Positions 1 through 64,000 of a stretch of DNA of 64,000 bases are shown here, piece by piece. The position numbers were made by a program, and so were the translations under genes. The DNA lies in contig JAAWSV010000008.1 of NCBI GenBank assembly GCA_022801715.1, positions 1 to 64,000 on the forward strand, written 5' to 3'. The stretch's first letter is position 1. Every line of letters starts with the position of its first letter. The notes beneath the pieces are model-generated. The model saw only the letters and a list, made by a program, of their open reading frames with translations, was not told where the DNA came from and ran no database searches. This DNA comes from Oscillospiraceae bacterium. Lineage in GTDB: Bacteria; Bacillota; Clostridia; Oscillospirales; Oscillospiraceae.

Positions 1-1756
1 CGGCCCAGCGCAGGCGCAGGGCGTGGGTCCCCGGGGCGGCGCCGGTGTTCATCCGCTCCTCCGTCCAGACAGAGACGCCTGTGGCGTGGAGGGAGACGCC
101 CTCCCCGGCGGCGGTCTCCAAGTCCGAGTCCTCCTCAAAGTCGGCGATGGGGCGGAAGGAGGAGCGCTCATAGCACTGGACATACACGGTCTCGGGGAGC
201 TCCCCGGCCCGGCTGTCCCAGTCGGTGAGAAGGGCCTCGCCGCTGGGGTCGCCTCGAAGGGTCAGATCCAAGAAGGCCTTGATGAGCTTGGCGGCGATGG
301 CCTGCTGCTCCTCCGCCGGAAGAAGGCCTTCCACGTTCAGAAGGCTGGAGAAGGGGGCGGGCTGGTCGTAGGCCCCCCAGAGGGTGTTGAACTGGCCGTG
401 GTTGGCACCGGCGATGTAGAGCGCGGATTTTAGGTAGTCCCCCTCGCCGGTAAAGGAGATGTTCTCGTACTGCTTCATGCCCTGTACGCTGGTCACGTCC
501 CGGTCGCAGGCCCCGTGGAGGAGGAGGTAGTTTATATCCGTCAGCTCCACGCTGTGGTCGGCGGGCCGGTACTGGTCCACTGTGGGGGCGATGGCGATGA
601 GGGCTTTGATGGGGTAGTGGTAGTCAAAGCGGATGGTGCCGTTTTCCGGGTAGCGGTCATAGTCGTTGAAGAGGTAGGCGGCGGCGATCATCTCCCCGCC
701 TCGGGAGTGGCCGGCGATGGCGATATTCTCCCTGTCCAGCAGGCCGTAGAGGGGATGGTCCCTCTGGTCAGAGCGGTCCAGCAGCCAGCCGATGTGCTCC
801 AAAAGCAGTACCGCCCGGCCGGCGTTCTCCCCGGTGAGCATGTTGCAGGCGTTCTGGTCCACCGAGACCACCGCGTAGCCGCAGGAGGCCAAGTATTCCC
901 CCAAGTAGTCGTAGCCTAAGTAGGAGTCCACGGCAATCTCGTGGTTGCCATGGGCAATCATCAGAAGCGGGCAGTTTTTTTGTCCCGCGGGCAGGTAGAT
1001 CCGACCAGTCAGGGGGACGGCGGTGAGGTCATAGTCCAAGTAGAGGTCGGCGTAGGCGCCGTTTACCTTGTCGCTGTCCCGGCTGACGAAGGGGGAGAGG
1101 TCCACGGTCTCGGAGGGGAGGCCCTCCTCGGTGCCGTAGTCCATGGTGTCTACCGAATAGGGGCCAGGGGTGAGGGCGATATCGGCGGCCTCCCGCTGGG
1201 GACCTAAGGTCAGGTAGTGCTGAATATAGTGGTCGTCGAAGCCGTCGGTGAAGAGGAACAGGGCGAAGAGCAGCACCGCGCCGGCGGAGAGCAGGGCGGT
1301 GATAAACAGCGTGGGCGTCCGGCGGCGCAGGCGGAGCAGGGCATAGGCCGCCCCGGTGAAGAGCCACAGGGACAGGGCCATCAGGGCGGAGAACAGCACC
1401 ACGCGGATGGTAATCCCCTCCCCGGCGCCCCGCCAGATCATCAGAAGGAGGGCGCTGTAGAGCAAAGCGGCGGAGAGGAGACAGCGGAGAGAGCGGCCCA
1501 AGAGTGCCCGCAGGAGCTTCCCCGACAGGAACAGTCCCAAGAGGATCAGACCCAGCACCGCCGCGGAGCATAGGGTGTACCCCAGAGGGGCGGGCCAGTA
1601 GAGGTCGGCGGCGTGGGCCCCCAGAATCACCGCCGAGAGCAGGGCCGCAAGGCCGCTGAGGGCCGGTGTGGTGCCGCTGAAGCTGTTGTGAAACCAAGTA
1701 AGGCAAAGAGTGAGGCAATGGGAAACAGACTTCTGTTCCCGCACCATAGCAATCAT
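1..1756 (-). CDS. Membrane-anchored alpha/beta hydrolase (dienelactone hydrolase/PAF-acetylhydrolase-like), partial at left edge
   Basis: Reverse-strand reading frame from ATG 1756 (SD ggagg) MIAMVREQKSVSHCL..., several TM helices, then LLMIAHGNHEI...IAGHSRGGEMIAAAY (GHSxGG nucleophile elbow); no stop before window edge. Confidence 0.75.
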   Translation of the reverse strand, partial: MIAMVREQKSVSHCLTLCLTWFHNSFSGTTPALSGLAALLSAVILGAHAADLYWPAPLGYTLCSAAVLGLILLGLFLSGKLLRALLGRSLRCLLSAALLYSALLLMIWRGAGEGITIRVVLFSALMALSLWLFTGAAYALLRLRRRTPTLFITALLSAGAVLLFALFLFTDGFDDHYIQHYLTLGPQREAADIALTPGPYSVDTMDYGTEEGLPSETVDLSPFVSRDSDKVNGAYADLYLDYDLTAVPLTGRIYLPAGQKNCPLLMIAHGNHEIAVDSYLGYDYLGEYLASCGYAVVSVDQNACNMLTGENAGRAVLLLEHIGWLLDRSDQRDHPLYGLLDRENIAIAGHSRGGEMIAAAYLFNDYDRYPENGTIRFDYHYPIKALIAIAPTVDQYRPADHSVELTDINYLLLHGACDRDVTSVQGMKQYENISFTGEGDYLKSALYIAGANHGQFNTLWGAYDQPAPFSSLLNVEGLLPAEEQQAIAAKLIKAFLDLTLRGDPSGEALLTDWDSRAGELPETVYVQCYERSSFRPIADFEEDSDLETAAGEGVSLHATGVSVWTEERMNTGAAPGTHALRLRWA

Positions 1757-1762
1757 CCTCCG

Positions 1763-2167
1763 TTATTGTTTCGTGATCTCTAAACCCACCAAGACCATGT
1801 CCGTGTCGAAGCAAACGCGAAAGAGCACGTTGTCCTCCTTGTATGCGCAGAGGATCACGGCCTCGCCGTACTCCGCGCCGTCTATAGTGCGGCCGGTGGC
1901 CATGGAGTCCTGCCGGCCTTGGTAGAAGCCCAGGTCATCGGTGACATCCTCAGTCAGGCTCTGAAGGGCGTCGGCGGAGACTTCGATGTCCTCCCGGAAG
2001 AGGGCAGCGGTCTCCTCGTATCTGCCGGATACCAGCAGCTCCACGATCTGGTGTCCGGCGTCTAAAACGGCGTCCTCCTCCATGCCCTCGGGCAGGGCCT
2101 TGGGGGCGCAGGCGGTGAGCAGCAGGGATAGGAGCAGACAGCATAGCAGGGGCAAGGTGTGTTTCAT
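1763..2167 (-). CDS. Small lipoprotein, DUF3887-like
   Basis: MKHTLPLLCCLLLSLLLTACAPKAL lipobox (LLTAC); SD aaaggag; ORF 1763..2407 trimmed to ATG 2167. Confidence 0.65.
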   Translation of the reverse strand: MKHTLPLLCCLLLSLLLTACAPKALPEGMEEDAVLDAGHQIVELLVSGRYEETAALFREDIEVSADALQSLTEDVTDDLGFYQGRQDSMATGRTIDGAEYGEAVILCAYKEDNVLFRVCFDTDMVLVGLEITKQ

Positions 2168-2179
2168 CAGAGTGTCTCC

Positions 2180-2425
2180 TTTGCAGGGGTGGAAAAAAGA
2201 AAAAACCCCCGCCACCGTATAGGGGCGAAAGGTTTCGCGGTACCACCCTAATTGCCCCCGAGGGGGCATCTCAGAGGCCCGATAGGGGGGGCTGGCCCTC
2301 CGGCTCGTCGCCGGACGCTCGGAAGTGGCCTCGCAGGGGGGAGAGGGCCGCGGGGCTTCCACTGTCCCCCGCTCGCTCAGGCCACCCGCCTGCGTTCGTT
2401 TCCTCATGGCGCTGTCATGATTCGT
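2180..2425 (-). promoter_or_regulatory. T-box leader (tRNA-sensing riboswitch) with intrinsic terminator
   Basis: Reverse strand contains aattAGGGTGGTACCGCG (core 2236-2249), preceded by gagcggggGACAGTGGAAGCCCCGC typical of T-box stem I/linker, followed by CCTTTCGCC..GGCGGGGGTTTTTT terminator. Confidence 0.8.
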
Positions 2426-2430
2426 TGGTA

Positions 2431-2549
2431 TTATACCATGAAAGCGAAGCTGAAATGGTATAATGGGCCAATTTTTCGATTGCCCCGCAAGGGGCGGGAA
2501 AAAGGCTCAAATCAAAGTATAATAGCTGCTTGGCAGCTATTATACCATG
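2431..2549. repeat. Dispersed structured intergenic repeat, copy A
   Basis: ttataccatgaaagcgaagctgaaatggtataa...gccccgcaaggggc...tataatagctgcttggcagctattatacca; near-identical to 59299-59416. Confidence 0.9.
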
Positions 2550-2708
2550 TTCGGCGGGTTTGTCAAGAGCGGGTGGGGGCAGTTTTCAGGAAAATGTTGA
2601 CAGAATATGTTGAAATGTGTAGAATGGAGGTACCCCGCAAGGGGGCAGAAGGGCGCTGTGAAGAAACGGGGCGGGTTCAGCCACATCCTCCGAGAGGAGG
2701 TGAGGCCA

Positions 2709-2786
2709 GTGCGTATTACGCTGCATATCGGGCCGTATACGGTGACGATATTGGTGAAACGCAGAAACCGCCACCCTGGCCGGTGA
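2709..2786 (+). CDS. 25-aa microprotein VRITLHIGPYTVTILVKRRNRHPGR
   Basis: Strong SD gagaggaggtgagg upstream of GTG; short basic ORF closed inside a hairpin aaaccgccacc..ggtgacggttt. Confidence 0.45.
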   Translation: MRITLHIGPYTVTILVKRRNRHPGR

Positions 2787-2987
2787 CGGTTTCTATTATG
2801 AAACTTAAGCATCTGTAAAGGGTTGAACCGCTTCGGCAGTGCCCTTCTGCTGTTATTATAGCATTTTTGGCCTGTTTGTCAAGTGCAGAGGGCTTTTTCA
2901 TTTTTTGGAATCTGCGGAAGTCGGGGTTGTCAAACAGGAGAAAAGCAGATAAAATAGAAGAATCAACAAATAAAGGAGAAAAACCTT

Positions 2988-4820
2988 TTGGATCAGAAAT
3001 TGGCGCGCATCCTGCCTAAGGTGCAAAAGCCCGCCCGGTATGTGGGCGGGGAGTACAACGCCGTGATCAAGGACAAGGCCGCGGTGGACCTCCGGGTGGC
3101 CTTCTGCTTTCCCGATACCTATGAGATCGGCATGTCCAACTTGGGGATGCGCATTCTCTACGGTGTGATGAACAACATGGAGGGCGTCTGGTGCGAGCGG
3201 GTCTTCGCCCCTTGGGGGGACATGGAGGCGGCTCTGCGGGAGGAGTGTATCCCCCTCTACGCTTTGGAGAGCGGCGACAGGGTGCGGGACTTTGACATTG
3301 TGGCCTTCTCTGTGGGCTATGAGATGGCCTATCCCGCTATCCTGAATATGCTGGATCTCTCCGGTATCCCCCTCCGCAGTGCCGACCGGGGCGGGCTGGC
3401 CCCTCTGGTGATCGCCGGGGGCACCGCTATGTACAATGCCGAGCCCTTGGCCGATTTTATTGACCTTGCCTGTATCGGCGAGGGGGAGGAGGAGCTGGTG
3501 GAGCTGCTGACCCTCTGCCGGAGGGCCAAGGCGGAGGGCTGGGACAAGGGGCGGTTCCTCCGGGAGGCCTGCCATATAGAGGGGATCTATGTGCCCTCCC
3601 TCTACGAGGTGCGCTATCACGAGGATGGGACAGTGGCCGCTATCACGCCCAGGGATGGGGCGCCGGAGAGGGTGCGCAAGCGCATTGTCCGGGATATGGA
3701 CAGCGCCCATTTCCCGGTGAAGTCCATTGTGCCCTCCACGGAGATTGTCCACGACCGGGTGACCTTGGAGTTGTTCCGGGGGTGTATCCGGGGGTGCCGG
3801 TTCTGTCAGGCGGGGTATGTCTACCGGCCGGTGCGCTGCCGCAGCAAGGAGAAGCTGGCGGAGTACGGGGCGGCGGCCTGCGCCGACTCCGGGTACCAAG
3901 AGATGACGCTCTCCAGCTTGTCCACCAGTGACTATCCCGATTTGGTGGAGCTGTGCGACGCGCTGGAGGACTACTGTGGGCCCCACCATGTGACGCTGAG
4001 CCTGCCCAGTCTCCGGGCGGACAACTTCTCCATGGCCCTCACCGAGCGGATGGCCAAGGGGCGGAAAGCGGGGCTCACCTTCGCCCCGGAGGCGGGGACC
4101 CAGCGGCTCCGGGATGCCATCAACAAGAATCTCACCGAGAAGGATCTGATGGAGAGCCTTACACGGGCTTTCTCCAATGGGTGGAGCGCGGTGAAGCTCT
4201 ACTATATGCTGGGCCTCCCCACGGAGACCGACGAGGACATTATCGGCATCGCCGAGATGGCGGACCACGTGGTCCACTGCTGGCGGGAGCACGCCAGCAG
4301 CAAGGCCCGGGGGGTACGGATCACCGTGTCCACCAGCTGGTTTGTGCCCAAGCCCTTCACCGCCTTCCAGTGGGAGCCGCAGATCAGCCGAGAGGAGTAT
4401 GAGCGCCGGGTGAAGCTCCTGCGGGAGCACATGACCGCCCGGGCGGTGACCTACAACTGGCACGACGGGGATACCAGCTTCTTGGAGGCCGTTCTGGCCC
4501 GGGGGGACCGTCGGCTGGGCCGGGTGCTGGAGCGGGCCTTTGAGAAGGGGGCCCACTTGGACGCCTGGCAGGACTACTTCGACTTGGGTCGCTGGCTGGA
4601 GGCCTTTGACGAGTGCGGGCTGGACCCGGCTTTCTATGCCAACCGGGAGCGGAGTCGGGAGGAGATCTTCCCTTGGTCCGTGATCTCCTGCGGCGTGGGG
4701 GACGAGTACCTCTGGCGGGAGCGGGAGCGGTGCTACGCCTCCCAGACCACCCCGGACTGCCGCACGAGGTGCAGCGGCTGCGGGGCCAACAAGATGGTGG
4801 GAGGGGCGTGTGATGTCTAA
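2988..4820 (+). CDS. B12-binding-domain radical SAM protein, TIGR03960-like
   Basis: CFPDTYEIGMSNLGMRILY, radical SAM CIRGCRFCQAG; followed by DUF2344 partner. Confidence 0.9.
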   Translation: MDQKLARILPKVQKPARYVGGEYNAVIKDKAAVDLRVAFCFPDTYEIGMSNLGMRILYGVMNNMEGVWCERVFAPWGDMEAALREECIPLYALESGDRVRDFDIVAFSVGYEMAYPAILNMLDLSGIPLRSADRGGLAPLVIAGGTAMYNAEPLADFIDLACIGEGEEELVELLTLCRRAKAEGWDKGRFLREACHIEGIYVPSLYEVRYHEDGTVAAITPRDGAPERVRKRIVRDMDSAHFPVKSIVPSTEIVHDRVTLELFRGCIRGCRFCQAGYVYRPVRCRSKEKLAEYGAAACADSGYQEMTLSSLSTSDYPDLVELCDALEDYCGPHHVTLSLPSLRADNFSMALTERMAKGRKAGLTFAPEAGTQRLRDAINKNLTEKDLMESLTRAFSNGWSAVKLYYMLGLPTETDEDIIGIAEMADHVVHCWREHASSKARGVRITVSTSWFVPKPFTAFQWEPQISREEYERRVKLLREHMTARAVTYNWHDGDTSFLEAVLARGDRRLGRVLERAFEKGAHLDAWQDYFDLGRWLEAFDECGLDPAFYANRERSREEIFPWSVISCGVGDEYLWRERERCYASQTTPDCRTRCSGCGANKMVGGACDV

Positions 4821-5475
4821 GGTTCGGCTGTGCTTTGCCAAGGAGGGTGTGGCCTCCTACATCTCCCATTTGGACCTGCTCAGGACCTTCCAGCGGGTGT
4901 TTATCCGGGCAGGGATGGTGATCCGCCACTCGGCGGGGTTCCATCCCCACCCCATGATGTCCTTCGTTTTGCCCCTGTCTGTGGGGCAGACCAGCGTCTG
5001 TGAGCTGCTGGACTTTGAGACGGAGGAAGAGATTGACTGCGCGGCCCTGCCGGCGCGTCTGGCCCCCTGTCTGCCCTTGGGCGTCCGGGTGCTGGAGTGC
5101 CATGTGCCGGAGCGGCCTGTGCGGGAGCTCCAGTATTTGCAGGCGCTGGTGTCCATGGAGTACGACGGCGGCGTGCCGTCGGGGATGGCGGAGGCGGTCC
5201 GCGGCCTGCTTTTAGGGGAGCAGGTGGTGGTGGAGAAGCGAAACAAGAGGAAGCAGATGGCGGATGTGGACATCCGCCCCATGATCCACACCGTGGAGAT
5301 GGAGGAGCGGGATCGGCTCCTGCTGCTCCGCACGGTGGTCCAGGCCCAGAATCCGGGGGTGAACCCGGCACTGCTGGCCGCCGCGGTGTCCCGGCACCTG
5401 CCGGAGCGGGCGCCGGATTTTGTCCGGGTCCACCGGGAGCAGCTGCTGGATGGGGACGGGGCGGCATTTCGCTGA
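4813..5475 (+). CDS. Radical SAM-associated protein TIGR03936/DUF2344
   Basis: MSKVRLCFAKEGVASYISHLDLLRTFQRVFIRAGM; overlaps end of TIGR03960 gene. Confidence 0.9.
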   Translation: MSKVRLCFAKEGVASYISHLDLLRTFQRVFIRAGMVIRHSAGFHPHPMMSFVLPLSVGQTSVCELLDFETEEEIDCAALPARLAPCLPLGVRVLECHVPERPVRELQYLQALVSMEYDGGVPSGMAEAVRGLLLGEQVVVEKRNKRKQMADVDIRPMIHTVEMEERDRLLLLRTVVQAQNPGVNPALLAAAVSRHLPERAPDFVRVHREQLLDGDGAAFR

Positions 5476-5542
5476 GGAGGAGGACAGGCGGACCCGCGGT
5501 GTGCCGCTGTGCAGGCGCGCCGCGGGGATGGGAGGATTTGCT

Positions 5543-6154
5543 ATGATGACCTATCTGTGGGCGGTTCTGGCGGGCTATCTGGCGGGCAGCTGCAATTTGG
5601 CCTACTTCGTGGCTCGGGCCAAGGGCTTTGATATCCGCAGCTGTGGAGTCAATAACGCCGGGGCCAGCAATGCCGCCATCACCATGGGACGGCGGTTTGG
5701 CGTACTGGTGGCGGTCCATGACATCGGCAAGGCCTTTTTGGCGGCGTTTTTAGCGGCTTATCTCTGTCCGGACGCGCCTTTGATCGGTTTAGCAGCCGGG
5801 GCGGCGGCGGTATTGGGGCATATCTTTCCGTTCTATTTACAGTTTCGGGGCGGCAAGGGCTTTGCCTCCTTTTTGGGGCTGATTTTGGCGGTGGACTGGC
5901 GGTTCTTTTTGACGATGGTGGTGGTGATTCTGCTGATCGTGATAGTCACGGACTACATCGTTGTGGGGACCCTTACGGCGGTCACCGCCTTTCCCCTCTA
6001 CATAGGCTGGCAGACACGCAGCCTCCTGATGGCATCCATTGTGGGCGGGGTATCGGCGGTGATCTGGGTGAAGCACGCGGTGAATGTGCGGCGGATTTGC
6101 AGCGGGCAGGAGGTGGGTGTCCGGGAGACCATGCTCCGCAGAGGGAAACGGTGA
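5543..6154 (+). CDS. plsY: Glycerol-3-phosphate acyltransferase PlsY
   Basis: YLAGSCNLAYFVARAKGFDIRSCGVNNAGASNAA, GHIFPFYLQFRGGKGFA motifs. Confidence 0.85.
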   Translation: MMTYLWAVLAGYLAGSCNLAYFVARAKGFDIRSCGVNNAGASNAAITMGRRFGVLVAVHDIGKAFLAAFLAAYLCPDAPLIGLAAGAAAVLGHIFPFYLQFRGGKGFASFLGLILAVDWRFFLTMVVVILLIVIVTDYIVVGTLTAVTAFPLYIGWQTRSLLMASIVGGVSAVIWVKHAVNVRRICSGQEVGVRETMLRRGKR

Positions 6155-6174
6155 GAGCCTCATAGGTACATAAC

Positions 6175-6221
6175 AAACGGCCTTCTGTTACAGCGCAAGT
6201 TTGTAACAGAAGGCCGTTTTT
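6175..6221 (+). terminator. Rho-independent terminator
   Basis: aaacggccttctgttaca..tgtaacagaaggccgttttt perfect stem and T-tract. Confidence 0.85.
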
Positions 6222-6223
6222 CG

Positions 6224-6449
6224 CTATTGCTCCGCCGGCGGCTCCTCGTCCTCCACGTACTCCAAAATGTCGCCGGGCTGGCACTGGAGGACCCGGCAGA
6301 TAGCCTCCAGCGTGGTGAAGCGGATGGCCTTCACCTTTCCGGTTTTCAGGTAGGAGAGGTTCACGTTGGAGATGCCCACTCGGGCCGCCAAGTCGTTGAG
6401 GCGCATCTTCCGGTCCGCCAGAACCCTGTCCAGTCGAATGACAATCATA
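6224..6449 (-). CDS. XRE-family regulator, YozG-like
   Basis: MIVIRLDRVLADRKMRLNDLAARVGISNVNLSYLKTGKVKAIRFTTLEAICRVLQCQPGDILEYV. Confidence 0.85.
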
Positions 6450-7080
6450 GCGTGTGGTCCACCTCGTCCTGTAAATGGATGCCGTGGTGGATGATGTAGG
6501 CGGCCACGAGGAAGGCGATGCTGGGAACCGCGGTGTTGAACATGTTCTGGCCCGTTGACATGATGATTTGGCTGCGGGAGACCAAATTTGTCAGATGGCA
6601 GATCAAAAGCTTGAGAAAGGGGACGCAAATCGCTGTAAAAAATTGGAGGAGGCCATAGTAGAGCAGATATTTGGCATTTTGCTCGGTGAAGATTCGGCCT
6701 TTGTACACGTTGGTGAACACACAGCTCAGAAACCAAGTGGCAAAAATCATGGGGACGATATGGGCGGCGAACATGAGGGATAGGCCGATATGGGTGGTAA
6801 AGTCGATCTCGTTGTCGATATTGGACTGTACGCGGATATAGTCGCCCATCGAGACGGTAAGGCCGCGGGAGTGGGGTCCATGATTCTCTTCCGCGTAAAT
6901 GGCGTGCTCATAGGTTTCTCCCCTTGTGCGGAGGGTAAAGGTTTGCCGCCCCATAAAGCTCAGGACTAAACACACCAAGGAGAAAACTATGACAAGATAG
7001 CAGACAAACCGCATAAACAGCGAGGCGGCCTTTGCCGTTTGCTCGTTGACAAATTTTTGAATCAGCTTCATCCTCATCAC
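6445..7080 (-). CDS. DUF2975-like membrane protein
   Basis: Multi-TM protein overlapping the XRE gene; typical DUF2975/YozG pair. Confidence 0.7.
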   Translation of the reverse strand: MMRMKLIQKFVNEQTAKAASLFMRFVCYLVIVFSLVCLVLSFMGRQTFTLRTRGETYEHAIYAEENHGPHSRGLTVSMGDYIRVQSNIDNEIDFTTHIGLSLMFAAHIVPMIFATWFLSCVFTNVYKGRIFTEQNAKYLLYYGLLQFFTAICVPFLKLLICHLTNLVSRSQIIMSTGQNMFNTAVPSIAFLVAAYIIHHGIHLQDEVDHTL

Positions 7081-7114
7081 CTCGCTGCTATCATACCACG
7101 GCGATTCTCTGGTG

Positions 7115-7153
7115 TCAATAATAATTTAATGATTATCATTAAATTATTATTGA
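7115..7153. promoter_or_regulatory. 39-bp perfect palindrome with Fur-box-like core upstream of DUF2975-XRE operon
   Basis: TCAATAATAATTTAATGA-TTA-TCATTAAATTATTATTGA; both 18-bp arms exactly complementary. Confidence 0.75.
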
Positions 7154-7200
7154 TATCATTTGTATTCGCTTTCTACAGAGCAGGGGAGAGTCCAGCAAAA

Positions 7201-7235
7201 AATCCGGGGTGGAACAACACGTTCCACCCCGGATT
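7201..7235 (-). terminator. Terminator of lysC
   Basis: aatccggggtggaac..gttccaccccggatt with T-tract on minus strand. Confidence 0.85.
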
Positions 7236-7246
7236 CCCTATGTTCT

Positions 7247-8461
7247 TCACTCCTCGCCGCCGAAGAAGCGGTCGTGGACGGCCTTGACGGCCCGGTTGGC
7301 GTCCTCCTGGTCGATGAGTACGCTGACGCGGATCTCGCTGGTGTTGATCATCTGAATGTTGATGTTGGCGTCGTAGAGGGCCTCGAACATCTTGGCGGCT
7401 ACGCCGGGGGTGGTCATGATGCCCGCGCCCACGATGGAGACCTTGGCAATCTTGTCGTCCACGGTGATGTGGTCAAAGCGCAGGCTCTCCCGGTTCTCCT
7501 CCAAGACCTTTACCGCCTCGCTGACGCTGGTCTCGGAGAGGGTGAAGCTGATGTCCTTCTGCTCCTCACGGCCGATGGACTGGATGATGGTGTCCACATT
7601 GATCCGGGCCTGACCCAAGAGGGAGAAGACCTTGAAGGCCACGCCGGGGCTGTGCTCCAAGCCCACCAAGGCAATCCGGGCAATGCTGGTATCCTTCGCC
7701 ACACCGGCGATATTGTTCTTTTCCATTTTACAAACCTCCTTGACTTTTGTGCCGGGCTTCCTCTCCAAGCTGGACACAACTTCCATATTGACGCCGTACT
7801 TCTTCGCCAGCTCCACGCTGCGGTTGTGGAGCACCTGGGCCCCCTGGGAGGCCAGCTCCAGCATCTCGTCATAGGTAATTTCGTTGAGCTTGAGGGCGCC
7901 TTGGACAATGCGGGGATCGGTGGTGTAGACCCCGTCCACGTCGGTGTAGATCTGGCACAGGTCCGCGTTGAAGGCGGCGGCCAAGGCCACGGCGCTGGTG
8001 TCGGACCCGCCCCGGCCCAAGGTGGTCACGTCGCCGTAGCGGTTGACGCCTTGGAAGCCGGCCACCAGGACCACCTTCTTCCGGTCCAGCTCGGACTGGA
8101 TGCGCTCCCGGTCGATCTTCTTGATGCGGGCGTTGGAGTAGGTGCGGTTGGTCTGGATACCCACCTGCCAAGCGGCCAGGGACACCGCCGGGATGCCCAT
8201 CTTCTCCAAGGCCATGGCGCACAGGGCGATGGAGATCTGCTCGCCGGTGGAGAGGAGCATATCCATCTCCCGCTTGGAGGGATTTTCGCTGATCTCCTTG
8301 GCCTTGGCGATCAGATCGTCGGTGGTGTCGCCTTGGGCGGAGAGGACCACGATGACGTTGCTGCCGGCCCTATAGGTATCGGCGATGATCCCGGCCACGT
8401 TTTGAATGCGCTGGGCGTCCCGGACGGAGCTTCCGCCGAATTTCTGTACGATCAGTTTCAC
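7247..8461 (-). CDS. lysC: Aspartate kinase
   Basis: MKLIVQKFGGSSVRDAQRIQNVA; tandem ACT domains; next to hom. Confidence 0.95.
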   Translation of the reverse strand: MKLIVQKFGGSSVRDAQRIQNVAGIIADTYRAGSNVIVVLSAQGDTTDDLIAKAKEISENPSKREMDMLLSTGEQISIALCAMALEKMGIPAVSLAAWQVGIQTNRTYSNARIKKIDRERIQSELDRKKVVLVAGFQGVNRYGDVTTLGRGGSDTSAVALAAAFNADLCQIYTDVDGVYTTDPRIVQGALKLNEITYDEMLELASQGAQVLHNRSVELAKKYGVNMEVVSSLERKPGTKVKEVCKMEKNNIAGVAKDTSIARIALVGLEHSPGVAFKVFSLLGQARINVDTIIQSIGREEQKDISFTLSETSVSEAVKVLEENRESLRFDHITVDDKIAKVSIVGAGIMTTPGVAAKMFEALYDANINIQMINTSEIRVSVLIDQEDANRAVKAVHDRFFGGEE

Positions 8462-8536
8462 GCTTTATTACCTTCTTTCCTTGGTCTCAATACAGGAAAA
8501 CCTGCTATTACAGTATAATACAAAATGCGGTGCGCG

Positions 8537-9718
8537 TTACAGGACGCGGAGCATGGCGGCGGCGCCTAATTTCTCCGCGGCGTCCTTGACCTGGGCCTCG
8601 GTGAGAGCACCGGTGATCACAGCACCGCTGGAGAGGACCTCCACCTCGCCGCAGAGGGTCTTGGCGTCCTCGCTGGAGAAGCTGCCCCGGAGGTACCACT
8701 TCATGGGGATCTCCCCGGCGGGGGTGACCTCCGCGCTCTCGTTCCAGCCGATGTCCCGGCGGTTCTGCCGGTGGGCGGCGGCGTCCAGGACGTCACTCAT
8801 GACGGCGGAGGCGGTGGGCAGGTCTCCGGCGCCCCGGCCGTAGAACATCACGTCGCCCACGGCGTTGCCCCGGATCATGATGCCGTTGAACACGTCGTCC
8901 ACCACAGCGATGGGGCAGCTCTCCGGCACCAAGTGGGGGGCCACATAGGCGGTCTGCCGCCCGTCGGGGAGGCGCAGGGCCCGGCCCAAGAGCTTGATGC
9001 GGTAGCCAGCCTTGGCGGCGATGTCCACGTCCTGGAGGTGGATGGCGCTGATGCCCTCCATGCTGATGCTCTGGGGCAGGACCTCCTTCCCCCAGGCCAA
9101 GTCGGAGAGGATGCAGATCTTGCGTCCTGCGTCAATGCCTTCCACGTCGGCGGTGGGGTCGGCCTCGGCGTAGCCCTTGGACTGGGCCTCCTTCAGTGCA
9201 TCGGCAAAGGACACGCCGCCCTTCACCATCCGGGTGAGGATATAGTTGGTGGTACCGTTCAGAATGCCCACGATCTCCTCGATCTGGTTGGCGGACAGGT
9301 CCTCAAACAGAGGGCGCAGCACGGGGATGCCGCCGCCTACGCTGGCCTCAAAGAGGTAGTTGACGCCGCGGGCCTTGGCGATGGAGAGCAGCTCCTTGCC
9401 GTGGGTGGCCACCAGCTCCTTGTTGGAGGTGACCACATGCTTTCCCGCTTGGAGGGCCCTGCGGGTAAACTCCAAGGCCACCTTGGCGCCGCCGATGGAC
9501 TCCACCACCACCTCCACCTCGGGATCACTCTCCAAAATGGCGAAGTCCTTAATCATCTTATCAGCATAGGGGCTGTCGGGGAAGTCCCGCACGTCGAGGA
9601 TGTATTTGACATTGACCTCCTCACCGGTCTTTTCGGCGATGGAGGCGGCGTTCATCCGCACTACCTCCGCCACCCCGGCGCCTACCGTACCAAAGCCCAT
9701 AATCGCGATGTGTAACAT
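8537..9718 (-). CDS. hom: Homoserine dehydrogenase
   Basis: MLHIAIMGFGTVGAGVAEVV...GILNGTTNYILTRM...AEADPTADVEGIDAGRK. Confidence 0.95.
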   Translation of the reverse strand: MLHIAIMGFGTVGAGVAEVVRMNAASIAEKTGEEVNVKYILDVRDFPDSPYADKMIKDFAILESDPEVEVVVESIGGAKVALEFTRRALQAGKHVVTSNKELVATHGKELLSIAKARGVNYLFEASVGGGIPVLRPLFEDLSANQIEEIVGILNGTTNYILTRMVKGGVSFADALKEAQSKGYAEADPTADVEGIDAGRKICILSDLAWGKEVLPQSISMEGISAIHLQDVDIAAKAGYRIKLLGRALRLPDGRQTAYVAPHLVPESCPIAVVDDVFNGIMIRGNAVGDVMFYGRGAGDLPTASAVMSDVLDAAAHRQNRRDIGWNESAEVTPAGEIPMKWYLRGSFSSEDAKTLCGEVEVLSSGAVITGALTEAQVKDAAEKLGAAAMLRVL

Positions 9719-9830
9719 AGTATCTTCTCCTTCCAATCTCTCCCGGTAAAATCCGGCCATAATTTTTAGGCGATGTGTGTAATAGAATAGTAAGCAGCCT
9801 TTGAAATCCGCAGATTTCAAAGGAGAAATG

Positions 9831-10271
9831 TTAGCCAGCTAAAATTTCAAACTTTACAACCCCGCCGGCCGCCGCGGCCCGGGCCATCAGATCGTCCAAG
9901 GAGCTCTCCATCTCCGAGGTCTCCGCCGAGATGGTCACCGCCGCGCAGCCGTTGGTGGGAATGCTCTGGTTGATGGTCAGAATATTCGCGCCGGATGCGG
10001 CAAAGATAGATAAAATGCTGCTGAGAACTCCGGGATTGTCCTTGAGCATGGCATAGAAGGTGATGATGTGCCCGGACTGCATGTTGTTGAAGGGCTGCAC
10101 CGCGTCCTTGTACTTGTAGAACGCGCTGCGGCTGATGCCCACGCTTTTGGTGGCGCCGCCCACCGTGGCAGCTTCGCCGGTCTGGAGCATCCGCTTGGCC
10201 TCCGCCACCTTGATAAAGACCTCCGGCAGCGCCTCTGCGGCCACGATGTAAAATCTGGTTGTTCCGCCCAT
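9831..10271 (-). CDS. ACT domain protein, PheB/UPF0735-like
   Basis: FYIVAAEALPEVFIKVAEAKRMLQTGEA...ACT fold VLSSILSIFAASGANILTINQSIP. Confidence 0.8.
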   Translation of the reverse strand: MGGTTRFYIVAAEALPEVFIKVAEAKRMLQTGEAATVGGATKSVGISRSAFYKYKDAVQPFNNMQSGHIITFYAMLKDNPGVLSSILSIFAASGANILTINQSIPTNGCAAVTISAETSEMESSLDDLMARAAAAGGVVKFEILAG

Positions 10272-10384
10272 TTGCTGTGCACCTCCTGTGGGCAAATGTT
10301 TTCGATGTCTACCAGTGTAGCACAAGTGTCTCCCACTTACAACAGGCAAAAAGCCACAGTTTTTGACGGATTTGGAGAGGAGGA

Positions 10385-11440
10385 TTGCCTATATTGCACA
10401 ACAGATGGCTGTCCGCTGCCCTTGTGACGGGGGTGGCTGTCCTTGTGGGGCGGTTTCTTCTGCTGCCGCTGCTGCCCTTCCTGCTGGCGCTGACCTTCGC
10501 GGTGCTGCTGGAGCCGGGGGTGCTCTGGTGTCAAAGACACCTGCGCTTTCGCCGCACCTTCGCCGCCGCGGCGCTGACCACTCTGTTCCTTGTGACCTTG
10601 GGCGTGGGGCTGGGGGCGGCGGCGGTGCGCCTGACGGAGGAGGGGCTGTCCCTGCTCCAGCGCCTGCCGGAGATGCTGCGGGGCCTTCCGGCGCTGCTGG
10701 ATGAGGTGGAGCGGCGCTACGAGGGGTTCTGCCGCGCCTGTCCGGAGGAGCTGCAGCAATATTTGGACCGGCTTCTCCGGCAGCTTTCGGAGGAGGGGAC
10801 GGCGCTGGCCGGGGAGCTGTCCATGGCGGCGCTGGGGTGGCTCTCCGGGCTGATGAAGCGTTTGCCCCAGATCGTGCTGTTCCTTTTTACCACGGTGATG
10901 GCGGTGTTTTTTACTACCGTGTCCTATCCGGAGATTTTGACCTTCATTCGCCGCCAGATCACGCCCAGGGCCAGACAGCGGTTTCAGGGGGTGGCCGGGT
11001 GTCTGCGCACCACCTTCTGGCGGTGGCTGAAGGCGGAAAGTATCCTGTGTCTGGTGACCTTTGTCATGCTGCTGCTGGGGTTTTGGTATCTGGGGGTGGA
11101 CTATGCCCTTTTGACGGCGGTGCTGGTGGCCATTGTGGATGCCCTGCCGGTGCTGGGGACGGGGACGGTGCTGGTGCCTTGGAGCGTCTATCAGCTGCTG
11201 CTGGGCAGCGTGCCCAGGGGGGTGGCGCTGCTGGCGCTGTATGCGGTGATCCTGCTGGTCAGGAACCTGCTGGAGCCCAAGCTGGTGGCGGCGCAGGCGG
11301 GGCTGCCGCCGTTGGCGGCGCTGATGGCCATGTATTTAGGGTTTCGGCTGTTCGGAGTGGGCGGGATGCTGCTGGCGCCGGTGGTGATGATGTTTGTTAA
11401 GCAATTGCAGGATTTTGGGGCGGTGCGGATTTGGAAGTGA
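10385..11440 (+). CDS. AI-2E-type transporter, YtvI-like sporulation membrane protein
   Basis: Multi-TM protein with LEPKLVAAQAGLPPLAALMAMYLGFRLFGVGGMLLAPVVMM C-terminal motif. Confidence 0.8.
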   Translation: MPILHNRWLSAALVTGVAVLVGRFLLLPLLPFLLALTFAVLLEPGVLWCQRHLRFRRTFAAAALTTLFLVTLGVGLGAAAVRLTEEGLSLLQRLPEMLRGLPALLDEVERRYEGFCRACPEELQQYLDRLLRQLSEEGTALAGELSMAALGWLSGLMKRLPQIVLFLFTTVMAVFFTTVSYPEILTFIRRQITPRARQRFQGVAGCLRTTFWRWLKAESILCLVTFVMLLLGFWYLGVDYALLTAVLVAIVDALPVLGTGTVLVPWSVYQLLLGSVPRGVALLALYAVILLVRNLLEPKLVAAQAGLPPLAALMAMYLGFRLFGVGGMLLAPVVMMFVKQLQDFGAVRIWK

Positions 11441-11451
11441 GAGAGGAGAGT

Positions 11452-11497
11452 GAAAACGCCCTTACCTGGGGAATAGAAGGCCGGGTAAGGGCGTTTT
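11452..11497 (+). terminator. Terminator
   Basis: aaaacgcccttacc..gggtaagggcgtttt. Confidence 0.8.
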
Positions 11498-11542
11498 GGG
11501 GCGGGGGAATTTGTTTACATAGGGCCGCCTGCCGGATATCAA

Positions 11543-12385
11543 TTAAAATGCAAATCGTTGCTGCCAAAGGGACCACTCATTTTCCTTTAAGAACATCGGC
11601 TTCGCAGTTGGTACTATGATAGGATGCAGTGCTTGGTACAGCCTTGAAAGCCTGTCAAGCAGCTCTTCCTTTCCCGGTTCAAGCAGTTTGCCATCCTTAT
11701 GATCCAATATGTCCAGCATTACACCGGTGTTTAATGGTGTACAGGTGAAACCACACTGGTGAACTGTTTGTTCCACGGGCTCCCATAAATTGTCAGATAG
11801 AAATTGAACCACATTGGGGCCGTATATGGCTTTGTTCACAACATAGCAAAGATAGAACCATTCCGTCCATTTGCTGTTTGCATATTTGATAGTTTGCAGG
11901 AACTTCAAGCCGTATGCTGCGCTGCGTGGATACCAAAAATCGTTGTTGACAACATCATACCCAGCACTGACATATTGCAAGTGAAGAATACCGCTTACCG
12001 CTTGGATAAAGGCGATGATTGCCTCCCAGCTGATGTCTGTCATACAGTTTACCAGTATACAGCTGGCAGACCGGCATGGGTTCCAAAGGTTCATATATAT
12101 TTGCGTTGTTTGCAAAGCGTCCTTTGTTCCATCGGTGAGCATCAATACATTTGAACTCTCAAAGGTGGAATGCCTAAATGTGGCATCAAAGACCCGTTCC
12201 CATCCTCCACGCACCAGCCGGATTTTCGGCTCGCCTTGGGCCTGTTTGCCCGTAAAGGTTACGCTGGTCAGATCTACCAGCATACATATAATTTCTTTGA
12301 TGTGTTCTTTCTCTATTACATCGTTAAAATAAAATGCAATCCCTTTTCTTATTCCAAATAGTATAGTGTTGTCTGGTTGCCTCAT
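11543..12385 (-). CDS. Type VI immunity-like protein (DUF3396-like), orphan
   Basis: YPRSAAYGLKFLQTIKYANSKWTEWFYLCYVV...FLSDNLWEPVEQ...LSRLYQALHPIIVP; visibly lower GC than flanks. Confidence 0.5.
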   Translation of the reverse strand: MRQPDNTILFGIRKGIAFYFNDVIEKEHIKEIICMLVDLTSVTFTGKQAQGEPKIRLVRGGWERVFDATFRHSTFESSNVLMLTDGTKDALQTTQIYMNLWNPCRSASCILVNCMTDISWEAIIAFIQAVSGILHLQYVSAGYDVVNNDFWYPRSAAYGLKFLQTIKYANSKWTEWFYLCYVVNKAIYGPNVVQFLSDNLWEPVEQTVHQCGFTCTPLNTGVMLDILDHKDGKLLEPGKEELLDRLSRLYQALHPIIVPTAKPMFLKENEWSLWQQRFAF

Positions 12386-12538
12386 ATGTTATGCCTCTCC
12401 TTAGATGTTGCCTCTACAAAATGTTTTATCTGCCGATACCAATAATAGCAGATGTTTGTATTGGCTTCAATGACCTTTCACATAGGGGAGAGACAATCGG
12501 GGTATGTCGATTTGAGAAAATTTTCCTGTGACAAATTT

Positions 12539-12566
12539 CAGCGCCGGAGCAAATGCTCCGGCGCTG
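12539..12566 (-). terminator. Hairpin/terminator
   Basis: cagcgccggagca-aa-tgctccggcgctg. Confidence 0.6.
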
Positions 12567-12574
12567 GTTCGCGC

Positions 12575-13423
12575 TCAGTCCAGCATCCCCCTGAGATACG
12601 CCGCCACCTCGTCCAAGGTCTGGGCGTCTTGGATGTCCTCGTAGACGTTCCGTTCAAACCGGAGGCCGTCCTCGGTCTGGAGGAAGATAAACCGGATGCC
12701 CTCGCTGAAGTAGGCGTCGGCTACGTCGGCGTAGCAGAAGCTACGGTCTGCCTCGCTGACCACTGTCTCCGGGGTGGCGGGGCGGGGCATGAAGATGGCC
12801 TCGCTGCCCACCTCGATGTCCTCCAAGGCTCCGGCGATGGAGGTGGAGAAGCAGCCCCGCACCACCGGCAGCAGCACTTGGCAGGTGTCGCCGACGGTCA
12901 GGTCGCCCTGGAGGACTTCTGAGATCCGGACTTCTGCCACGGTGAACCAGCCCCCTAAGGAGCCGATCTCATCCACTGTGTAGTACGTCATGGACTCTAC
13001 CGTGCCCCGGAAGATATAGGTGTCCCGGGCCAGCAGCTCCTCCGGTGTGAGCCAGGCCAAGTCCATGGAAGCGGAGGATGCCACATCCTCTGCCGTGCCC
13101 TTCTGGGTGCTGTCGCTTCGCGCGGTCTCCGGGTCAAAGGGGGCGATGGTCACGCCGCGGGAGTAGAGGGGCTTGCTGTCCTCTTGGGCGGCGGTGTCGG
13201 GAGCGGTGTTGCTCTGGTTTTCGCCGCTGGGAGGGAGCGGGGGCTGTACGGCCGGACGCAGGCGGGGCCAAGCTGCCGCCGCACCGATGAGCAGGAGCAG
13301 GCAGGCGGCCAGCGGGGCGAGGCGGGGGAGGCGGCGGCGGTGCTTTGCCGGCGGCTGGTTTGCCTCCAGCACTTGGGCGTCGTCCACCTCTCCGATGGCG
13401 CGGAAAAAATCTTCTTTTTTCAT
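12575..13423 (-). CDS. Single-pass membrane protein, probable anti-sigma/regulatory partner of ECF sigma factor
   Basis: MKKEDFFRAIGEVDD..., one TM LAPLAACLLLLIGAAAAW, overlaps sigma factor gene. Confidence 0.6.
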   Translation of the reverse strand: MKKEDFFRAIGEVDDAQVLEANQPPAKHRRRLPRLAPLAACLLLLIGAAAAWPRLRPAVQPPLPPSGENQSNTAPDTAAQEDSKPLYSRGVTIAPFDPETARSDSTQKGTAEDVASSASMDLAWLTPEELLARDTYIFRGTVESMTYYTVDEIGSLGGWFTVAEVRISEVLQGDLTVGDTCQVLLPVVRGCFSTSIAGALEDIEVGSEAIFMPRPATPETVVSEADRSFCYADVADAYFSEGIRFIFLQTEDGLRFERNVYEDIQDAQTLDEVAAYLRGMLD

Positions 13424-13974
13424 AGGGAATATCCCTCCTTAATCAGATACTCTTTCAGTCCCCGGCGGGTGCGGTGGAGCATGGATTTTACCTTGGAGAC
13501 GGTGAAGCCGTACCGCGCTGCAATCTCCTCCAAGCTGTCGCAGTACCAGTACCGCCGCAGAAATACCTGCCGCTGCACCGGGGGCAGATGGGATAGGCAG
13601 CGGCCGATGGTCTCCCCCAGAAGGATGCAGTCCACCGCCGACTGGGTGGCGTCGCCGCCTGTGCAGTCGTTCAGCTCATCCAAAACCGTCTCAAAGGCGG
13701 CACTGCGCTTTTTGGCCCGGCTGTAGTCGTACCGGTCCAGAGCCGCGTTCCGGGCGATCCGTCCCAAAAGGGGCGGCAGTACCGTTGGCCGCTGGGGCGG
13801 CATGGTGTTCCATGCGCCCAAGTAGGTGTCGTTTAAGCACTCCTCTGCGTCCTCCGGGGAAGGGAGGATGCGGCCGATGATGGTACGGCAGTAGTTTTCG
13901 TACTTTTTTGCGGTCTGAGTGATGGCCTCCTCGGCTCGGGTCCAGAAGAGGGCGATGATGTCTTTGTCGTCCAT
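13420..13974 (-). CDS. RNA polymerase sigma factor, ECF-type sigma-70
   Basis: ALFWTRAEEAITQTAKKYENYCRTIIGRILPSPEDAEECLNDTYLGAWN; LPPVQRQVFLRRYWYCDSLEEIAARYGFTVSKVKSMLHRTRRGL. Confidence 0.9.
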   Translation of the reverse strand: MDDKDIIALFWTRAEEAITQTAKKYENYCRTIIGRILPSPEDAEECLNDTYLGAWNTMPPQRPTVLPPLLGRIARNAALDRYDYSRAKKRSAAFETVLDELNDCTGGDATQSAVDCILLGETIGRCLSHLPPVQRQVFLRRYWYCDSLEEIAARYGFTVSKVKSMLHRTRRGLKEYLIKEGYSL

Positions 13975-14210
13975 GGAGGAGCTCCTTAGTTGAAAGCTTT
14001 CACTATTATAGACGGGGAAAGGGGAAATTGGTTGCAGGGGGATGGGGGTTTTATGCTGCGGTGCGGTTTCGCGGCCGCGGGGTAGTGGGGTACGCGGTTC
14101 CTCAGAAAAAAACCACCCCTTCTTCTATTCTTCGACAAAAATCCCCCATCGGACAAGCTATACTTCACTATAAGGAGAGGCGCTGACCTCGAAAGAAAGG
14201 TCGTGACTGG

Positions 14211-14516
14211 ATGGATATCAAAACAACAGCGGCTGACCGCACATTGACGGTCTCCCTTGGCGGGGAGCTGGATCACCATGGCGCCCGGGGGCTTATGGAG
14301 CAGGTGGATCGCCTGATGGAACAGGAGCTGCCCCGGAAGACAGTGATAGATCTCAAGGATCTGACCTTTATGGACAGCTCCGGCATCGCCGTGATTTTGC
14401 GGGCCAAGCGGCGGATGGAGGCGCTGGGGGGCAATTTAGTTGTGGTGAATATCCCCAAGCAGGCGGCCAAGGTGCTGGAGACAGCCGGCTTGGGGCGCTA
14501 TGTCAAGCTGATTTAG
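14211..14516 (+). CDS. spoIIAA: Anti-sigma F factor antagonist
   Basis: STAS domain TVIDLKDLTFMDSSGIAVIL; operon with spoIIAB and sigF. Confidence 0.9.
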   Translation: MDIKTTAADRTLTVSLGGELDHHGARGLMEQVDRLMEQELPRKTVIDLKDLTFMDSSGIAVILRAKRRMEALGGNLVVVNIPKQAAKVLETAGLGRYVKLI

Positions 14517-14526
14517 GAGGGAGCAC

Positions 14527-14967
14527 ATGAGAGCAGAGAACTACATAACCGTGGAATTTCCAAGCCGCAGTGTCAACGAGGGCTTCGCCCGGATGGCTGT
14601 GGCCTCCTTCGCCGCCCAGCTGGACCCCACGCTGGAGGAGCTGGGCGACATCAAGACCGCCGTCAGTGAGGCGGTGACCAACGCCATCGTCCACGCCTAC
14701 CCGGACACCTTGGGCCGGATCGTGGTGAAGGCCCGGCTGCTGGAGGGCGGCGGGCTGGAGGTCACTGTCCGGGATTGGGGCCGGGGAATTCCCGATGTGG
14801 ACAAGGCCCGGGAACCCCTCTATACCACCGGCGGCGAGGAGCGTAGCGGGATGGGCTTTACCATTATGGAGAGCTTTATGGATACCTTGCGGGTGACATC
14901 CAAGGAGGGGCAGGGGACCAAGGTGGTCATGCGCCGCCGCATTGTTCAGCGCCTGAGCGGAAGATGA
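14527..14967 (+). CDS. spoIIAB: Anti-sigma F factor (serine kinase)
   Basis: DIKTAVSEAVTNAIVHAY; DWGRGIPDVDKAREPLYTT; GMGFTIMESFMD. Confidence 0.92.
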   Translation: MRAENYITVEFPSRSVNEGFARMAVASFAAQLDPTLEELGDIKTAVSEAVTNAIVHAYPDTLGRIVVKARLLEGGGLEVTVRDWGRGIPDVDKAREPLYTTGGEERSGMGFTIMESFMDTLRVTSKEGQGTKVVMRRRIVQRLSGR

Positions 14968-15668
14968 ATATAGAACTTATCGCCGCTGCCCAGCAGGGGG
15001 ATCAGGACGCCTGTGACCGGCTGGTCCGGGAGAATGCGGGGCTGATCTGGAGCATCGTCCGCCGCTACTATGGCCGGGGGGCGGAGCCGGAGGACCTGTA
15101 CCAGCTGGGCTGCATGGGCTTTTTGAAGGCGATACGGGGGTTCGATCTCAGCTACGGTACCCAGTTCTCCACCTACGCCGTACCCAAGATTGCCGGGGAG
15201 ATCCGCCGCTACCTCCGGGACGACGGGGCGGTGAAGGTGGGCCGCGGGCTGCGGGAGCAGGCGCTCAATATTTTTGCCGCCCGGGAGCGGCTGAGCCATC
15301 AGCTGGGCCGGGAGCCGGCGATATCGGAGCTGTCAGCGGAGACCGGGCTTACCGCCGAGGAGATCGCCGCCGCCGAGCTGGCCGCCGCCCCGCCGGAGAG
15401 CTTGCAGCAGGAGCTGAGTGACGGGCTGACACTGGAGTCCACCCTCCGCAGCAGCGAAGGGGAGGAGGCCATGATGGAGAAGATCGCCCTGCGCAGCGCC
15501 ATCGACACCCTGCCTGAGAGTGAGAAAAAGACGATTCTCCTCAGATTTTTCAAGGGGCTGACACAGGCCCAGACTGCCCGGATTTTGGCTGTGTCCCAGG
15601 TGCAGGTGTCCCGTCTGGAGCGCCGGGCCTTGGAGCGGCTGCGCAAGGATTTTGCCTTGCAGGACTGA
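14964..15668 (+). CDS. sigF: RNA polymerase sporulation sigma factor SigF
   Basis: AGLIWSIVRRYYGRGAEPEDLYQLGCMGFLKAIRGFDLSYGTQFSTYAVPKIAGEIRRYLRDDGAVKV. Confidence 0.92.
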   Translation: MNIELIAAAQQGDQDACDRLVRENAGLIWSIVRRYYGRGAEPEDLYQLGCMGFLKAIRGFDLSYGTQFSTYAVPKIAGEIRRYLRDDGAVKVGRGLREQALNIFAARERLSHQLGREPAISELSAETGLTAEEIAAAELAAAPPESLQQELSDGLTLESTLRSSEGEEAMMEKIALRSAIDTLPESEKKTILLRFFKGLTQAQTARILAVSQVQVSRLERRALERLRKDFALQD

Positions 15669-15777
15669 GACCCTTGGGGGACCTTCCCTGAAATCTGCGG
15701 ATTGACATATTCTAAGAGAGGAATTTTCCGAAAATGCGGTTTCCGGCGGCAGACGCGAGGGATTCTTGAATAAGCAG

Positions 15778-15819
15778 CAGAGCCCCGACGGCCTTAAAAG
15801 GCTGTCGGGGCTCTGTTTT
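15778..15819 (+). terminator. Terminator
   Basis: cagagccccgacggcc..ggctgtcggggctctgtttt. Confidence 0.85.
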
Positions 15820-15892
15820 GGCGGCTTGCGGAAATGGGGAAATGGGGCTATAATGGGAAAAAAGATGGTGGAGTGTGCGGAGGAGGCAGGAG

Positions 15893-16195
15893 ATGTCGGG
15901 GTATACCTTTGAGGAGATCAAAGGGTTGCTGCTGCAATGTATAGAGCAGTTTCAATGTGAGGCGGAGCTGAGGCTGAAATTTGCGGGCAGGCCCTATGAA
16001 TATATGATCATCATTTATGATGACCATTGCTCTTTCCTGAGATGCGGAACCGGTGAGCAGGGGGGAGTGCGGTGCTTTGCGTCGATAGATGCGCTGTACC
16101 GGGCGGAGCAGATAGACGGCATTGTGTTGGAGAGAGATTGGGGCGATATCTGCGGCTTTGACTGTATGGATTTCGAGATATTGGGAATTTGGTGA
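15893..16195 (+). CDS. Hypothetical protein (immunity-like)
   Basis: MSGYTFEEIKGLLLQCIEQFQCEAELRLKFAGRPYEYMIIIYDDH; first gene of a small-ORF cluster. Confidence 0.6.
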   Translation: MSGYTFEEIKGLLLQCIEQFQCEAELRLKFAGRPYEYMIIIYDDHCSFLRCGTGEQGGVRCFASIDALYRAEQIDGIVLERDWGDICGFDCMDFEILGIW

Positions 16196-16215
16196 ATTTT
16201 GGAGGGGGTGTTTTT

Positions 16216-16815
16216 TTGTACGAGGATTGGATCAGAGCACAGTTGCCGGAGGGGATACCGGAGGACATCATTGCCAGCGCTGTACCACATCGGGGCGGAT
16301 ATCTTTCGGGGTTGCAGTTCTGGGCCTACGGTGAGCGGGGGCCGGACAGGCTGGAGTATGAGGGGGCGGATGAGGAGGACCTTCGACTGTGGCTCTTTGG
16401 ACAGGCGGCGCGGGAGATCGCACAGGCGATGGAGCTGCGCGGCCGGAGCGAGGAGGAGAAGCGATGGCGGTTTGTTCGGGATCATGTTGAGCAGGGGGCT
16501 TGGATTTATCGGGAGAATGGGCAGTACCAATATGATGCCATTTGTGATACCAGAAAGTATTGGATGGAGTATGAGCTGCGCCTGCTGTATTCTGTGTTTC
16601 CTGAGGAGCGGTGGAGGCAGAGGATTGCGTACTATGAGGCGTGTATGAACCGCTGTTTTTTGGCGGAGCACTGGAGGTACGATGTGGCGGCGCTGTGTTT
16701 TGCGGAGGTCAGCGGTTCCAAAGAGGTGGATTGGAACGGCGTGGAGCAGCCGGCGGAGGGCACTGTGATGGAGACAGGGGACTGTCCGGCGGAGAGAGGT
16801 ATAGAGGGAGGTTGA
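16216..16815 (+). CDS. Hypothetical protein
   Basis: SD ggaggggg before TTG; LYEDWIRAQLPEGIPEDIIASAVPHRGG. Confidence 0.55.
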   Translation: MYEDWIRAQLPEGIPEDIIASAVPHRGGYLSGLQFWAYGERGPDRLEYEGADEEDLRLWLFGQAAREIAQAMELRGRSEEEKRWRFVRDHVEQGAWIYRENGQYQYDAICDTRKYWMEYELRLLYSVFPEERWRQRIAYYEACMNRCFLAEHWRYDVAALCFAEVSGSKEVDWNGVEQPAEGTVMETGDCPAERGIEGG

Positions 16816-16819
16816 AGTG

Positions 16820-17005
16820 ATGCCGCTGCACATTCCGGCGAGGCCGCGGATTGATTTTTTCCTGCGGACAACAAGGTCGTTTCACCGCTCGGAGGCGGCT
16901 GTGGATTTTCTCCGACCGACGCTGCGGGAGCGTGTGGTGGACTATTTTAAAGTGAGCGTGGACCCGGCAATTCGCAGGGAGATGGGGAGAGGATTTGCGA
17001 GGTGA
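16820..17005 (+). CDS. Small hypothetical protein
   Basis: SD gggaggttgaa before ATG; MPLHIPARPRIDFFLRTTRSFHRSE. Confidence 0.4.
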   Translation: MPLHIPARPRIDFFLRTTRSFHRSEAAVDFLRPTLRERVVDYFKVSVDPAIRREMGRGFAR

Positions 17006-17014
17006 TCTGAGGTG

Positions 17015-17386
17015 ATGGGTATGGGAGACAGACAGGATGTACAGCGGGAGCTGCTGGAGCGGGTTTTGGAGGTCTCCGGCATCCTGCGGGAGCGGCGGCC
17101 GGATCTGTTGGGTTCGATTATCCGAAATCTGGATGAGGTGGCGGCGCGGCTGCGGCAGGGGGAACTGTCGGAGGAGGATGTGGATTGGATTGACAGGATG
17201 GTGATTCAATATCTCTGTCACTTCAAATGCCTGTACGACTTCTGTCCCTTGGAGCGTCTGGCGGGGGAGACAGAACAGGCGCAGTGGCAGCGGTGGGGGG
17301 TGATCTTGGACCGGATGCGGGAGCAGGCGATGCGGCTCTGCCGGCCAAGACGCGGGAGAAGACGGAGAGGAAGTGATAGGATTTGA
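17015..17386 (+). CDS. Hypothetical protein
   Basis: MGMGDRQDVQRELLERVLEVSGILRERRPDLLGSIIRNLDEV. Confidence 0.5.
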   Translation: MGMGDRQDVQRELLERVLEVSGILRERRPDLLGSIIRNLDEVAARLRQGELSEEDVDWIDRMVIQYLCHFKCLYDFCPLERLAGETEQAQWQRWGVILDRMREQAMRLCRPRRGRRRRGSDRI

Positions 17387-17742
17387 GAGAGATAGATACA
17401 TTTTCGCCCCATGATGGGCATATTGAGAGTGTGGTCATCGGCGTCGGGCAGGCGAAGGTGTCCTTTCAGACTTGGGACTGCCGGGAGTTGGTGCTGGTGT
17501 TTGACGAGGCGGCGGAGGTCTGGAGCCGTGCTGTATTGACGGATATCTCCAACTTCACTGTGGCGGAGACAGAGCATGGGGGGCTCTCCTACACCTTTTT
17601 GGACGCATGGGACGAGGTCCCCGTTCTGTGTATTGCGGCGAAGTCCCTGAAGATCTATGAGACAGGCCAAGCGCAGAGGGAGGATACCGCCCTTTTCAAC
17701 GTGGGGACAGATTATTTGGGTGGTCAAAGTGCAAAAACATAG
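17383..17742 (+). CDS. Hypothetical protein (immunity-like)
   Basis: Overlaps preceding stop; HDGHIESVVIGVGQAKVSFQTWDCRELVLVFDEA. Confidence 0.55.
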   Translation: MREIDTFSPHDGHIESVVIGVGQAKVSFQTWDCRELVLVFDEAAEVWSRAVLTDISNFTVAETEHGGLSYTFLDAWDEVPVLCIAAKSLKIYETGQAQREDTALFNVGTDYLGGQSAKT

Positions 17743-17781
17743 GGAAGTACCCGCTTTTGGCGGCACTTCCCTATGTTTTTT
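17733..17781 (+). terminator. Terminator at end of small-ORF cluster
   Basis: aaaaacatagggaagt..acttccctatgttttt. Confidence 0.85.
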
Positions 17782-17818
17782 ATGCCCGGTGAGTGTTCTC
17801 TTTGGGTCCTTTTTTGCT

Positions 17819-18631
17819 TTAAGCCCGCCGACCCTCCTCCAGCGCGGCGGGGGTGGGGGGAGGTTCCACTGCTGCGGGGGCAGCCTCGAAGTAGCTTTCG
17901 TCCTGAAACTCCGTCATGGTGTCCCAGTAGCGCATGGGCATCTGGGTGCGGCGGCACTTGGGATTGTATCGTTCGGCGATGGCCACCGTGTCGTAGAACC
18001 GCTTCCACAGCCGGCGGAACTGAGCTTCCCGCTCACTGGGGCGGGCCATCTCGAAGTGCTCTAAGGGCGCGATGCACCACTTGCCGTCCCGGTAGAACAG
18101 GGCCTCTTGATGGGTGCGGTCGTAGAGGATGAGGCGCTCGTTGTAGAACCGGCTGCAGAAGTGGGGGCGAAGCAGGGGGAGGACCCGGTTTTTGGGGGCG
18201 ATCTCCCCCACCAGTGCACCGCCCAAGTCCGAGAAGCGGGTGAAGCCCCGGAGCAGGTGGACCTCCCCGTCCAAGTGGCGCACGGCCTTCACCAAGGGGT
18301 ATACCGCTTCGTCGCTGAGGCGGTGCACCAAGTCCGGGCCGAAGTCATAGAGGGCGCGGATGAAGCAGTAGAGCATCATCTCCCGCTCCTCGGCGCAGGT
18401 GAGAAAGCCCTTCTCCACCAGCTCCAAGGCGTAGGCGGAGCGCCGGTTGATGCTGCGGAGAATCCGCTGGGCGTGGGCCTCGTCGCTCTCCACCCACTGG
18501 ATGGGGAACAGGGTGGGGTTTAAATCCTCCGCGGTCTGAAAGGCGGCGGGGGGCTCCTTGTTCACATAGCTCTCAAACACGCAGCAGAGGAAGCCCTCAA
18601 AGCTGCCGTCGTAACGGTAGACAGTATCCAT
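17819..18631 (-). CDS. TIGR03915-like putative DNA repair protein (DUF4130)
   Basis: MDTVYRYDGSFEGFLCCVFESYVNKEPP...RFYDTVAIAERYNPKCRRTQMPMRYW. Confidence 0.85.
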   Translation of the reverse strand: MDTVYRYDGSFEGFLCCVFESYVNKEPPAAFQTAEDLNPTLFPIQWVESDEAHAQRILRSINRRSAYALELVEKGFLTCAEEREMMLYCFIRALYDFGPDLVHRLSDEAVYPLVKAVRHLDGEVHLLRGFTRFSDLGGALVGEIAPKNRVLPLLRPHFCSRFYNERLILYDRTHQEALFYRDGKWCIAPLEHFEMARPSEREAQFRRLWKRFYDTVAIAERYNPKCRRTQMPMRYWDTMTEFQDESYFEAAPAAVEPPPTPAALEEGRRA

Positions 18632-18710
18632 GGCACTCCTTTCTGCTAATCAGGAATTAGGAATTTTTCCGTCAGATAGAATTGACTATATTGTACAAAC
18701 AATTCCTAAT

Positions 18711-19592
18711 TCAGAAAATCGTCAGCCCCCAGAGGACTGCTAAATGAAGAGGGTAGGCCCAGTAGAACAGGCGGTGGTCGTCGAGACCCCGACGGCCGTT
18801 GTAGAGGATGACGGCCAAGGCGGCCAGCATGGCGAAGGCGAATTCCTCCATGCTGTACCAAGGAGGGTAGAAGATGAGGACGATGGCCAGCATAGCTGCG
18901 GCGCGGCTCCGCCGGCCACGGCAGGGCCAGAGCAGGGCGATAAAAAGCAGGGCCCAGAAGGAGTAGTCGAACTCTAAACCAATGTGGAAGAGGCGCTCGC
19001 TCCAGTTGTGCAGCAGCTGGTAGAGGGCGATGGCGGCGGCGGTTTTCAGTGCCCAGTCCGCCGCCGCCCCGGCGTCGAAGGGGAGGCGGTCCTGGAGGAA
19101 CAGGGTGAGGGCGGCAATGGCCAAGAGGCCGGTGATGATATAGCTCAGCTCCCACAGGCCGAACTGGGCGAGGGCGGCCGGGATCAGCGCCAAGGGCAGC
19201 AGTCCCCACACGGGACGCCGCTGGGAGAGCGGCAGGCGGTTCGATTGCAGAAACATCATCAGCAGGACGCCGCAGCCCAAGGTGAAGAAGATATTCAGGT
19301 GGGTGAAACGCTCCAACAGGCTTTGGAATCCAGCGTTCAGTGTGACGGCGTAGGGGATCTGAGCCAGCGCACCCATGAGAAACAGCCGGCGGGCGTACCG
19401 GGGCGCGGACCGGGTGTGGCGGAAGCCCTCGGTGAGCAGGAAGGCGTAGATGAGAAACGCCATCCGTCCGAAGCAGCGCAGGTGGATGTAGGTCGGACCT
19501 AAGGGCAGAAGCAGTGCCGCCGTGTGATCGGCCACCATAGATACTAAGGCAATGAGCTTGAGAACGAATGCGGACATGGAATACTCCTCCAA
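18711..19592 (-). CDS. TraX-family membrane protein
   Basis: LKLIALVSMVADHTAALLLPLGPTYIHLRCFGRMAFLIYAFLLTEGFRHT. Confidence 0.85.
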   Translation of the reverse strand: MEEYSMSAFVLKLIALVSMVADHTAALLLPLGPTYIHLRCFGRMAFLIYAFLLTEGFRHTRSAPRYARRLFLMGALAQIPYAVTLNAGFQSLLERFTHLNIFFTLGCGVLLMMFLQSNRLPLSQRRPVWGLLPLALIPAALAQFGLWELSYIITGLLAIAALTLFLQDRLPFDAGAAADWALKTAAAIALYQLLHNWSERLFHIGLEFDYSFWALLFIALLWPCRGRRSRAAAMLAIVLIFYPPWYSMEEFAFAMLAALAVILYNGRRGLDDHRLFYWAYPLHLAVLWGLTIF

Positions 19593-19736
19593 TCATATGA
19601 GATGGAGGGGAGTATAGCAGGGGAATCTTACAAAAAGAGAACGTAGAAGTTTAAGGTTTTCTTACACTTTCCAATCGTACACACCGTGAAGGCGAAGAAC
19701 GCAGCGTAACCCTCTCAACTGAAAGAGCTTGCCTTT

Positions 19737-20990
19737 TCAGTCGAATAGTGTTAGCTGTTCCATTTCCGGTATCGGCAGCTTTTCCGCAGCGAGGAGGCCC
19801 CGGAGGACGGTGTCCTGCGAGAAGCGGAGGCCGTCAATGACTTTCCCTTTACACACCAGAAAATACTGGGCCCGCTTCATCACCACGCCTAACTTTTTCA
19901 GGTCCTCGTGGTACAGCGTGCCGCCTCGGCGGGCGTATAGTATCCGTCGGGCGCTGATGGTGCCCACGCCCGGCACCCGAAGCAGGTCCTCGTAGGCGGC
20001 GGTGTTCACCTCCACTGGGAAAAACTCCGGGTGGCGCAGGGCCCAGTTGCATTTGGGGTCGATGAGGGGGTTGAAGTTGGGGTCCTGATCAGTGAGCAGC
20101 TCCTCGGCCCGGAAGCCGTAGAACCGGAGGAGCCAGTCCGCCTGATAGAGCCGGTGCTCCCGCAGCAGGGGCGGCTTGGTATCCGGGGTGGGGAGGAGGC
20201 TGTTTTCCACCACCGGCACGTAGGCGGAGAAGAACACACGCTTGAGGCGGTAGGTGTCGTAGAGCCCCTGGGTGAGGCGGAGGATGTGCCGGTCGCTGTC
20301 CGGTGTGGCGCCGATGATCATCTGGGTGCTCTGTCCGGCGGGGGCGAACTTGGGGGCGTGGCGGTATTTCACCAGCTCCTGTTTGTTCTCTGTCAAAGTG
20401 TTTCGGATCTGCTTCATGGGCTGGAGAATGGCGGACTTGGTCTTGTTGGGGGCCAAGGCCTTCAGCCCCGCCTCCGAGGGCAGCTCAATGTTGACGCTGA
20501 GCCGGTCCGCCAGCATTCCCAGCCGCTCCACCAGCTCCGGCGACGCCCCGGGGATGGTCTTGGCGTGGATATAGCCGTTGAAGCGGTGGGTATTGCGCAG
20601 CAGGTGGAGCACTTGGATCATCCGCTCCATGGTGTAGTCTGGGTCCCGGAGGACACCGGAGGAGAGGAACAGGCCCTCGATATAGTTGCGTCGGTAGAAC
20701 TCAATGGTGAGCTCCGACAGTTCCTCCGGCGTGAACACCGCCCGCCGGGTGTCGTTGGAGCAGCGATTGACGCAGTACTTGCAGTCGTAGATGCAGCAGT
20801 TGGTCATCAGCACCTTCAAGAGCGTAACACAGCGCCCGTCGGCGGAGAAGGTGTGGCAGCAGCCGGCCACGGAGCTGGAGGTGTTGCCGATATACCCCTT
20901 TTTGCTGCCCCGTCTGGCTCCGCTGGAGGTGCAGGCGGCGTCGTACTTGGCCGCGTCGGTGAGGATGGTGAGCTTGTCCATCACAGTCAT
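19737..20990 (-). CDS. Putative DNA modification/repair radical SAM protein (TIGR03916-like)
   Basis: MLTNCCIYDCKYCVNRCSNDTRRAVFTPEEL; C-terminal HhH LLRVPGVGTISARRILYARR. Confidence 0.9.
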   Translation of the reverse strand: MTVMDKLTILTDAAKYDAACTSSGARRGSKKGYIGNTSSSVAGCCHTFSADGRCVTLLKVLMTNCCIYDCKYCVNRCSNDTRRAVFTPEELSELTIEFYRRNYIEGLFLSSGVLRDPDYTMERMIQVLHLLRNTHRFNGYIHAKTIPGASPELVERLGMLADRLSVNIELPSEAGLKALAPNKTKSAILQPMKQIRNTLTENKQELVKYRHAPKFAPAGQSTQMIIGATPDSDRHILRLTQGLYDTYRLKRVFFSAYVPVVENSLLPTPDTKPPLLREHRLYQADWLLRFYGFRAEELLTDQDPNFNPLIDPKCNWALRHPEFFPVEVNTAAYEDLLRVPGVGTISARRILYARRGGTLYHEDLKKLGVVMKRAQYFLVCKGKVIDGLRFSQDTVLRGLLAAEKLPIPEMEQLTLFD

Positions 20991-21022
20991 AAACGGCGCC
21001 TCCCGTCTGAGATGGAATTATA

Positions 21023-21034
21023 GAATAAATGTTC
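21023..21034. promoter_or_regulatory. Candidate LexA/SOS box
   Basis: GAATAAATGTTC within AGAATAAATGTTCT, directly upstream of the repair radical SAM gene, between putative -35/-10 on minus strand. Confidence 0.5.
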
Positions 21035-21147
21035 TATTACAATATACTACAGGCGGAGCGGGAAGTCAAGGGGAATTTGGGCGGAAAAACCCCTTGTCAG
21101 GGGAGCGGAATTGTGGTATACTTCCAGCGGAAAAAGGGGGGAAGGCG

Positions 21148-21930
21148 ATGTTGCTGGCGATTGTGGTGGGAAACTCCAACATCACCTTGGGCGTCTTTGA
21201 CGGCGACAGGCTCCGCATGCGGGCCAAGGTCTCCGCGGAGGCGGAGCGCAGCGCCGACGAGTATCTGGTACTGCTCTATGACCTTCTTCGGGTCAACGGT
21301 GTGGACCGGGAGCGGCTCACCGGGTGCATCATGGCCTCTGTGGTGCCCTCCCTCACAGGCCTTGTGGAGGAGGCGGTGACTCGGCTGACGGCTCTGCGGG
21401 TGATACAGGTGGGGCCGGGGACCAAGACAGGCTTTCGCATCCGTATTGACGATCCCACGGAGCTGGGGGCGGACTTGGCGGCGGATACTGCCGGTGCGAT
21501 AGCGATCTATGGCGCGCCGCTGCTGATCATCGACGCGGGCACCGTCACCACCATTGCCGCGGTGGATGAGAGCCGGACCTATCTGGGCGGGTGCATCCTG
21601 CCGGGGCTCTACGCCAGCGCAGCCCTGCTTAAAAGCTCCACGGCCCTGCTGCCCGCCATCGCCCTGCGGCCGCCGGGGGAGAATGTTTTGGGCAAAAACT
21701 CCGCCGACGCCATGCGCTATGGCCTCCTCTGCGGCAGTGCCATGATGGTGGACGGCTTTTTAGAGCGATATCGGGCCCTGCCGGGGATGGCGGGAGCCGC
21801 GGCCATCGCCACCGGCGGCTCTGCCGCCCTCCTTACCGCCTCCTGCCGCAGTGAGATTACAGTGGATCCGGAGCTGACGCTGCGGGGACTGAGGCGGCTC
21901 TATCAACTGAATACGGCCAAAAAGCTGTGA
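21148..21930 (+). CDS. coaX: Type III pantothenate kinase homologue (CoaX-like)
   Basis: MLLAIVVGNSNITLGVFDGDRLRMRAKV...ELGADLAADTAG..LLIIDAGTVTTIAAV..YLGGCILPGL. Confidence 0.8.
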   Translation: MLLAIVVGNSNITLGVFDGDRLRMRAKVSAEAERSADEYLVLLYDLLRVNGVDRERLTGCIMASVVPSLTGLVEEAVTRLTALRVIQVGPGTKTGFRIRIDDPTELGADLAADTAGAIAIYGAPLLIIDAGTVTTIAAVDESRTYLGGCILPGLYASAALLKSSTALLPAIALRPPGENVLGKNSADAMRYGLLCGSAMMVDGFLERYRALPGMAGAAAIATGGSAALLTASCRSEITVDPELTLRGLRRLYQLNTAKKL

Positions 21931-22033
21931 AGGTAATAGCGGGGGAGACCCTGTTGTTATAAGATTTTGTGCGCCGTACTCCCGCGGGGGAGACGGCAGC
22001 ACGAGGTGAGATACCCTCAAAGGAGATACCGTA

Positions 22034-22639
22034 ATGAATCACAGCACAAGTAAGGTCCATAAGATCACACTGACGGCGATACTTATGGCAATCGTCATCC
22101 TCATGGCCTACACGCCCTTGGGCTACCTAAAGGCCGGACCGGTGGAGATCACCTTCATCACCATCCCGGTGGTAATCGGCGCTATCGTTCTGGGGCCGGT
22201 GTCCGGCGCCTTTTTGGGCGCGGTGTTTGGGCTTACCAGCTTTGCCCAGTGCTTCTCCACCAGCCTCTTCGGCGCGGCGCTGCTGGCCATCAATCCCATT
22301 GCCACCTTCCTCTGCTGCATGGTGCCCCGGGTGCTGATCGGCATTGCGGCGGGGCTTATCTTCCCGGCCCTGCGCAGGGTGGACCGTGTGGGAGCGGTGA
22401 GCTTCATCGTTACCTCCGTGGTTGGGGCGCTGACCAACACCGTGTTCTTTGTGGGCATGGTGGTGGGGATTTTCCAGAATTCCTACTTTGGCGGTACCGG
22501 ATTTTTTGCCATTTTCCTCAGCTTCTTTACGCTGAATGTGGCCTTAGAGGTGGTAGTTTGCGCCTTGGTGGCCGCGGCCCTCAGCAAGGCCATGCTCCAC
22601 TTCCTCCCTCAGAGCGCGGTACAGAAGGCCGCGCAGTGA
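22034..22639 (+). CDS. ECF transporter S component (possible pantothenate-type)
   Basis: ITLTAILMAIVILMAYTPLGYLKAGPVEITFITIPVVIGAIVLGPVSGAFLGAVFGLTSF; directly downstream of coaX. Confidence 0.75.
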   Translation: MNHSTSKVHKITLTAILMAIVILMAYTPLGYLKAGPVEITFITIPVVIGAIVLGPVSGAFLGAVFGLTSFAQCFSTSLFGAALLAINPIATFLCCMVPRVLIGIAAGLIFPALRRVDRVGAVSFIVTSVVGALTNTVFFVGMVVGIFQNSYFGGTGFFAIFLSFFTLNVALEVVVCALVAAALSKAMLHFLPQSAVQKAAQ

Positions 22640-22651
22640 GATAAGCGAATG

Positions 22652-22686
22652 AAAAGGCCCGGACTGCTGTGCAGTCCGGGCCTTAA
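22652..22686 (+). terminator. Terminator
   Basis: aaaggcccggactgc-tgt-gcagtccgggcctt. Confidence 0.75.
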
Positions 22687-22780
22687 AGCACCCCGCAGGG
22701 ATTTCGTATCCGAGGCGCAGAGCGCAGCAAGATCCCCTTCGCGTACAATCCGCAGATTTCGCGTGAGCGTGAAGCGGTTT

Positions 22781-24649
22781 TTACGCGAGAGGAAGCGTAA
22801 GCTCCGCCTTGAAGAGATCGCCGTCCACGGCAATGCCGAAGGTGCCGCCCATCAGCTCCATCAGGCTCTTGGCGATGTTCAGCCCCAGCCCGCTGCCCTC
22901 GGCGTGGCGGGAGGAGTCCCCACGGACAAACCGCTCCATCAGCTCGTCGGCGCTGACGTTCAGCGCGTCCCGGGAGATGTTCTTCATGCTCAGGGCCACG
23001 CGGCTGCCTTGGGTGGTGAGGTCGATATACAGCCGGCTCCCCGGCATGGCGTACTTGCAGACGTTGCTCAGAAGATTGTCCAGCACCCGCCAAAGGAGGC
23101 GGCCGTCGGCCATGGCGGAGAGACTGCCCTCGAAGGTGTTGATGATCACCTCGATCTTCCCGGCGGTGAGGCGCTGGTCGTAGTCCCCCACCGCTTGGTG
23201 GATGATCTCGTTGACCACAATGGGCTGCAGCGCTACGGGGATGTTGCCGGTGGATGCCTTGCTGGCCTCCACCAAGTCCTCCGTCAGCTTCTTCAAGCGG
23301 CCCGACTGCCGGTCCAGTACGGTGACGTACTCCGCCGCCTGCTCCGGCAGGTCCTCCTTCTTGAGCAGATCCACATAGTTGACGATGGAGGTGAGCGGGG
23401 TCTTGATATCGTGGGATACGTTGGTGATGAGCTCGGTTTTCAGGCGCTCGGACTTCATCCGCTGCTCCACCGCCCGGTTCATCCCCAGACCGATGGCGTT
23501 CAGGTTCTCGGCGTGGGTCTTGATGTCATAGAACATGCGGGAGGTATCCAGCTTGGCCTCCAGATCTCCGTCGGCCAGCCGCTGGCCCATGGCCTTGAGC
23601 TTTTGCAGCTGCCAGCTCAGCAATGCCGCGGCTACGACGATGGCGAAGTCCAACACGATCAGCATCAGCAGGGGGAACCCGTCCCACACCCCCCAAGAGT
23701 TGAGGAAGATCTGTGTGCCCAGCACGGCGATGGTGAACAGCACCGTCCGCCAAGTGAAGGGCAGAATGCGGACCATGGTTTTCACTCCTCTCCAGAAGGC
23801 CCGGCAGCAGCGGATGAACCACCGCCACAGGCGGCAGGTCAGTGTATTCTCCCAGATGCGCCCCAGCTTCAGCCGGGTGGCCAAGGAGAGCAGTACCGCC
23901 AGCGCCCCTACTGTAATGACAATAATGATCACCGCCATGGCAAGGACCGTCAGCCAGAGGTTGCTGGGAAGGCCGTCCACGGTGGAGATGACGATGGCGA
24001 AGTAGAGGACCGCCCCGAAAAGATATACATCCAGGGGGATTCGGTCCTGCCAGTTGGGGACAATCCCCTCATGACCCTTTCGGTGTCCGGCGGCGCAGAG
24101 GAGAAAGACCAAGTCTGCGAAAAACAGCAGCACCGAGAGGATAGCGATATAGGGCAGCAGGTTGGTGAGCGGGTGGACTAAGCGGTAGAAGCGGTAGTAG
24201 TCGCTGAAATTGTTGACGGCTACGTCGTTGTAGTCGGTAATGTGCAGCTCCACCGCCAGCTGGAAGGGGCGGGTGGGGTCCGGCTCCGCCTCGGGACCTA
24301 AAAGGCTGTCCACCTGAAAGAGGTAGGTGCCCACATAGGCGTAGGTGTCACAGGCGGGATCGAGATCGTTGAAATACACCGTGCCGCCGCTGCGGATCAC
24401 CACATCGAGGCCCCGGTTGGAGTAGCTCTGGTAGGGGTCTCCAAAGCGGGCGTAGCGATAGGCGATGTTGTAGGCCACATTTTGGGCCATGCCTTGGAAC
24501 ATGGCGGTCCCCTCAAAGGTATCGTCCTCGTCCCAAGCGTAGTAGCCCACCGCTATGGCGGCGATGGACCCCGCCGCGGTCAGTACCAGAAGTACCGCCA
24601 TAAACAGGGCTGTTACCTTGACGGGCAGGTTCTCTCTTAAATCACGCAT
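22781..24649 (-). CDS. Sensor histidine kinase
   Basis: ITNVSHDIKTPLTSIVNYVDLLKKEDLPEQAAEYV..; HATPase GSGLGLNIAKSLMELMGGTFGI. Confidence 0.9.
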   Translation of the reverse strand: MRDLRENLPVKVTALFMAVLLVLTAAGSIAAIAVGYYAWDEDDTFEGTAMFQGMAQNVAYNIAYRYARFGDPYQSYSNRGLDVVIRSGGTVYFNDLDPACDTYAYVGTYLFQVDSLLGPEAEPDPTRPFQLAVELHITDYNDVAVNNFSDYYRFYRLVHPLTNLLPYIAILSVLLFFADLVFLLCAAGHRKGHEGIVPNWQDRIPLDVYLFGAVLYFAIVISTVDGLPSNLWLTVLAMAVIIIVITVGALAVLLSLATRLKLGRIWENTLTCRLWRWFIRCCRAFWRGVKTMVRILPFTWRTVLFTIAVLGTQIFLNSWGVWDGFPLLMLIVLDFAIVVAAALLSWQLQKLKAMGQRLADGDLEAKLDTSRMFYDIKTHAENLNAIGLGMNRAVEQRMKSERLKTELITNVSHDIKTPLTSIVNYVDLLKKEDLPEQAAEYVTVLDRQSGRLKKLTEDLVEASKASTGNIPVALQPIVVNEIIHQAVGDYDQRLTAGKIEVIINTFEGSLSAMADGRLLWRVLDNLLSNVCKYAMPGSRLYIDLTTQGSRVALSMKNISRDALNVSADELMERFVRGDSSRHAEGSGLGLNIAKSLMELMGGTFGIAVDGDLFKAELTLPLA

Positions 24650-24735
24650 CAAAATTCATCCCGCTTTCCCGTCAGATAGAGCAGTCCGGCCACGACGAGG
24701 GCCAAGGGGATCAGAATACGAAGCAGTTTTTTCAT
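24649..24735 (-). CDS. 28-aa single-TM microprotein MKKLLRILIPLALVVAGLLYLTGKRDEF
   Basis: SD ggaggg upstream of ATG 24735; stop overlaps kinase ATG (TGATG). Confidence 0.65.
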   Translation of the reverse strand: MKKLLRILIPLALVVAGLLYLTGKRDEF

Positions 24736-24833
24736 TGGGAATTCCCTCCATTTGATAATAGGGGTATCGCAGGGGTGTCAAAAGGATTCTCCTCACTTGA
24801 AATCCTCAGATTTCAGGCGGGCGCGCGGCAAAA

Positions 24834-25526
24834 TCAGCTCTGGGGCTCAATTTTATAGCCCAAGCCCCAGACGACCTTTAAGTATCTGGGCTCCGAGGGG
24901 GTAATCTCAATCTTCTCTCTGAGGTGGCGGATGTGGACGGCTACGGCGCTCTCAGAGCCCATGGCGCTCTCGTTCCATACCTGCTCGTAGATCTGGGCGG
25001 AGGAGTACACACGGCCCGGGTGCTGCATGAGCAGGGCCAGAATGTTATACTCCATAGGCGTCAGACTTACACTGTCGCCGTCCACGGTGACGGTCTTGGC
25101 CTCGTCGTCCAAGACGATGCCGCCGATAACCACCCGGCTGGGCTTCTGGGCGATGCCTCCCAAGCTGGTGTACCGGCGGAGCTGGCTGCGGACACGGGCC
25201 AGCACCTCCACAGGGTTGAAGGGCTTGGTGATGTAGTCGTCCGCTCCCACGTTGAGCCCCAACACCTTGTCGGTGTCCTCACTCTTGGCGGTGAGGAGGA
25301 TAATGGGCACGTTGCACTCCTCCCGGAGCTTGGCGGTGGCGGAGATGCCGTCCAGCTCGGGCATCATGATGTCCATCAATATGAGATGGATCTCGTTTTT
25401 CCGCACAATGTCGATGGCCTCCCGGCCGGTATAGGCCTCGAAGAGGTTGTACCCCTCGGAGGAGAGGTAGATTTTCAGAGCGGACACAATGTCCCGCTCG
25501 TCGTCGCAGATCAGTACGTTGGTCAT
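24834..25526 (-). CDS. OmpR-family response regulator
   Basis: MTNVLICDDERDIVSALKIYL..LILMDIMMPELDGI..LLTAKSEDTDKVLGLNVGADDYITKPF. Confidence 0.93.
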   Translation of the reverse strand: MTNVLICDDERDIVSALKIYLSSEGYNLFEAYTGREAIDIVRKNEIHLILMDIMMPELDGISATAKLREECNVPIILLTAKSEDTDKVLGLNVGADDYITKPFNPVEVLARVRSQLRRYTSLGGIAQKPSRVVIGGIVLDDEAKTVTVDGDSVSLTPMEYNILALLMQHPGRVYSSAQIYEQVWNESAMGSESAVAVHIRHLREKIEITPSEPRYLKVVWGLGYKIEPQS

Positions 25527-25590
25527 AGGGCTTCTCCCACCTTTCTTGGGTATTGTAACACAGAACGTTTTAAGATAAAAGAGGCGGGAA

Positions 25591-25609
25591 GTTTAAGAAA
25601 GTTTTAAGG
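25591..25609 (-). promoter_or_regulatory. Candidate response-regulator binding site (11-bp-spaced direct repeat)
   Basis: Minus strand CCTTAAAACTTTCTTAAAC upstream of the RR gene; same motif at 26728-26746. Confidence 0.5.
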
Positions 25610-25618
25610 CGGCAAAAC

Positions 25619-25648
25619 GCTGGGTCTGTCCTGGCGGACAGACCCAGC
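25619..25648 (-). terminator. Terminator of DUF4397-like gene
   Basis: gctgggtctgtcc-tggc-ggacagacccagc. Confidence 0.75.
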
Positions 25649-25673
25649 GTGGAGAAGCCCTCTATTTGGCTGC

Positions 25674-26618
25674 TTAGTCGATGACGACCATGGTTTGGAT
25701 ATTATTGGTTCCTCTGCCGCTGCTGAGGAGATATACCGTATAGATACGGCCGCGGTGAACATTGAGGTACAGCGACGCCACCATATTAGGGACTGGATAT
25801 TCACCTAAAAACGCGCTGTCCAGCGTTTCAATGTCAAAGTTGATGGGCATGGGCGCCTGATTGGTCTCGGCAAAGAGGAATTCGTACTGGCCGGGGCGGA
25901 TGCGCTTGAAGACGGTGGTCTCCTTGTAGCGCACGTCGGCATAGACCACACGGCCGTCGGCCAGAAGTACGTCCATGGGGCGGCTGTTATAGGCCAAGTT
26001 GCTGACGCGGAAGCTGCCGTAGCCGCCGCTGGGGCGGTAGTTCGCGTCAGGGATCTGGAGCAGGTCCAGACCGCCGGCGGTATTGATGATGGCTACCGTG
26101 GAGCGGACACCTGCCTCGAAGGGGAGAGTCTTTTGGATGTACACATAGCCGTCGGTGCTGGTGATGGTGACGGTCTGGTAGCCGCTGGGCACCCGGCCGT
26201 AGGCGGAGACGGCGGCAAAGCTCAGATAGCCCACTACCCGTGTGCGGTTAATCCGGATACGGAAGGGACCGTAGCCGTAGGCGGCGTTCAGGAAGCGGAC
26301 CGCGGCGTAGTGCACCGGCGCGGTAAAGCCGGGATCGTAGACAGGCCCGCCCTCGCCAGGATTGGGAAGTGGGATCACCGCGTCCTGACTGGGGTCGTAG
26401 ACAGGGCCGCCCTCGCCGGGGTTGGGGAGGGGGATCACCGCGTCTTGGCTGGGGTCATAGACGGGTCCTCCCTCACCGGGGTTAGGGAGGGGGATTACTG
26501 CGTCCCGGCCGGAGTCGTAGACAGGCTCGCCTTCCCCTGCGTTGGGGAGGGAAATCATGGGTTCATTGGAATCAGATCTTGCCATATGGTCAATCGGGGA
26601 AGAGAGCTCCCCGATCAT
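25674..26618 (-). CDS. DUF4397-like protein with N-terminal tandem repeats
   Basis: VIPLPNPGEGGPVYDPSQDA repeats; YAAVRFLNAAYGYGPFRIRINRTRVVGYLSFAAVSAYGRVPSGYQTVTI. Confidence 0.75.
   Translation of the reverse strand: MIGELSSPIDHMARSDSNEPMISLPNAGEGEPVYDSGRDAVIPLPNPGEGGPVYDPSQDAVIPLPNPGEGGPVYDPSQDAVIPLPNPGEGGPVYDPGFTAPVHYAAVRFLNAAYGYGPFRIRINRTRVVGYLSFAAVSAYGRVPSGYQTVTITSTDGYVYIQKTLPFEAGVRSTVAIINTAGGLDLLQIPDANYRPSGGYGSFRVSNLAYNSRPMDVLLADGRVVYADVRYKETTVFKRIRPGQYEFLFAETNQAPMPINFDIETLDSAFLGEYPVPNMVASLYLNVHRGRIYTVYLLSSGRGTNNIQTMVVID
26340..26560. repeat. ~60-bp coding tandem repeat, about 4 units
   Basis: Repeated ...gggatcaccgcgtc(c/t)tg(a/g)ctggggtc(g/a)tagacagg(g)cc(g/t)cc... encoding the 20-aa unit. 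Confidence 0.85.
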
Positions 26619-26727
26619 CCTCCTTTCTTAGGATGAGGTCCCGGTGTCCAAGGCGGGGGACCTTTACACTATTCTATTCCTGAGGAGAAAAGAGGTGTCT
26701 GACAGGCCCGCGAGCAGGCGGCGGCAA

Positions 26728-26746
26728 TCTTAAGAGAATCTTAAAC
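26728..26746. promoter_or_regulatory. Candidate response-regulator site between divergent DUF4397 and glycosyltransferase genes
   Basis: TCTTAAGAGAATCTTAAAC direct repeat, 11-bp spacing. Confidence 0.5.
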
Positions 26747-26849
26747 AACTCGCATCTTGGAACTTAAGAAATCTCTGCTATGCTGTGTCCATACCACCTT
26801 TCTCCACCTTTACGCCAGATAGAAACACCCCTCAAGGAGGTATACGGGT

Positions 26850-28037
26850 ATGGAAACCTTTGTTGTGGCCCTGACATTATTTTTGAAGCTCTTCACTGTC
26901 TATTTTGCCTGTGTGGCGATTTTCAACCTGAAAAAGCGGAGGGCCTATCCGATTGCCCCGCCCCAGACCCGCTTTGCGGTGATTGTAGCCGCCCGGAATG
27001 AGGAGGCGGTGATTGGAAACTTAGTCGCCAGCATCCTCAGTCAAAACTACCCGGCGGCGCTGCGGGATGTCTTTGTGGCCCCCAACAACTGTACGGACAA
27101 CACCGAGGCCGCCGCGGCAGCCGCCGGTGCGGAGATCATCCACTGCCTTGCCGGCGTCCGGAGCAAGGGCGCCGCCCTCCACCAAGCTATCGCCCAGCTG
27201 CGCCGCCGGGGGTACGACGCCTACGTGGTCTTTGACGCGGACAATGTGGCCGATCCGGACTTTCTGTCCCGGATGAATGATGCCTTCGTGGCCGGGGCCC
27301 AAGTGTGCAAGTCCCGGATGATGACTGCCAACGCCCGGGAGAGCGGCGTGGCCGGGTGCTATGGGCTCTACTTTACCTCCTTCGACTGGATCTTTAACCG
27401 TCCCCGTTCGGCCTGCGGTCTCTCCGCCAAGCTGGTGGGTACAGGTTTCGCCGTTCACCAAGAGGTAATCGAGGCCATGGGCGGCTGGAACACCAGCACC
27501 ATTGCCGAGGACGCGGAGTTCTCCGCCCAGTGCGCCCGCTTGGGTTATCGGGTCCACTGGGTCAGCGGGGCGCTGACTTACGACGAGGCCCCCAACAGCT
27601 TTCTGCTGTCCCTCCGCCAGCGCAAACGCTGGTGCAGCGGTGTGATGCAGGTAGCGCGGCAGGAACTGGGCAGCCTGTGGGGGGCTCGCAGTCCCCGCCC
27701 CATGCTCCGCTGGGATATGACCATGTTCCTGATGATGCCCTTTGCCCAAGCGGTGAGTGGGATTCTCCTGTTCTTAAACTTGGCCCTGCTTGGGGAGGAG
27801 TACGCGGTGCCGCTCCTCTGTCTGCTGCCGGTGTCTTATTTGGGGACGGTACTGCTGGGGACGGTACTGTGCCTGCTGGGCGGCTACGGTCTGCGGGGAA
27901 TGCTGCCGGCGGTGCTGGTCTTTCCTGTATTTATGGCGTCGTGGCTGCCGCTGCAAGTGGTATCGCTGTTTAAGGATACCAAGAAGTGGCACGCTGTGGC
28001 TCACACAGGGCGGCAGACGGCGGCGCTGCATATGTGA
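26850..28037 (+). CDS. Family 2 glycosyltransferase, membrane-associated
   Basis: RFAVIVAARNEEAVIGNLVASILSQNYP..VVFDADNVADPDFLSRMN..AEDAEFSAQ..QRKRWCSGVMQ. Confidence 0.9.
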   Translation: METFVVALTLFLKLFTVYFACVAIFNLKKRRAYPIAPPQTRFAVIVAARNEEAVIGNLVASILSQNYPAALRDVFVAPNNCTDNTEAAAAAAGAEIIHCLAGVRSKGAALHQAIAQLRRRGYDAYVVFDADNVADPDFLSRMNDAFVAGAQVCKSRMMTANARESGVAGCYGLYFTSFDWIFNRPRSACGLSAKLVGTGFAVHQEVIEAMGGWNTSTIAEDAEFSAQCARLGYRVHWVSGALTYDEAPNSFLLSLRQRKRWCSGVMQVARQELGSLWGARSPRPMLRWDMTMFLMMPFAQAVSGILLFLNLALLGEEYAVPLLCLLPVSYLGTVLLGTVLCLLGGYGLRGMLPAVLVFPVFMASWLPLQVVSLFKDTKKWHAVAHTGRQTAALHM

Positions 28038-28043
28038 TCTAAA

Positions 28044-28078
28044 AAAACTATGCGTACCTTGTTGTGCGCATAGTTTTT
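28044..28078 (+). terminator. Terminator
   Basis: aaaactatgcg..tgcgcatagttttt. Confidence 0.8.
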
Positions 28079-28198
28079 GACAAATTATGGAAGAGGCCGT
28101 GGGAGAGGACAGCGGAGAGAAAACGCCCATTGACATTTCCCCAGTATTTGCTATACTATAAACAAAAACAAAATTTTCTGACAAAAGGATGATCTGCC

Positions 28199-29002
28199 AT
28201 GATTGGTGCCATCTCATTCTCCGCTCAGACATATAAAAATCCCTATGCCCTGCGCACCTACGCCGCCCCTACCGGGAAGGCCAACCTCCCTGTGGAGCCG
28301 GTACAGCCGGCTAAGGCTGTTCAGGCGCCCGCTGCTGGTGCCAGAAGCCCTTGGTCCACCGCCGCGGTCTATCCCGGCGAGCAAGCCGCTCCGTCTGCGC
28401 AGTCCTCTCTGACACTGCCCGCCCTCCGGGAGGGGGCCGATCCGGCGGAGATGGCCATCCGGGGCCGCATCCGTACGCTCACCGGTGAGGAGTTCCGGGA
28501 GCTGGTGAACATTGGCCGGGACAGCCGTCAGGCGATGGCCGGTAAGCGGATGGAGGAGGGGGAGAGGAAGACGTTCCCCTTCTCTGAGGAGGCGCAAAAT
28601 GCGCTCCAGACCGAGGAGGAGGCCAAGTCCGCCCAAGAGGTGATGGAGGAGGCCGAGTGCCAGACCTGCAAGAACCGGAAGTACCAAGACGGGTCTGATG
28701 ACCCCGGCGTTTCCTTCAAGAATCCCACCAACATTGCCCCGGAGCAGGCGGCCTCCGCTGTCCGTGGCCACGAGATGGAGCATGTGGTCCGGGAACAGGC
28801 CAAGGCCCAGCGGGAGGACCGCAGAGTGGTGCAGCAGTCTGTGACGCTGCACACGGATATCTGTCCCGAGTGCGGCGATGTGTTTATCTCCGGCGGCACC
28901 ACCCGCACCACGACCAAGGCCAATCCTCAACAGGAGCAGGAGCAGGAGCAGGTGGAGATGAATCTTCAGAAGTTCTGCACTCCGTTTGAGCGTTTTGTCT
29001 AA
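28199..29002 (+). CDS. SprA-related putative metallopeptidase
   Basis: GVSFKNPTNIAPEQAASAVRGHEMEHVVREQAKAQRED (HExxH), ICPECGDVFISGGTTRTTT. Confidence 0.6.
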   Translation: MIGAISFSAQTYKNPYALRTYAAPTGKANLPVEPVQPAKAVQAPAAGARSPWSTAAVYPGEQAAPSAQSSLTLPALREGADPAEMAIRGRIRTLTGEEFRELVNIGRDSRQAMAGKRMEEGERKTFPFSEEAQNALQTEEEAKSAQEVMEEAECQTCKNRKYQDGSDDPGVSFKNPTNIAPEQAASAVRGHEMEHVVREQAKAQREDRRVVQQSVTLHTDICPECGDVFISGGTTRTTTKANPQQEQEQEQVEMNLQKFCTPFERFV

Positions 29003-29085
29003 AATAACAGCGGTATTTTAGGCGAGGGGACATGTCGGCTCTGTGCACCTGCTGACGCGTGTGTATGTACTCTGCAATAGGTTTA

Positions 29086-29120
29086 ACAGCATCGGGGATT
29101 TTCTCCGGTGCTGTTTTTTT
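29086..29120 (+). terminator. Terminator
   Basis: acagcatcgggg-attttc-tccggtgctgttttttt. Confidence 0.8.
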
Positions 29121-29215
29121 GTCCGTTCTGGTTGTATTTCCCATGGAAGGATGATATACTATACTCTAATTGATTATGTTTGCGGGGCCTCTCCCCGTGC
29201 AGGAAGGGGTGCTCT

Positions 29216-30277
29216 ATGAAAATTGTCGTGCTGTGCGGTGGGCTCTCTCCGGAGCGGAATGTCTCCTTGGCCTCCGGACGGGAGATCTGCCGGGCGCTGC
29301 GCCGGCGGGGCCACCGGGCTGTGCTGGTGGATATGTTTTTAGGGGTGGAGGAGCGAGAGGGGGAGCTCTCCGCTCTCTTCGATGCCCCCGACGGCCTGAT
29401 CCAGGAGGGGAGCTTGGGGGAACAGGAACCGGATTTGGCGGCAGTCCGTGCCCAGCGGCGGGGGGGAGGCGCCAGCCTCTTCGGCCGGGATGTGCTGGAG
29501 ATATGCACCTTGGCGGACATCGTGTTTCTGGCCCTCCACGGCGCCTGCGGTGAGGACGGCAGGGTGCAGGCCACCTTTGACCTCTTGGGCATCCCCTACA
29601 CCGGGGCGGGGTATCTCAGCTCCGCTATGGCTATGGATAAAGCCCAGACCAAGCATGTGATGGAGCGCCTGCGTATCCCCACCCCCTCTTGGCGGGAGAT
29701 TACATACACCGAAGCGGAGATTCCCGCCTTGACGGCGGAGATTCCCCTGCCCTGCGCGGTGAAATGTATCAATGGTGGCTCATCCCTTGGTATGGCTCTG
29801 CCGGAGACCGCCGGGGAGCTGGAGGCGGCTCTCTTTGCGCTGCTGCGCTACGGCGGTCACATCGTGGCGGAGGAGAAGATCCGGGGCCGGGACATTACGG
29901 TGGGTGTTTTAGGGGACCGGTACCTGCCAGCGGTGGAGATGATTCCCAAGTCCGGCGCCTACTTTGACTATGTGTCCAAGTATCAGGTCGGTGGGGCCTC
30001 GGAGCTGTGCCCCGCGCCTATCACCGATGAGCAATGGCGGATGATGGGGGAGCAGGCCTTGGTGCTCCACCAGACGTTGGGGCTTACGGTGTATTCCCGG
30101 ACGGATTTTATTTTGGATGGGGCGGGGAACCCTTGGTGTCTGGAGATCAACACCCTGCCGGGGATGACAGCCGCCAGCCTTCTGCCCAAGGAGGCCGCCG
30201 CCGCAGGAATGTGTTATGAGGACCTTTGTGAAGAAATCGTTCATCTGTCGATTGAGGCAAGAAAGGGAAGTATATGA
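29216..30277 (+). CDS. ddl: D-alanine--D-alanine ligase family
   Basis: GGLSPERNVSLASGREICRAL..; HGACGEDGRVQATFDLLGIPYTG; CLEINTLPGMT. Confidence 0.92.
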   Translation: MKIVVLCGGLSPERNVSLASGREICRALRRRGHRAVLVDMFLGVEEREGELSALFDAPDGLIQEGSLGEQEPDLAAVRAQRRGGGASLFGRDVLEICTLADIVFLALHGACGEDGRVQATFDLLGIPYTGAGYLSSAMAMDKAQTKHVMERLRIPTPSWREITYTEAEIPALTAEIPLPCAVKCINGGSSLGMALPETAGELEAALFALLRYGGHIVAEEKIRGRDITVGVLGDRYLPAVEMIPKSGAYFDYVSKYQVGGASELCPAPITDEQWRMMGEQALVLHQTLGLTVYSRTDFILDGAGNPWCLEINTLPGMTAASLLPKEAAAAGMCYEDLCEEIVHLSIEARKGSI

Positions 30278-31620
30278 TACCCATGACCGCACAGGAGATC
30301 GCCGCCGCCGCAGGCGGGACGCTCTATGGAAAGGGGATGGCCTCCGCCGTCTCCACTGACAGCCGCAGTATCCAGCCGGGGTGCCTGTTTGTTCCCCTGA
30401 TCGGGGAGAGGTTTGACGGCCACAGCTACATCGACGTCTCTCTGTCTGCCGGGGCGGCGGGGTGTCTCTGCGCCCGTCTGCCGGAGACGCGGCGGGAGGA
30501 CCGGTTCTATATCTTGGTGCCGGATACCCTCTTGGCGCTGAAAAATCTGGCCTCGGCCTACCGGAGCCGGTTCCGCCTGCCGGTGGTGCAGATCACCGGC
30601 AGTGTGGGAAAGACCACCACCAAGGAGATGGCGGCGGCGGTGCTCTGCCGGCACGGAGAGACCCTATTCACCGAGGGGAACCTCAACAACGCCATCGGTG
30701 TGCCTCTGACGCTGCTGCGGCTGAGTACAGAGCACTGGGCGGCAGTGGTGGAGAGCGGTATGGACCGGTTTGGGGAGATTCGCTACGCTGGGGAGATGAT
30801 CCGGCCCGACATCGCTGTGATCACCAACATCGGGGATGTCCATGTGGAGCTGCTGGGCAGCCGGGAGGGGATTCTCAGGGCCAAGTCGGAGATTTTTGAG
30901 AACCTGAAGGCCGATGGGACGGTGATTCTCAACGGGGATGATCCCCTGCTGAACACGCTGGACCTGCCCTTTGCCACACTGCGCTGCGGCTATGGGGAGA
31001 ACTGTCAGGTGCGTGTCAGTGAGGTGGAGGACCGGGGGTTTGGCGGGGTGCGCTGCACAGTGACCACCGCCAAGGCAGTGTACCACTTGGAGATTCCCGC
31101 CTTCGGCACCCATATGGTCTATGCCGCCGCTATGGCCGCGGCCATCGGGGAGCTGCTGGGCCTCACGGAGGAGGAGATCATCGCCGGTGTGGCGGACTAT
31201 CAGCCCACCGGGTCCAGACTGCGTCTGATTCATCTGAGCGACGACCGGGTGATCTTGGACGACTGCTACAACGCCAATCCCCACGCCATGACCGCTATGC
31301 TGAAGGTGCTCTCCAAGGGGGAGCGGACAGTGGCCATCATGGGGGATATGGGGGAGCTGGGGGAGCAGGCGGCGCAGATCCACCGTGAGATGGGGGCTTT
31401 GGCCCGGGACTTGGGCATCGGCTTTGTCATCGCCGTGGGGAAGAATGCCAAGTATATGGCTGAGGGGGCCAGTCCCCTGCCGGCCAAGTGGTACCCCACA
31501 GTGGATGACTTCCTATCGGACCTGCCGGAGGAGGCCTTTCAGCCCGGTACGGTAACGGGTGTAAAGGCCAGTCACTTTATGCACTTCGAGCGCATTGTGG
31601 AGGCGCTTCAGAACCGATAA
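30274..31620 (+). CDS. murF: UDP-N-acetylmuramoyl-tripeptide--D-alanyl-D-alanine ligase
   Basis: VVQITGSVGKTTTKEMAAAVL; EGNLNNAIGVPLTLLRL; DDCYNANPHAM. Confidence 0.93.
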   Translation: MIPMTAQEIAAAAGGTLYGKGMASAVSTDSRSIQPGCLFVPLIGERFDGHSYIDVSLSAGAAGCLCARLPETRREDRFYILVPDTLLALKNLASAYRSRFRLPVVQITGSVGKTTTKEMAAAVLCRHGETLFTEGNLNNAIGVPLTLLRLSTEHWAAVVESGMDRFGEIRYAGEMIRPDIAVITNIGDVHVELLGSREGILRAKSEIFENLKADGTVILNGDDPLLNTLDLPFATLRCGYGENCQVRVSEVEDRGFGGVRCTVTTAKAVYHLEIPAFGTHMVYAAAMAAAIGELLGLTEEEIIAGVADYQPTGSRLRLIHLSDDRVILDDCYNANPHAMTAMLKVLSKGERTVAIMGDMGELGEQAAQIHREMGALARDLGIGFVIAVGKNAKYMAEGASPLPAKWYPTVDDFLSDLPEEAFQPGTVTGVKASHFMHFERIVEALQNR

Positions 31621-31672
31621 CGCGCTCCGTGCCCCTCTGGGACGGGGCGGAAATGAGATAAAAGGAAATACC

Positions 31673-33574
31673 ATGGTAGATATTGCAGTCAGCAATGTTG
31701 TCAAATCCTTTGAGATTGGCAGCAACATATTGGATGGCCTGACCTTTCAGATTCAGGCCGGAGAGCGGGTGGGGCTTCTGGGCCGCAACGGCGCGGGAAA
31801 GACCACGCTCTTCAAGATTCTCACCGGGGAGCTCCGCTGTGACAGCGGGGAGGTGGTCATCGGCCGGAACCGGCGGGTGGGGCTGATCTCCCAGATCCCC
31901 GTCTACCCGGCGGGGTACACCGTGGAGGATGTGCTGAACACCGCCTTCTCCCGCCACCAGACCCTCCTGCAGGAGATGGAGCGGCTTACCGCCGCCATGG
32001 CCGATGGGGACAGCAGCGCGGAGACCCTTCGGCGCTATGGGGAGCTCTCCGCCAAGTTTGAGGGGATCGGCGGCTACGACACGGACACCGCGGTGAACAA
32101 GGTGGCAAATGGCCTCTCCATCCCCCTGGAGATGCGCTCACAGCCCTTTGACAGTCTCTCCGGCGGGGAGAAGACCCGGGTGAACTTGGGACGGCTTATC
32201 TTGGAGGATACGGATATTCTCCTTTTGGATGAGCCCACCAACCACTTGGATCTCCATGCCACCGAGTGGCTGGAGGGGTATGTGAGCCGGTTTAAGGGAA
32301 CCGTGGTGGCCATCAGCCATGACCGGTATTTTTTAGACCGGACGGTGGCACGGGTCATTGAGATTTTAGACGGCAAGGCAGAGTTTTACGCCGGGAACTA
32401 CAGCTTTTACGCCATTGAGAAGGAGCGCCGCTATCTGGAGCGGATGCGCCAGTATGAGAAGGCGGAGGCCCAGATTGCCCACTTGGAGAAGTCGGCGGAG
32501 CAGCTCAGGCTGTGGGCCTTTCAGGGGATGGACAAGACCTACCGCCGGGCGGTGTCCATGGAGCGGCGGATCGAGCGGATCCGCCAGTCCCAAGTGGGCC
32601 GGCCCACCAAGGCCCGTGCCCTCACCGCCCGGTTCGGGGAGGCGGAGTTTTTTGGCGATGAAGTCCTCCACCTTCGGGAGATAGGCAAGTCCTTTGACGG
32701 CAGGACGCTCTTTGAAGAGGTGTCGCTGCTGGTGGAGGGGGGCGAGCGGATCGCCCTCTTGGGGGACAACGGCACGGGGAAGTCCACGCTCTTGAAGATT
32801 CTTATGGATGAGGAGAGCCCCGATACCGGGCGGGTGAAGTACGGACCCTCGGTGCGCACCGCCTACCTGCCCCAGATTATCCGTTTTGACGATCCCTCCC
32901 GCAGTCTGGTGGATACCATGCTCTACGCCAAGCGGGGGCTCTCCACCCAAGGGGCCCGGGACCGTCTGGCCTCCTTTCAGTTTCGGGGGGAGGATGTGTT
33001 TAAGCCGGTGTCGGTGCTCTCCGGCGGGGAGCAGAGCCGGCTGAGGCTCTGTATGCTGATGGATGAGGAGATCAATTTCCTCATCCTGGACGAGCCCACC
33101 AACCACTTGGATATCGCCAGCCGGGAGTGGATTGAGGAGGCGGTGGAGGCCTATGAGGGCACCCTGCTCTTTGTCAGCCACGACCGGTACTTCATCAACC
33201 GCTTCGCCACCCGGGTCTGGGAGCTTGCCAACGGGAGGATCACCGACTATCCGGTGCCCTTTGCCCGGTACCGGGAGATCAAGGAGCGGGAGCGGAGTCA
33301 GCAAAAGCCTGCCGCCAAGCCGGTGCCGGACAAGCCCAAGGCCGCTGCCAAGGGGAACAAGGCCCAGCAGGCCGCCCGGAAGCAGATGACCATTTGCCAG
33401 CGGGAGATTGAGAAGCTGGAGGAGGCTATCCGGGAGAAGGAGGCGGAGCTGGAGGCCAATGCCTGTGATTATGAGAAGTACAGCGCCCTCTACAGTGAGA
33501 AAGAGGCCATGGATGAGGCGCTTCTGTCGCTGATGGAGCGGTGGGAACAGCTCAGTGAGGAGGCGGGGGAGTGA
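31673..33574 (+). CDS. ABC-F family ATP-binding protein
   Basis: Two ABC cassettes GRNGAGKTT/GDNGTGKST, LSGGE(K/Q), LLLDEPTNHLDL, LILDEPTNHLDI; C-terminal coiled coil. Confidence 0.93.
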   Translation: MVDIAVSNVVKSFEIGSNILDGLTFQIQAGERVGLLGRNGAGKTTLFKILTGELRCDSGEVVIGRNRRVGLISQIPVYPAGYTVEDVLNTAFSRHQTLLQEMERLTAAMADGDSSAETLRRYGELSAKFEGIGGYDTDTAVNKVANGLSIPLEMRSQPFDSLSGGEKTRVNLGRLILEDTDILLLDEPTNHLDLHATEWLEGYVSRFKGTVVAISHDRYFLDRTVARVIEILDGKAEFYAGNYSFYAIEKERRYLERMRQYEKAEAQIAHLEKSAEQLRLWAFQGMDKTYRRAVSMERRIERIRQSQVGRPTKARALTARFGEAEFFGDEVLHLREIGKSFDGRTLFEEVSLLVEGGERIALLGDNGTGKSTLLKILMDEESPDTGRVKYGPSVRTAYLPQIIRFDDPSRSLVDTMLYAKRGLSTQGARDRLASFQFRGEDVFKPVSVLSGGEQSRLRLCMLMDEEINFLILDEPTNHLDIASREWIEEAVEAYEGTLLFVSHDRYFINRFATRVWELANGRITDYPVPFARYREIKERERSQQKPAAKPVPDKPKAAAKGNKAQQAARKQMTICQREIEKLEEAIREKEAELEANACDYEKYSALYSEKEAMDEALLSLMERWEQLSEEAGE

Positions 33575-34314
33575 GGCGGTGCTGGCTGGCTCTGGCGGCA
33601 CTGCTGACCCTTGCAGGGCTTTTGATGCGGCGGGTGTTTACGGCGGTGCGCTTTTGCGGCTTTCTCTGCCTCTGTGCCGTGCCGGTGTGCCTGTTGTGGG
33701 GGTTCCTCTCTGCCAGAAGGGGGCGGCGGTGGGCCGACATCGCCCGCCGGGTCCTTGCTGTTTGCATAGGGGCGGGGTTTGCCCTCTTTGCCGTGATAGA
33801 GATTCAGGTGATTGCTGCCGGCCATACCGATGGGGAGACCTCTGTGGGGGCGGTAGTGATTCTGGGGGCCGGGGTCAATGGGACCCAGCCCTCCCTGAGT
33901 TTGCAGGTGCGGCTGGAGGCGGCCTTGGCCTATCTCTCGGACAAGCCCGAGATCCCCATTGTGGTCTCTGGGGCCCAAGGGGGCGGGGAGGCCGTCTCCG
34001 AGGCTCGTTGTATGGCGGACTGGCTTGCTGGGCACGGAGTGGACCCCGGAAGGATTTACTTGGAGGAGCAGGCCCGGAGTACAGCGGAGAATGTCCGGTA
34101 TGCCAAGGAGGTGCTTGGGGGGCTGGGCATTGGTCCCGCCGCGCCGGTAGCGGTGGTTACGGCTGACTACCATCTGTACCGGGCGTCGCTGTACTGGGAC
34201 GATCCGGGGTTTGTGCCGGTGGCGGCCCATATGCCGGCGAAGTATCTGCCGCTGACCATCAACTACTACATCCGGGAGGTATTCGGTGTCGTGTACCTCT
34301 CCGTATTGGGATAA
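33571..34314 (+). CDS. YdcF/DUF218-like membrane protein
   Basis: VVILGAGVNGTQPSLSLQVRLEAALAYL..VVSGAQGGGEAVSEARCMADWL..STAENVRYAKEVL. Confidence 0.88.
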   Translation: MRRCWLALAALLTLAGLLMRRVFTAVRFCGFLCLCAVPVCLLWGFLSARRGRRWADIARRVLAVCIGAGFALFAVIEIQVIAAGHTDGETSVGAVVILGAGVNGTQPSLSLQVRLEAALAYLSDKPEIPIVVSGAQGGGEAVSEARCMADWLAGHGVDPGRIYLEEQARSTAENVRYAKEVLGGLGIGPAAPVAVVTADYHLYRASLYWDDPGFVPVAAHMPAKYLPLTINYYIREVFGVVYLSVLG

Positions 34315-34326
34315 AGGAGGGCTTTT

Positions 34327-34851
34327 ATGCTTAGGATTCTTTGTGTATACTACTCCCGAACAGGCAAGACCAGACGCACCATGGAAAAGGTGGCGCAGGC
34401 TTTGAATGCGGAGCTTATTGAGATCACTGACGGGGTGAATCGAAGGGGTGCCGTGGGGTGTCTCCGGTCCTGCTTGGACGCGGTGCGCAAGTCTACCCGA
34501 TTTTTGGAGGCGTTTCAGCCCAGCCAGCCGGTGCGGAAATATGACGCGGTGATTGTAGGCACGCCCATCTGGGCGGGGCGGTGCAGCAGCATTGTCCGGG
34601 AGTTTTTGAAGAAGTACGGCCGGGACTGCCGGCAGATCGCCTACGTGGTCACACGGGGCATGGAGGAGAACCGTCAGGAGGCGGTGTTCCAGCAGATGGA
34701 TCTGTACACCGCCCGTCCCCATCTGTGCGCGGTGTCGCTGAAGGCGGACTGCGCCGGGGAGGACTTCTGGCGGGAGGAATTTTTGCGGGAGTTTGAGATG
34801 AAACTCGCCGAGCAAGGAGCAAAACATGCTGACGAAGCTGAAGGGAATTGA
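34327..34851 (+). CDS. Flavodoxin family protein
   Basis: MLRILCVYYSRTGKTRRTMEKVA..; YDAVIVGTPIWAGRCSSIVREFL. Confidence 0.85.
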   Translation: MLRILCVYYSRTGKTRRTMEKVAQALNAELIEITDGVNRRGAVGCLRSCLDAVRKSTRFLEAFQPSQPVRKYDAVIVGTPIWAGRCSSIVREFLKKYGRDCRQIAYVVTRGMEENRQEAVFQQMDLYTARPHLCAVSLKADCAGEDFWREEFLREFEMKLAEQGAKHADEAEGN

Positions 34852-35899
34852 ACAGCGATTGGACGCGGTGGAGACGCAGCTCTCCGACCCGTCGGTATAT
34901 GGCGATCCGGCCCTTTTGAAGAAGCTGCGTCTGGAGCAGAAGGATCTGACCCCTGTGGTGGAGGCCTACCGCGCCTACTGCCGGGCGGAGCGGGCCATGA
35001 TGGAGGCGGAGGAGCTGCAGAGCGACCTGGAGCTCCGGGAGATAGCCGCCGAGGAGTACGCCTCCGCCAAGGCCGACCGGGAGCGTCTGGAGGAGGAGCT
35101 GCGGATTCTCCTCCTGCCCAAGGACCCCAACGACAGCAAGAACGTGATCATGGAGATCCGGGGCGGCGTGGGGGGCGAGGAGGCCATGCTCTTCGCCGCA
35201 GACCTTCTGCGGATGTACACCATGTACGCCGAGCGCCGGGGCTGGAAGATTGAGATCGTCAGCGCCAACGAGACGGAGCTGGGGGGGATCAAGGAGACCA
35301 GCTTCGTTGTGGAGGGGGAGGGGGCTTGGTCCCGGCTGAAGTTTGAGAGCGGGGCCCACCGGGTCCAGCGTGTGCCGGTGACGGAGTCCTCCGGCCGCAT
35401 CCAGACCAGCGCCGCCACGGTGGCGGTGCTCCCGGAGGCGGAGGAGGTGGAGTTTACCATTGATCCCAAGGACTTGCAGATCGATACTTTCCGCTCCTCC
35501 GGCGCCGGGGGCCAGCACGTGAACAAGACCGAGAGCGCCATCCGCATCACCCACCTGCCCACCGGGGTGGTGGTGGAGTGTCAGGATGAGCGGAGCCAGT
35601 ACAAGAACAAGGACCGTGCTATGAAGATCCTCCGGTCCAAGCTCTATGAGGCCGAGCAGGCCAAACAGGACGCGGCGATCGCCGCCCAGCGCCGCAGTCA
35701 GGTGGGCAGCGGCGACCGCAGTGAGCGTATCCGCACCTACAACTTCCCCCAGAACCGGGTCACAGACCACCGGCTCACCGGGGAGGTGAAGAACTTCAAC
35801 ATCGACCAGATCATCAACGGCGATTTGGACCCCCTGATTGACGCCTTGGTCACAGCCGACCAGGCGGAGAAGCTCCTCAGAGAGAGGAGTGAGGGGTGA
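34826..35899 (+). CDS. prfA: Peptide chain release factor 1
   Basis: [37 protein letters not shown]. Confidence 0.96.
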
Positions 35900-36204
35900 G
35901 GCGGGGCCTGCGGGTCCTCCTCTGTATTGCCGCTTGGGCGCTGCTGATTGTCAGCGGGCTGTTTCTGTGGGCGGCGGTGGATTACTGCTTGGGTGTCCCG
36001 GAGCTGTATGGCTTCTTTGGGGCGGAGGCGCTGGAGGAGCAGACCGCCAAGGCCTATGTCTGGGTGGCGGTTCAGGGACTGGGCTTCCTGATCGCCGCCG
36101 GGGTCTGTTTTGCGGTTATGAGAGTGGTCTGGAAAAAGGGAATAAATACAAGAGAAAAGCGAAAAAGCCATGAAAACACAGCTTTTGACACAGAGAGATA
36201 TTGA
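35896..36204 (+). CDS. Small membrane hypothetical protein
   Basis: Two TM segments; overlaps prfA stop. Confidence 0.5.
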   Translation: MRRGLRVLLCIAAWALLIVSGLFLWAAVDYCLGVPELYGFFGAEALEEQTAKAYVWVAVQGLGFLIAAGVCFAVMRVVWKKGINTREKRKSHENTAFDTERY

Positions 36205-37201
36205 CGCCGCAGCCGCCATCCTCCGGGAGGGCGGTTTGGTGGCAATTCCCACGGAGACCGTCTACGGCTTAGGGGCTGACGCACTGAATCCGGCGGCGGT
36301 GGCCCGTATTTTTGAGGCCAAGGGCCGTCCGCAGGACAACCCGCTGATCCTCCACATCCCGGAGGTCTCTTGGCTGGAGCGGTACTGCCGGAACATTCCG
36401 CCTGCGGCCTACGCGCTGGCGGAGCGGTTCTGGCCGGGCCCCCTTACCATGGTTTTGCCCCGGCGGTCCAATGTTCCCAATGTGGTGACCTGCGGTCTGG
36501 ACACCGTAGGTATCCGGTGCCCCAACCATCCGGCCTTTTTGGCGGTGCTTCGGGCCTTGGACCGGCCGGTGGCCGCCCCCAGCGGGAATTTGTCCGGCCG
36601 GCCCAGCCCCACCTGCGCGGCCCATATGGTGGAGGATATGGACGGGCGGATTGAGGCCATCATGGACGGCGGACCCTGCGGTGTGGGGGTGGAGTCCACC
36701 ATCGTGGATCTGACCACACCCATTCCCCGGCTCCTGCGCCCCGGCGGTCTGCCGCTGGAGGCGCTGCGGGAGGTGCTGGGGGAGGTGGCGGTGGACAGGG
36801 CGGTGAACGCGCCCCTTGCGGCGGGGGAGAAGCCCCGTGCCCCGGGGATGAAGTACCGCCACTATGCCCCCAAGGCTCCCGTCACCGTGGTGGCCGGGGA
36901 CAGCCGGCGCACTGCCCGGTACATCCTCCGGCGTATAGGAGAGCGGACCGGGGTGATCTGCTTTGATGAGTACGTCTCCGACTTTCAAGGATGTACAGTG
37001 GAGGCCATCGGTTCCGCCAAGGATGTGGGGGAGCAGGCCCGGCGGCTCTTTGATGCCCTCCGAGCCTTCGACGCCACGGAGGTGGACGTTATCTTTGCTC
37101 AGTGCCCCGGCGATGCAGGACTGGGGCTGGCGGTGGCCAACCGTCTGAAAAAGGCGGCGGGCTTTCAGATCGTGGATTTGGGAGAGGGGGAGCGGACATG
37201 A
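36170..37201 (+). CDS. ywlC: L-threonylcarbamoyladenylate synthase (Sua5/YwlC)
   Basis: ILREGGLVAIPTETVYGLGADALNPAAVARIFEAKGRPQDNPLI. Confidence 0.95.
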   Translation: MKTQLLTQRDIDAAAAILREGGLVAIPTETVYGLGADALNPAAVARIFEAKGRPQDNPLILHIPEVSWLERYCRNIPPAAYALAERFWPGPLTMVLPRRSNVPNVVTCGLDTVGIRCPNHPAFLAVLRALDRPVAAPSGNLSGRPSPTCAAHMVEDMDGRIEAIMDGGPCGVGVESTIVDLTTPIPRLLRPGGLPLEALREVLGEVAVDRAVNAPLAAGEKPRAPGMKYRHYAPKAPVTVVAGDSRRTARYILRRIGERTGVICFDEYVSDFQGCTVEAIGSAKDVGEQARRLFDALRAFDATEVDVIFAQCPGDAGLGLAVANRLKKAAGFQIVDLGEGERT

Positions 37202-37794
37202 CGGTGATCGGACTTACCGGGCCCACCGGCGCGGGGAAGACCACGGCGCTGACGGTGCTGGGGGAGATGGGGTGCGAGATCGTGGACTGCGACGCCCTCT
37301 ACTACCGTCTGCTCCAGACAGACGGGGCCTTTCGAGGCCGTCTGAAGGATACATTTGGAAATATATTTGACAGCGATGGGCAGTTAAACCGCGCGGTGCT
37401 GGGCAAACTGGTCTTTGAGAACCCGAAGGAGCTGTCAAGGCTCAACGCCATCATCTACCCCGCGGTAAGGGCGGTGGTGGAGGCGCGGATTGAAGCCTGC
37501 ACGGCCCATAGCATCGTCATCGACGCCATCAATTTGATGGAGAGCGGTATAGGGGAGCTGTGTGACTTTACGGTGGCCCTCACCGCCCCGCCGGAGGTCC
37601 GGCTCCGCCGGATCATGGCCCGGGACGGTATTACCGAGGACTACGCCAGAAGCCGTATGGCCGCTCAGAAGAGCGATGGCTACTATAAAAAGCACTGTAC
37701 CTTCCTCTTGGAGAACCGGGCTGGAAGCAGGGGGGAGTTCTGCCGCTTGATTCGGGATTTTTTTCAGGATTTTATTTTACAGGAGGAGATATAA
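37198..37794 (+). CDS. coaE: Dephospho-CoA kinase
   Basis: MTVIGLTGPTGAGKTTALTVLGEMGCEIVDCDALYY. Confidence 0.9.
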   Translation: MTVIGLTGPTGAGKTTALTVLGEMGCEIVDCDALYYRLLQTDGAFRGRLKDTFGNIFDSDGQLNRAVLGKLVFENPKELSRLNAIIYPAVRAVVEARIEACTAHSIVIDAINLMESGIGELCDFTVALTAPPEVRLRRIMARDGITEDYARSRMAAQKSDGYYKKHCTFLLENRAGSRGEFCRLIRDFFQDFILQEEI

Positions 37795-37797
37795 CCT

Positions 37798-39177
37798 ATG
37801 GAAATCAAGGAGTGGAAAGAGAAAGTCCTTTACACCGCAAAGAACGGCTTTGACCGCCTGAGCGACGCTGACCGGGCCGCTATGGAGGGCTACTGTGCCG
37901 ACTATCGGGCCTATTTGGACGCGAGCAAGACTGAGCGGGAGTGCGCGGCGGAGACCATCCGTCTGGTGGAGGAGGCGGGGTTTCGCCCCTACCAGCGGGG
38001 CATGGCTCTTGCCGCTGGGGACAAGGTCTATGTGAGCAACCGAGGCAAGATGGTGCTCTTGGCGGTCATGGGGGAGAGGAGTCTTAGCGAGGGTGTTCAA
38101 ATTGCCGCCGCCCATATCGACAGCCCCCGGCTGGATCTGAAGCCCTCGCCTCTCTACGAGGAGGGGGAGATGGCCTATCTCAAGACCCACTACTATGGCG
38201 GCATCCGCAAGTACCAGTGGGTGACAGTGCCTCTGGCTCTCCACGGTGTGGTGGCGCTGACCGACGGCCGGGTGATCCCTGTGACTATCGGCGAGGACAA
38301 GGGACCTCGGCTGGTGATCAATGACCTCCTGCCCCACTTGGGACAGGAGCAGAACAAGAAGACCTTGGCAGAGGGCATTGCCGGCGAGCAGTTGAACCTG
38401 CTGGTGGGCAGCGAGCCTCTGGCGGGAGAGGAGAAGGATCGGGTGAAGACGGCGGTGATGAAGCTCCTCTACGAGGAGTATGGCTTCACCGAGGCGGACT
38501 TCATCTCCGCGGAGCTGGAGGCGGTGCCCGCTTGGAACTCCACGGAGATCGGCCTTGACCGGAGCATGTTGGGTGCCTATGGCCATGATGACCGAGTTTG
38601 TGCCTACGCGGCCCTGCGGGCGCTGATGGATATCGGCACCCCGACGCACACGGCGGTGTGCGTTCTGGCGGACAAGGAGGAGGTGGGCTCCATGGGCGTC
38701 ACCGGTATGCAGACGGCGGCTTTCGACACCTTTATGGAGGACCTGTGCGAGAGCCAAGGCGTGCCGGTTCGTGCCTGCTTTGAGAAGTCCTTCTGCCTCT
38801 CCGCTGACGTGACAGCGGCCTTCGATCCCAACTTTGCCGATGTGTTTGAGAAGCGCAATGCCGCCCGGATCAATTACGGCGTGGGGCTTTGCAAGTACAC
38901 CGGCAGCCGGGGAAAGGGCGGGGCCTCCGACGCCTCGGCGGAGGTAGTGGCCCGTGTCCGCCGGGCGCTGGAGGAGGCCGGTGTGGTCTACCAGATGGCG
39001 GAGCTGGGGAAGGTGGACGCCGGCGGCGGTGGCACCGTGGCCCTCCATATGGCCAACCGGAACATCGACACCATCGACGCCGGGGTGCCCGTGCTGAGTA
39101 TGCATGCTCCCTTCGAGACGGTGGCCAAGCTGGATTGCTATATGACTTATAAAGCCATCAAGGCTTTGTTCGCTTGA
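37798..39177 (+). CDS. M18 family aminopeptidase
   Basis: IAAAHIDSPRLDLKPSPLYEEGEMAYLKTHYYGGIRKYQW; VLADKEEVGSMGVTGMQ. Confidence 0.93.
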   Translation: MEIKEWKEKVLYTAKNGFDRLSDADRAAMEGYCADYRAYLDASKTERECAAETIRLVEEAGFRPYQRGMALAAGDKVYVSNRGKMVLLAVMGERSLSEGVQIAAAHIDSPRLDLKPSPLYEEGEMAYLKTHYYGGIRKYQWVTVPLALHGVVALTDGRVIPVTIGEDKGPRLVINDLLPHLGQEQNKKTLAEGIAGEQLNLLVGSEPLAGEEKDRVKTAVMKLLYEEYGFTEADFISAELEAVPAWNSTEIGLDRSMLGAYGHDDRVCAYAALRALMDIGTPTHTAVCVLADKEEVGSMGVTGMQTAAFDTFMEDLCESQGVPVRACFEKSFCLSADVTAAFDPNFADVFEKRNAARINYGVGLCKYTGSRGKGGASDASAEVVARVRRALEEAGVVYQMAELGKVDAGGGGTVALHMANRNIDTIDAGVPVLSMHAPFETVAKLDCYMTYKAIKALFA

Positions 39178-39280
39178 AATCTGCGGATTTCAAACGAGGA
39201 TTTTGATTGATTTCGCCGCCGAGAGCTTTTACCCGTCTGCGGCGAGTAGATGTCGTATGACCTCTATCCTGTTAACCCAA

Positions 39281-39311
39281 AGTGCCGCCGGTTTTACCGG
39301 CGGTACTTTTG
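39281..39311 (+). terminator. Terminator
   Basis: agtgccgccgg-tttta-ccggcggtactttt. Confidence 0.75.
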
Positions 39312-39444
39312 CGTCAGGCTGTCAAATTTTCACCAAAATTTGCGGCCTCAGCCGCAAAGAGTCCTCGGGGAGGGGTTGCGGCGTGCACGCCGCACATGAA
39401 CTGAAATTATTTTTCCGGAAGCCGCGTTTTCGGAAAAATACTTC

Positions 39445-40398
39445 TCAGCCGCCTATAGCATTCATGTTCCGGGCGGACTCGGACCGGCTGTCGAAGCGCA
39501 GGAGGCCGTGCTGCTCCGGCTTGTGGCGGATGGCGGTGAGCAGCTGCTCCCGCAGAGCCTCCCCGTGGAGTCCCCGGAGAGGAATCTCCTCCTTGGAGTG
39601 GAGGCAGGGCTTGAGACAGCCGTCAGCTGTGAGGCGCAGCCGGTTACACCGGGCGCAGAAGCAGTTGCTGAGGGGGCGGATCAGCCCTAAGGTTCCTATA
39701 GCCCCCGGCAGGCGGTACCGCTCCGCCACGCCGCCGTTATCCCCTGCAGGAACCAGCTGGGGCAGACGCTGAAGTACCGCCTCACAGGGGAGATAGGCCG
39801 TCTCCCCAAAGGGGGTGGTGTGCCCAATGGGCATCAGCTCGATGAAGCGTACTTCTATGTCCGCCTGTTCCGTCAGGGCGGCGAAAGCGGGAATCTCGTC
39901 GTCGTTGAAGCCGCCGATGAGCACACAGTTGAGCTTTAAGGGCCGCAGACCCGCTGTCCAAGCGGCCTCGATGCCCCGGAGGGCATCGTCCAAGGAACCG
40001 ATTCGTGTAATGCTATTATACTTTACAGGGTTCAGCGTGTCTATGCTGATGTTCACCCGGTCCACGCCAGCCTCCTTCAGCTCCGAGGCCATCTGGGGAA
40101 GCAGTAGGCCGTTGGTGGTCACCGCCAGCTCCTCCAGCTCCGGTATGGCCCGCAGGCGGCGGCACAGGGAGACCATCCCCCGGCGCACCAAGGGCTCTCC
40201 GCCGGTGAGGCGGACCTTCCGCACCCCAAGGGCCACCGCCTCTTGGACGATCTCCTCGGTCTCTTCCAGAGACAAAATATCCCGGTGGGTCTGCTTCGAT
40301 ACCCCCTCCGGGGGCATGCAGTATACGCACCGGAGGTTGCACAGATCCGTCAGTGAGACCCGCAGGTAGCGGATCTCCCGCCCTAATGTATCCTTCAC
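39445..40398 (-). CDS. moaA: GTP 3',8-cyclase MoaA
   Basis: DLCNLRCVYCMPPEGV; TGGEPLVRRGM; C-terminal CARCNRLRLTADGCLKPCL. Confidence 0.95.
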   Translation of the reverse strand: MKDTLGREIRYLRVSLTDLCNLRCVYCMPPEGVSKQTHRDILSLEETEEIVQEAVALGVRKVRLTGGEPLVRRGMVSLCRRLRAIPELEELAVTTNGLLLPQMASELKEAGVDRVNISIDTLNPVKYNSITRIGSLDDALRGIEAAWTAGLRPLKLNCVLIGGFNDDEIPAFAALTEQADIEVRFIELMPIGHTTPFGETAYLPCEAVLQRLPQLVPAGDNGGVAERYRLPGAIGTLGLIRPLSNCFCARCNRLRLTADGCLKPCLHSKEEIPLRGLHGEALREQLLTAIRHKPEQHGLLRFDSRSESARNMNAIGG

Positions 40399-41282
40399 AG
40401 TTCCATCCTCCCAAACTCGCCGCCGAGGCGCTTCGCCTCAGCAGTGACGCGCTCTACCATGTCGTGGACATAGTCGCAGTTGCCGCAGAGTCCCAGCCAG
40501 CCGGGCAGAGCGCTGTTTTCCATCACCGCTTGGCACAGCGTCCGGTCGGGGATCAATCCCACCGCCGTCACCAGCGTGTCACAGGCGATCACCTGCCTCG
40601 CGCCGGTGTCTAAGTGCCGTACCGTTACCCCCTCCAGCCGGCCTTGGCCGTGGAGAACCTCCGCCGTAGTCCGAAGCAGTACGGGGATGTGGTACGCCTC
40701 GATACAGTCCCGGCGGTTTCTGGCCAGCCCGCCTAAGCGGTTCCGCTGCTCCACCACCGCCAAGACCTGCCGTCCCGACTGTACCAGATGTCGGGCCACA
40801 ATCTGTCCCACATCCCCACTGCCCAGCACCAGAATCCGATTGCCCACAGGATATCCGTCGCAGAGGAGGCGCTGGACTGTCCCGGCGGTGAACACTCCGG
40901 CGGGCCGGGTTCCCGAGACCGGCAGGGCGCCGATGGTCCGCTCGTAGCAGCCGGCAGCGATGAGGCACCGGCGAAAGCCTACCCGGAATACCCCTGACCG
41001 TCTGGAGAGCAGCGCCGTCCGGTTGGGAAATAGCTGTAAAGCGAAAGTACTTGTCTGCACGGATACACCGGAGGCTTCCACCTGCTGTATCAGCGCCGCC
41101 GCATACTCCGGGCCGGTGCATCCGTCGCCGAAGCCTTGGTGGACGCACTGGTTCAAAATACCCCCTAAGCGGGGCTCGCTGTCCACCAGCAGCACAGAGC
41201 AGCGGGGCGCGGCCGCTGCGGTGGCGGCCATCCCGGCGGCCCCGCCGCCGATGATCAGCAGATCAAAGTTTTCCATCGTCAC
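40395..41282 (-). CDS. FAD-dependent oxidoreductase
   Basis: FDLLIIGGGAAGMAATAAAAPRCSVLLVDSEPRLGGILNQCVHQGFGDG. Confidence 0.88.
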   Translation of the reverse strand: MTMENFDLLIIGGGAAGMAATAAAAPRCSVLLVDSEPRLGGILNQCVHQGFGDGCTGPEYAAALIQQVEASGVSVQTSTFALQLFPNRTALLSRRSGVFRVGFRRCLIAAGCYERTIGALPVSGTRPAGVFTAGTVQRLLCDGYPVGNRILVLGSGDVGQIVARHLVQSGRQVLAVVEQRNRLGGLARNRRDCIEAYHIPVLLRTTAEVLHGQGRLEGVTVRHLDTGARQVIACDTLVTAVGLIPDRTLCQAVMENSALPGWLGLCGNCDYVHDMVERVTAEAKRLGGEFGRMEL

Positions 41283-42726
41283 CTGTCAGCACAGCGGAGC
41301 CGGGAGCGTCTTTGCACACCAAGGCAGGGGGCACACCCTGCTCCGCCGCGATTGTCTCGATTACTCTCTGTATACATCGTCCGCCTTGACATCGCCCCAT
41401 GCCCGCACCGGTGCGGCGCTTCACACCGTCCACCGTGGAGGCACCTTGGCGGAGGGCCTCCTTGATCTCTCCCAAGCTCACGTCCCGGCAGCGGCAGACG
41501 ATCTCCCCGTAGTCCGGATTTCGCTGGACCAATAAAGCCCGCTCCGTTTCCGGCATCCCGTGGAGGCGTGGAGGCGGGGACCGCCGGGGATCGAACCCTG
41601 CATTTTTCCCCGGATTGCCCAAGAAATGGGCCGCCGCCTCCGCTGCCAGCTCTCCCAGCCGGTGGGCACAGGTGAGCCCCGGTGTCTTGATGCCGAGGAG
41701 GCTGATGAACCCGTCCTCCTCCAATAGGGTGAAGTCGTGGATTGCCCGGGGGTCCACCGTCCACACCCTATTCTCCCGCCGGACGTGCCGGGGGCTGGGG
41801 CGCAGGGCGGCGAAGCTGCGGATGACCCGCTCCAGAGGCAGATCTGGGACCACTTGGGCGCACAGCGCGGTGAGCGCCTCCAAGCCCTCCGGCGACACCG
41901 CCCAGTCCTCTCCGGGCTCCCGGTCCGTGGGGCCGGCCAAGATTGCGCCGTCCACCGTGGGCACCAAGGTCAGGCCCTTGCCCGCCTCGCCCTCGTGGAA
42001 GATCACGTGGCGGAGCAGGTCGGATAGGTCGTGGTCCAGCACTAAATAGTCCCCGGCGGCAGGGAAGATGCGAATGGTAGGGACCTTGACCAGCTCCCGC
42101 ACCGCGTCGGCGCGGAGGCCGGCGCAGTTTACCACCGCCCTGACCGCACAGGTCCGACGGGATGTCTCCAGCCGGTAGCCGCCGGTGGTACGCTCTATGT
42201 GCTGTATTTCCTCGGAAAAATGGAACGCCGCACCGTTGGCTCTGGCGTTCTCAAAGGCGGCGATCCCCAGCTCCCAAGGGTCCACGGTGCCGGTGCCGGG
42301 GGCGTAGAGGGCCGCCGTCGCGCCCCTTGCCAGCAGGGGCTCCCGCTGGTACACCTCCGCCGGTGTCAGCAGGCGGAGGCCTGGCACACCGTTGGCGCGT
42401 CCTTGGGAGAGTTTTTTCTCCAGCCGCACCACCCCCCGAGGACCGAAGGCCGTCATCAGGGACCCGCACCGGGAGAAGCGTACTCCCAGCGTCTCACACA
42501 GCGCCCCAAAGTCCCGGTTGGCCTCCGCGCAGAGCTGGGCCTTCCGGGTCCCCGGCTTGGTGTCACAGCCGGTGTAGACGATGCCGGTGTTGGCCCGGGA
42601 GATGCCGGTACACACGTCCTCCCGGGACTCGAACACGGCGATGCGCAGGTCGTAGGCAGTCAGCGCCCGGGCGGCAAAGCACCCCAGCACCCCTGCGCCC
42701 ACCACGGCCACATCCGCGTAGTCCAT
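41263..42726 (-). CDS. GlpA-like FAD oxidoreductase with C-terminal BFD [2Fe-2S] domain
   Basis: DVAVVGAGVLGCFAARALT..; IVCRCRDVSLGEIKEALRQGAS...GAGMGRCQGGRC. Confidence 0.88.
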   Translation of the reverse strand: MDYADVAVVGAGVLGCFAARALTAYDLRIAVFESREDVCTGISRANTGIVYTGCDTKPGTRKAQLCAEANRDFGALCETLGVRFSRCGSLMTAFGPRGVVRLEKKLSQGRANGVPGLRLLTPAEVYQREPLLARGATAALYAPGTGTVDPWELGIAAFENARANGAAFHFSEEIQHIERTTGGYRLETSRRTCAVRAVVNCAGLRADAVRELVKVPTIRIFPAAGDYLVLDHDLSDLLRHVIFHEGEAGKGLTLVPTVDGAILAGPTDREPGEDWAVSPEGLEALTALCAQVVPDLPLERVIRSFAALRPSPRHVRRENRVWTVDPRAIHDFTLLEEDGFISLLGIKTPGLTCAHRLGELAAEAAAHFLGNPGKNAGFDPRRSPPPRLHGMPETERALLVQRNPDYGEIVCRCRDVSLGEIKEALRQGASTVDGVKRRTGAGMGRCQGGRCIQRVIETIAAEQGVPPALVCKDAPGSAVLTGDDGKL

Positions 42727-42732
42727 GGCCCC

Positions 42733-44643
42733 TCAGAACCGCTGCCGCACCCGGCCCGGCTGCTCCACCTGATAGCCGCCCAAGGTCTCCAGCCGGCGGC
42801 GGAAGTCCGCGCCGCCCAGCACCGCCAGCAGCTTCTGTACAGGCGGCGTGTCAAAGGCACTGTCGGGAATCAGAAGGTCGTACTGCTCCATGCAGATGGG
42901 CAGGAAGTCCAAGCCGTACAGCTTCGCCGCCGAGTAGATGCCCATGCCGGCGTCGGCGGTACCGGAGGCAATTTGAGCGGCTACAGAGGTGTGGGTGAAC
43001 TCCTCCCGGTCGTAGCCATAGATGCCCCTCAGGTCGATGCCCTGTTTTTTTAAGAGGTAGTCGATTAGAATCCGTGTGCCGGAGCCCTTTTGGCGGTTCA
43101 CATATCGCAGACCCTCCCGGCACAGGTCCTCAATGCCGTTAAGCCCCAAGGGGTTACCCTTGGCCACCATCAGTCCCTGCGTCCGGCCCACGCACTCCAC
43201 CAGACGGACGCCGCCGGCGGGGAAGTATTTTTGGATAAAGGCCGTGTTGTAGCTGCCGTCCTCCTCGCTGAGGAGGTGGATGCCGGCGATGTGTGTCTCC
43301 CCCCGGCGGACGGCCATGATGCCGCCCATGGACCCCGCATGGGTGGAGCTCATGTAGAAGGAGGGGTCTGCCAGATGCAGCAGATCCGCCGCCTCGTCCA
43401 AGAGGGGATCGTGGCTGCCGATAGCCACCAGCGTGTTTTGCAGCGCCTCCGCCGGGCGGAGCAGCCGCACCTCCACGGTGCTGCCCACCTCATAGCCCTC
43501 CACCCCTTGGGGGATCTCTAAGATTCCGTCGGCCTTCATGAAGGAGGACACCACGCCGCTGCCCCGGCCCAAGGGGGAGGCCATCAGCCTGCCGTTTACC
43601 GCGCCTAAGCGTACCCGGACGAACTCCTGATACTTGAGTCCGGATACCACCGACCGGGATAGGGTGGCCTGCCGGATTGTCTCCGTCTGGGGCACGGTGT
43701 GAAACCAGCTGTCCAACAGGGGCTTCAGCAGCTCCGTCAGCACGAAGATGCCGGATACCGGATAGCCGGGCACTCCGAGGATGGGCTTGTTTTCTCTTGC
43801 CCCCAGGATGGCGGGCTTGCCGGGCTTGATGGCGATGCCGTGGCACAGCACCTCCCCCGTCTCCCGGATCACCTCGGCGGAGTAGTCCTCCCGTCCGGCA
43901 GAGGACCCGGCGTTCAACAGCACGATGTCACACACCGCCAGCGCCTCCGCCAGCGCCGCCCGGAGGGCCTCCTTTTTGTCCGGCACGATGGGGAAGGTCT
44001 TAGGCTCCGCCCCCCACTGCCGCAGCATGGCGGAGAAGATGGAGGAGTTGAACTCCACAATGTCCCCCGGCTTGGGGTTTGCCGTGGGTGGGACGATTTC
44101 GTCCCCGGTAGGGATGATCCCCACCACGGGGCGGCGGAGCACCGGCACTTCCAGTACCCCGGCGGCCAGCATGGCCCCGACAGCGGCGGGGGAGACTTCC
44201 GTGTGGGAGGGCAGGATCATCTCCCCGGCGCAGATGTCCTCCCCGATCTGCCGGATGTGCTGCCAAGGGGCGGCGGCGTCATAGAGGCGGGCGCTCCCGT
44301 CCTCCTGCCACATCACGTCCTCCACCATCACCACCGCGTCGCAGTCCTCGGGAACCGGGTCCCCGGTGTCCACCACGGTGAACTGGCCGGGGGAAAGCGT
44401 CACCGGCGTGGTCTCGCTGGCCCCAAAGGTCTGCTCTGCGGACAGCGCGATGCCGTCCATGGCGCTGGCAGGGTAGTGGGGGGCGCAAATGGCGGCATAC
44501 ACCGCTTGGGCGGTGATTCGCCCACAGGCATCGGACACAGGGACGGTCACCGCCGGGGCGGTGAAGCCCTGGGAGAGCAGATGGGCGAGGTAGGTCTCCC
44601 GGGCCTCCTCTAAAGGGATGTTGGTCAGATACTGAAACGGCAT
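42733..44643 (-). CDS. MoeA-like molybdopterin protein fused to PBP-like domain
   Basis: N-term MoeA DACGRITAQAVYA..VVDTGDPVPEDCDAVVMVEDV..IIPTGDEIVPP; C-term PBP-like ..ASSTHAGSMGGIMAVRRGETHIAGIHLLSEEDGSYN. Confidence 0.9.
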   Translation of the reverse strand: MPFQYLTNIPLEEARETYLAHLLSQGFTAPAVTVPVSDACGRITAQAVYAAICAPHYPASAMDGIALSAEQTFGASETTPVTLSPGQFTVVDTGDPVPEDCDAVVMVEDVMWQEDGSARLYDAAAPWQHIRQIGEDICAGEMILPSHTEVSPAAVGAMLAAGVLEVPVLRRPVVGIIPTGDEIVPPTANPKPGDIVEFNSSIFSAMLRQWGAEPKTFPIVPDKKEALRAALAEALAVCDIVLLNAGSSAGREDYSAEVIRETGEVLCHGIAIKPGKPAILGARENKPILGVPGYPVSGIFVLTELLKPLLDSWFHTVPQTETIRQATLSRSVVSGLKYQEFVRVRLGAVNGRLMASPLGRGSGVVSSFMKADGILEIPQGVEGYEVGSTVEVRLLRPAEALQNTLVAIGSHDPLLDEAADLLHLADPSFYMSSTHAGSMGGIMAVRRGETHIAGIHLLSEEDGSYNTAFIQKYFPAGGVRLVECVGRTQGLMVAKGNPLGLNGIEDLCREGLRYVNRQKGSGTRILIDYLLKKQGIDLRGIYGYDREEFTHTSVAAQIASGTADAGMGIYSAAKLYGLDFLPICMEQYDLLIPDSAFDTPPVQKLLAVLGGADFRRRLETLGGYQVEQPGRVRQRF

Positions 44644-44700
44644 AGCAAGCACCTCTTTATACGATCAAATATGGATAATAATCTATTTATTTACAGCCTT

Positions 44701-45093
44701 TCATTTCCTGTTGGGGTGACGCCTCCGAAAGCTCTTTTCATGGCTGCACGGGAGGCACTCAAACAACCAGTATTCCATTGTTTCCACAATCTCCCGTGTA
44801 CTCCGGGAGGTGCACTCCAAAATGGGATTCTCCCAGTTGTCGTCCAGAATTGCCTCCAGTCTGTAGGCCCCGGCAGGGTCTCCATCGGGATACCACCCCA
44901 AGTCAATGGCAACGGTCTGCCCGCCGGACTGCTTCCGCATATAGAGAATGTCCTGCACCAGCGTAAACTGCCACGCGGGGTCATCTTCCGTCAAATCATC
45001 CGGCTCCAGAGATTCCAGCTTATTCCAAACTATACTCCAGCAGGGCCGGAGGCGCAGGGGCTGCAAATTCTTCCACCAAGGCTTTTGATCCAT
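44701..45093 (-). CDS. Hypothetical immunity-like protein between the two moeA genes
   Basis: IVWNKLESLEPDDLTEDDPAWQFTLVQDILYM..VAIDLGWYPDGDPAGAYRLEAILDDNWENPI. Confidence 0.55.
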   Translation of the reverse strand: MDQKPWWKNLQPLRLRPCWSIVWNKLESLEPDDLTEDDPAWQFTLVQDILYMRKQSGGQTVAIDLGWYPDGDPAGAYRLEAILDDNWENPILECTSRSTREIVETMEYWLFECLPCSHEKSFRRRHPNRK

Positions 45094-45173
45094 CCCAAAA
45101 GCATCTCCTTACAACACGATGAAATTACTGAAATTACAATGAAGTTCTCCTCCAAAGCCCGTAGCATGAACTC

Positions 45174-46394
45174 TCACTCCACCCCATAGGGCCACACCTG
45201 CACCGTAGTCCCGGCGGGGAGCCCCTCGCAGTCCCGATGGATGCAGAAGCACCCGTCAGACCCGGCCAAGGCGGTGATGAGCCCGGACTTTCCCCGGATG
45301 GGTTTTGCGTACCGGACACCGTCCTCCTCAAAGAGGAACACCCCCATGTACTGGGCCCGCCCGTGGTTGGCACTGACGGCCTCGGTGAGCACCGCGGGCA
45401 CTGTATATCCCCGGAGACTCTGCCCCGTCAGCCGCAGCAGCAGGGGGCGCACCAGAAGCCGGGCCACAAAGAAGGCCGCCGCCGGGTGCCCCGGCAGTCC
45501 AAAAACCGGCCTGCCCTCCACATCGCCTAAGATCGTGGGTTTGCCGGGCTTCATGGCCAACCCGTGAAGCAGCACCGTCCCACGGCTCTCGATCACGCGG
45601 CAGGTGGCGTCTTTCATCCCCACGGAGCTGCCGCCGGAGATCAGGATCACGTCACAGCGGGTCAGCGCCTCATCCAGCGTCCGGCCCAGCAGGTCCTCGT
45701 CGTCCTTCAGGATCCCCAAGGACACCGCCTCCGTTCCGGCTTCCTCCACCAGCGCGGAGAGCATGGCGGAGTTCACATCCCGCACCTGCCCCGGCCCGGG
45801 GATAGTATCCACCGGTACAAGCTCGTCCCCGGTGGAGAGGATGCCTACCACCGGCCGCCGGCACACGCTTACTGTGCCCACGCCCATAGCGGCTAAGGCT
45901 CCAATGTCCTGTGCTCCCAGCCGCCGTCCGGCCTCCAGCACCACCTGTCCGGGTTTTACGTCGTCTCCCTTGAAGATGAGATTGCTCCCCGGTGCGGCGC
46001 TCTTGCAGATGCCCACGGTGCCGTCGCCGTAGTCCTCGGTGTACTCCACCATCACCGCCGCGTCGGCTCCCTCCGGGATGGCGCCGCCGGTGGGCACCGC
46101 AGCGCAGCAGCCGGGACCAAGCGCCCCACCGGCTCCCTCACCCATGGCGATCTCCCCTTGGACGGTGAGGATGGCGGGGATGGCCTCAGAGCAGCCGAAG
46201 GTGTCCGCAGAGCGGACAGCGTAGCCGTCCACGGTGGAACGATCAAAGCCGGGGACGAACTCCGACGCCATGACGGCCTCGCAGAGTACCCGGCCCCGGG
46301 CGGCGGAAAGAGGGACTGCCTCCCCCTCCGGGCGGGGCGGGAAGGAGGACTCCAGCAGCGTCAGGGCCTCTTCCGGTGTTTTCACAGTGAGCAT
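45174..46394 (-). CDS. moeA: Molybdopterin molybdotransferase MoeA
   Basis: FVPGFDRSTVDGYAVRSADTFG; GILSTGDELVPVDTIPGPGQVRDVNSAML; SGGSSVGMKDAT. Confidence 0.93.
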   Translation of the reverse strand: MLTVKTPEEALTLLESSFPPRPEGEAVPLSAARGRVLCEAVMASEFVPGFDRSTVDGYAVRSADTFGCSEAIPAILTVQGEIAMGEGAGGALGPGCCAAVPTGGAIPEGADAAVMVEYTEDYGDGTVGICKSAAPGSNLIFKGDDVKPGQVVLEAGRRLGAQDIGALAAMGVGTVSVCRRPVVGILSTGDELVPVDTIPGPGQVRDVNSAMLSALVEEAGTEAVSLGILKDDEDLLGRTLDEALTRCDVILISGGSSVGMKDATCRVIESRGTVLLHGLAMKPGKPTILGDVEGRPVFGLPGHPAAAFFVARLLVRPLLLRLTGQSLRGYTVPAVLTEAVSANHGRAQYMGVFLFEEDGVRYAKPIRGKSGLITALAGSDGCFCIHRDCEGLPAGTTVQVWPYGVE

Positions 46395-46545
46395 GGCGGT
46401 ATCTCCTTGTTGTAGGCATTTTATAGTATTTCAAACCGGGGTGGGTATAGATGGGAGTAGACAAAACCTTGTAATGTGTAATGTATGTATCACCGCCGCG
46501 GCTCTGTCGCCCCACAAATACAGCCTTGCGGGGATTGTGCGTCTG

Positions 46546-46612
46546 CTCTATCGACACCCGCCGATTTGGGGGAGGACAGGCGCACAATGTGCGCCCCTAC
46601 AGGGTACAGTGG
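46546..46612. repeat. Dispersed intergenic repeat (copy 1)
   Basis: tctatcgacacccgccgatttgggggaggacaggcgcacaatgtgcgcccctacagggtac; inverted relative at about 54440-54505. Confidence 0.8.
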
Positions 46613-46743
46613 TTTCACCGAAGGTACATTAGAGATCAAAGGGACGGCGCGCCGAGGTCGTCGCGCCCTACATAAAAACAACCGGCCTTGCAAACGGATC
46701 GAAGCCGGGGTATACTGAGCAAAAAGGGAGGGAGACGTGACCT

Positions 46744-47436
46744 ATGGAGGAACGCTACATACGCAACATCCCCGCCGTCTCGCCGGCGGAGCAGGAGGCC
46801 CTGAGCGCCGCCAAGGTGGTGGTAGTGGGCTGCGGAGGCTTGGGCGGCTATTTGATCGAGTATTTGGGCCGTATGGGTGTGGGAACGATCACCGCAGTGG
46901 ACGGGGACGTGTTTGAGCCGTCCAACTTAAACCGTCAGATCCTCTCTGAGCCGGCTCTCCTCGGCAGGAGCAAGGCCGCCGCCGCCAAGGAGCGGCTGGC
47001 GCGTATCAATCCCTTTGTCACCGTCCATGAGGTGGAGGCGTTTTTAGATGGCGACAACGCCGCCGGTCTGGTGGCGGAGCAGGACTTGGCGCTGGACGCC
47101 TTGGACAGCGTCCCCGCCCGTCTGCTCCTTGCTGACGCCTGCGCGGAGGCCGGTGTTCCCTTGGTCCACGGGGCCATCCGGGGCTGGTGGGTCCAAGCGG
47201 CGGTGGTGCCGCCGGGCAGCGGCCTGCTCCATCGGCTCTACGCCTCCAAGGACGCCGCCGGCACAGTGGAGGATGCCCCGGAGGACAAGGCCAGCCTGCC
47301 CTTCACCCCGGCCTTCTGCGCGGCCATACAGGCGGCGGAGGCGGTAAAGCTCCTCACCGGACAGCCCTCTTCTTTGGAGGGCAGGCTCCTCCTCTCAGAC
47401 CTGCGCCGGATGGACTGGGATGTTCTGCCGCTGTAG
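46744..47436 (+). CDS. ThiF/MoeB/HesA-family adenylyltransferase
   Basis: VVVVGCGGLGGYLIEYLGRMGVGTITAVDGDVFEPSNLNRQIL. Confidence 0.93.
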   Translation: MEERYIRNIPAVSPAEQEALSAAKVVVVGCGGLGGYLIEYLGRMGVGTITAVDGDVFEPSNLNRQILSEPALLGRSKAAAAKERLARINPFVTVHEVEAFLDGDNAAGLVAEQDLALDALDSVPARLLLADACAEAGVPLVHGAIRGWWVQAAVVPPGSGLLHRLYASKDAAGTVEDAPEDKASLPFTPAFCAAIQAAEAVKLLTGQPSSLEGRLLLSDLRRMDWDVLPL

Positions 47437-48306
47437 CTGGAGGTGGTCTATGGCGAAATCCCGGAAGTCCTTCGCCAGAGCGGAGAGGTGCTTCTCCCGC
47501 CGGAAGCAGACCATCAGCAGCCGCTGAAAGCGCTTGTCCCGGATGGGCAGCAGCCGCACCTCCCGGTTTCCTTGGTAGAAGGCCGCGGCGCTGTCGCTGA
47601 CGAAGCCGATGCACACGCCGGAGGCGATGAGCTGCCGGTGGAGCTCCCTTGTGTCCACATAGCACTGGGAGCCAAAGCGCACGGTCAGAGCACTGCACAC
47701 CCGGAAGGGGTACTCCACATAGGACCGCCCCGCCCGGAGGAATACCACGCTCTGTCCCTCCAGCGCCTTGGGGCGGACGGCCGGGCTCTCCGCCAAGGGG
47801 TGGCGGGGGGAGAGGGCCAGAAGGTATTGTTCCTCACACAGCGGGAAGCCGGTGAACCGCTCGTACCGCCCGCCGGCGGGGTAGATCAGCATATCATAGT
47901 CGTTGATGTCGATGTGCTCCAGACTCTCGATGTCGCTCATGAGGTCGAACTCCGCCTCTGGGTGAACCTCACGGAAGGCGGCGAGGCATCCGGTGAGCCG
48001 GTCCACGCCCCCCGCCGCGCCGATCTTGATCCGGCAGTCCGCCCCGGTGGAGAGGAGGCGGATGTCGTCCAAGGCGTACTCCAGCTCCTGCAGGGTCAGG
48101 GTGCTGTACTCCAAGAGCCGCCGGCCGGCGGCGTTGAGAGTCAGCCGCCGGCCGCTGCGGTCAAAGAGGGGGGCCCCCACCTCCGCCTCCAGCCGGGCCA
48201 GATTCTTGGACAGGGAGGACTGGGACAGGTGGAGCAGCTCCGCCGCTTGGGACACATTCTCCAACTGGGCGATGGTGGTGAAGTAGCGAAGCTGCGCGAT
48301 CTGCAA
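47395..48306 (-). CDS. LysR-family transcriptional regulator
   Basis: MQIAQLRYFTTIAQLENVSQAAELLHLSQSSLSKNLARLEAEVGAPLFDRSGRRLTLNAAG. Confidence 0.95.
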   Translation of the reverse strand: MQIAQLRYFTTIAQLENVSQAAELLHLSQSSLSKNLARLEAEVGAPLFDRSGRRLTLNAAGRRLLEYSTLTLQELEYALDDIRLLSTGADCRIKIGAAGGVDRLTGCLAAFREVHPEAEFDLMSDIESLEHIDINDYDMLIYPAGGRYERFTGFPLCEEQYLLALSPRHPLAESPAVRPKALEGQSVVFLRAGRSYVEYPFRVCSALTVRFGSQCYVDTRELHRQLIASGVCIGFVSDSAAAFYQGNREVRLLPIRDKRFQRLLMVCFRREKHLSALAKDFRDFAIDHLQLQRQNIPVHPAQV

Positions 48307-48584
48307 AGGAAGCCCCTCCCCTCGGTTGTTTATTCCTGAGAATCCTAAGCCACATTGGGCGTTCCAACGAGAAAGGCAGTCTGTAATTGTGCTGATTCGA
48401 CAAAAAAAGCCGGAAATCAGCTAAATTTCTCCCGTTGTCTGCCACCAGTATAGCCCCTATCATTCCAAAAAGCAATAAGTAATTTCCCTGCTTAGCTTTA
48501 CAGGACAGGCGGGGGAATTTTATAATATTCTCATAAATCTAATCAAAGGAGGTGGCGCTTGGGTCCTTTGACCCGAGAAATCTT

Positions 48585-49061
48585 ATGAAACAACTCTTGA
48601 TCAAACCTGAGAAATGTATCGGCTGCCGCACCTGTGAGCTGGTCTGCTCCTTCGGACACTACGGCCAGTTCAATCCGAAGCTGGCTAATGTAAAGGTGTT
48701 TGAGTATGAGCAGGCGGCGGTGGCCATCCCCCTGATGTGCTTACAGTGTGAGGATCCCTCCTGCATGAAGGTCTGCCCTGTGCACGCCATCAGCCGGGAC
48801 GAAAACGGCGCGATGGTCATGAATTATGACAAGTGCATCGGCTGCAAGATGTGCCTGAACGCCTGCCCCTTGGGCAACATCTCCTACCACCCGGCGGTGA
48901 AGAGGGTGTTCAAGTGCGACCTCTGCGGCGGTGAGCCCAAGTGCGCCCGGTACTGCCCCGGTGGTGCCATCGAGTTTGTGGAGACCGACACCGTGGACCA
49001 GCGGCGCAAAGCCGTCAGCGACCGGTATAAGGACCTGATCGGAGAGGGGGCGGCAGAATGA
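48585..49061 (+). CDS. 4Fe-4S dicluster ferredoxin subunit of AOR
   Basis: CIGCRTCELVC, CLQCEDPSCMKVCP, CIGCKMCLNACP, CDLCGGEPKCARYCP; GTG start at 48552 also possible. Confidence 0.9.
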   Translation: MKQLLIKPEKCIGCRTCELVCSFGHYGQFNPKLANVKVFEYEQAAVAIPLMCLQCEDPSCMKVCPVHAISRDENGAMVMNYDKCIGCKMCLNACPLGNISYHPAVKRVFKCDLCGGEPKCARYCPGGAIEFVETDTVDQRRKAVSDRYKDLIGEGAAE

Positions 49062-50860
49062 ATAACGGATACATTGGCACCATTTTGCGTGTGAACTTAA
49101 AGACCGGTTCCATCCGCACCGAGCCGCTGAACGCCAAGAACGCCGACGAGTATGTGGGCGCCAGAGGACTTGGCACCAAGTACTACTGCGACGAGTGTGA
49201 CCCCAAGTGTGACGCCTTAGGGCCGGACAACAAGCTGATCTTCATGACCGGCCCTCTCACCGGCACCATGGCCACCTCCTCCGGCCGCTACAACGCCGTG
49301 GCCAAGTCCCCCCTCACCGGCACCATTGGCGCGGCCAACTCCGGCGGCCACTTCGGCCCGGAGCTGAAGTACGCCGGGTATGACGGCATCATCTTCGAGG
49401 ATATCTCCGATAAGCCGGTGTACCTGTACATCAATGACGGCACTGTGGAGCTGCGGGACGCCTCCCACCTGTGGGGCAAGGATGTGTTTGAGACCACCGA
49501 GGCCCTGTACGAGGAGTGCGGCGACAACTTCCGTGTGGCCTGCATCTCCGCCGCCGGAGAGACCGGGTGTCTCTTCGCCGGCATCATGAACGACAAGCAC
49601 CGGGCTGCTGGTCGCGGCGGTATGGGTGCGGTGATGGGCAGCAAGAAGCTGAAGGCTGTGGCAGTAAAGGGTACGGGCAGCGTCCTTGTGGCCCGGCCAG
49701 AGAAGTTCTTTGAGGAGTGCACCAAGGCCCGCGATACCCTGAAGGCCCATCCGGTCACCGGGGCCGGCCTCTCCGCCTTCGGCACTATGATTCTGGTGAA
49801 CATCGTCAATGGTGTGGGCGGCCTGCCGGTAAACAACGGCCGGGACGGCTCCCTCTTCCCCCAGGCCGACGATATCTCCGGCGAGAGCCTGACGGCCAGG
49901 CATCTGATCCGCAACAAGGGGTGCTTCGGCTGTTCCATCGGCTGTGGCCGCCTTACCGAGATCAAGTCCGGGGCCTTCAAGTCCAAGGGCGAGGGTCCGG
50001 AGTACGAGGCCGGCTGGTCCTTCGGCGCTGACTGCGGCGTCAGCGACTTGGGCGCCGTCTGCAACGCCAACTTCCTCTGCAACCAGTACGGCATCGACCC
50101 CATCACCATGGGCGCCACGGTGGCCTGTGCCATGGAGCTCTTTGAGATGGGCGCCATCACCGAGGCCGAGGTGGGTTTCCCCCTGCGCTTCGGTGACGCC
50201 GCGGCCATGGTCAAGGCCACCGAGATTACCTGCAAGGGTGAGGGCTTCGGCAGGATCATGGGCCTTGGGTCCTACCGTATGGCGGAGAAGTACGGCCACC
50301 CCGAGCTCTCCATGAGCGTCAAGAAGCAGGAGATGCCCGCCTACGATGGCCGCGCCATTCAGGGCATCGGTCTGGAGTATGCCACCTCCAACCGGGGTGG
50401 CTGCCACGTCCGCGGTTATATGATCTCCCCGGAGGTCTTGGGCATCCCCATGGCCATGGACCCCTTGGTGACCAAGGATAAGCCCGCCACGCTGAAGCTG
50501 TTCCAGGATCTCACCGCCCTGTGTGATGCCACGGGTATCTGCCTCTTTACCACCTTCGGCATCGGACTGCCCGAGATCGCCGGCATGTACCGGGAGGCTG
50601 TGGGCAGCGACGAGAGCGACGCGGAGATCCTGCTCAAGGGTGAGCGGATCTGGAATCTGGAGAAGCAGTTCAACATCGCCGCCGGCGTGGAGAAGGACAC
50701 CCTGCCGCCGCGGCTCCTGCGGGAGAAGCTTCCCGAGGGTCCCGCTCAGGGCAAGGTCAACGAGCTCCATGAGATGCTCAAGGAGTACTATGCCGCCCGC
50801 GGCTGGACCGAGGAGGGCGTTCCCACCGAGGAGAAGCTGAAGGAGCTTAGCCTCACCTGA
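49058..50860 (+). CDS. Tungsten-type aldehyde:ferredoxin oxidoreductase family
   Basis: NGYIGTILRVNLKTGSIRTEPLNAKNADEYVGARGLGTKYYCDE; AAGRGGMGAVMGSKKLKAVAVKGTG; GCFGCSIGCGR. Confidence 0.95.
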   Translation: MNNGYIGTILRVNLKTGSIRTEPLNAKNADEYVGARGLGTKYYCDECDPKCDALGPDNKLIFMTGPLTGTMATSSGRYNAVAKSPLTGTIGAANSGGHFGPELKYAGYDGIIFEDISDKPVYLYINDGTVELRDASHLWGKDVFETTEALYEECGDNFRVACISAAGETGCLFAGIMNDKHRAAGRGGMGAVMGSKKLKAVAVKGTGSVLVARPEKFFEECTKARDTLKAHPVTGAGLSAFGTMILVNIVNGVGGLPVNNGRDGSLFPQADDISGESLTARHLIRNKGCFGCSIGCGRLTEIKSGAFKSKGEGPEYEAGWSFGADCGVSDLGAVCNANFLCNQYGIDPITMGATVACAMELFEMGAITEAEVGFPLRFGDAAAMVKATEITCKGEGFGRIMGLGSYRMAEKYGHPELSMSVKKQEMPAYDGRAIQGIGLEYATSNRGGCHVRGYMISPEVLGIPMAMDPLVTKDKPATLKLFQDLTALCDATGICLFTTFGIGLPEIAGMYREAVGSDESDAEILLKGERIWNLEKQFNIAAGVEKDTLPPRLLREKLPEGPAQGKVNELHEMLKEYYAARGWTEEGVPTEEKLKELSLT

Positions 50861-50876
50861 GTATTGGAAATACCAG

Positions 50877-50908
50877 ACCGGAAGCGGTGAAAAACCGCTT
50901 CCGGTTTT
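50877..50908 (+). terminator. Attenuator-like hairpin between AOR and moaD
   Basis: accggaagcgg-tgaaaaa-ccgcttccggtttt. Confidence 0.6.
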
Positions 50909-50930
50909 GGTGCGTTGTATAGGAGGTACC

Positions 50931-51212
50931 ATGACTGTCCAATTCTTTGCCTATCTCCGGGATGCGGAATACGCCGGCTGCAAGAGTACCCCATGGCCCT
51001 GCACGCCTACCCTCCGCTGCTTGGGGGAGGCGCTGTGCGAGGCCTACGGCCCCAAGTTCCGGGGCGAGTTTTTCTCCCCCGATGGCGCGGACTTGGGGGA
51101 GCGGGTGATCGTCATGGTCAATGGCCGGCGGGTGGAGTTTTTGGACGGGTTGGACACGCCGCTGAAGGACAGCGACACCGTGCTGATCTTCCCGGTGGTG
51201 GCCGGTGGTTAG
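50931..51212 (+). CDS. MoaD/ThiS-family sulfur carrier protein
   Basis: Small beta-grasp protein ending VVAGG; SD aggagg. Confidence 0.85.
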   Translation: MTVQFFAYLRDAEYAGCKSTPWPCTPTLRCLGEALCEAYGPKFRGEFFSPDGADLGERVIVMVNGRRVEFLDGLDTPLKDSDTVLIFPVVAGG

Positions 51213-51431
51213 AGGCCGTCTGGCTCGCTTTATCGGGATTTCGGAACTATTCAACTTCAATATGTGTCGAAATTGATGAATATGTGTTAGAAAGTGATAC
51301 AATTTTTGAAAAAATGAAAAAACCGCAAAAAACGCGTAAAAAACGGCAAAAACCCCGCTGTTTTTGAGAAAAAAGGCGGGGGTGTTGCACGCGCGGACAG
51401 CGCGGCTAAAACGGAAAAGGCGGTGATGCGT

Positions 51432-51908
51432 ATGCAGATATCCCACGAGGAGATTCAAGTGCTCCTGCGGCAGTACCCCCAGGAGCAGCGGTACTGTTTA
51501 GCCATCATGCAGGACATGCAGCGTCAGTACAACTATATCCCGCGGGAGGGGATGGAGGCGCTGTCTGAGTACCTCAGTTGTCCCCTATCCTCCCTCTACT
51601 CCATGGCGACCTTCTACAAGGCGCTGAGCCTCAAGCCCAAGGGCAAGCATATTATCAAGCTCTGCGACGGCACGGCCTGCCACATCCGGGGGGCCAATAC
51701 CCTCTGTGACGCGGTCCGCCGGCTGTTGGGCATCGAGGCGGAGGAGACCACGGAGGACGGGCTGTTCTCCCTGGAGCTGGTGAACTGCTTGGGTTCCTGT
51801 GCTCTGGCGCCGGTGATGGTGGTGGACGACACCTACTACGGCAAGATGACCATGGAGAAGCTTCCTGGCATCCTGGAGAAGTATCGGGAGGAGGCGACGG
51901 CAAAGTGA
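51432..51908 (+). CDS. NuoE-like 24 kDa [2Fe-2S] subunit
   Basis: CDGTACHIRGANTLCDAVRRLLGIEAEETTEDGLFSLELVNCLGSCALAPVMVVDDTYYG. Confidence 0.93.
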   Translation: MQISHEEIQVLLRQYPQEQRYCLAIMQDMQRQYNYIPREGMEALSEYLSCPLSSLYSMATFYKALSLKPKGKHIIKLCDGTACHIRGANTLCDAVRRLLGIEAEETTEDGLFSLELVNCLGSCALAPVMVVDDTYYGKMTMEKLPGILEKYREEATAK

Positions 51909-53695
51909 GGACCATTCGTGTCTGCTGCGGCACCGGGTGCCTGGCCAACGGCAGTGCCAAGGTGGCGGCGGAGTTTGAGCGGCTTACCGCCGGCTCCGAG
52001 GTGCAGGTGGAGTGCCATGTGAAGCGTACCGGCTGCAACGGTTTCTGTGAGAACGGACCGCTGGTGACCATCTTTCCCGATGATATCTCCTACTACCGGG
52101 TGAAGGTGGAGGATGTGCCGGAGATCCTGGAGAGAACCATCGGAAAAGGGGAGCTGGTGGAGCGGCTTCTCTACAGGAATGACAGGGGGGAGCGGGTCCG
52201 CAGTCAAAGCGACAACCCCTTTTACGCCCCCCAGAAGAAGATCGCCCTCCGGAACATCGGCAGGATTGAGCCGGCCAATGTGGACGACTATCTGGCCTCC
52301 GGCGGGTATGAGGCGCTGAAGAAGGCCCTCACCATGACGCCGGAGGAAATTCTGGATGAGATGGACGCCTCCGGCCTCCGGGGCCGGGGGGGCGCGGGCT
52401 TTCCCACCGGGCAGAAGTGGCGCACAGCGGCGGGCTACGACGTGTCCCCCAAGTACGTGGCCTGCAACGGCGACGAGGGGGACCCGGGGGCCTTTATGGA
52501 CCGCTCCATTTTGGAGGGCGACCCCCACAGTGTGCTGGAGGGCATGGCCATCTGTGCCTTGGCCATCGGCGCGGAGGAGGGGTTCCTCTACATCCGGGAC
52601 GAGTACGCCCTGGCGGTGCAGAACGTAAGGGCCGCCATTGCCGCCGCTGAGGAGCGGGGCATCTTGGGCGACAGCATGATGGGCAGCGGCAGGAAGCTCC
52701 ACCTCTCGGTGGTCCGGGGGGGCGGCGCCTTTGTCTGCGGCGAGTCCACCGCCCTGATGGCCTCCATCGAGGGACGGGTGGGGGAGCCGAGGGCCAAGTA
52801 CATCCGGTCGGTGCAGCGGGGCCTGTGGAACCACCCCACGGTGCTCAACAACGTGGAGACACTGGCCAACGTCCCCTACATCATTGCCCACGGCGGCGCC
52901 CACTACGCCAGCGTGGGCACCGAGGGCAGCAAGGGTACCAAGGTCTTTGCCCTGGTGGGCAAGGTGAAGCGCACGGGGCTGGTGGAGGTGCCCATGGGGG
53001 CCACCCTGCACCACCTCATTTACGACATCGGCGGCGGCGTTCAGAATGACCGGCCCTTCAAGGCCGTCCAGACCGGCGGACCTTCCGGCGGGTGCATCCC
53101 GGAGAGTATGCTGGACCTGCCGGTGGACTTCGATACCCTGAAGCAGTACGGGGCCATGATGGGTTCCGGCGGCATGATCGTCATGGATGACCGCAGTTGT
53201 ATGGTGGAGGTGGCGCGGTACTACGTCAGCTTCCTCTGCGGCGAGAGCTGCGGCAAGTGTACCCCCTGCCGGGAGGGGCTGAAGCAGATGCTGGCCATCC
53301 TTACGGACATCTGTGAGGGCCGGGGAACCATGGAGGATCTGGACCTTCTGGAGCAGCTGGGGGAGACCATGCAGGACAGCTCCCTCTGCGCCCTGGGCAA
53401 GTCCGCCCCCAATCCGGTGCTCACCACGCTGAAATACTTCCGGGAGGAGTATGAGGCCCATATCAGGGAGCACCGGTGCGGCGCCGGGGTGTGCAAGGCC
53501 CTGACGAGCTTCTCCATCGACCCCGCCGCCTGCAAGGGCTGCGGCGCCTGTAAGCGGGCCTGCCCCGCCGGGGCGGTGTCCGGGGACGTGAAGCAGCCCC
53601 ATGTCATCGACCAGACCAAGTGCATCCGCTGCGGCAGCTGCCGGGAGGCCTGCCGGTTCGGCGCGGTGCTGACCAAGGGGAGGGATGAACAATGA
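51905..53695 (+). CDS. NuoF-like NADH-binding flavoprotein subunit with C-terminal ferredoxin domain
   Basis: GLRGRGGAGFPTGQKW; CNGDEGDPGAFMDRSILEGDPH; ESCGKCTPCREGLKQM; CKGCGACKRACP, CIRCGSCREACRFGA. Confidence 0.95.
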   Translation: MRTIRVCCGTGCLANGSAKVAAEFERLTAGSEVQVECHVKRTGCNGFCENGPLVTIFPDDISYYRVKVEDVPEILERTIGKGELVERLLYRNDRGERVRSQSDNPFYAPQKKIALRNIGRIEPANVDDYLASGGYEALKKALTMTPEEILDEMDASGLRGRGGAGFPTGQKWRTAAGYDVSPKYVACNGDEGDPGAFMDRSILEGDPHSVLEGMAICALAIGAEEGFLYIRDEYALAVQNVRAAIAAAEERGILGDSMMGSGRKLHLSVVRGGGAFVCGESTALMASIEGRVGEPRAKYIRSVQRGLWNHPTVLNNVETLANVPYIIAHGGAHYASVGTEGSKGTKVFALVGKVKRTGLVEVPMGATLHHLIYDIGGGVQNDRPFKAVQTGGPSGGCIPESMLDLPVDFDTLKQYGAMMGSGGMIVMDDRSCMVEVARYYVSFLCGESCGKCTPCREGLKQMLAILTDICEGRGTMEDLDLLEQLGETMQDSSLCALGKSAPNPVLTTLKYFREEYEAHIREHRCGAGVCKALTSFSIDPAACKGCGACKRACPAGAVSGDVKQPHVIDQTKCIRCGSCREACRFGAVLTKGRDEQ

Positions 53696-54432
53696 CGATC
53701 ACCATTAATGGGACTCCCTGCCAGTGTGAAAAAGGGGAGCTTCTGCTCCAGGTGGCCCGGCGGAACGGTTTTGAGATCCCCACCCTCTGCCACCATGACG
53801 CCATCGCCGGACAGGGCTGCTGCCGGCTCTGCATCGTGGAGGTGGTGGAGCGGGGGAGAGGCCGCATTGTGGTTTCCTGCCTGTTCCCGGTGGAGCACGG
53901 GTGTGAGGTCTATACCGACAGTGACAAGGTCCGGCGGCAGCGGGGGATGATCCTCCGCCTGCTGGAGAAGCGGGCCCCGGAGAGCCCGGAGATCCGTGCC
54001 CTCTGTGAGAAGTACGGCGCGCCGGAGATTGACCGGTTTGTGAAGGTGGACGGCAGTAAGTGCGTCCTCTGCGGGCTCTGCGTGAAGGCCTGCGGTGAGC
54101 TCAGCGTGGGGGCTATCTCCACGGTGAACCGGGGCGTGACCAAGGAGATTGCCACCCCCTACCACGAGCCAAGCAGCGTGTGCATCGGCTGCGGCAGCTG
54201 CGCCAGTGTCTGCCCCACCGGGGCCATCGAGGTCATCGAGACCGCGGATACCCGGACCATTTGGGGAAAGATTTTTAAGCTGGTCCGCTGCAAGCACTGC
54301 GGCGCGGTGATTGGTACCGCTGAGGAGCTGGCCTACGCGGCGAAGCGGTCCGGGCAGGAGCGTGACAACCTCTGCCGGACCTGCCGGCAGGCCCGGATGG
54401 CCGACACATTGGCCCATACCTTCGGGGAGTAA
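53692..54432 (+). CDS. NuoG/HndD N-terminal-like [2Fe-2S]/[4Fe-4S] subunit
   Basis: TITINGTPCQCEKGELLLQVARRNGFEIPTLCHHD..GCCRLCIVEV; CVLCGLCVKAC, CIGCGSCASVCPTGAI; no H-cluster domain. Confidence 0.9.
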   Translation: MTITINGTPCQCEKGELLLQVARRNGFEIPTLCHHDAIAGQGCCRLCIVEVVERGRGRIVVSCLFPVEHGCEVYTDSDKVRRQRGMILRLLEKRAPESPEIRALCEKYGAPEIDRFVKVDGSKCVLCGLCVKACGELSVGAISTVNRGVTKEIATPYHEPSSVCIGCGSCASVCPTGAIEVIETADTRTIWGKIFKLVRCKHCGAVIGTAEELAYAAKRSGQERDNLCRTCRQARMADTLAHTFGE

Positions 54433-54439
54433 GATTCGC

Positions 54440-54545
54440 CGTACCCCCTGTAGGGGCGCACAGTGTGCGCCCGTTCTTCCCCCGTGCGGCGGGGTGTCGA
54501 TAGAACGGGCGCGCATTGCGCGCCCCTGCGGGGTGCGGCAGTTTT
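54440..54545. repeat. Dispersed intergenic repeat (copy 2, inverted relative to 46546)
   Basis: gtaccccctgtaggggcgcacagtgtgcgcccgttcttcccccgtgcggcggggtgtcgatagaacgggcgcgcattgcgcgcccctgcgggg. Confidence 0.8.
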
Positions 54546-54660
54546 CCGGGGTGCATGGGGGCGTTTTCGTGCGCTCTTGGCACTTTTGATGGGAAAGAAG
54601 CGGGAGATTTGTCAGGTTGGGCAATAGAAAAGGCTGGTCAATCGTGGTAGAATAGGGCAA

Positions 54661-54766
54661 TGCCCCATGCAGAACATATTGGTTTTGAAAAGCGGTGGAC
54701 GAGCCTCTTTCCAAACGCGGACGGCCGGGAGGAATCCTCACGGTCTGTTTTGTGTTGGATGGGGCT
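54661..54766 (+). promoter_or_regulatory. Candidate structured leader RNA (possible Moco/Tuco-type riboswitch) upstream of tupA-like gene
   Basis: Closing stem gccccat(54662-54668)/atggggc(54759-54765) with internal gacggccgggaggaatcctcacggtc hairpin; precedes tungstate uptake operon. Confidence 0.45.
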
Positions 54767-54796
54767 TGTTAGTTTTTTGAAAGAAGGAACGAAACG

Positions 54797-55837
54797 ATGA
54801 AAAAGTCACTTGCATGGGTCCTTGCGCTGGTGATGCTCCTGAGCCTCCTCACTGGCTGCGCCAAGAACGACGGCGGGAATACCTCCGACAACCAGATACC
54901 CACCAATCAGACTGAACAGAACAATCCCCCTGTTGAGCCCGTTCCCGAGACGCCCACTGTGGACACCATGATCCTCAAAGAGGCGGACGACAAGATGATC
55001 AACACCTACACCCTCTTGGCGGTAAACCCTGACGCGCCCTTCACCGATGCCGACGGCAACGCGGTCAGCGGCGTGGCCATCAATACCGCCGGGGCTGAGG
55101 CCCTGATCCAGTGGCTGCTGTCCGACGAGGGGACGCAGATGGCCGCGGACTACGGTCAGGCGGACTTCGGCGACAGCCTGTTCTACCTGCTGGACGGCGC
55201 GCCCAAGTACGAGGGGGAGATCGCCAAGGCCACCGAGGAGACCAAGACCATCCGTCTGTCCACTACCACGTCGGTGAACGACTCTGGTCTTTTGGGGAAC
55301 CTGCTGCCGGTGTTTGAGAGTGAGTACGGCTACACTGTGGAGATCCAGTCCGCCGGTACCGGCAAGGCCATCGCCGCCGCCAAGTACGGCAACGCCGACC
55401 TGATTCTGGTCCACGCCAAGAGCCAGGAGGAGACCTTCGTCGCCGACGGCTTCTCCTATGTGCTGCCCGGCTTCGAGAGTGAGCGGCTCAGCTTCCTCTA
55501 CAACTACTTCGTCCTCTGCGGGCCCTCCGATGACCCCGCCGGGGTGAAGGAGATGGGGAGCGTGCTGGACGCCTTCGCCGCCATCGCCGGGGGGAAGTAT
55601 GCCTTCATCTCCCGGGGCGACGGCTCCGGCACCCACACCAAGGAGCTGTCCCTGTGGCCGGAGAGCCTAAATATCACCGCCGAGGCGGAGAGCTTTAAGG
55701 ACTACACCGACTGGTACACCTCCGCCAACGCCGGCATGGGCGCCTGCCTTGTGATGGCTGAGGAGATGCACGGCTATATCCTCACAGATAAGGCCACCTT
55801 CTTGACCTTCCAGGCCAACGGTGGTATTATGAACTAA
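54797..55837 (+). CDS. tupA: TupA-like tungstate-binding lipoprotein with apparently permuted segment order
   Basis: Lipobox LLTGC; TTTSVNDSGLLGNLLPVFESEYGYTVEIQSAGTGKAIAAAKYGNADLILVHAKSQEETFVADG; ISRGDGSGTHTKELSLW. Confidence 0.88.
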   Translation: MKKSLAWVLALVMLLSLLTGCAKNDGGNTSDNQIPTNQTEQNNPPVEPVPETPTVDTMILKEADDKMINTYTLLAVNPDAPFTDADGNAVSGVAINTAGAEALIQWLLSDEGTQMAADYGQADFGDSLFYLLDGAPKYEGEIAKATEETKTIRLSTTTSVNDSGLLGNLLPVFESEYGYTVEIQSAGTGKAIAAAKYGNADLILVHAKSQEETFVADGFSYVLPGFESERLSFLYNYFVLCGPSDDPAGVKEMGSVLDAFAAIAGGKYAFISRGDGSGTHTKELSLWPESLNITAEAESFKDYTDWYTSANAGMGACLVMAEEMHGYILTDKATFLTFQANGGIMN

Positions 55838-55930
55838 AGCGGAACAGGACCGGGGCGGAGCACTCGCTTCGCCCCGGATTTTTATGGGAACCACTAAATC
55901 AGTGCTTCCCAGTGAGAGGAGGAACGCTCC

Positions 55931-56617
55931 ATGCAGACGGCCCTGCAAAAGGCGCTGGCGCTGATCCTCAGCGGTGACCGGGAGCTGGGGAATATTTTGC
56001 TGGTGACGGCAAAGACCAGTCTCACCAGCTCCCTGATCGCCCTGCTGATCGGGGTGCCCCTGGGCATCTTTCTGGGGGCCAGCCGTTTCCGGGGGCGGCA
56101 GGTGCTGGTGATCCTCAACCGGACGCTGATGGGGATGCCGCCGGTGGTCTGCGGGCTGCTGCTGTACCTGCTGTTCTCCGGGGTGGGGCCCTTTGGAGGG
56201 TGGAAGCTGCTGTTCACAGTGCCCATCATGGTGCTGGCCCAGGTGCTGCTGATTACCCCTATTGTGGTGGGGAATTTGGAGACCTATGTCTCCGGTATCG
56301 CCCAGCCGGTGCGGGAGACCGCCAAGGGGCTGAATTTGGGGGCGGGGCGGACCTTTCTCCTGCTGGGGAATGAGTGCGTCTATCCCATCCTCTCCACCTA
56401 CCTGCTGGCCTTCGCCCGGGCCATTGCCGAGGTGGGGGCGGTGTCCATGGTGGGTGGGGCCATCGCCTGGAAGACCAACGTGATGACCACCGCCATTATG
56501 CAGTACACCAACCGGGGGAACTTCTCCTTAGGGATTGCGCTGGGGATGATTCTGATGGTGCTGTCCTTGGTGGTCAACATTTTGGTGTCACTGCTGCAAA
56601 GGGGGTTGGGGCGGTGA
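55931..56617 (+). CDS. tupB: Tungstate ABC transporter permease
   Basis: ETAKGLNLGAGRTFLLLGNECVYPILSTYLLAFARAIAEVGAVSMVGGAI EAA-loop region; adjacent to tupA. Confidence 0.92.
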   Translation: MQTALQKALALILSGDRELGNILLVTAKTSLTSSLIALLIGVPLGIFLGASRFRGRQVLVILNRTLMGMPPVVCGLLLYLLFSGVGPFGGWKLLFTVPIMVLAQVLLITPIVVGNLETYVSGIAQPVRETAKGLNLGAGRTFLLLGNECVYPILSTYLLAFARAIAEVGAVSMVGGAIAWKTNVMTTAIMQYTNRGNFSLGIALGMILMVLSLVVNILVSLLQRGLGR

Positions 56618-57288
56618 GGCTGCGCGGGTGTACCAAGTCTTTTGAGGGCGGCACAGTGCTCCGGTTCCCGGAGCTGACGCTGGAGCCGGGACAGATCTAC
56701 GCCGCCGTGGGGGCCAATGGCAGCGGGAAGTCCACCTTTGCCCGTTTGGCCGCCGGTGTGCTGCCGGCGGATCAGGGGGTGCGTGTGCTGGAGGGGGTGG
56801 ACGTGGGGTATATGCCCCAGAAGAGCTACGCTTTCCGGATGAGCACCCGGGCCAATGTGCTGCTCAGCGGCGGTGACGCGGCTCGGGCGGAGGAGCTGAT
56901 GAGAGCCTTGGGGCTGTCGGAGCTGTCGGGGAGACGGGCCAGCCGGCTCTCGGGAGGGGAGACCGCTAAGATGGCATTGGCGCGGGTACTGATGCGGTCC
57001 CACGACCTGCTGATTTTGGACGAGCCTACTGCCTCCATGGATATGGAGTCCGCCATGCTCACCGAGGAGCTGGTGGAGGCCTGCCGCCGGGAGACCGGGT
57101 GCGCGGTGCTGCTGATTACCCACGATCTCCAGCAGGCGCGGAGGATGGCGGATCGGGCGCTGTTCTTCTGCCGGGGGGAGCTGTGGGAGAGCGGCGAGGC
57201 GTCTAAGGTCCTCTATGAGCCGGAGCGGGCGGAGACTCGTCGGTTCTTGGACTTCTATGGGGGGAATGCGCTCGCGTGTTTCGACTGA
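56614..57288 (+). CDS. tupC: Tungstate ABC transporter ATP-binding protein
   Basis: GTG start at 56614; GANGSGKST, LSGGETAKMALARVLM, LLILDEPTASMD. Confidence 0.92.
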   Translation: MRLRGCTKSFEGGTVLRFPELTLEPGQIYAAVGANGSGKSTFARLAAGVLPADQGVRVLEGVDVGYMPQKSYAFRMSTRANVLLSGGDAARAEELMRALGLSELSGRRASRLSGGETAKMALARVLMRSHDLLILDEPTASMDMESAMLTEELVEACRRETGCAVLLITHDLQQARRMADRALFFCRGELWESGEASKVLYEPERAETRRFLDFYGGNALACFD

Positions 57289-57831
57289 AGACCGCTTCGC
57301 TGGGTCTTCAGTCGAGGGAGTTTCGCTGCGCTCTGCGTCTCGGACCTATACCTGACCGCTTGCGGTCGGGTATAGGTCCTGCGACGCTCGCTTCGCGCAG
57401 AGTATTTTTCCCGAAAACGCGGTTTCCGGGAAAAATGATTTCAATTTGTTTCGCCGCCTGTGGGCGGCGAAACTCCTGTGGAAGGCTTTTGTGATACAAA
57501 AAGAGGAGACAAGGGATTTTCCTTGTCTCCTCAAGCTGTCAAAAAAGCCAGCAAAGTTCGACGGCGGTAAGGAGGATAGTGTGAAAGGAACCCAAGAGGG
57601 GTTCCTTTCGCGTGCAATCAGCCCGCCGCAGCGACAGCTTTCGGCCCGTGGCCGAAAGCTGGTAGTCCCGGTAACATCGTTACCGGGACTACCCAAGAGG
57701 GGTTCCTTTCGCGTGCAATCAGCCCGCCGTAGCGACAAATTTCGGCCCCCGGCCGAAATTTGCCTCAGCTTGTCAAAAAACCGCAAGGTTTTTTGACAAG
57801 CTGAGACAAGGGGTTTTCCTTGTCTCCTCTT
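57281..57831. repeat. Hairpin-dense intergenic element with terminal inverted repeats and internal 47-bp direct repeats
   Basis: At least eight near-perfect hairpins; direct repeats 57590-57636 and 57691-57737 (46/47); related inverted ends at 57501-57546 and about 57785-57831. Confidence 0.9.
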
Positions 57832-57845
57832 GCTATATGCGGGAT

Positions 57846-58745
57846 TTAGAAGATCTCTGTTTCTGAAACGCACTGGGTTTTCAGCTTCCCCACCAGAAAG
57901 TCCAGCGCGTCCACCACGTGGGGGCGGATGTCGCCGCCGATAAGGACGTACATGATGTCCTCCCCCGGCAGGAGCTCACCCTCGTTCAGCCAGACCCGGA
58001 CGTGGTAGATACCGGGGAGGCGGCGGGCCTCCTCGGCGGCGGTCTCCGCCTTTTCGCTGTCGAAGGAGAAGCGCATGGCCCGAACGGCCCTGCCGGTCTG
58101 CGCGCCCTCCCGGACCTCCGCACGGGGTGTGGTCCGGACCACGCCGTTGTGGGTCAGGTACATGCCGATCTTCTCCGCCTCCGGACCGGCCTTGGCCTCC
58201 CGGAGCCACTGGTCCATGGAGGGGGGCGCCTTTTTGTGGACGTGGCCGTGGGGGACGGCGCAGTCCGCCGAACCGGCGGAGAGGAGCATGTCGATGCCGT
58301 GGCGGATGGACCCCAGCACCGCCGACAGGTTCTCCCGGGCGGCCTTCTCACTGCCGGGGAGGTTCACGATCAGCGTCCGGCCCCGGATGCCCGCCGCGCT
58401 GCGGGAGAGGCAGCCCCGGGGGGTGATCTTCATGCTCTCCGCGCGCATGGCCTCCGGGATACCCCGGGTCTCCCGCTCCACCACCGCCAAGGTGGCCTCC
58501 GGCGTCACGTCCCGGGGGGAGAAGCCGGTACCGCCGGTGGTGAGGATCAGGTTCACCCGCTTCTCGTCCGCACAGCGGATCAGAGCCTCCTGAATCTGCT
58601 GCTGTTCGTCGGGGAGGATGGCGGTGTCCGTCACCTCCCAGCCGTCGTCTTGGAGCATCCGGACGAGGGCGGGGCCGCTGGTGTCGGTCCGCTCCCCTCG
58701 GGCCCCCTTGTCGCTGATGGTCAGTACCGCCGCTGTGTAGCTCAT
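57846..58745 (-). CDS. MogA/MoaB molybdopterin adenylyltransferase fused to MoaE-like domain
   Basis: AAVLTISDKGARGERTDTSGPALV..LILTTGGTGFSPRDVTPEA; C-term GVVRTTPRAEVREG..YHVRVWLNEGELLPGEDIMYVLIGGDIRPHVVDALDFLVGKLKTQ. Confidence 0.85.
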   Translation of the reverse strand: MSYTAAVLTISDKGARGERTDTSGPALVRMLQDDGWEVTDTAILPDEQQQIQEALIRCADEKRVNLILTTGGTGFSPRDVTPEATLAVVERETRGIPEAMRAESMKITPRGCLSRSAAGIRGRTLIVNLPGSEKAARENLSAVLGSIRHGIDMLLSAGSADCAVPHGHVHKKAPPSMDQWLREAKAGPEAEKIGMYLTHNGVVRTTPRAEVREGAQTGRAVRAMRFSFDSEKAETAAEEARRLPGIYHVRVWLNEGELLPGEDIMYVLIGGDIRPHVVDALDFLVGKLKTQCVSETEIF

Positions 58746-59227
58746 GGTTCGTCCTCCCTTTGAAAGTCCCCGTGGACCCCGCCTGTCTTTTCAAGCAGGC
58801 GCAGATCCGTAATCACCATGTCCCGCTGTACCGCCTTGCACATGTCGTACACCGTCAGCGCCGCGGTGGCTGCCGCCGTCAGCGCCTCCATCTCCACCCC
58901 GGTGCGGCCCTGACAGCGGACCTCCGAGCGGATATCCACACAGCAGCGCGCCTCATCCAGGGTCAGTGTCAGGTCGATGCCGTCCACCGCCACCGGGTGG
59001 CACATGGGGATCAGTTCGGCGGTGCGCTTGGCTCCCATGATGCCGGCGATCTGGGCGGTGGTGAGCACATCTCCCTTTTTCATCCCGCCGCTGCGGATCA
59101 GCTGGAAGGTGTCCCGGTTCAGGAGCACCCGGACCCCTGCGACGGCAGTGCGGCGGGTGGGAGCTTTTTCGCCCACGTCCACCATTCGCGCCCGGCCTTG
59201 GTCGTTGAAGTGTGTAAAGTCCGCCAA
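58742..59227 (-). CDS. moaC: Cyclic pyranopterin monophosphate synthase MoaC
   Basis: ARMVDVGEKAPTRRTAVA..; KKGDVLTTAQIAGIMGAKRTAELIPMCHPV; EVRCQGRTGVEMEALTAAA. Confidence 0.95.
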   Translation of the reverse strand: MADFTHFNDQGRARMVDVGEKAPTRRTAVAGVRVLLNRDTFQLIRSGGMKKGDVLTTAQIAGIMGAKRTAELIPMCHPVAVDGIDLTLTLDEARCCVDIRSEVRCQGRTGVEMEALTAAATAALTVYDMCKAVQRDMVITDLRLLEKTGGVHGDFQREDEP

Positions 59228-59266
59228 AAAGGTCCCTCCTCTGCCCGAAAATGGGGTAAAAACGCT

Positions 59267-59416
59267 TGAATCAAAGTATAATAGCTGCTTGGTAACTATT
59301 ATACCATGGAAGCGAAGCTGAAATGGTATAATGAGCCATTTTTTCGATTGCCCCGCAAGGGGCGAGAAAAAGGCTCAAATCAAAGTATAATAGCTGCTTG
59401 GCAGCTATTATACCAT
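59267..59416. repeat. Dispersed structured intergenic repeat, copy B, with duplicated terminal hairpin
   Basis: 59299-59416 nearly identical to 2431-2548; extra tataatagctgcttggtaactattatacc at 59275-59306. Confidence 0.9.
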
Positions 59417-59519
59417 AAAGGGACGGCAAGCGGAATAGGCTTTGGCAAAAAATCTGTCTGGGGAAAGGCACAAAGAGAGCACTGGCAGACATCGCGGCGT
59501 CTGTCAGTGCTCTCTTTGT

Positions 59520-62500
59520 TTAGATGCTTTGAGCGGCGGCTTTCTTCTCTGTCTTGGAGCGGCTGCTCTTCTTTTTCCGCCGGATGACCATTACCGCGGC
59601 GGCGATCAGGGCTATGGCGGCCAAGAGGGTCAGCAGGAGGGGCCAAGGAGCTGTGGGTTTAGGCTGAAGGCAGAAGGTGCCGGAGGTGCCCTCCATGGTA
59701 AGAAGGAGGTACCGCCCGTTCTCTTGGGCCTCCACCGCCTGCCAGGTCCCGTCTCGGTACTGCCAGAGAACGGCAGTTTTTCCGGTGGGATTCAGCAGGC
59801 GCAGGGGGACGGCGGCATTGGTGGGCAGGTCCGTGCCGGTGAGAGACACGTCCCAGACAAAGCAGCTTTCGCCGCCGTCAGGCGGGAGCTGGGCGCTTTC
59901 TGTAACGTGGAGGACAGCCTCCTCGGTAAACTGGCCCTCCGCCAAGGCCAGGGACAGCTTCCCGGAGCACTCCACGCTGGCGGTCACGGTGATCCAAGGG
60001 GTGTATATCGCCTCCACAGTGAGGTCGGAGCGGACATCGGAGACGTCAATCTCCGGCCATGCGCCATAGAAGCCGGGAACCTCCGGCACGGGGGGCAGGG
60101 GCGTTAGGGTGTTCTTTCCGTAGGAGAGGGGAACACAGAGCACGGTCTCCCCTTGGGCCAAGCATGTCAGAGAGAAGGAGAGAAGGCCCGAGGGGACCTC
60201 CGGCAGGGTTTTTAGTGTCTCAAAGGAGATGGGTTCCGCCCGTCCGGTGTAGCTGACACCATCTAAACCGGCTAACCCCGTGTCCACGAAGAAGTTGTCC
60301 CGGAGGACGCCGTCCTCCTCCACGCCGCCGGCAATGGCCCCTAAGCACTCGTCGCCTGAGCCAATGGTGACGATGGTGTAGCAGCTTTGCATCCGGGTGG
60401 CCCAGCCGGCGATGCCGCCGATGTAGTCCTTCCCGCTGAGGGTACACTTGGCATAACAGTTCCGTATGGAGGCCTCTGCGCAGCCGGTGATGCCGCCGGT
60501 GTAGTTCCCGCCGGTGCTCTCCACCGGACCGTAGCTCTGGCAGCCGATGGCGGTGCCCAAGTCCATCCGGCCGGCAATGCCGCCGGCGCAGTCCTTCTTG
60601 GCGGTGACGGCGGCATAGTTCAGGCAGTCTTGGAGCACAGCCTTGGTCTCGTAGGTGCTGCCGAAGGAGAAGCGGCTGGCGAGGTCGTCCTCCGGGTCCA
60701 CCTCCAGTTCAATGGCCACAGCTCCCGCGATGCCGCCCACGTTTCTGTCGCCCTCCACACTGCCGCTGCTGCGGCAGCCGATGACCTTGCCCGCCCGGGT
60801 GGCGGCGATGTCCTCCTCGGAGGTGTCCTCGATTACCGCGTCTAAGCCCTGCTCCGCATCCTCCGCCAAATCGTCCATGGCGGTGAGAAGCACGTCAAAG
60901 ACCACGTTGCACTGGCGGTTTACCGCCCGCAGGTCGGCAGTGAGGGTGTGGTTCCCATCTTGGATGACGCTGTTCAGGCCCTCCATCTCGTCAAAGAGGG
61001 CGCCCATGGCGGTGTAGAGGCTGTCGCTGGCGGCTCTAAAGTCCTCCCCCAAGGGGGTGAACTGCACCGGTCCGTCTCCAATGAGGCGGTCCACTGCGCC
61101 GCCGGCGGCGTCAAAGGCGCTGTGGATCAGCCGGCCTATGGCGGCGGAGGTGGAGGCGGCACTTTGCAGGCTCTCCAACGCGTCCTTCAGCTTGCCGGAG
61201 AAGCTGTCGGTGCGGCTCAGAGCCTTCTGGATGGCGGCGAGGGCGGTCTCCAAGCTCTCGCCCGCCTGTGTGAGCTTTTCAAGGAGCTCATCCAACTTGC
61301 CGTCCTGAATGTCCGGCAGGGTGATGTCCGGCGGGACGGGGATGTCCTCCACCGTGCCGGCAATGTCATCAAGAGCCTGTTCCACATCCCCCAGGGCGGG
61401 GAGAAGCTGGTCCTTCTGCGGAAGGTCCTCCGCCTGACGGAGGGCGTCCCGCATGTCCCCGGCAGCGTCGGCGGTGTCGGAGAAGGCGCCGCTCAGGTCC
61501 TCCAAGGCGCTCTCGATCTCTCCGGCGGCCTGCCCGGCGGCGCCGGTGTCGTAGGAGACGGTGCTCAAAACCAGCGCTTCTGCGGCGGTATTGAGGGCGT
61601 CGGCGGACCGGGTAAGGCGGTTCCCCGCCCGCTGGAGGCCGCCTAAAGCGTCCCTGAGCTCCCGAAGAATGTCCGCGCCGATGTCTGAGGCGTCCTCCAA
61701 ATCGTCCATGGCGTCCCTGAGCTGATGGGAGAGGCGTTCCAGGCGGCGCCCCGCCTCTGAGAGATCGTCCAAGGCGGGGGAGAGGCGGTTCAGGGCGTCG
61801 GTGATGTCGGAGAGGAGGGTGTTGGCGAAGTCCACCGTGTTGTCGGTGAAGTCGGTGAGGTGGTTGAGCATGTCATTGCTGCTGTCCCTGGCGTCGCCGG
61901 CGTAGTCACCCATGAGGGAGAGACGGTCGGAGATATCGTCCCCGGTGCGGGCGGCGTTGTCCAAGGAGCGGTTAATAAGGCCCTCCAATGTGTTCAGCTC
62001 CCGGCGCAGGCTTTCGATGGTGTCCCGGCCCGGGTCGATAAGTACACATGGCTCCGCCTGCCCTGCAATGCCGCCCACGTCCTTGCGGCCCAAGACCGGA
62101 CCAAGGTTGGTGCAGCTGGAGACATAGCCGCTGCTGCGGCCCACCACGCCGCCGGTGTTGTAGCCCACGTGGGGATACCCCACTGCGCCGTGGTTGGTGC
62201 TGTTGAAAATCTCGCCGCTGGAATACCCGGCGATGCCGCCGGTGTCGGAATAGCTGCTGAGAAGGTGGTAGGTTTCGTCGTCCGCGGCGGCCTGCTCCTC
62301 GATGATGGTACCGGCGTCGGCGGCGCGGAGGTCCACGGAGGTGCTGCCCTCGGTGAGGTTGACGCCGGCGTAGTTGGCGCAGAAGCAGATCAGACCTAAG
62401 TTGCGGCCCACAATGCCGCCGGTGGCGTTTTTGCCGCTGAGGCCGCCGGAGGTCATCTCGCAGCGGTAAATCTCCCCGCTCTCGCTGTTGCGGCCGGCGA

Positions 62501-62990
62501 TGCCGCCCACGGCGTTCTCTCCCCGGACGGTTCCCCGGAAGGTGCAGTTCTCGATTCGTCCGGCATTGTCCCCCACGATGCCGCCCACCGTGGAGCGGGT
62601 GCCGGCGGGGGAGACGGTCCCCTCCACGTTCAGGTCAGAGATAACACCGGTGGGCTGGAGGTAGCGGAAAAGGCCCATGCTGGAGCCGGCGGCGGTGATA
62701 CGCAGGCCGGAGATGGTGTGATTTCCGCCAAGGAAGAGGCCGCCGAAGGTGGGGATGGGGGTGAACTCGATGCCCTCCAGGTTGAGATCGCGCTCCAAAA
62801 TCACGGTTTTGTCACAGGACCAGGTGTCTAAGGCGCAGCTTTTGGATAGGGTCCGCAGATCGTCAATGGAGCGGATGTAAATCGTCGTCTGTGCCTCCTC
62901 CGCGGCCATCGCTGCCGGTGTCAGAAGGGAGAGGAGCAGCGTCAGGGCAAGGAGGAGGGGGAGGGGACGGATGGGGCGCTGTTTACGCAT
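59520..62990 (-). CDS. Large exported GLUG-motif/coiled-coil surface protein with C-terminal TM anchor
   Basis: Signal peptide MRKQRPIRPLPLLLALTLLLSLLTPAAMAAEE; GLUG-like VGGIVGDNAGRIENC, VGGIAGRNSESGEIYRC; long coiled coil; C-term LLLTLLAAIALIAAAVMVIRRKKK. Confidence 0.8.
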   Translation of the reverse strand: MRKQRPIRPLPLLLALTLLLSLLTPAAMAAEEAQTTIYIRSIDDLRTLSKSCALDTWSCDKTVILERDLNLEGIEFTPIPTFGGLFLGGNHTISGLRITAAGSSMGLFRYLQPTGVISDLNVEGTVSPAGTRSTVGGIVGDNAGRIENCTFRGTVRGENAVGGIAGRNSESGEIYRCEMTSGGLSGKNATGGIVGRNLGLICFCANYAGVNLTEGSTSVDLRAADAGTIIEEQAAADDETYHLLSSYSDTGGIAGYSSGEIFNSTNHGAVGYPHVGYNTGGVVGRSSGYVSSCTNLGPVLGRKDVGGIAGQAEPCVLIDPGRDTIESLRRELNTLEGLINRSLDNAARTGDDISDRLSLMGDYAGDARDSSNDMLNHLTDFTDNTVDFANTLLSDITDALNRLSPALDDLSEAGRRLERLSHQLRDAMDDLEDASDIGADILRELRDALGGLQRAGNRLTRSADALNTAAEALVLSTVSYDTGAAGQAAGEIESALEDLSGAFSDTADAAGDMRDALRQAEDLPQKDQLLPALGDVEQALDDIAGTVEDIPVPPDITLPDIQDGKLDELLEKLTQAGESLETALAAIQKALSRTDSFSGKLKDALESLQSAASTSAAIGRLIHSAFDAAGGAVDRLIGDGPVQFTPLGEDFRAASDSLYTAMGALFDEMEGLNSVIQDGNHTLTADLRAVNRQCNVVFDVLLTAMDDLAEDAEQGLDAVIEDTSEEDIAATRAGKVIGCRSSGSVEGDRNVGGIAGAVAIELEVDPEDDLASRFSFGSTYETKAVLQDCLNYAAVTAKKDCAGGIAGRMDLGTAIGCQSYGPVESTGGNYTGGITGCAEASIRNCYAKCTLSGKDYIGGIAGWATRMQSCYTIVTIGSGDECLGAIAGGVEEDGVLRDNFFVDTGLAGLDGVSYTGRAEPISFETLKTLPEVPSGLLSFSLTCLAQGETVLCVPLSYGKNTLTPLPPVPEVPGFYGAWPEIDVSDVRSDLTVEAIYTPWITVTASVECSGKLSLALAEGQFTEEAVLHVTESAQLPPDGGESCFVWDVSLTGTDLPTNAAVPLRLLNPTGKTAVLWQYRDGTWQAVEAQENGRYLLLTMEGTSGTFCLQPKPTAPWPLLLTLLAAIALIAAAVMVIRRKKKSSRSKTEKKAAAQSI

Positions 62991-64000
62991 GGCTCTGGGC
63001 CTCCTCTCTGGGGCTGTCGCCCTCGATCCGGGGCGGGGGATCGGCGCTTTGTTCCTTTTGGATGGCGCCGGCCGCCACCGCGGCGTTGATGGTGCCATGG
63101 AGTACGCCGGTGAAGTCGGCGTCCACCATGCCGGAGACATAACCCCGGATGTGGCCGTCCACAAACAGCTTGCCGGTCTGGCTCTGGAGGGGGAGGCAGG
63201 CCTTCAGGGTGAAGGAGGTCTTCTCAATGATGATATCCCCTAAGAGCAGGATCTGGGGCAGGATGCCCATGACTAAGAAGATGGAGATCAAAGTGCCCCG
63301 GCCCAAGCATACGCCGATGGAGGAGATGGCCGGGTTGGAGGAGAGAAAGCCGATCAGGATGCCGGCGGAGGCCAAGATGGTGCCGGAGGTGATGATGGTG
63401 GGGAAGGCCTCGTTGAGGGACTCGATCACCGCGTCCTTTAGGGGCATCTCCCGCTTGAGCTCCACATACCGGTTGGCGATGACAATGGCGTAGTCGATGT
63501 TGGCGCCCATCTGGATGGAGCTGACCACCAGGTAGCTGAGGAAAAAGAGGGGGCTGTGCTGTAAGGTGGGGAAGGAGAAGTTGATCCAGACGCTGCCTTG
63601 GATCACCAGGATCAGCAGCACGGGGAGGCCGGAGGATTTAAAGGTGAAGATCAGCACCAGAATGACGAACACGATGGTGAGGATACCGATCAGCAGGTTG
63701 TCGTTACCGAAGGAGGTGGAGAGGTCGAAGTTGCTGGTGGAGTTGCCCACTAAATAGGCGCCCTCCGGGTAGTATTTGCCCACGATGGAGTGGAGGGTGT
63801 CCAAGAAAGCGAAGGTCTCCTCGCTCTCCTCGGGGAGGTTCAGCTGGAGGACCAGGCGGCTGTAGTTTTCACCCTTTAATTGGAGTTGGGCGTCAGTGAG
63901 CTGGGTGTGCAGGTCCTCAATGGTCTCGGTCATATCGGCGTCCAAGGTGAGGTAGCCCTCCTGCATCTGGTCGTAGACGAAGAGGAACATGTCGATCAGG
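62983..64000 (-). CDS. MMPL/RND-superfamily transporter, probably partial at right edge
   Basis: LIFTFKSSGLPVLLILVIQGSVWINFSF..; SSIQMGANIDYAIVIANRYVELKREMPLKDAVIESLNEAFPTIITSGTILASAGILIGFLSSNPAISSIGVCLGRGTLIS. Confidence 0.88.
   Translation of the reverse strand, partial: LIDMFLFVYDQMQEGYLTLDADMTETIEDLHTQLTDAQLQLKGENYSRLVLQLNLPEESEETFAFLDTLHSIVGKYYPEGAYLVGNSTSNFDLSTSFGNDNLLIGILTIVFVILVLIFTFKSSGLPVLLILVIQGSVWINFSFPTLQHSPLFFLSYLVVSSIQMGANIDYAIVIANRYVELKREMPLKDAVIESLNEAFPTIITSGTILASAGILIGFLSSNPAISSIGVCLGRGTLISIFLVMGILPQILLLGDIIIEKTSFTLKACLPLQSQTGKLFVDGHIRGYVSGMVDADFTGVLHGTINAAVAAGAIQKEQSADPPPRIEGDSPREEAQSHA

Follow-up and report, generated by a model that had tools for sequence, protein, structure and literature searches.

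A supported natural circular permutation of the tungstate-binding lipoprotein TupA, with an apparently single origin in Clostridia

Can a tungstate-binding lipoprotein carry the parts of TupA in rotated order? The question is raised by an open reading frame (ORF) in a 64,000-nucleotide stretch of DNA (hereafter, the window) from an Oscillospiraceae bacterium (contig JAAWSV010000008.1, assembly GCA_022801715.1). A preliminary description, made from the letters alone, had proposed that the protein is a natural circular permutation of TupA, with a possible change in hinge dynamics or in the placement of its lipid anchor. The ORF was found at its reported position with the residues that had been quoted (Table 1). 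We conclude, with a probability of roughly 0.87, that it encodes a naturally circularly permuted TupA, i.e., a membrane-anchored tungstate-binding lipoprotein feeding the TupBC transporter encoded downstream, which apparently originated once, in Clostridia.

Table 1. Features of the permuted tupA gene and its neighborhood (window positions)
Feature	Position	Strand	Basis
Permuted tupA gene, 346 amino acids plus stop	54797-55837	+	ORF; NCBIfam TupA 130 bits; PBP_like_2 89.7 bits; PDB TupA matches
Signal peptide and lipobox LLTGC, Cys21 as lipid anchor site	54797-54859	+	Sequence; Cys21 invariant in 24 homologs
Disordered tether, residues 22-54, of variable length among homologs	54860-54958	+	pLDDT <50 over residues 20-42; homolog sequences
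Moved segment, residues 55-133, homologous to conventional TupA C terminus	54959-55195	+	phmmer, segment HMM, BLAST; pLDDT 92-97 over most
Joining linker, 24 residues (131-154), old C terminus to old N terminus	55187-55258	+	Fixed length; A145, T146, and T149 invariant
TupA core, residues 155-346, STTTSVNDSG to new C terminus TDKATFLTFQANGGIMN	55259-55834	+	phmmer, segment HMM, BLAST; fixed end
Oxyanion-site motif TTTS, residues 156-159 (T9-S12 of D. alaskensis TupA)	55262-55273	+	Alignment; invariant
His206 (His59 equivalent)	55412-55414	+	Alignment, homolog conservation, published site
Arg273 to Thr279 (Arg118 and Thr124 equivalents)	55613-55633	+	Alignment, homolog conservation, published site
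Asp331 (Asp170 equivalent)	55787-55789	+	Alignment, homolog conservation, published site
tupB-type permease	55931-56617	+	NCBIfam ABC_perm1 174 bits, over cutoff; TupB 145 bits, under cutoff of 320
tupC-type ATPase, start overlapping tupB end	56614-57288	+	Pfam ABC_tran
Tungsten-type aldehyde ferredoxin oxidoreductase (AOR/WOR large subunit)	49058-50860	+	Pfam AFOR_N, AFOR_C
MoaD/ThiS-type protein, putative start codon	50934-51212	+	Pfam ThiS 7.5e-12
NuoE-, NuoF-, and NuoG-type electron-transfer subunits	51423-51908, 51905-53695, 53692-54432	+	Pfam, NCBIfam
MogA/MoaB-type pterin cofactor gene	57846-58745	-	NCBIfam
MoaC	58742-59227	-	Pfam

The rotated order was confirmed: the segment that ends a conventional TupA (here, residues ~55 to 133) is at the N terminus of this protein. 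Two checks put forward in the preliminary description, alignment to characterized TupA chains and a survey of homologs for the same order, both returned this arrangement. A phmmer search against the PDB matched the TupA structures 3muq, 3lr1, 5my5, and 3kn3 (E values of 9.7e-43 to 2.3e-28) with the two parts in reversed order; residues ~150 to 341 aligned to the N-terminal part of the TupA chains and residues ~55 to 101 to the C-terminal part, these second stretches being weak when taken alone. The segment by itself was matched by BLAST to the C terminus of a conventional TupA, L114 (45% identity over 76 amino acids; E = 3.4e-12, computed with the database size set to 1e8). Over the core, L114 and the permuted protein are 55% identical, against 45% over the moved part. 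A hidden Markov model (HMM) built solely from the N-terminal segments of permuted homologs was then searched against the 3,759 ORFs of 148 loci. Every TupA ORF was matched except one truncated by the end of its contig, and all matched ORFs contained a TupA core. On conventional TupAs, the match lay at the C terminus, directly behind the core (best E value of 1.3e-15), and was weak (about 0.01 to 0.4) in a few divergent members. The fetched loci held 148 TupA-like ORFs, comprising 111 permuted (tail-core; some duplicates included, as a few genomes were sampled twice), 36 conventional (core-tail), and 1 with the core only; none carried the segment at both ends. Instead of the conventional linear order, with the TTTS strand first and the NPY/WL/LF segment last, the 111 permuted ORFs, which come from many independent assemblies, have the segment ahead of the core.

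The junctions are as regular as the order. The linker between LFY, at the end of the moved segment, and STTTSV is exactly 24 residues long in all 103 sequences compared, and the protein ends 8 to 9 residues past TDKATFLT in 101 of 104; in contrast, the tether ahead of the moved segment varies in length among homologs. The preliminary description had placed the segment right after the lipobox. Its N-terminal position stands, but a low-complexity linker of ~33 residues (22 to 54) separates it from Cys21. The accompanying statement that the protein stops where the segment would conventionally begin is correct, with nothing following TDKATFLTFQANGGIMN before tupB at 55931. Because A145, T146, and T149 are invariant and the predicted confidence is high, the joining linker is probably a structured closure. 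Every segment of the parent protein is present once, in rotated order and with the old termini joined, as in a circular permutant. The proposal of a natural circular permutation is borne out by the homology that BLAST and the segment HMM detect between this N-terminal segment and the TupA C terminus, and it is supported jointly by sequence, same-order homologs, phylogeny, and structure prediction.

AlphaFold2 modeling of the whole protein with 24 homologs gave a pLDDT of 84.6 and a pTM of 0.74, with about 50 disordered residues and block means of 92 to 97 over most of the moved segment. Residues 62 to 230 modeled alone (58 homologs) reached a pLDDT of 92.1 and a pTM of 0.88. This model unites the moved segment and the linker with the remainder of lobe A in one predicted domain. 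Foldseek, which keeps sequence order, aligned the part of lobe A that belongs to the core with TupA crystal structures, superposing ~69 residues at 0.6 to 0.9 Å. In the published numbering of D. alaskensis TupA (5my5 chain position minus 23), lobe A comprises residues 2 to 76 and 201 to 251, and lobe B comprises residues 91 to 200 (PMC5517513); Tyr201 corresponds to Tyr71 of the permuted protein in the phmmer alignment. Mapped by homology, the moved segment consists of a short lobe-B strand (57 to 61) followed by lobe A. Lobe B would then hold both this new N-terminal strand and the new C terminus, with lobe A running unbroken over about residues 71 to 230, versus two pieces in the conventional protein. 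The published lobe limits of 5my5 also point to a shift of the lipid anchor from lobe A to lobe B, in line with the change in anchor placement suggested earlier. The old C and N termini of lobe A would be joined by the fixed-length linker, and the chain would have been opened in lobe B after LTDKATFLT, ~13 residues ahead of its crossing back to lobe A. The tether would enter through the short lobe-B strand rather than the first strand of lobe A, the two interlobe chain crossings would be kept, and the oxyanion site would remain the same in sequence.

The published oxyanion site of D. alaskensis TupA consists of T9 to S12, H59, R118, T124, and D170 (PMC5517513). All five corresponding positions (T156 to S159, H206, R273, T279, and D331) are invariant in 24 aligned permuted members. 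The permuted tupA heads a tupABC operon, and nearby genes encode MoaA, two MoeA proteins, a MoeB/ThiF-type protein, MogA/MoaB, and MoaC. One of the MoeA genes (42733 to 44652), which adjoins the second (45174 to 46394), has a PBP_like domain fused at its C terminus. Among permuted loci longer than 14 kb, TupB and TupC genes are present in 44 of 44, MoeA in 31, and an AOR relative in 22. No Rfam family, including the Moco/Tuco riboswitch, was matched in the window. The gene content resembles in part that of the class IV bifurcating WorLSABC enzymes (PMC13328260), in which an AOR large subunit is likewise found beside NuoE/F/G-type subunits and TupABC; the difference is that no separate WorS gene was identified near the AOR, MoaD, and NuoE/F/G genes (window positions 49058 to 54432).

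From the site, the operon, and the genome context, we infer that tungstate is the best-supported ligand and that its import is the likely function of the permuted TupA. A tungsten-type AOR gene lies beside the transporter genes, and it is the one AOR found in the genome (93% complete). A search of this genome for ModA, WtpA, PF00384 molybdopterin oxidoreductases, and PF02738 enzymes matched none of them; at this completeness, such absences fall short of proof. TupABC has been tied to such aldehyde oxidoreductases in gut bacteria (PMC13328260, PMC11980592), and the imported tungstate would most likely supply the adjacent enzyme. Molybdate or another oxyanion is an unlikely ligand: TupA, ModA, and WtpA are related, and inserts of 7 to 11 residues in the permuted clade could alter the site, but the TupA-type site, including the Arg118 equivalent, is invariant, and the AOR is the sole Mo/W enzyme among the families searched in the bacterium's own genome.

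A tree of 77 rotated sequences recovered the permuted proteins as one clade (SH-aLRT support of 100) with one change of state. This clade is nested within the conventional TupAs, grouping with L114, L028, and L029 (support of 98; midpoint root). A core-only TupA tree gave the same clade and one change, and a TupB tree separated permuted from conventional operons in the same way, the stem of the permuted group being long (about 1.08 changes per column); the TupA and TupB trees were quick searches with midpoint roots. The permuted order apparently arose once, in Clostridia. The presence of permuted genes in five or more families of the class might suggest several origins, which we consider improbable given the single fully supported clade, the matching TupB split, and the identical linker length; transfer or loss together with tupBC better explains the scatter. 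As to mechanism, we infer a tandem tupA duplication, in which the end of the first copy would have fused to the start of the second and the outer parts would have been lost. In that case, the post-lipobox spacer of the second copy would be the source of the joining linker. No permutation intermediates were found among the TupA-like ORFs of the fetched loci. Side-by-side TupA-like genes in two genomes (G583 and G678) were considered as tandem duplicates of the kind that could seed a permutation and were rejected, since the one inspected (L126, in G678) has the conventional order and looks like a regulator. L126 is a minus-strand ORF of 366 amino acids adjoining a conventional tupA, with its TupA-like domain behind a helix-turn-helix-like N terminus, and is probably an oxyanion-responsive regulator; its counterpart in G583 is similar.

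Pfam PBP_like_2 (PF12849), the best Pfam model, scores 89.7 bits against a gathering cutoff of 27 and covers residues 146 to 340 only, and NCBIfam TupA (NF041772) scores 130 bits against an equivalog cutoff of 400 and covers residues 149 to 341. Such coverage could be read as that of a truncated TupA in which the C-terminal part of lobe A is missing and the N-terminal ~90 residues are an unrelated or duplicated domain. This is highly improbable, given the homology of the segment to the C terminus of conventional TupA, the lack of a second copy in all 111 ORFs, and the prediction that the segment and lobe A fold as a single domain. This homology and the end of the protein at TDKATFLTFQANGGIMN contradict the combination that the preliminary description had set against its own proposal, in which an unrelated N-terminal domain would accompany a full C-terminal lobe of the conventional kind. 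The shortfall from the 400-bit cutoff is partly due to the inability of a linear model to score both rotated parts in one alignment. With TupA at 130 of 400 bits and TupB at 145 of 320, orthology is not certified by the NCBI equivalog models.

Compared with conventional TupA (D. alaskensis 5my5, Geobacter 3lr1, and NF041772), the permuted protein shares homology along the whole chain once rotated, the TTTS motif and other site residues, and the arrangement of a lipoprotein followed by TupB and TupC. It differs in the rotation of its parts, the 24-residue closure linker, three clade-specific inserts, a score below the equivalog cutoff, and an anchor that homology places on lobe B. In all likelihood, the permuted protein is a descendant of TupA with the same mode of action, but it lacks two TupA hallmarks, the order and a score above the NCBI cutoff. 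The inserts, which permuted proteins share and conventional TupAs lack, lie near residues 80 to 91, 219 to 225, and 289 to 297 (window positions 54980 to 55690) and measure about 7, 8, and 11 residues relative to the conventional sister. Two cysteines, C241 (55517 to 55519) and C317 (55745 to 55747), are invariant across the 24 permuted proteins aligned; in L114, L028, and L029, the conventional sisters, only the second of them is present.

Among known proteins, the closest parallel is Tp0684 (MglB-2) of Treponema pallidum, a glucose-binding protein, likewise permuted and anchored, of the proposed "Cluster Bc," for which anchoring was raised as a possible reason (PMC4990184). Both are natural circular permutations of membrane-anchored ABC binding proteins with relatives in Gram-positive gut bacteria. 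Tp0684 differs in its type I glucose-binding fold, another cut, an added fourth lobe crossing, and a moved part that its authors described as poorly conserved (PMC4990184), whereas that of the permuted TupA is clearly homologous. The Pfam, NCBIfam, and PDB matches of the permuted TupA are of the TupA/PBP_like_2 type, with none to MglB, and place it outside Cluster Bc. Permutation relations within the two-lobed binding-protein fold, among glycine betaine-binding proteins, molybdate-binding proteins, and CysB, were also reported with CPSARST (PMC2395249). Those cases were detected by structure between remote proteins (<24% identity), whereas here the permuted protein and a recognizable conventional sister belong to a single transporter family. 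No description of a permuted TupA emerged from literature searches, largely outside subscription journals, that paired permutation with tungstate, TupA-type, or binding-protein terms.

With the close conventional sister L114 and the apparent single origin, the permuted TupA offers a natural experiment on chain topology and anchor position in a two-lobed binding protein. The permutation may possibly be functional, although we regard this as doubtful: the tether shift to lobe B and a continuous lobe A could change opening or permease docking, TupB having codiverged, in a distinct class of Clostridial tungstate importers below TupA annotation cutoffs. As the permuted TupA and its TupB fall far below the NCBI equivalog cutoffs, gut tungsten surveys using linear TupA models may undercount tungstate importers.

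Many Clostridia species of the gut and rumen have the permuted TupA. Of 251 sampled genomes from the family to which the window belongs, 26 (counting the window's own) gave a permuted-order match above 400 bits, and about nine others gave a clear conventional match. Scanning GTDB 220 with one genome per species yielded 379 stretches encoding relatives, of which the best 80 were all permuted and mostly from metagenome-assembled Clostridia, with labels including Oscillospiraceae, Lachnospiraceae, and Lawsonibacter, among others; a single Flavonifractor isolate was also among the sources. Outside the window's family, permuted genes were detected in a second family of the same order (L112 and L113) and, elsewhere in the class, in three more families (L120 to L122). 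A phylum sample of 398 genomes contained 186 with a TupA match; among the matches listed, none was permuted except the window's own. In these samples and among the best 80 of the 379 GTDB 220 relatives, no permuted protein came from outside Clostridia. The carriers are mostly metagenome-assembled genomes, but an assembly or frameshift artifact (e.g., a chimeric contig or a rearranged tandem repeat) is excluded by the single open frame, the fixed linker, and the recurrence of this order in 111 ORFs. These come from many independently assembled genomes, among them an isolate (Flavonifractor sp. An92; L091) and a one-contig genome (G078/L020). Some conventional TupAs in the fetched loci carry additional N-terminal sequence. 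Five members of one family (f46; L127, L129, L134, L136, and L140) have ~100 extra, SH3-type-like residues, and a divergent conventional TupA (L118) lies behind a LysM-like domain in a genome (G359) that also carries the permuted TupA L113.
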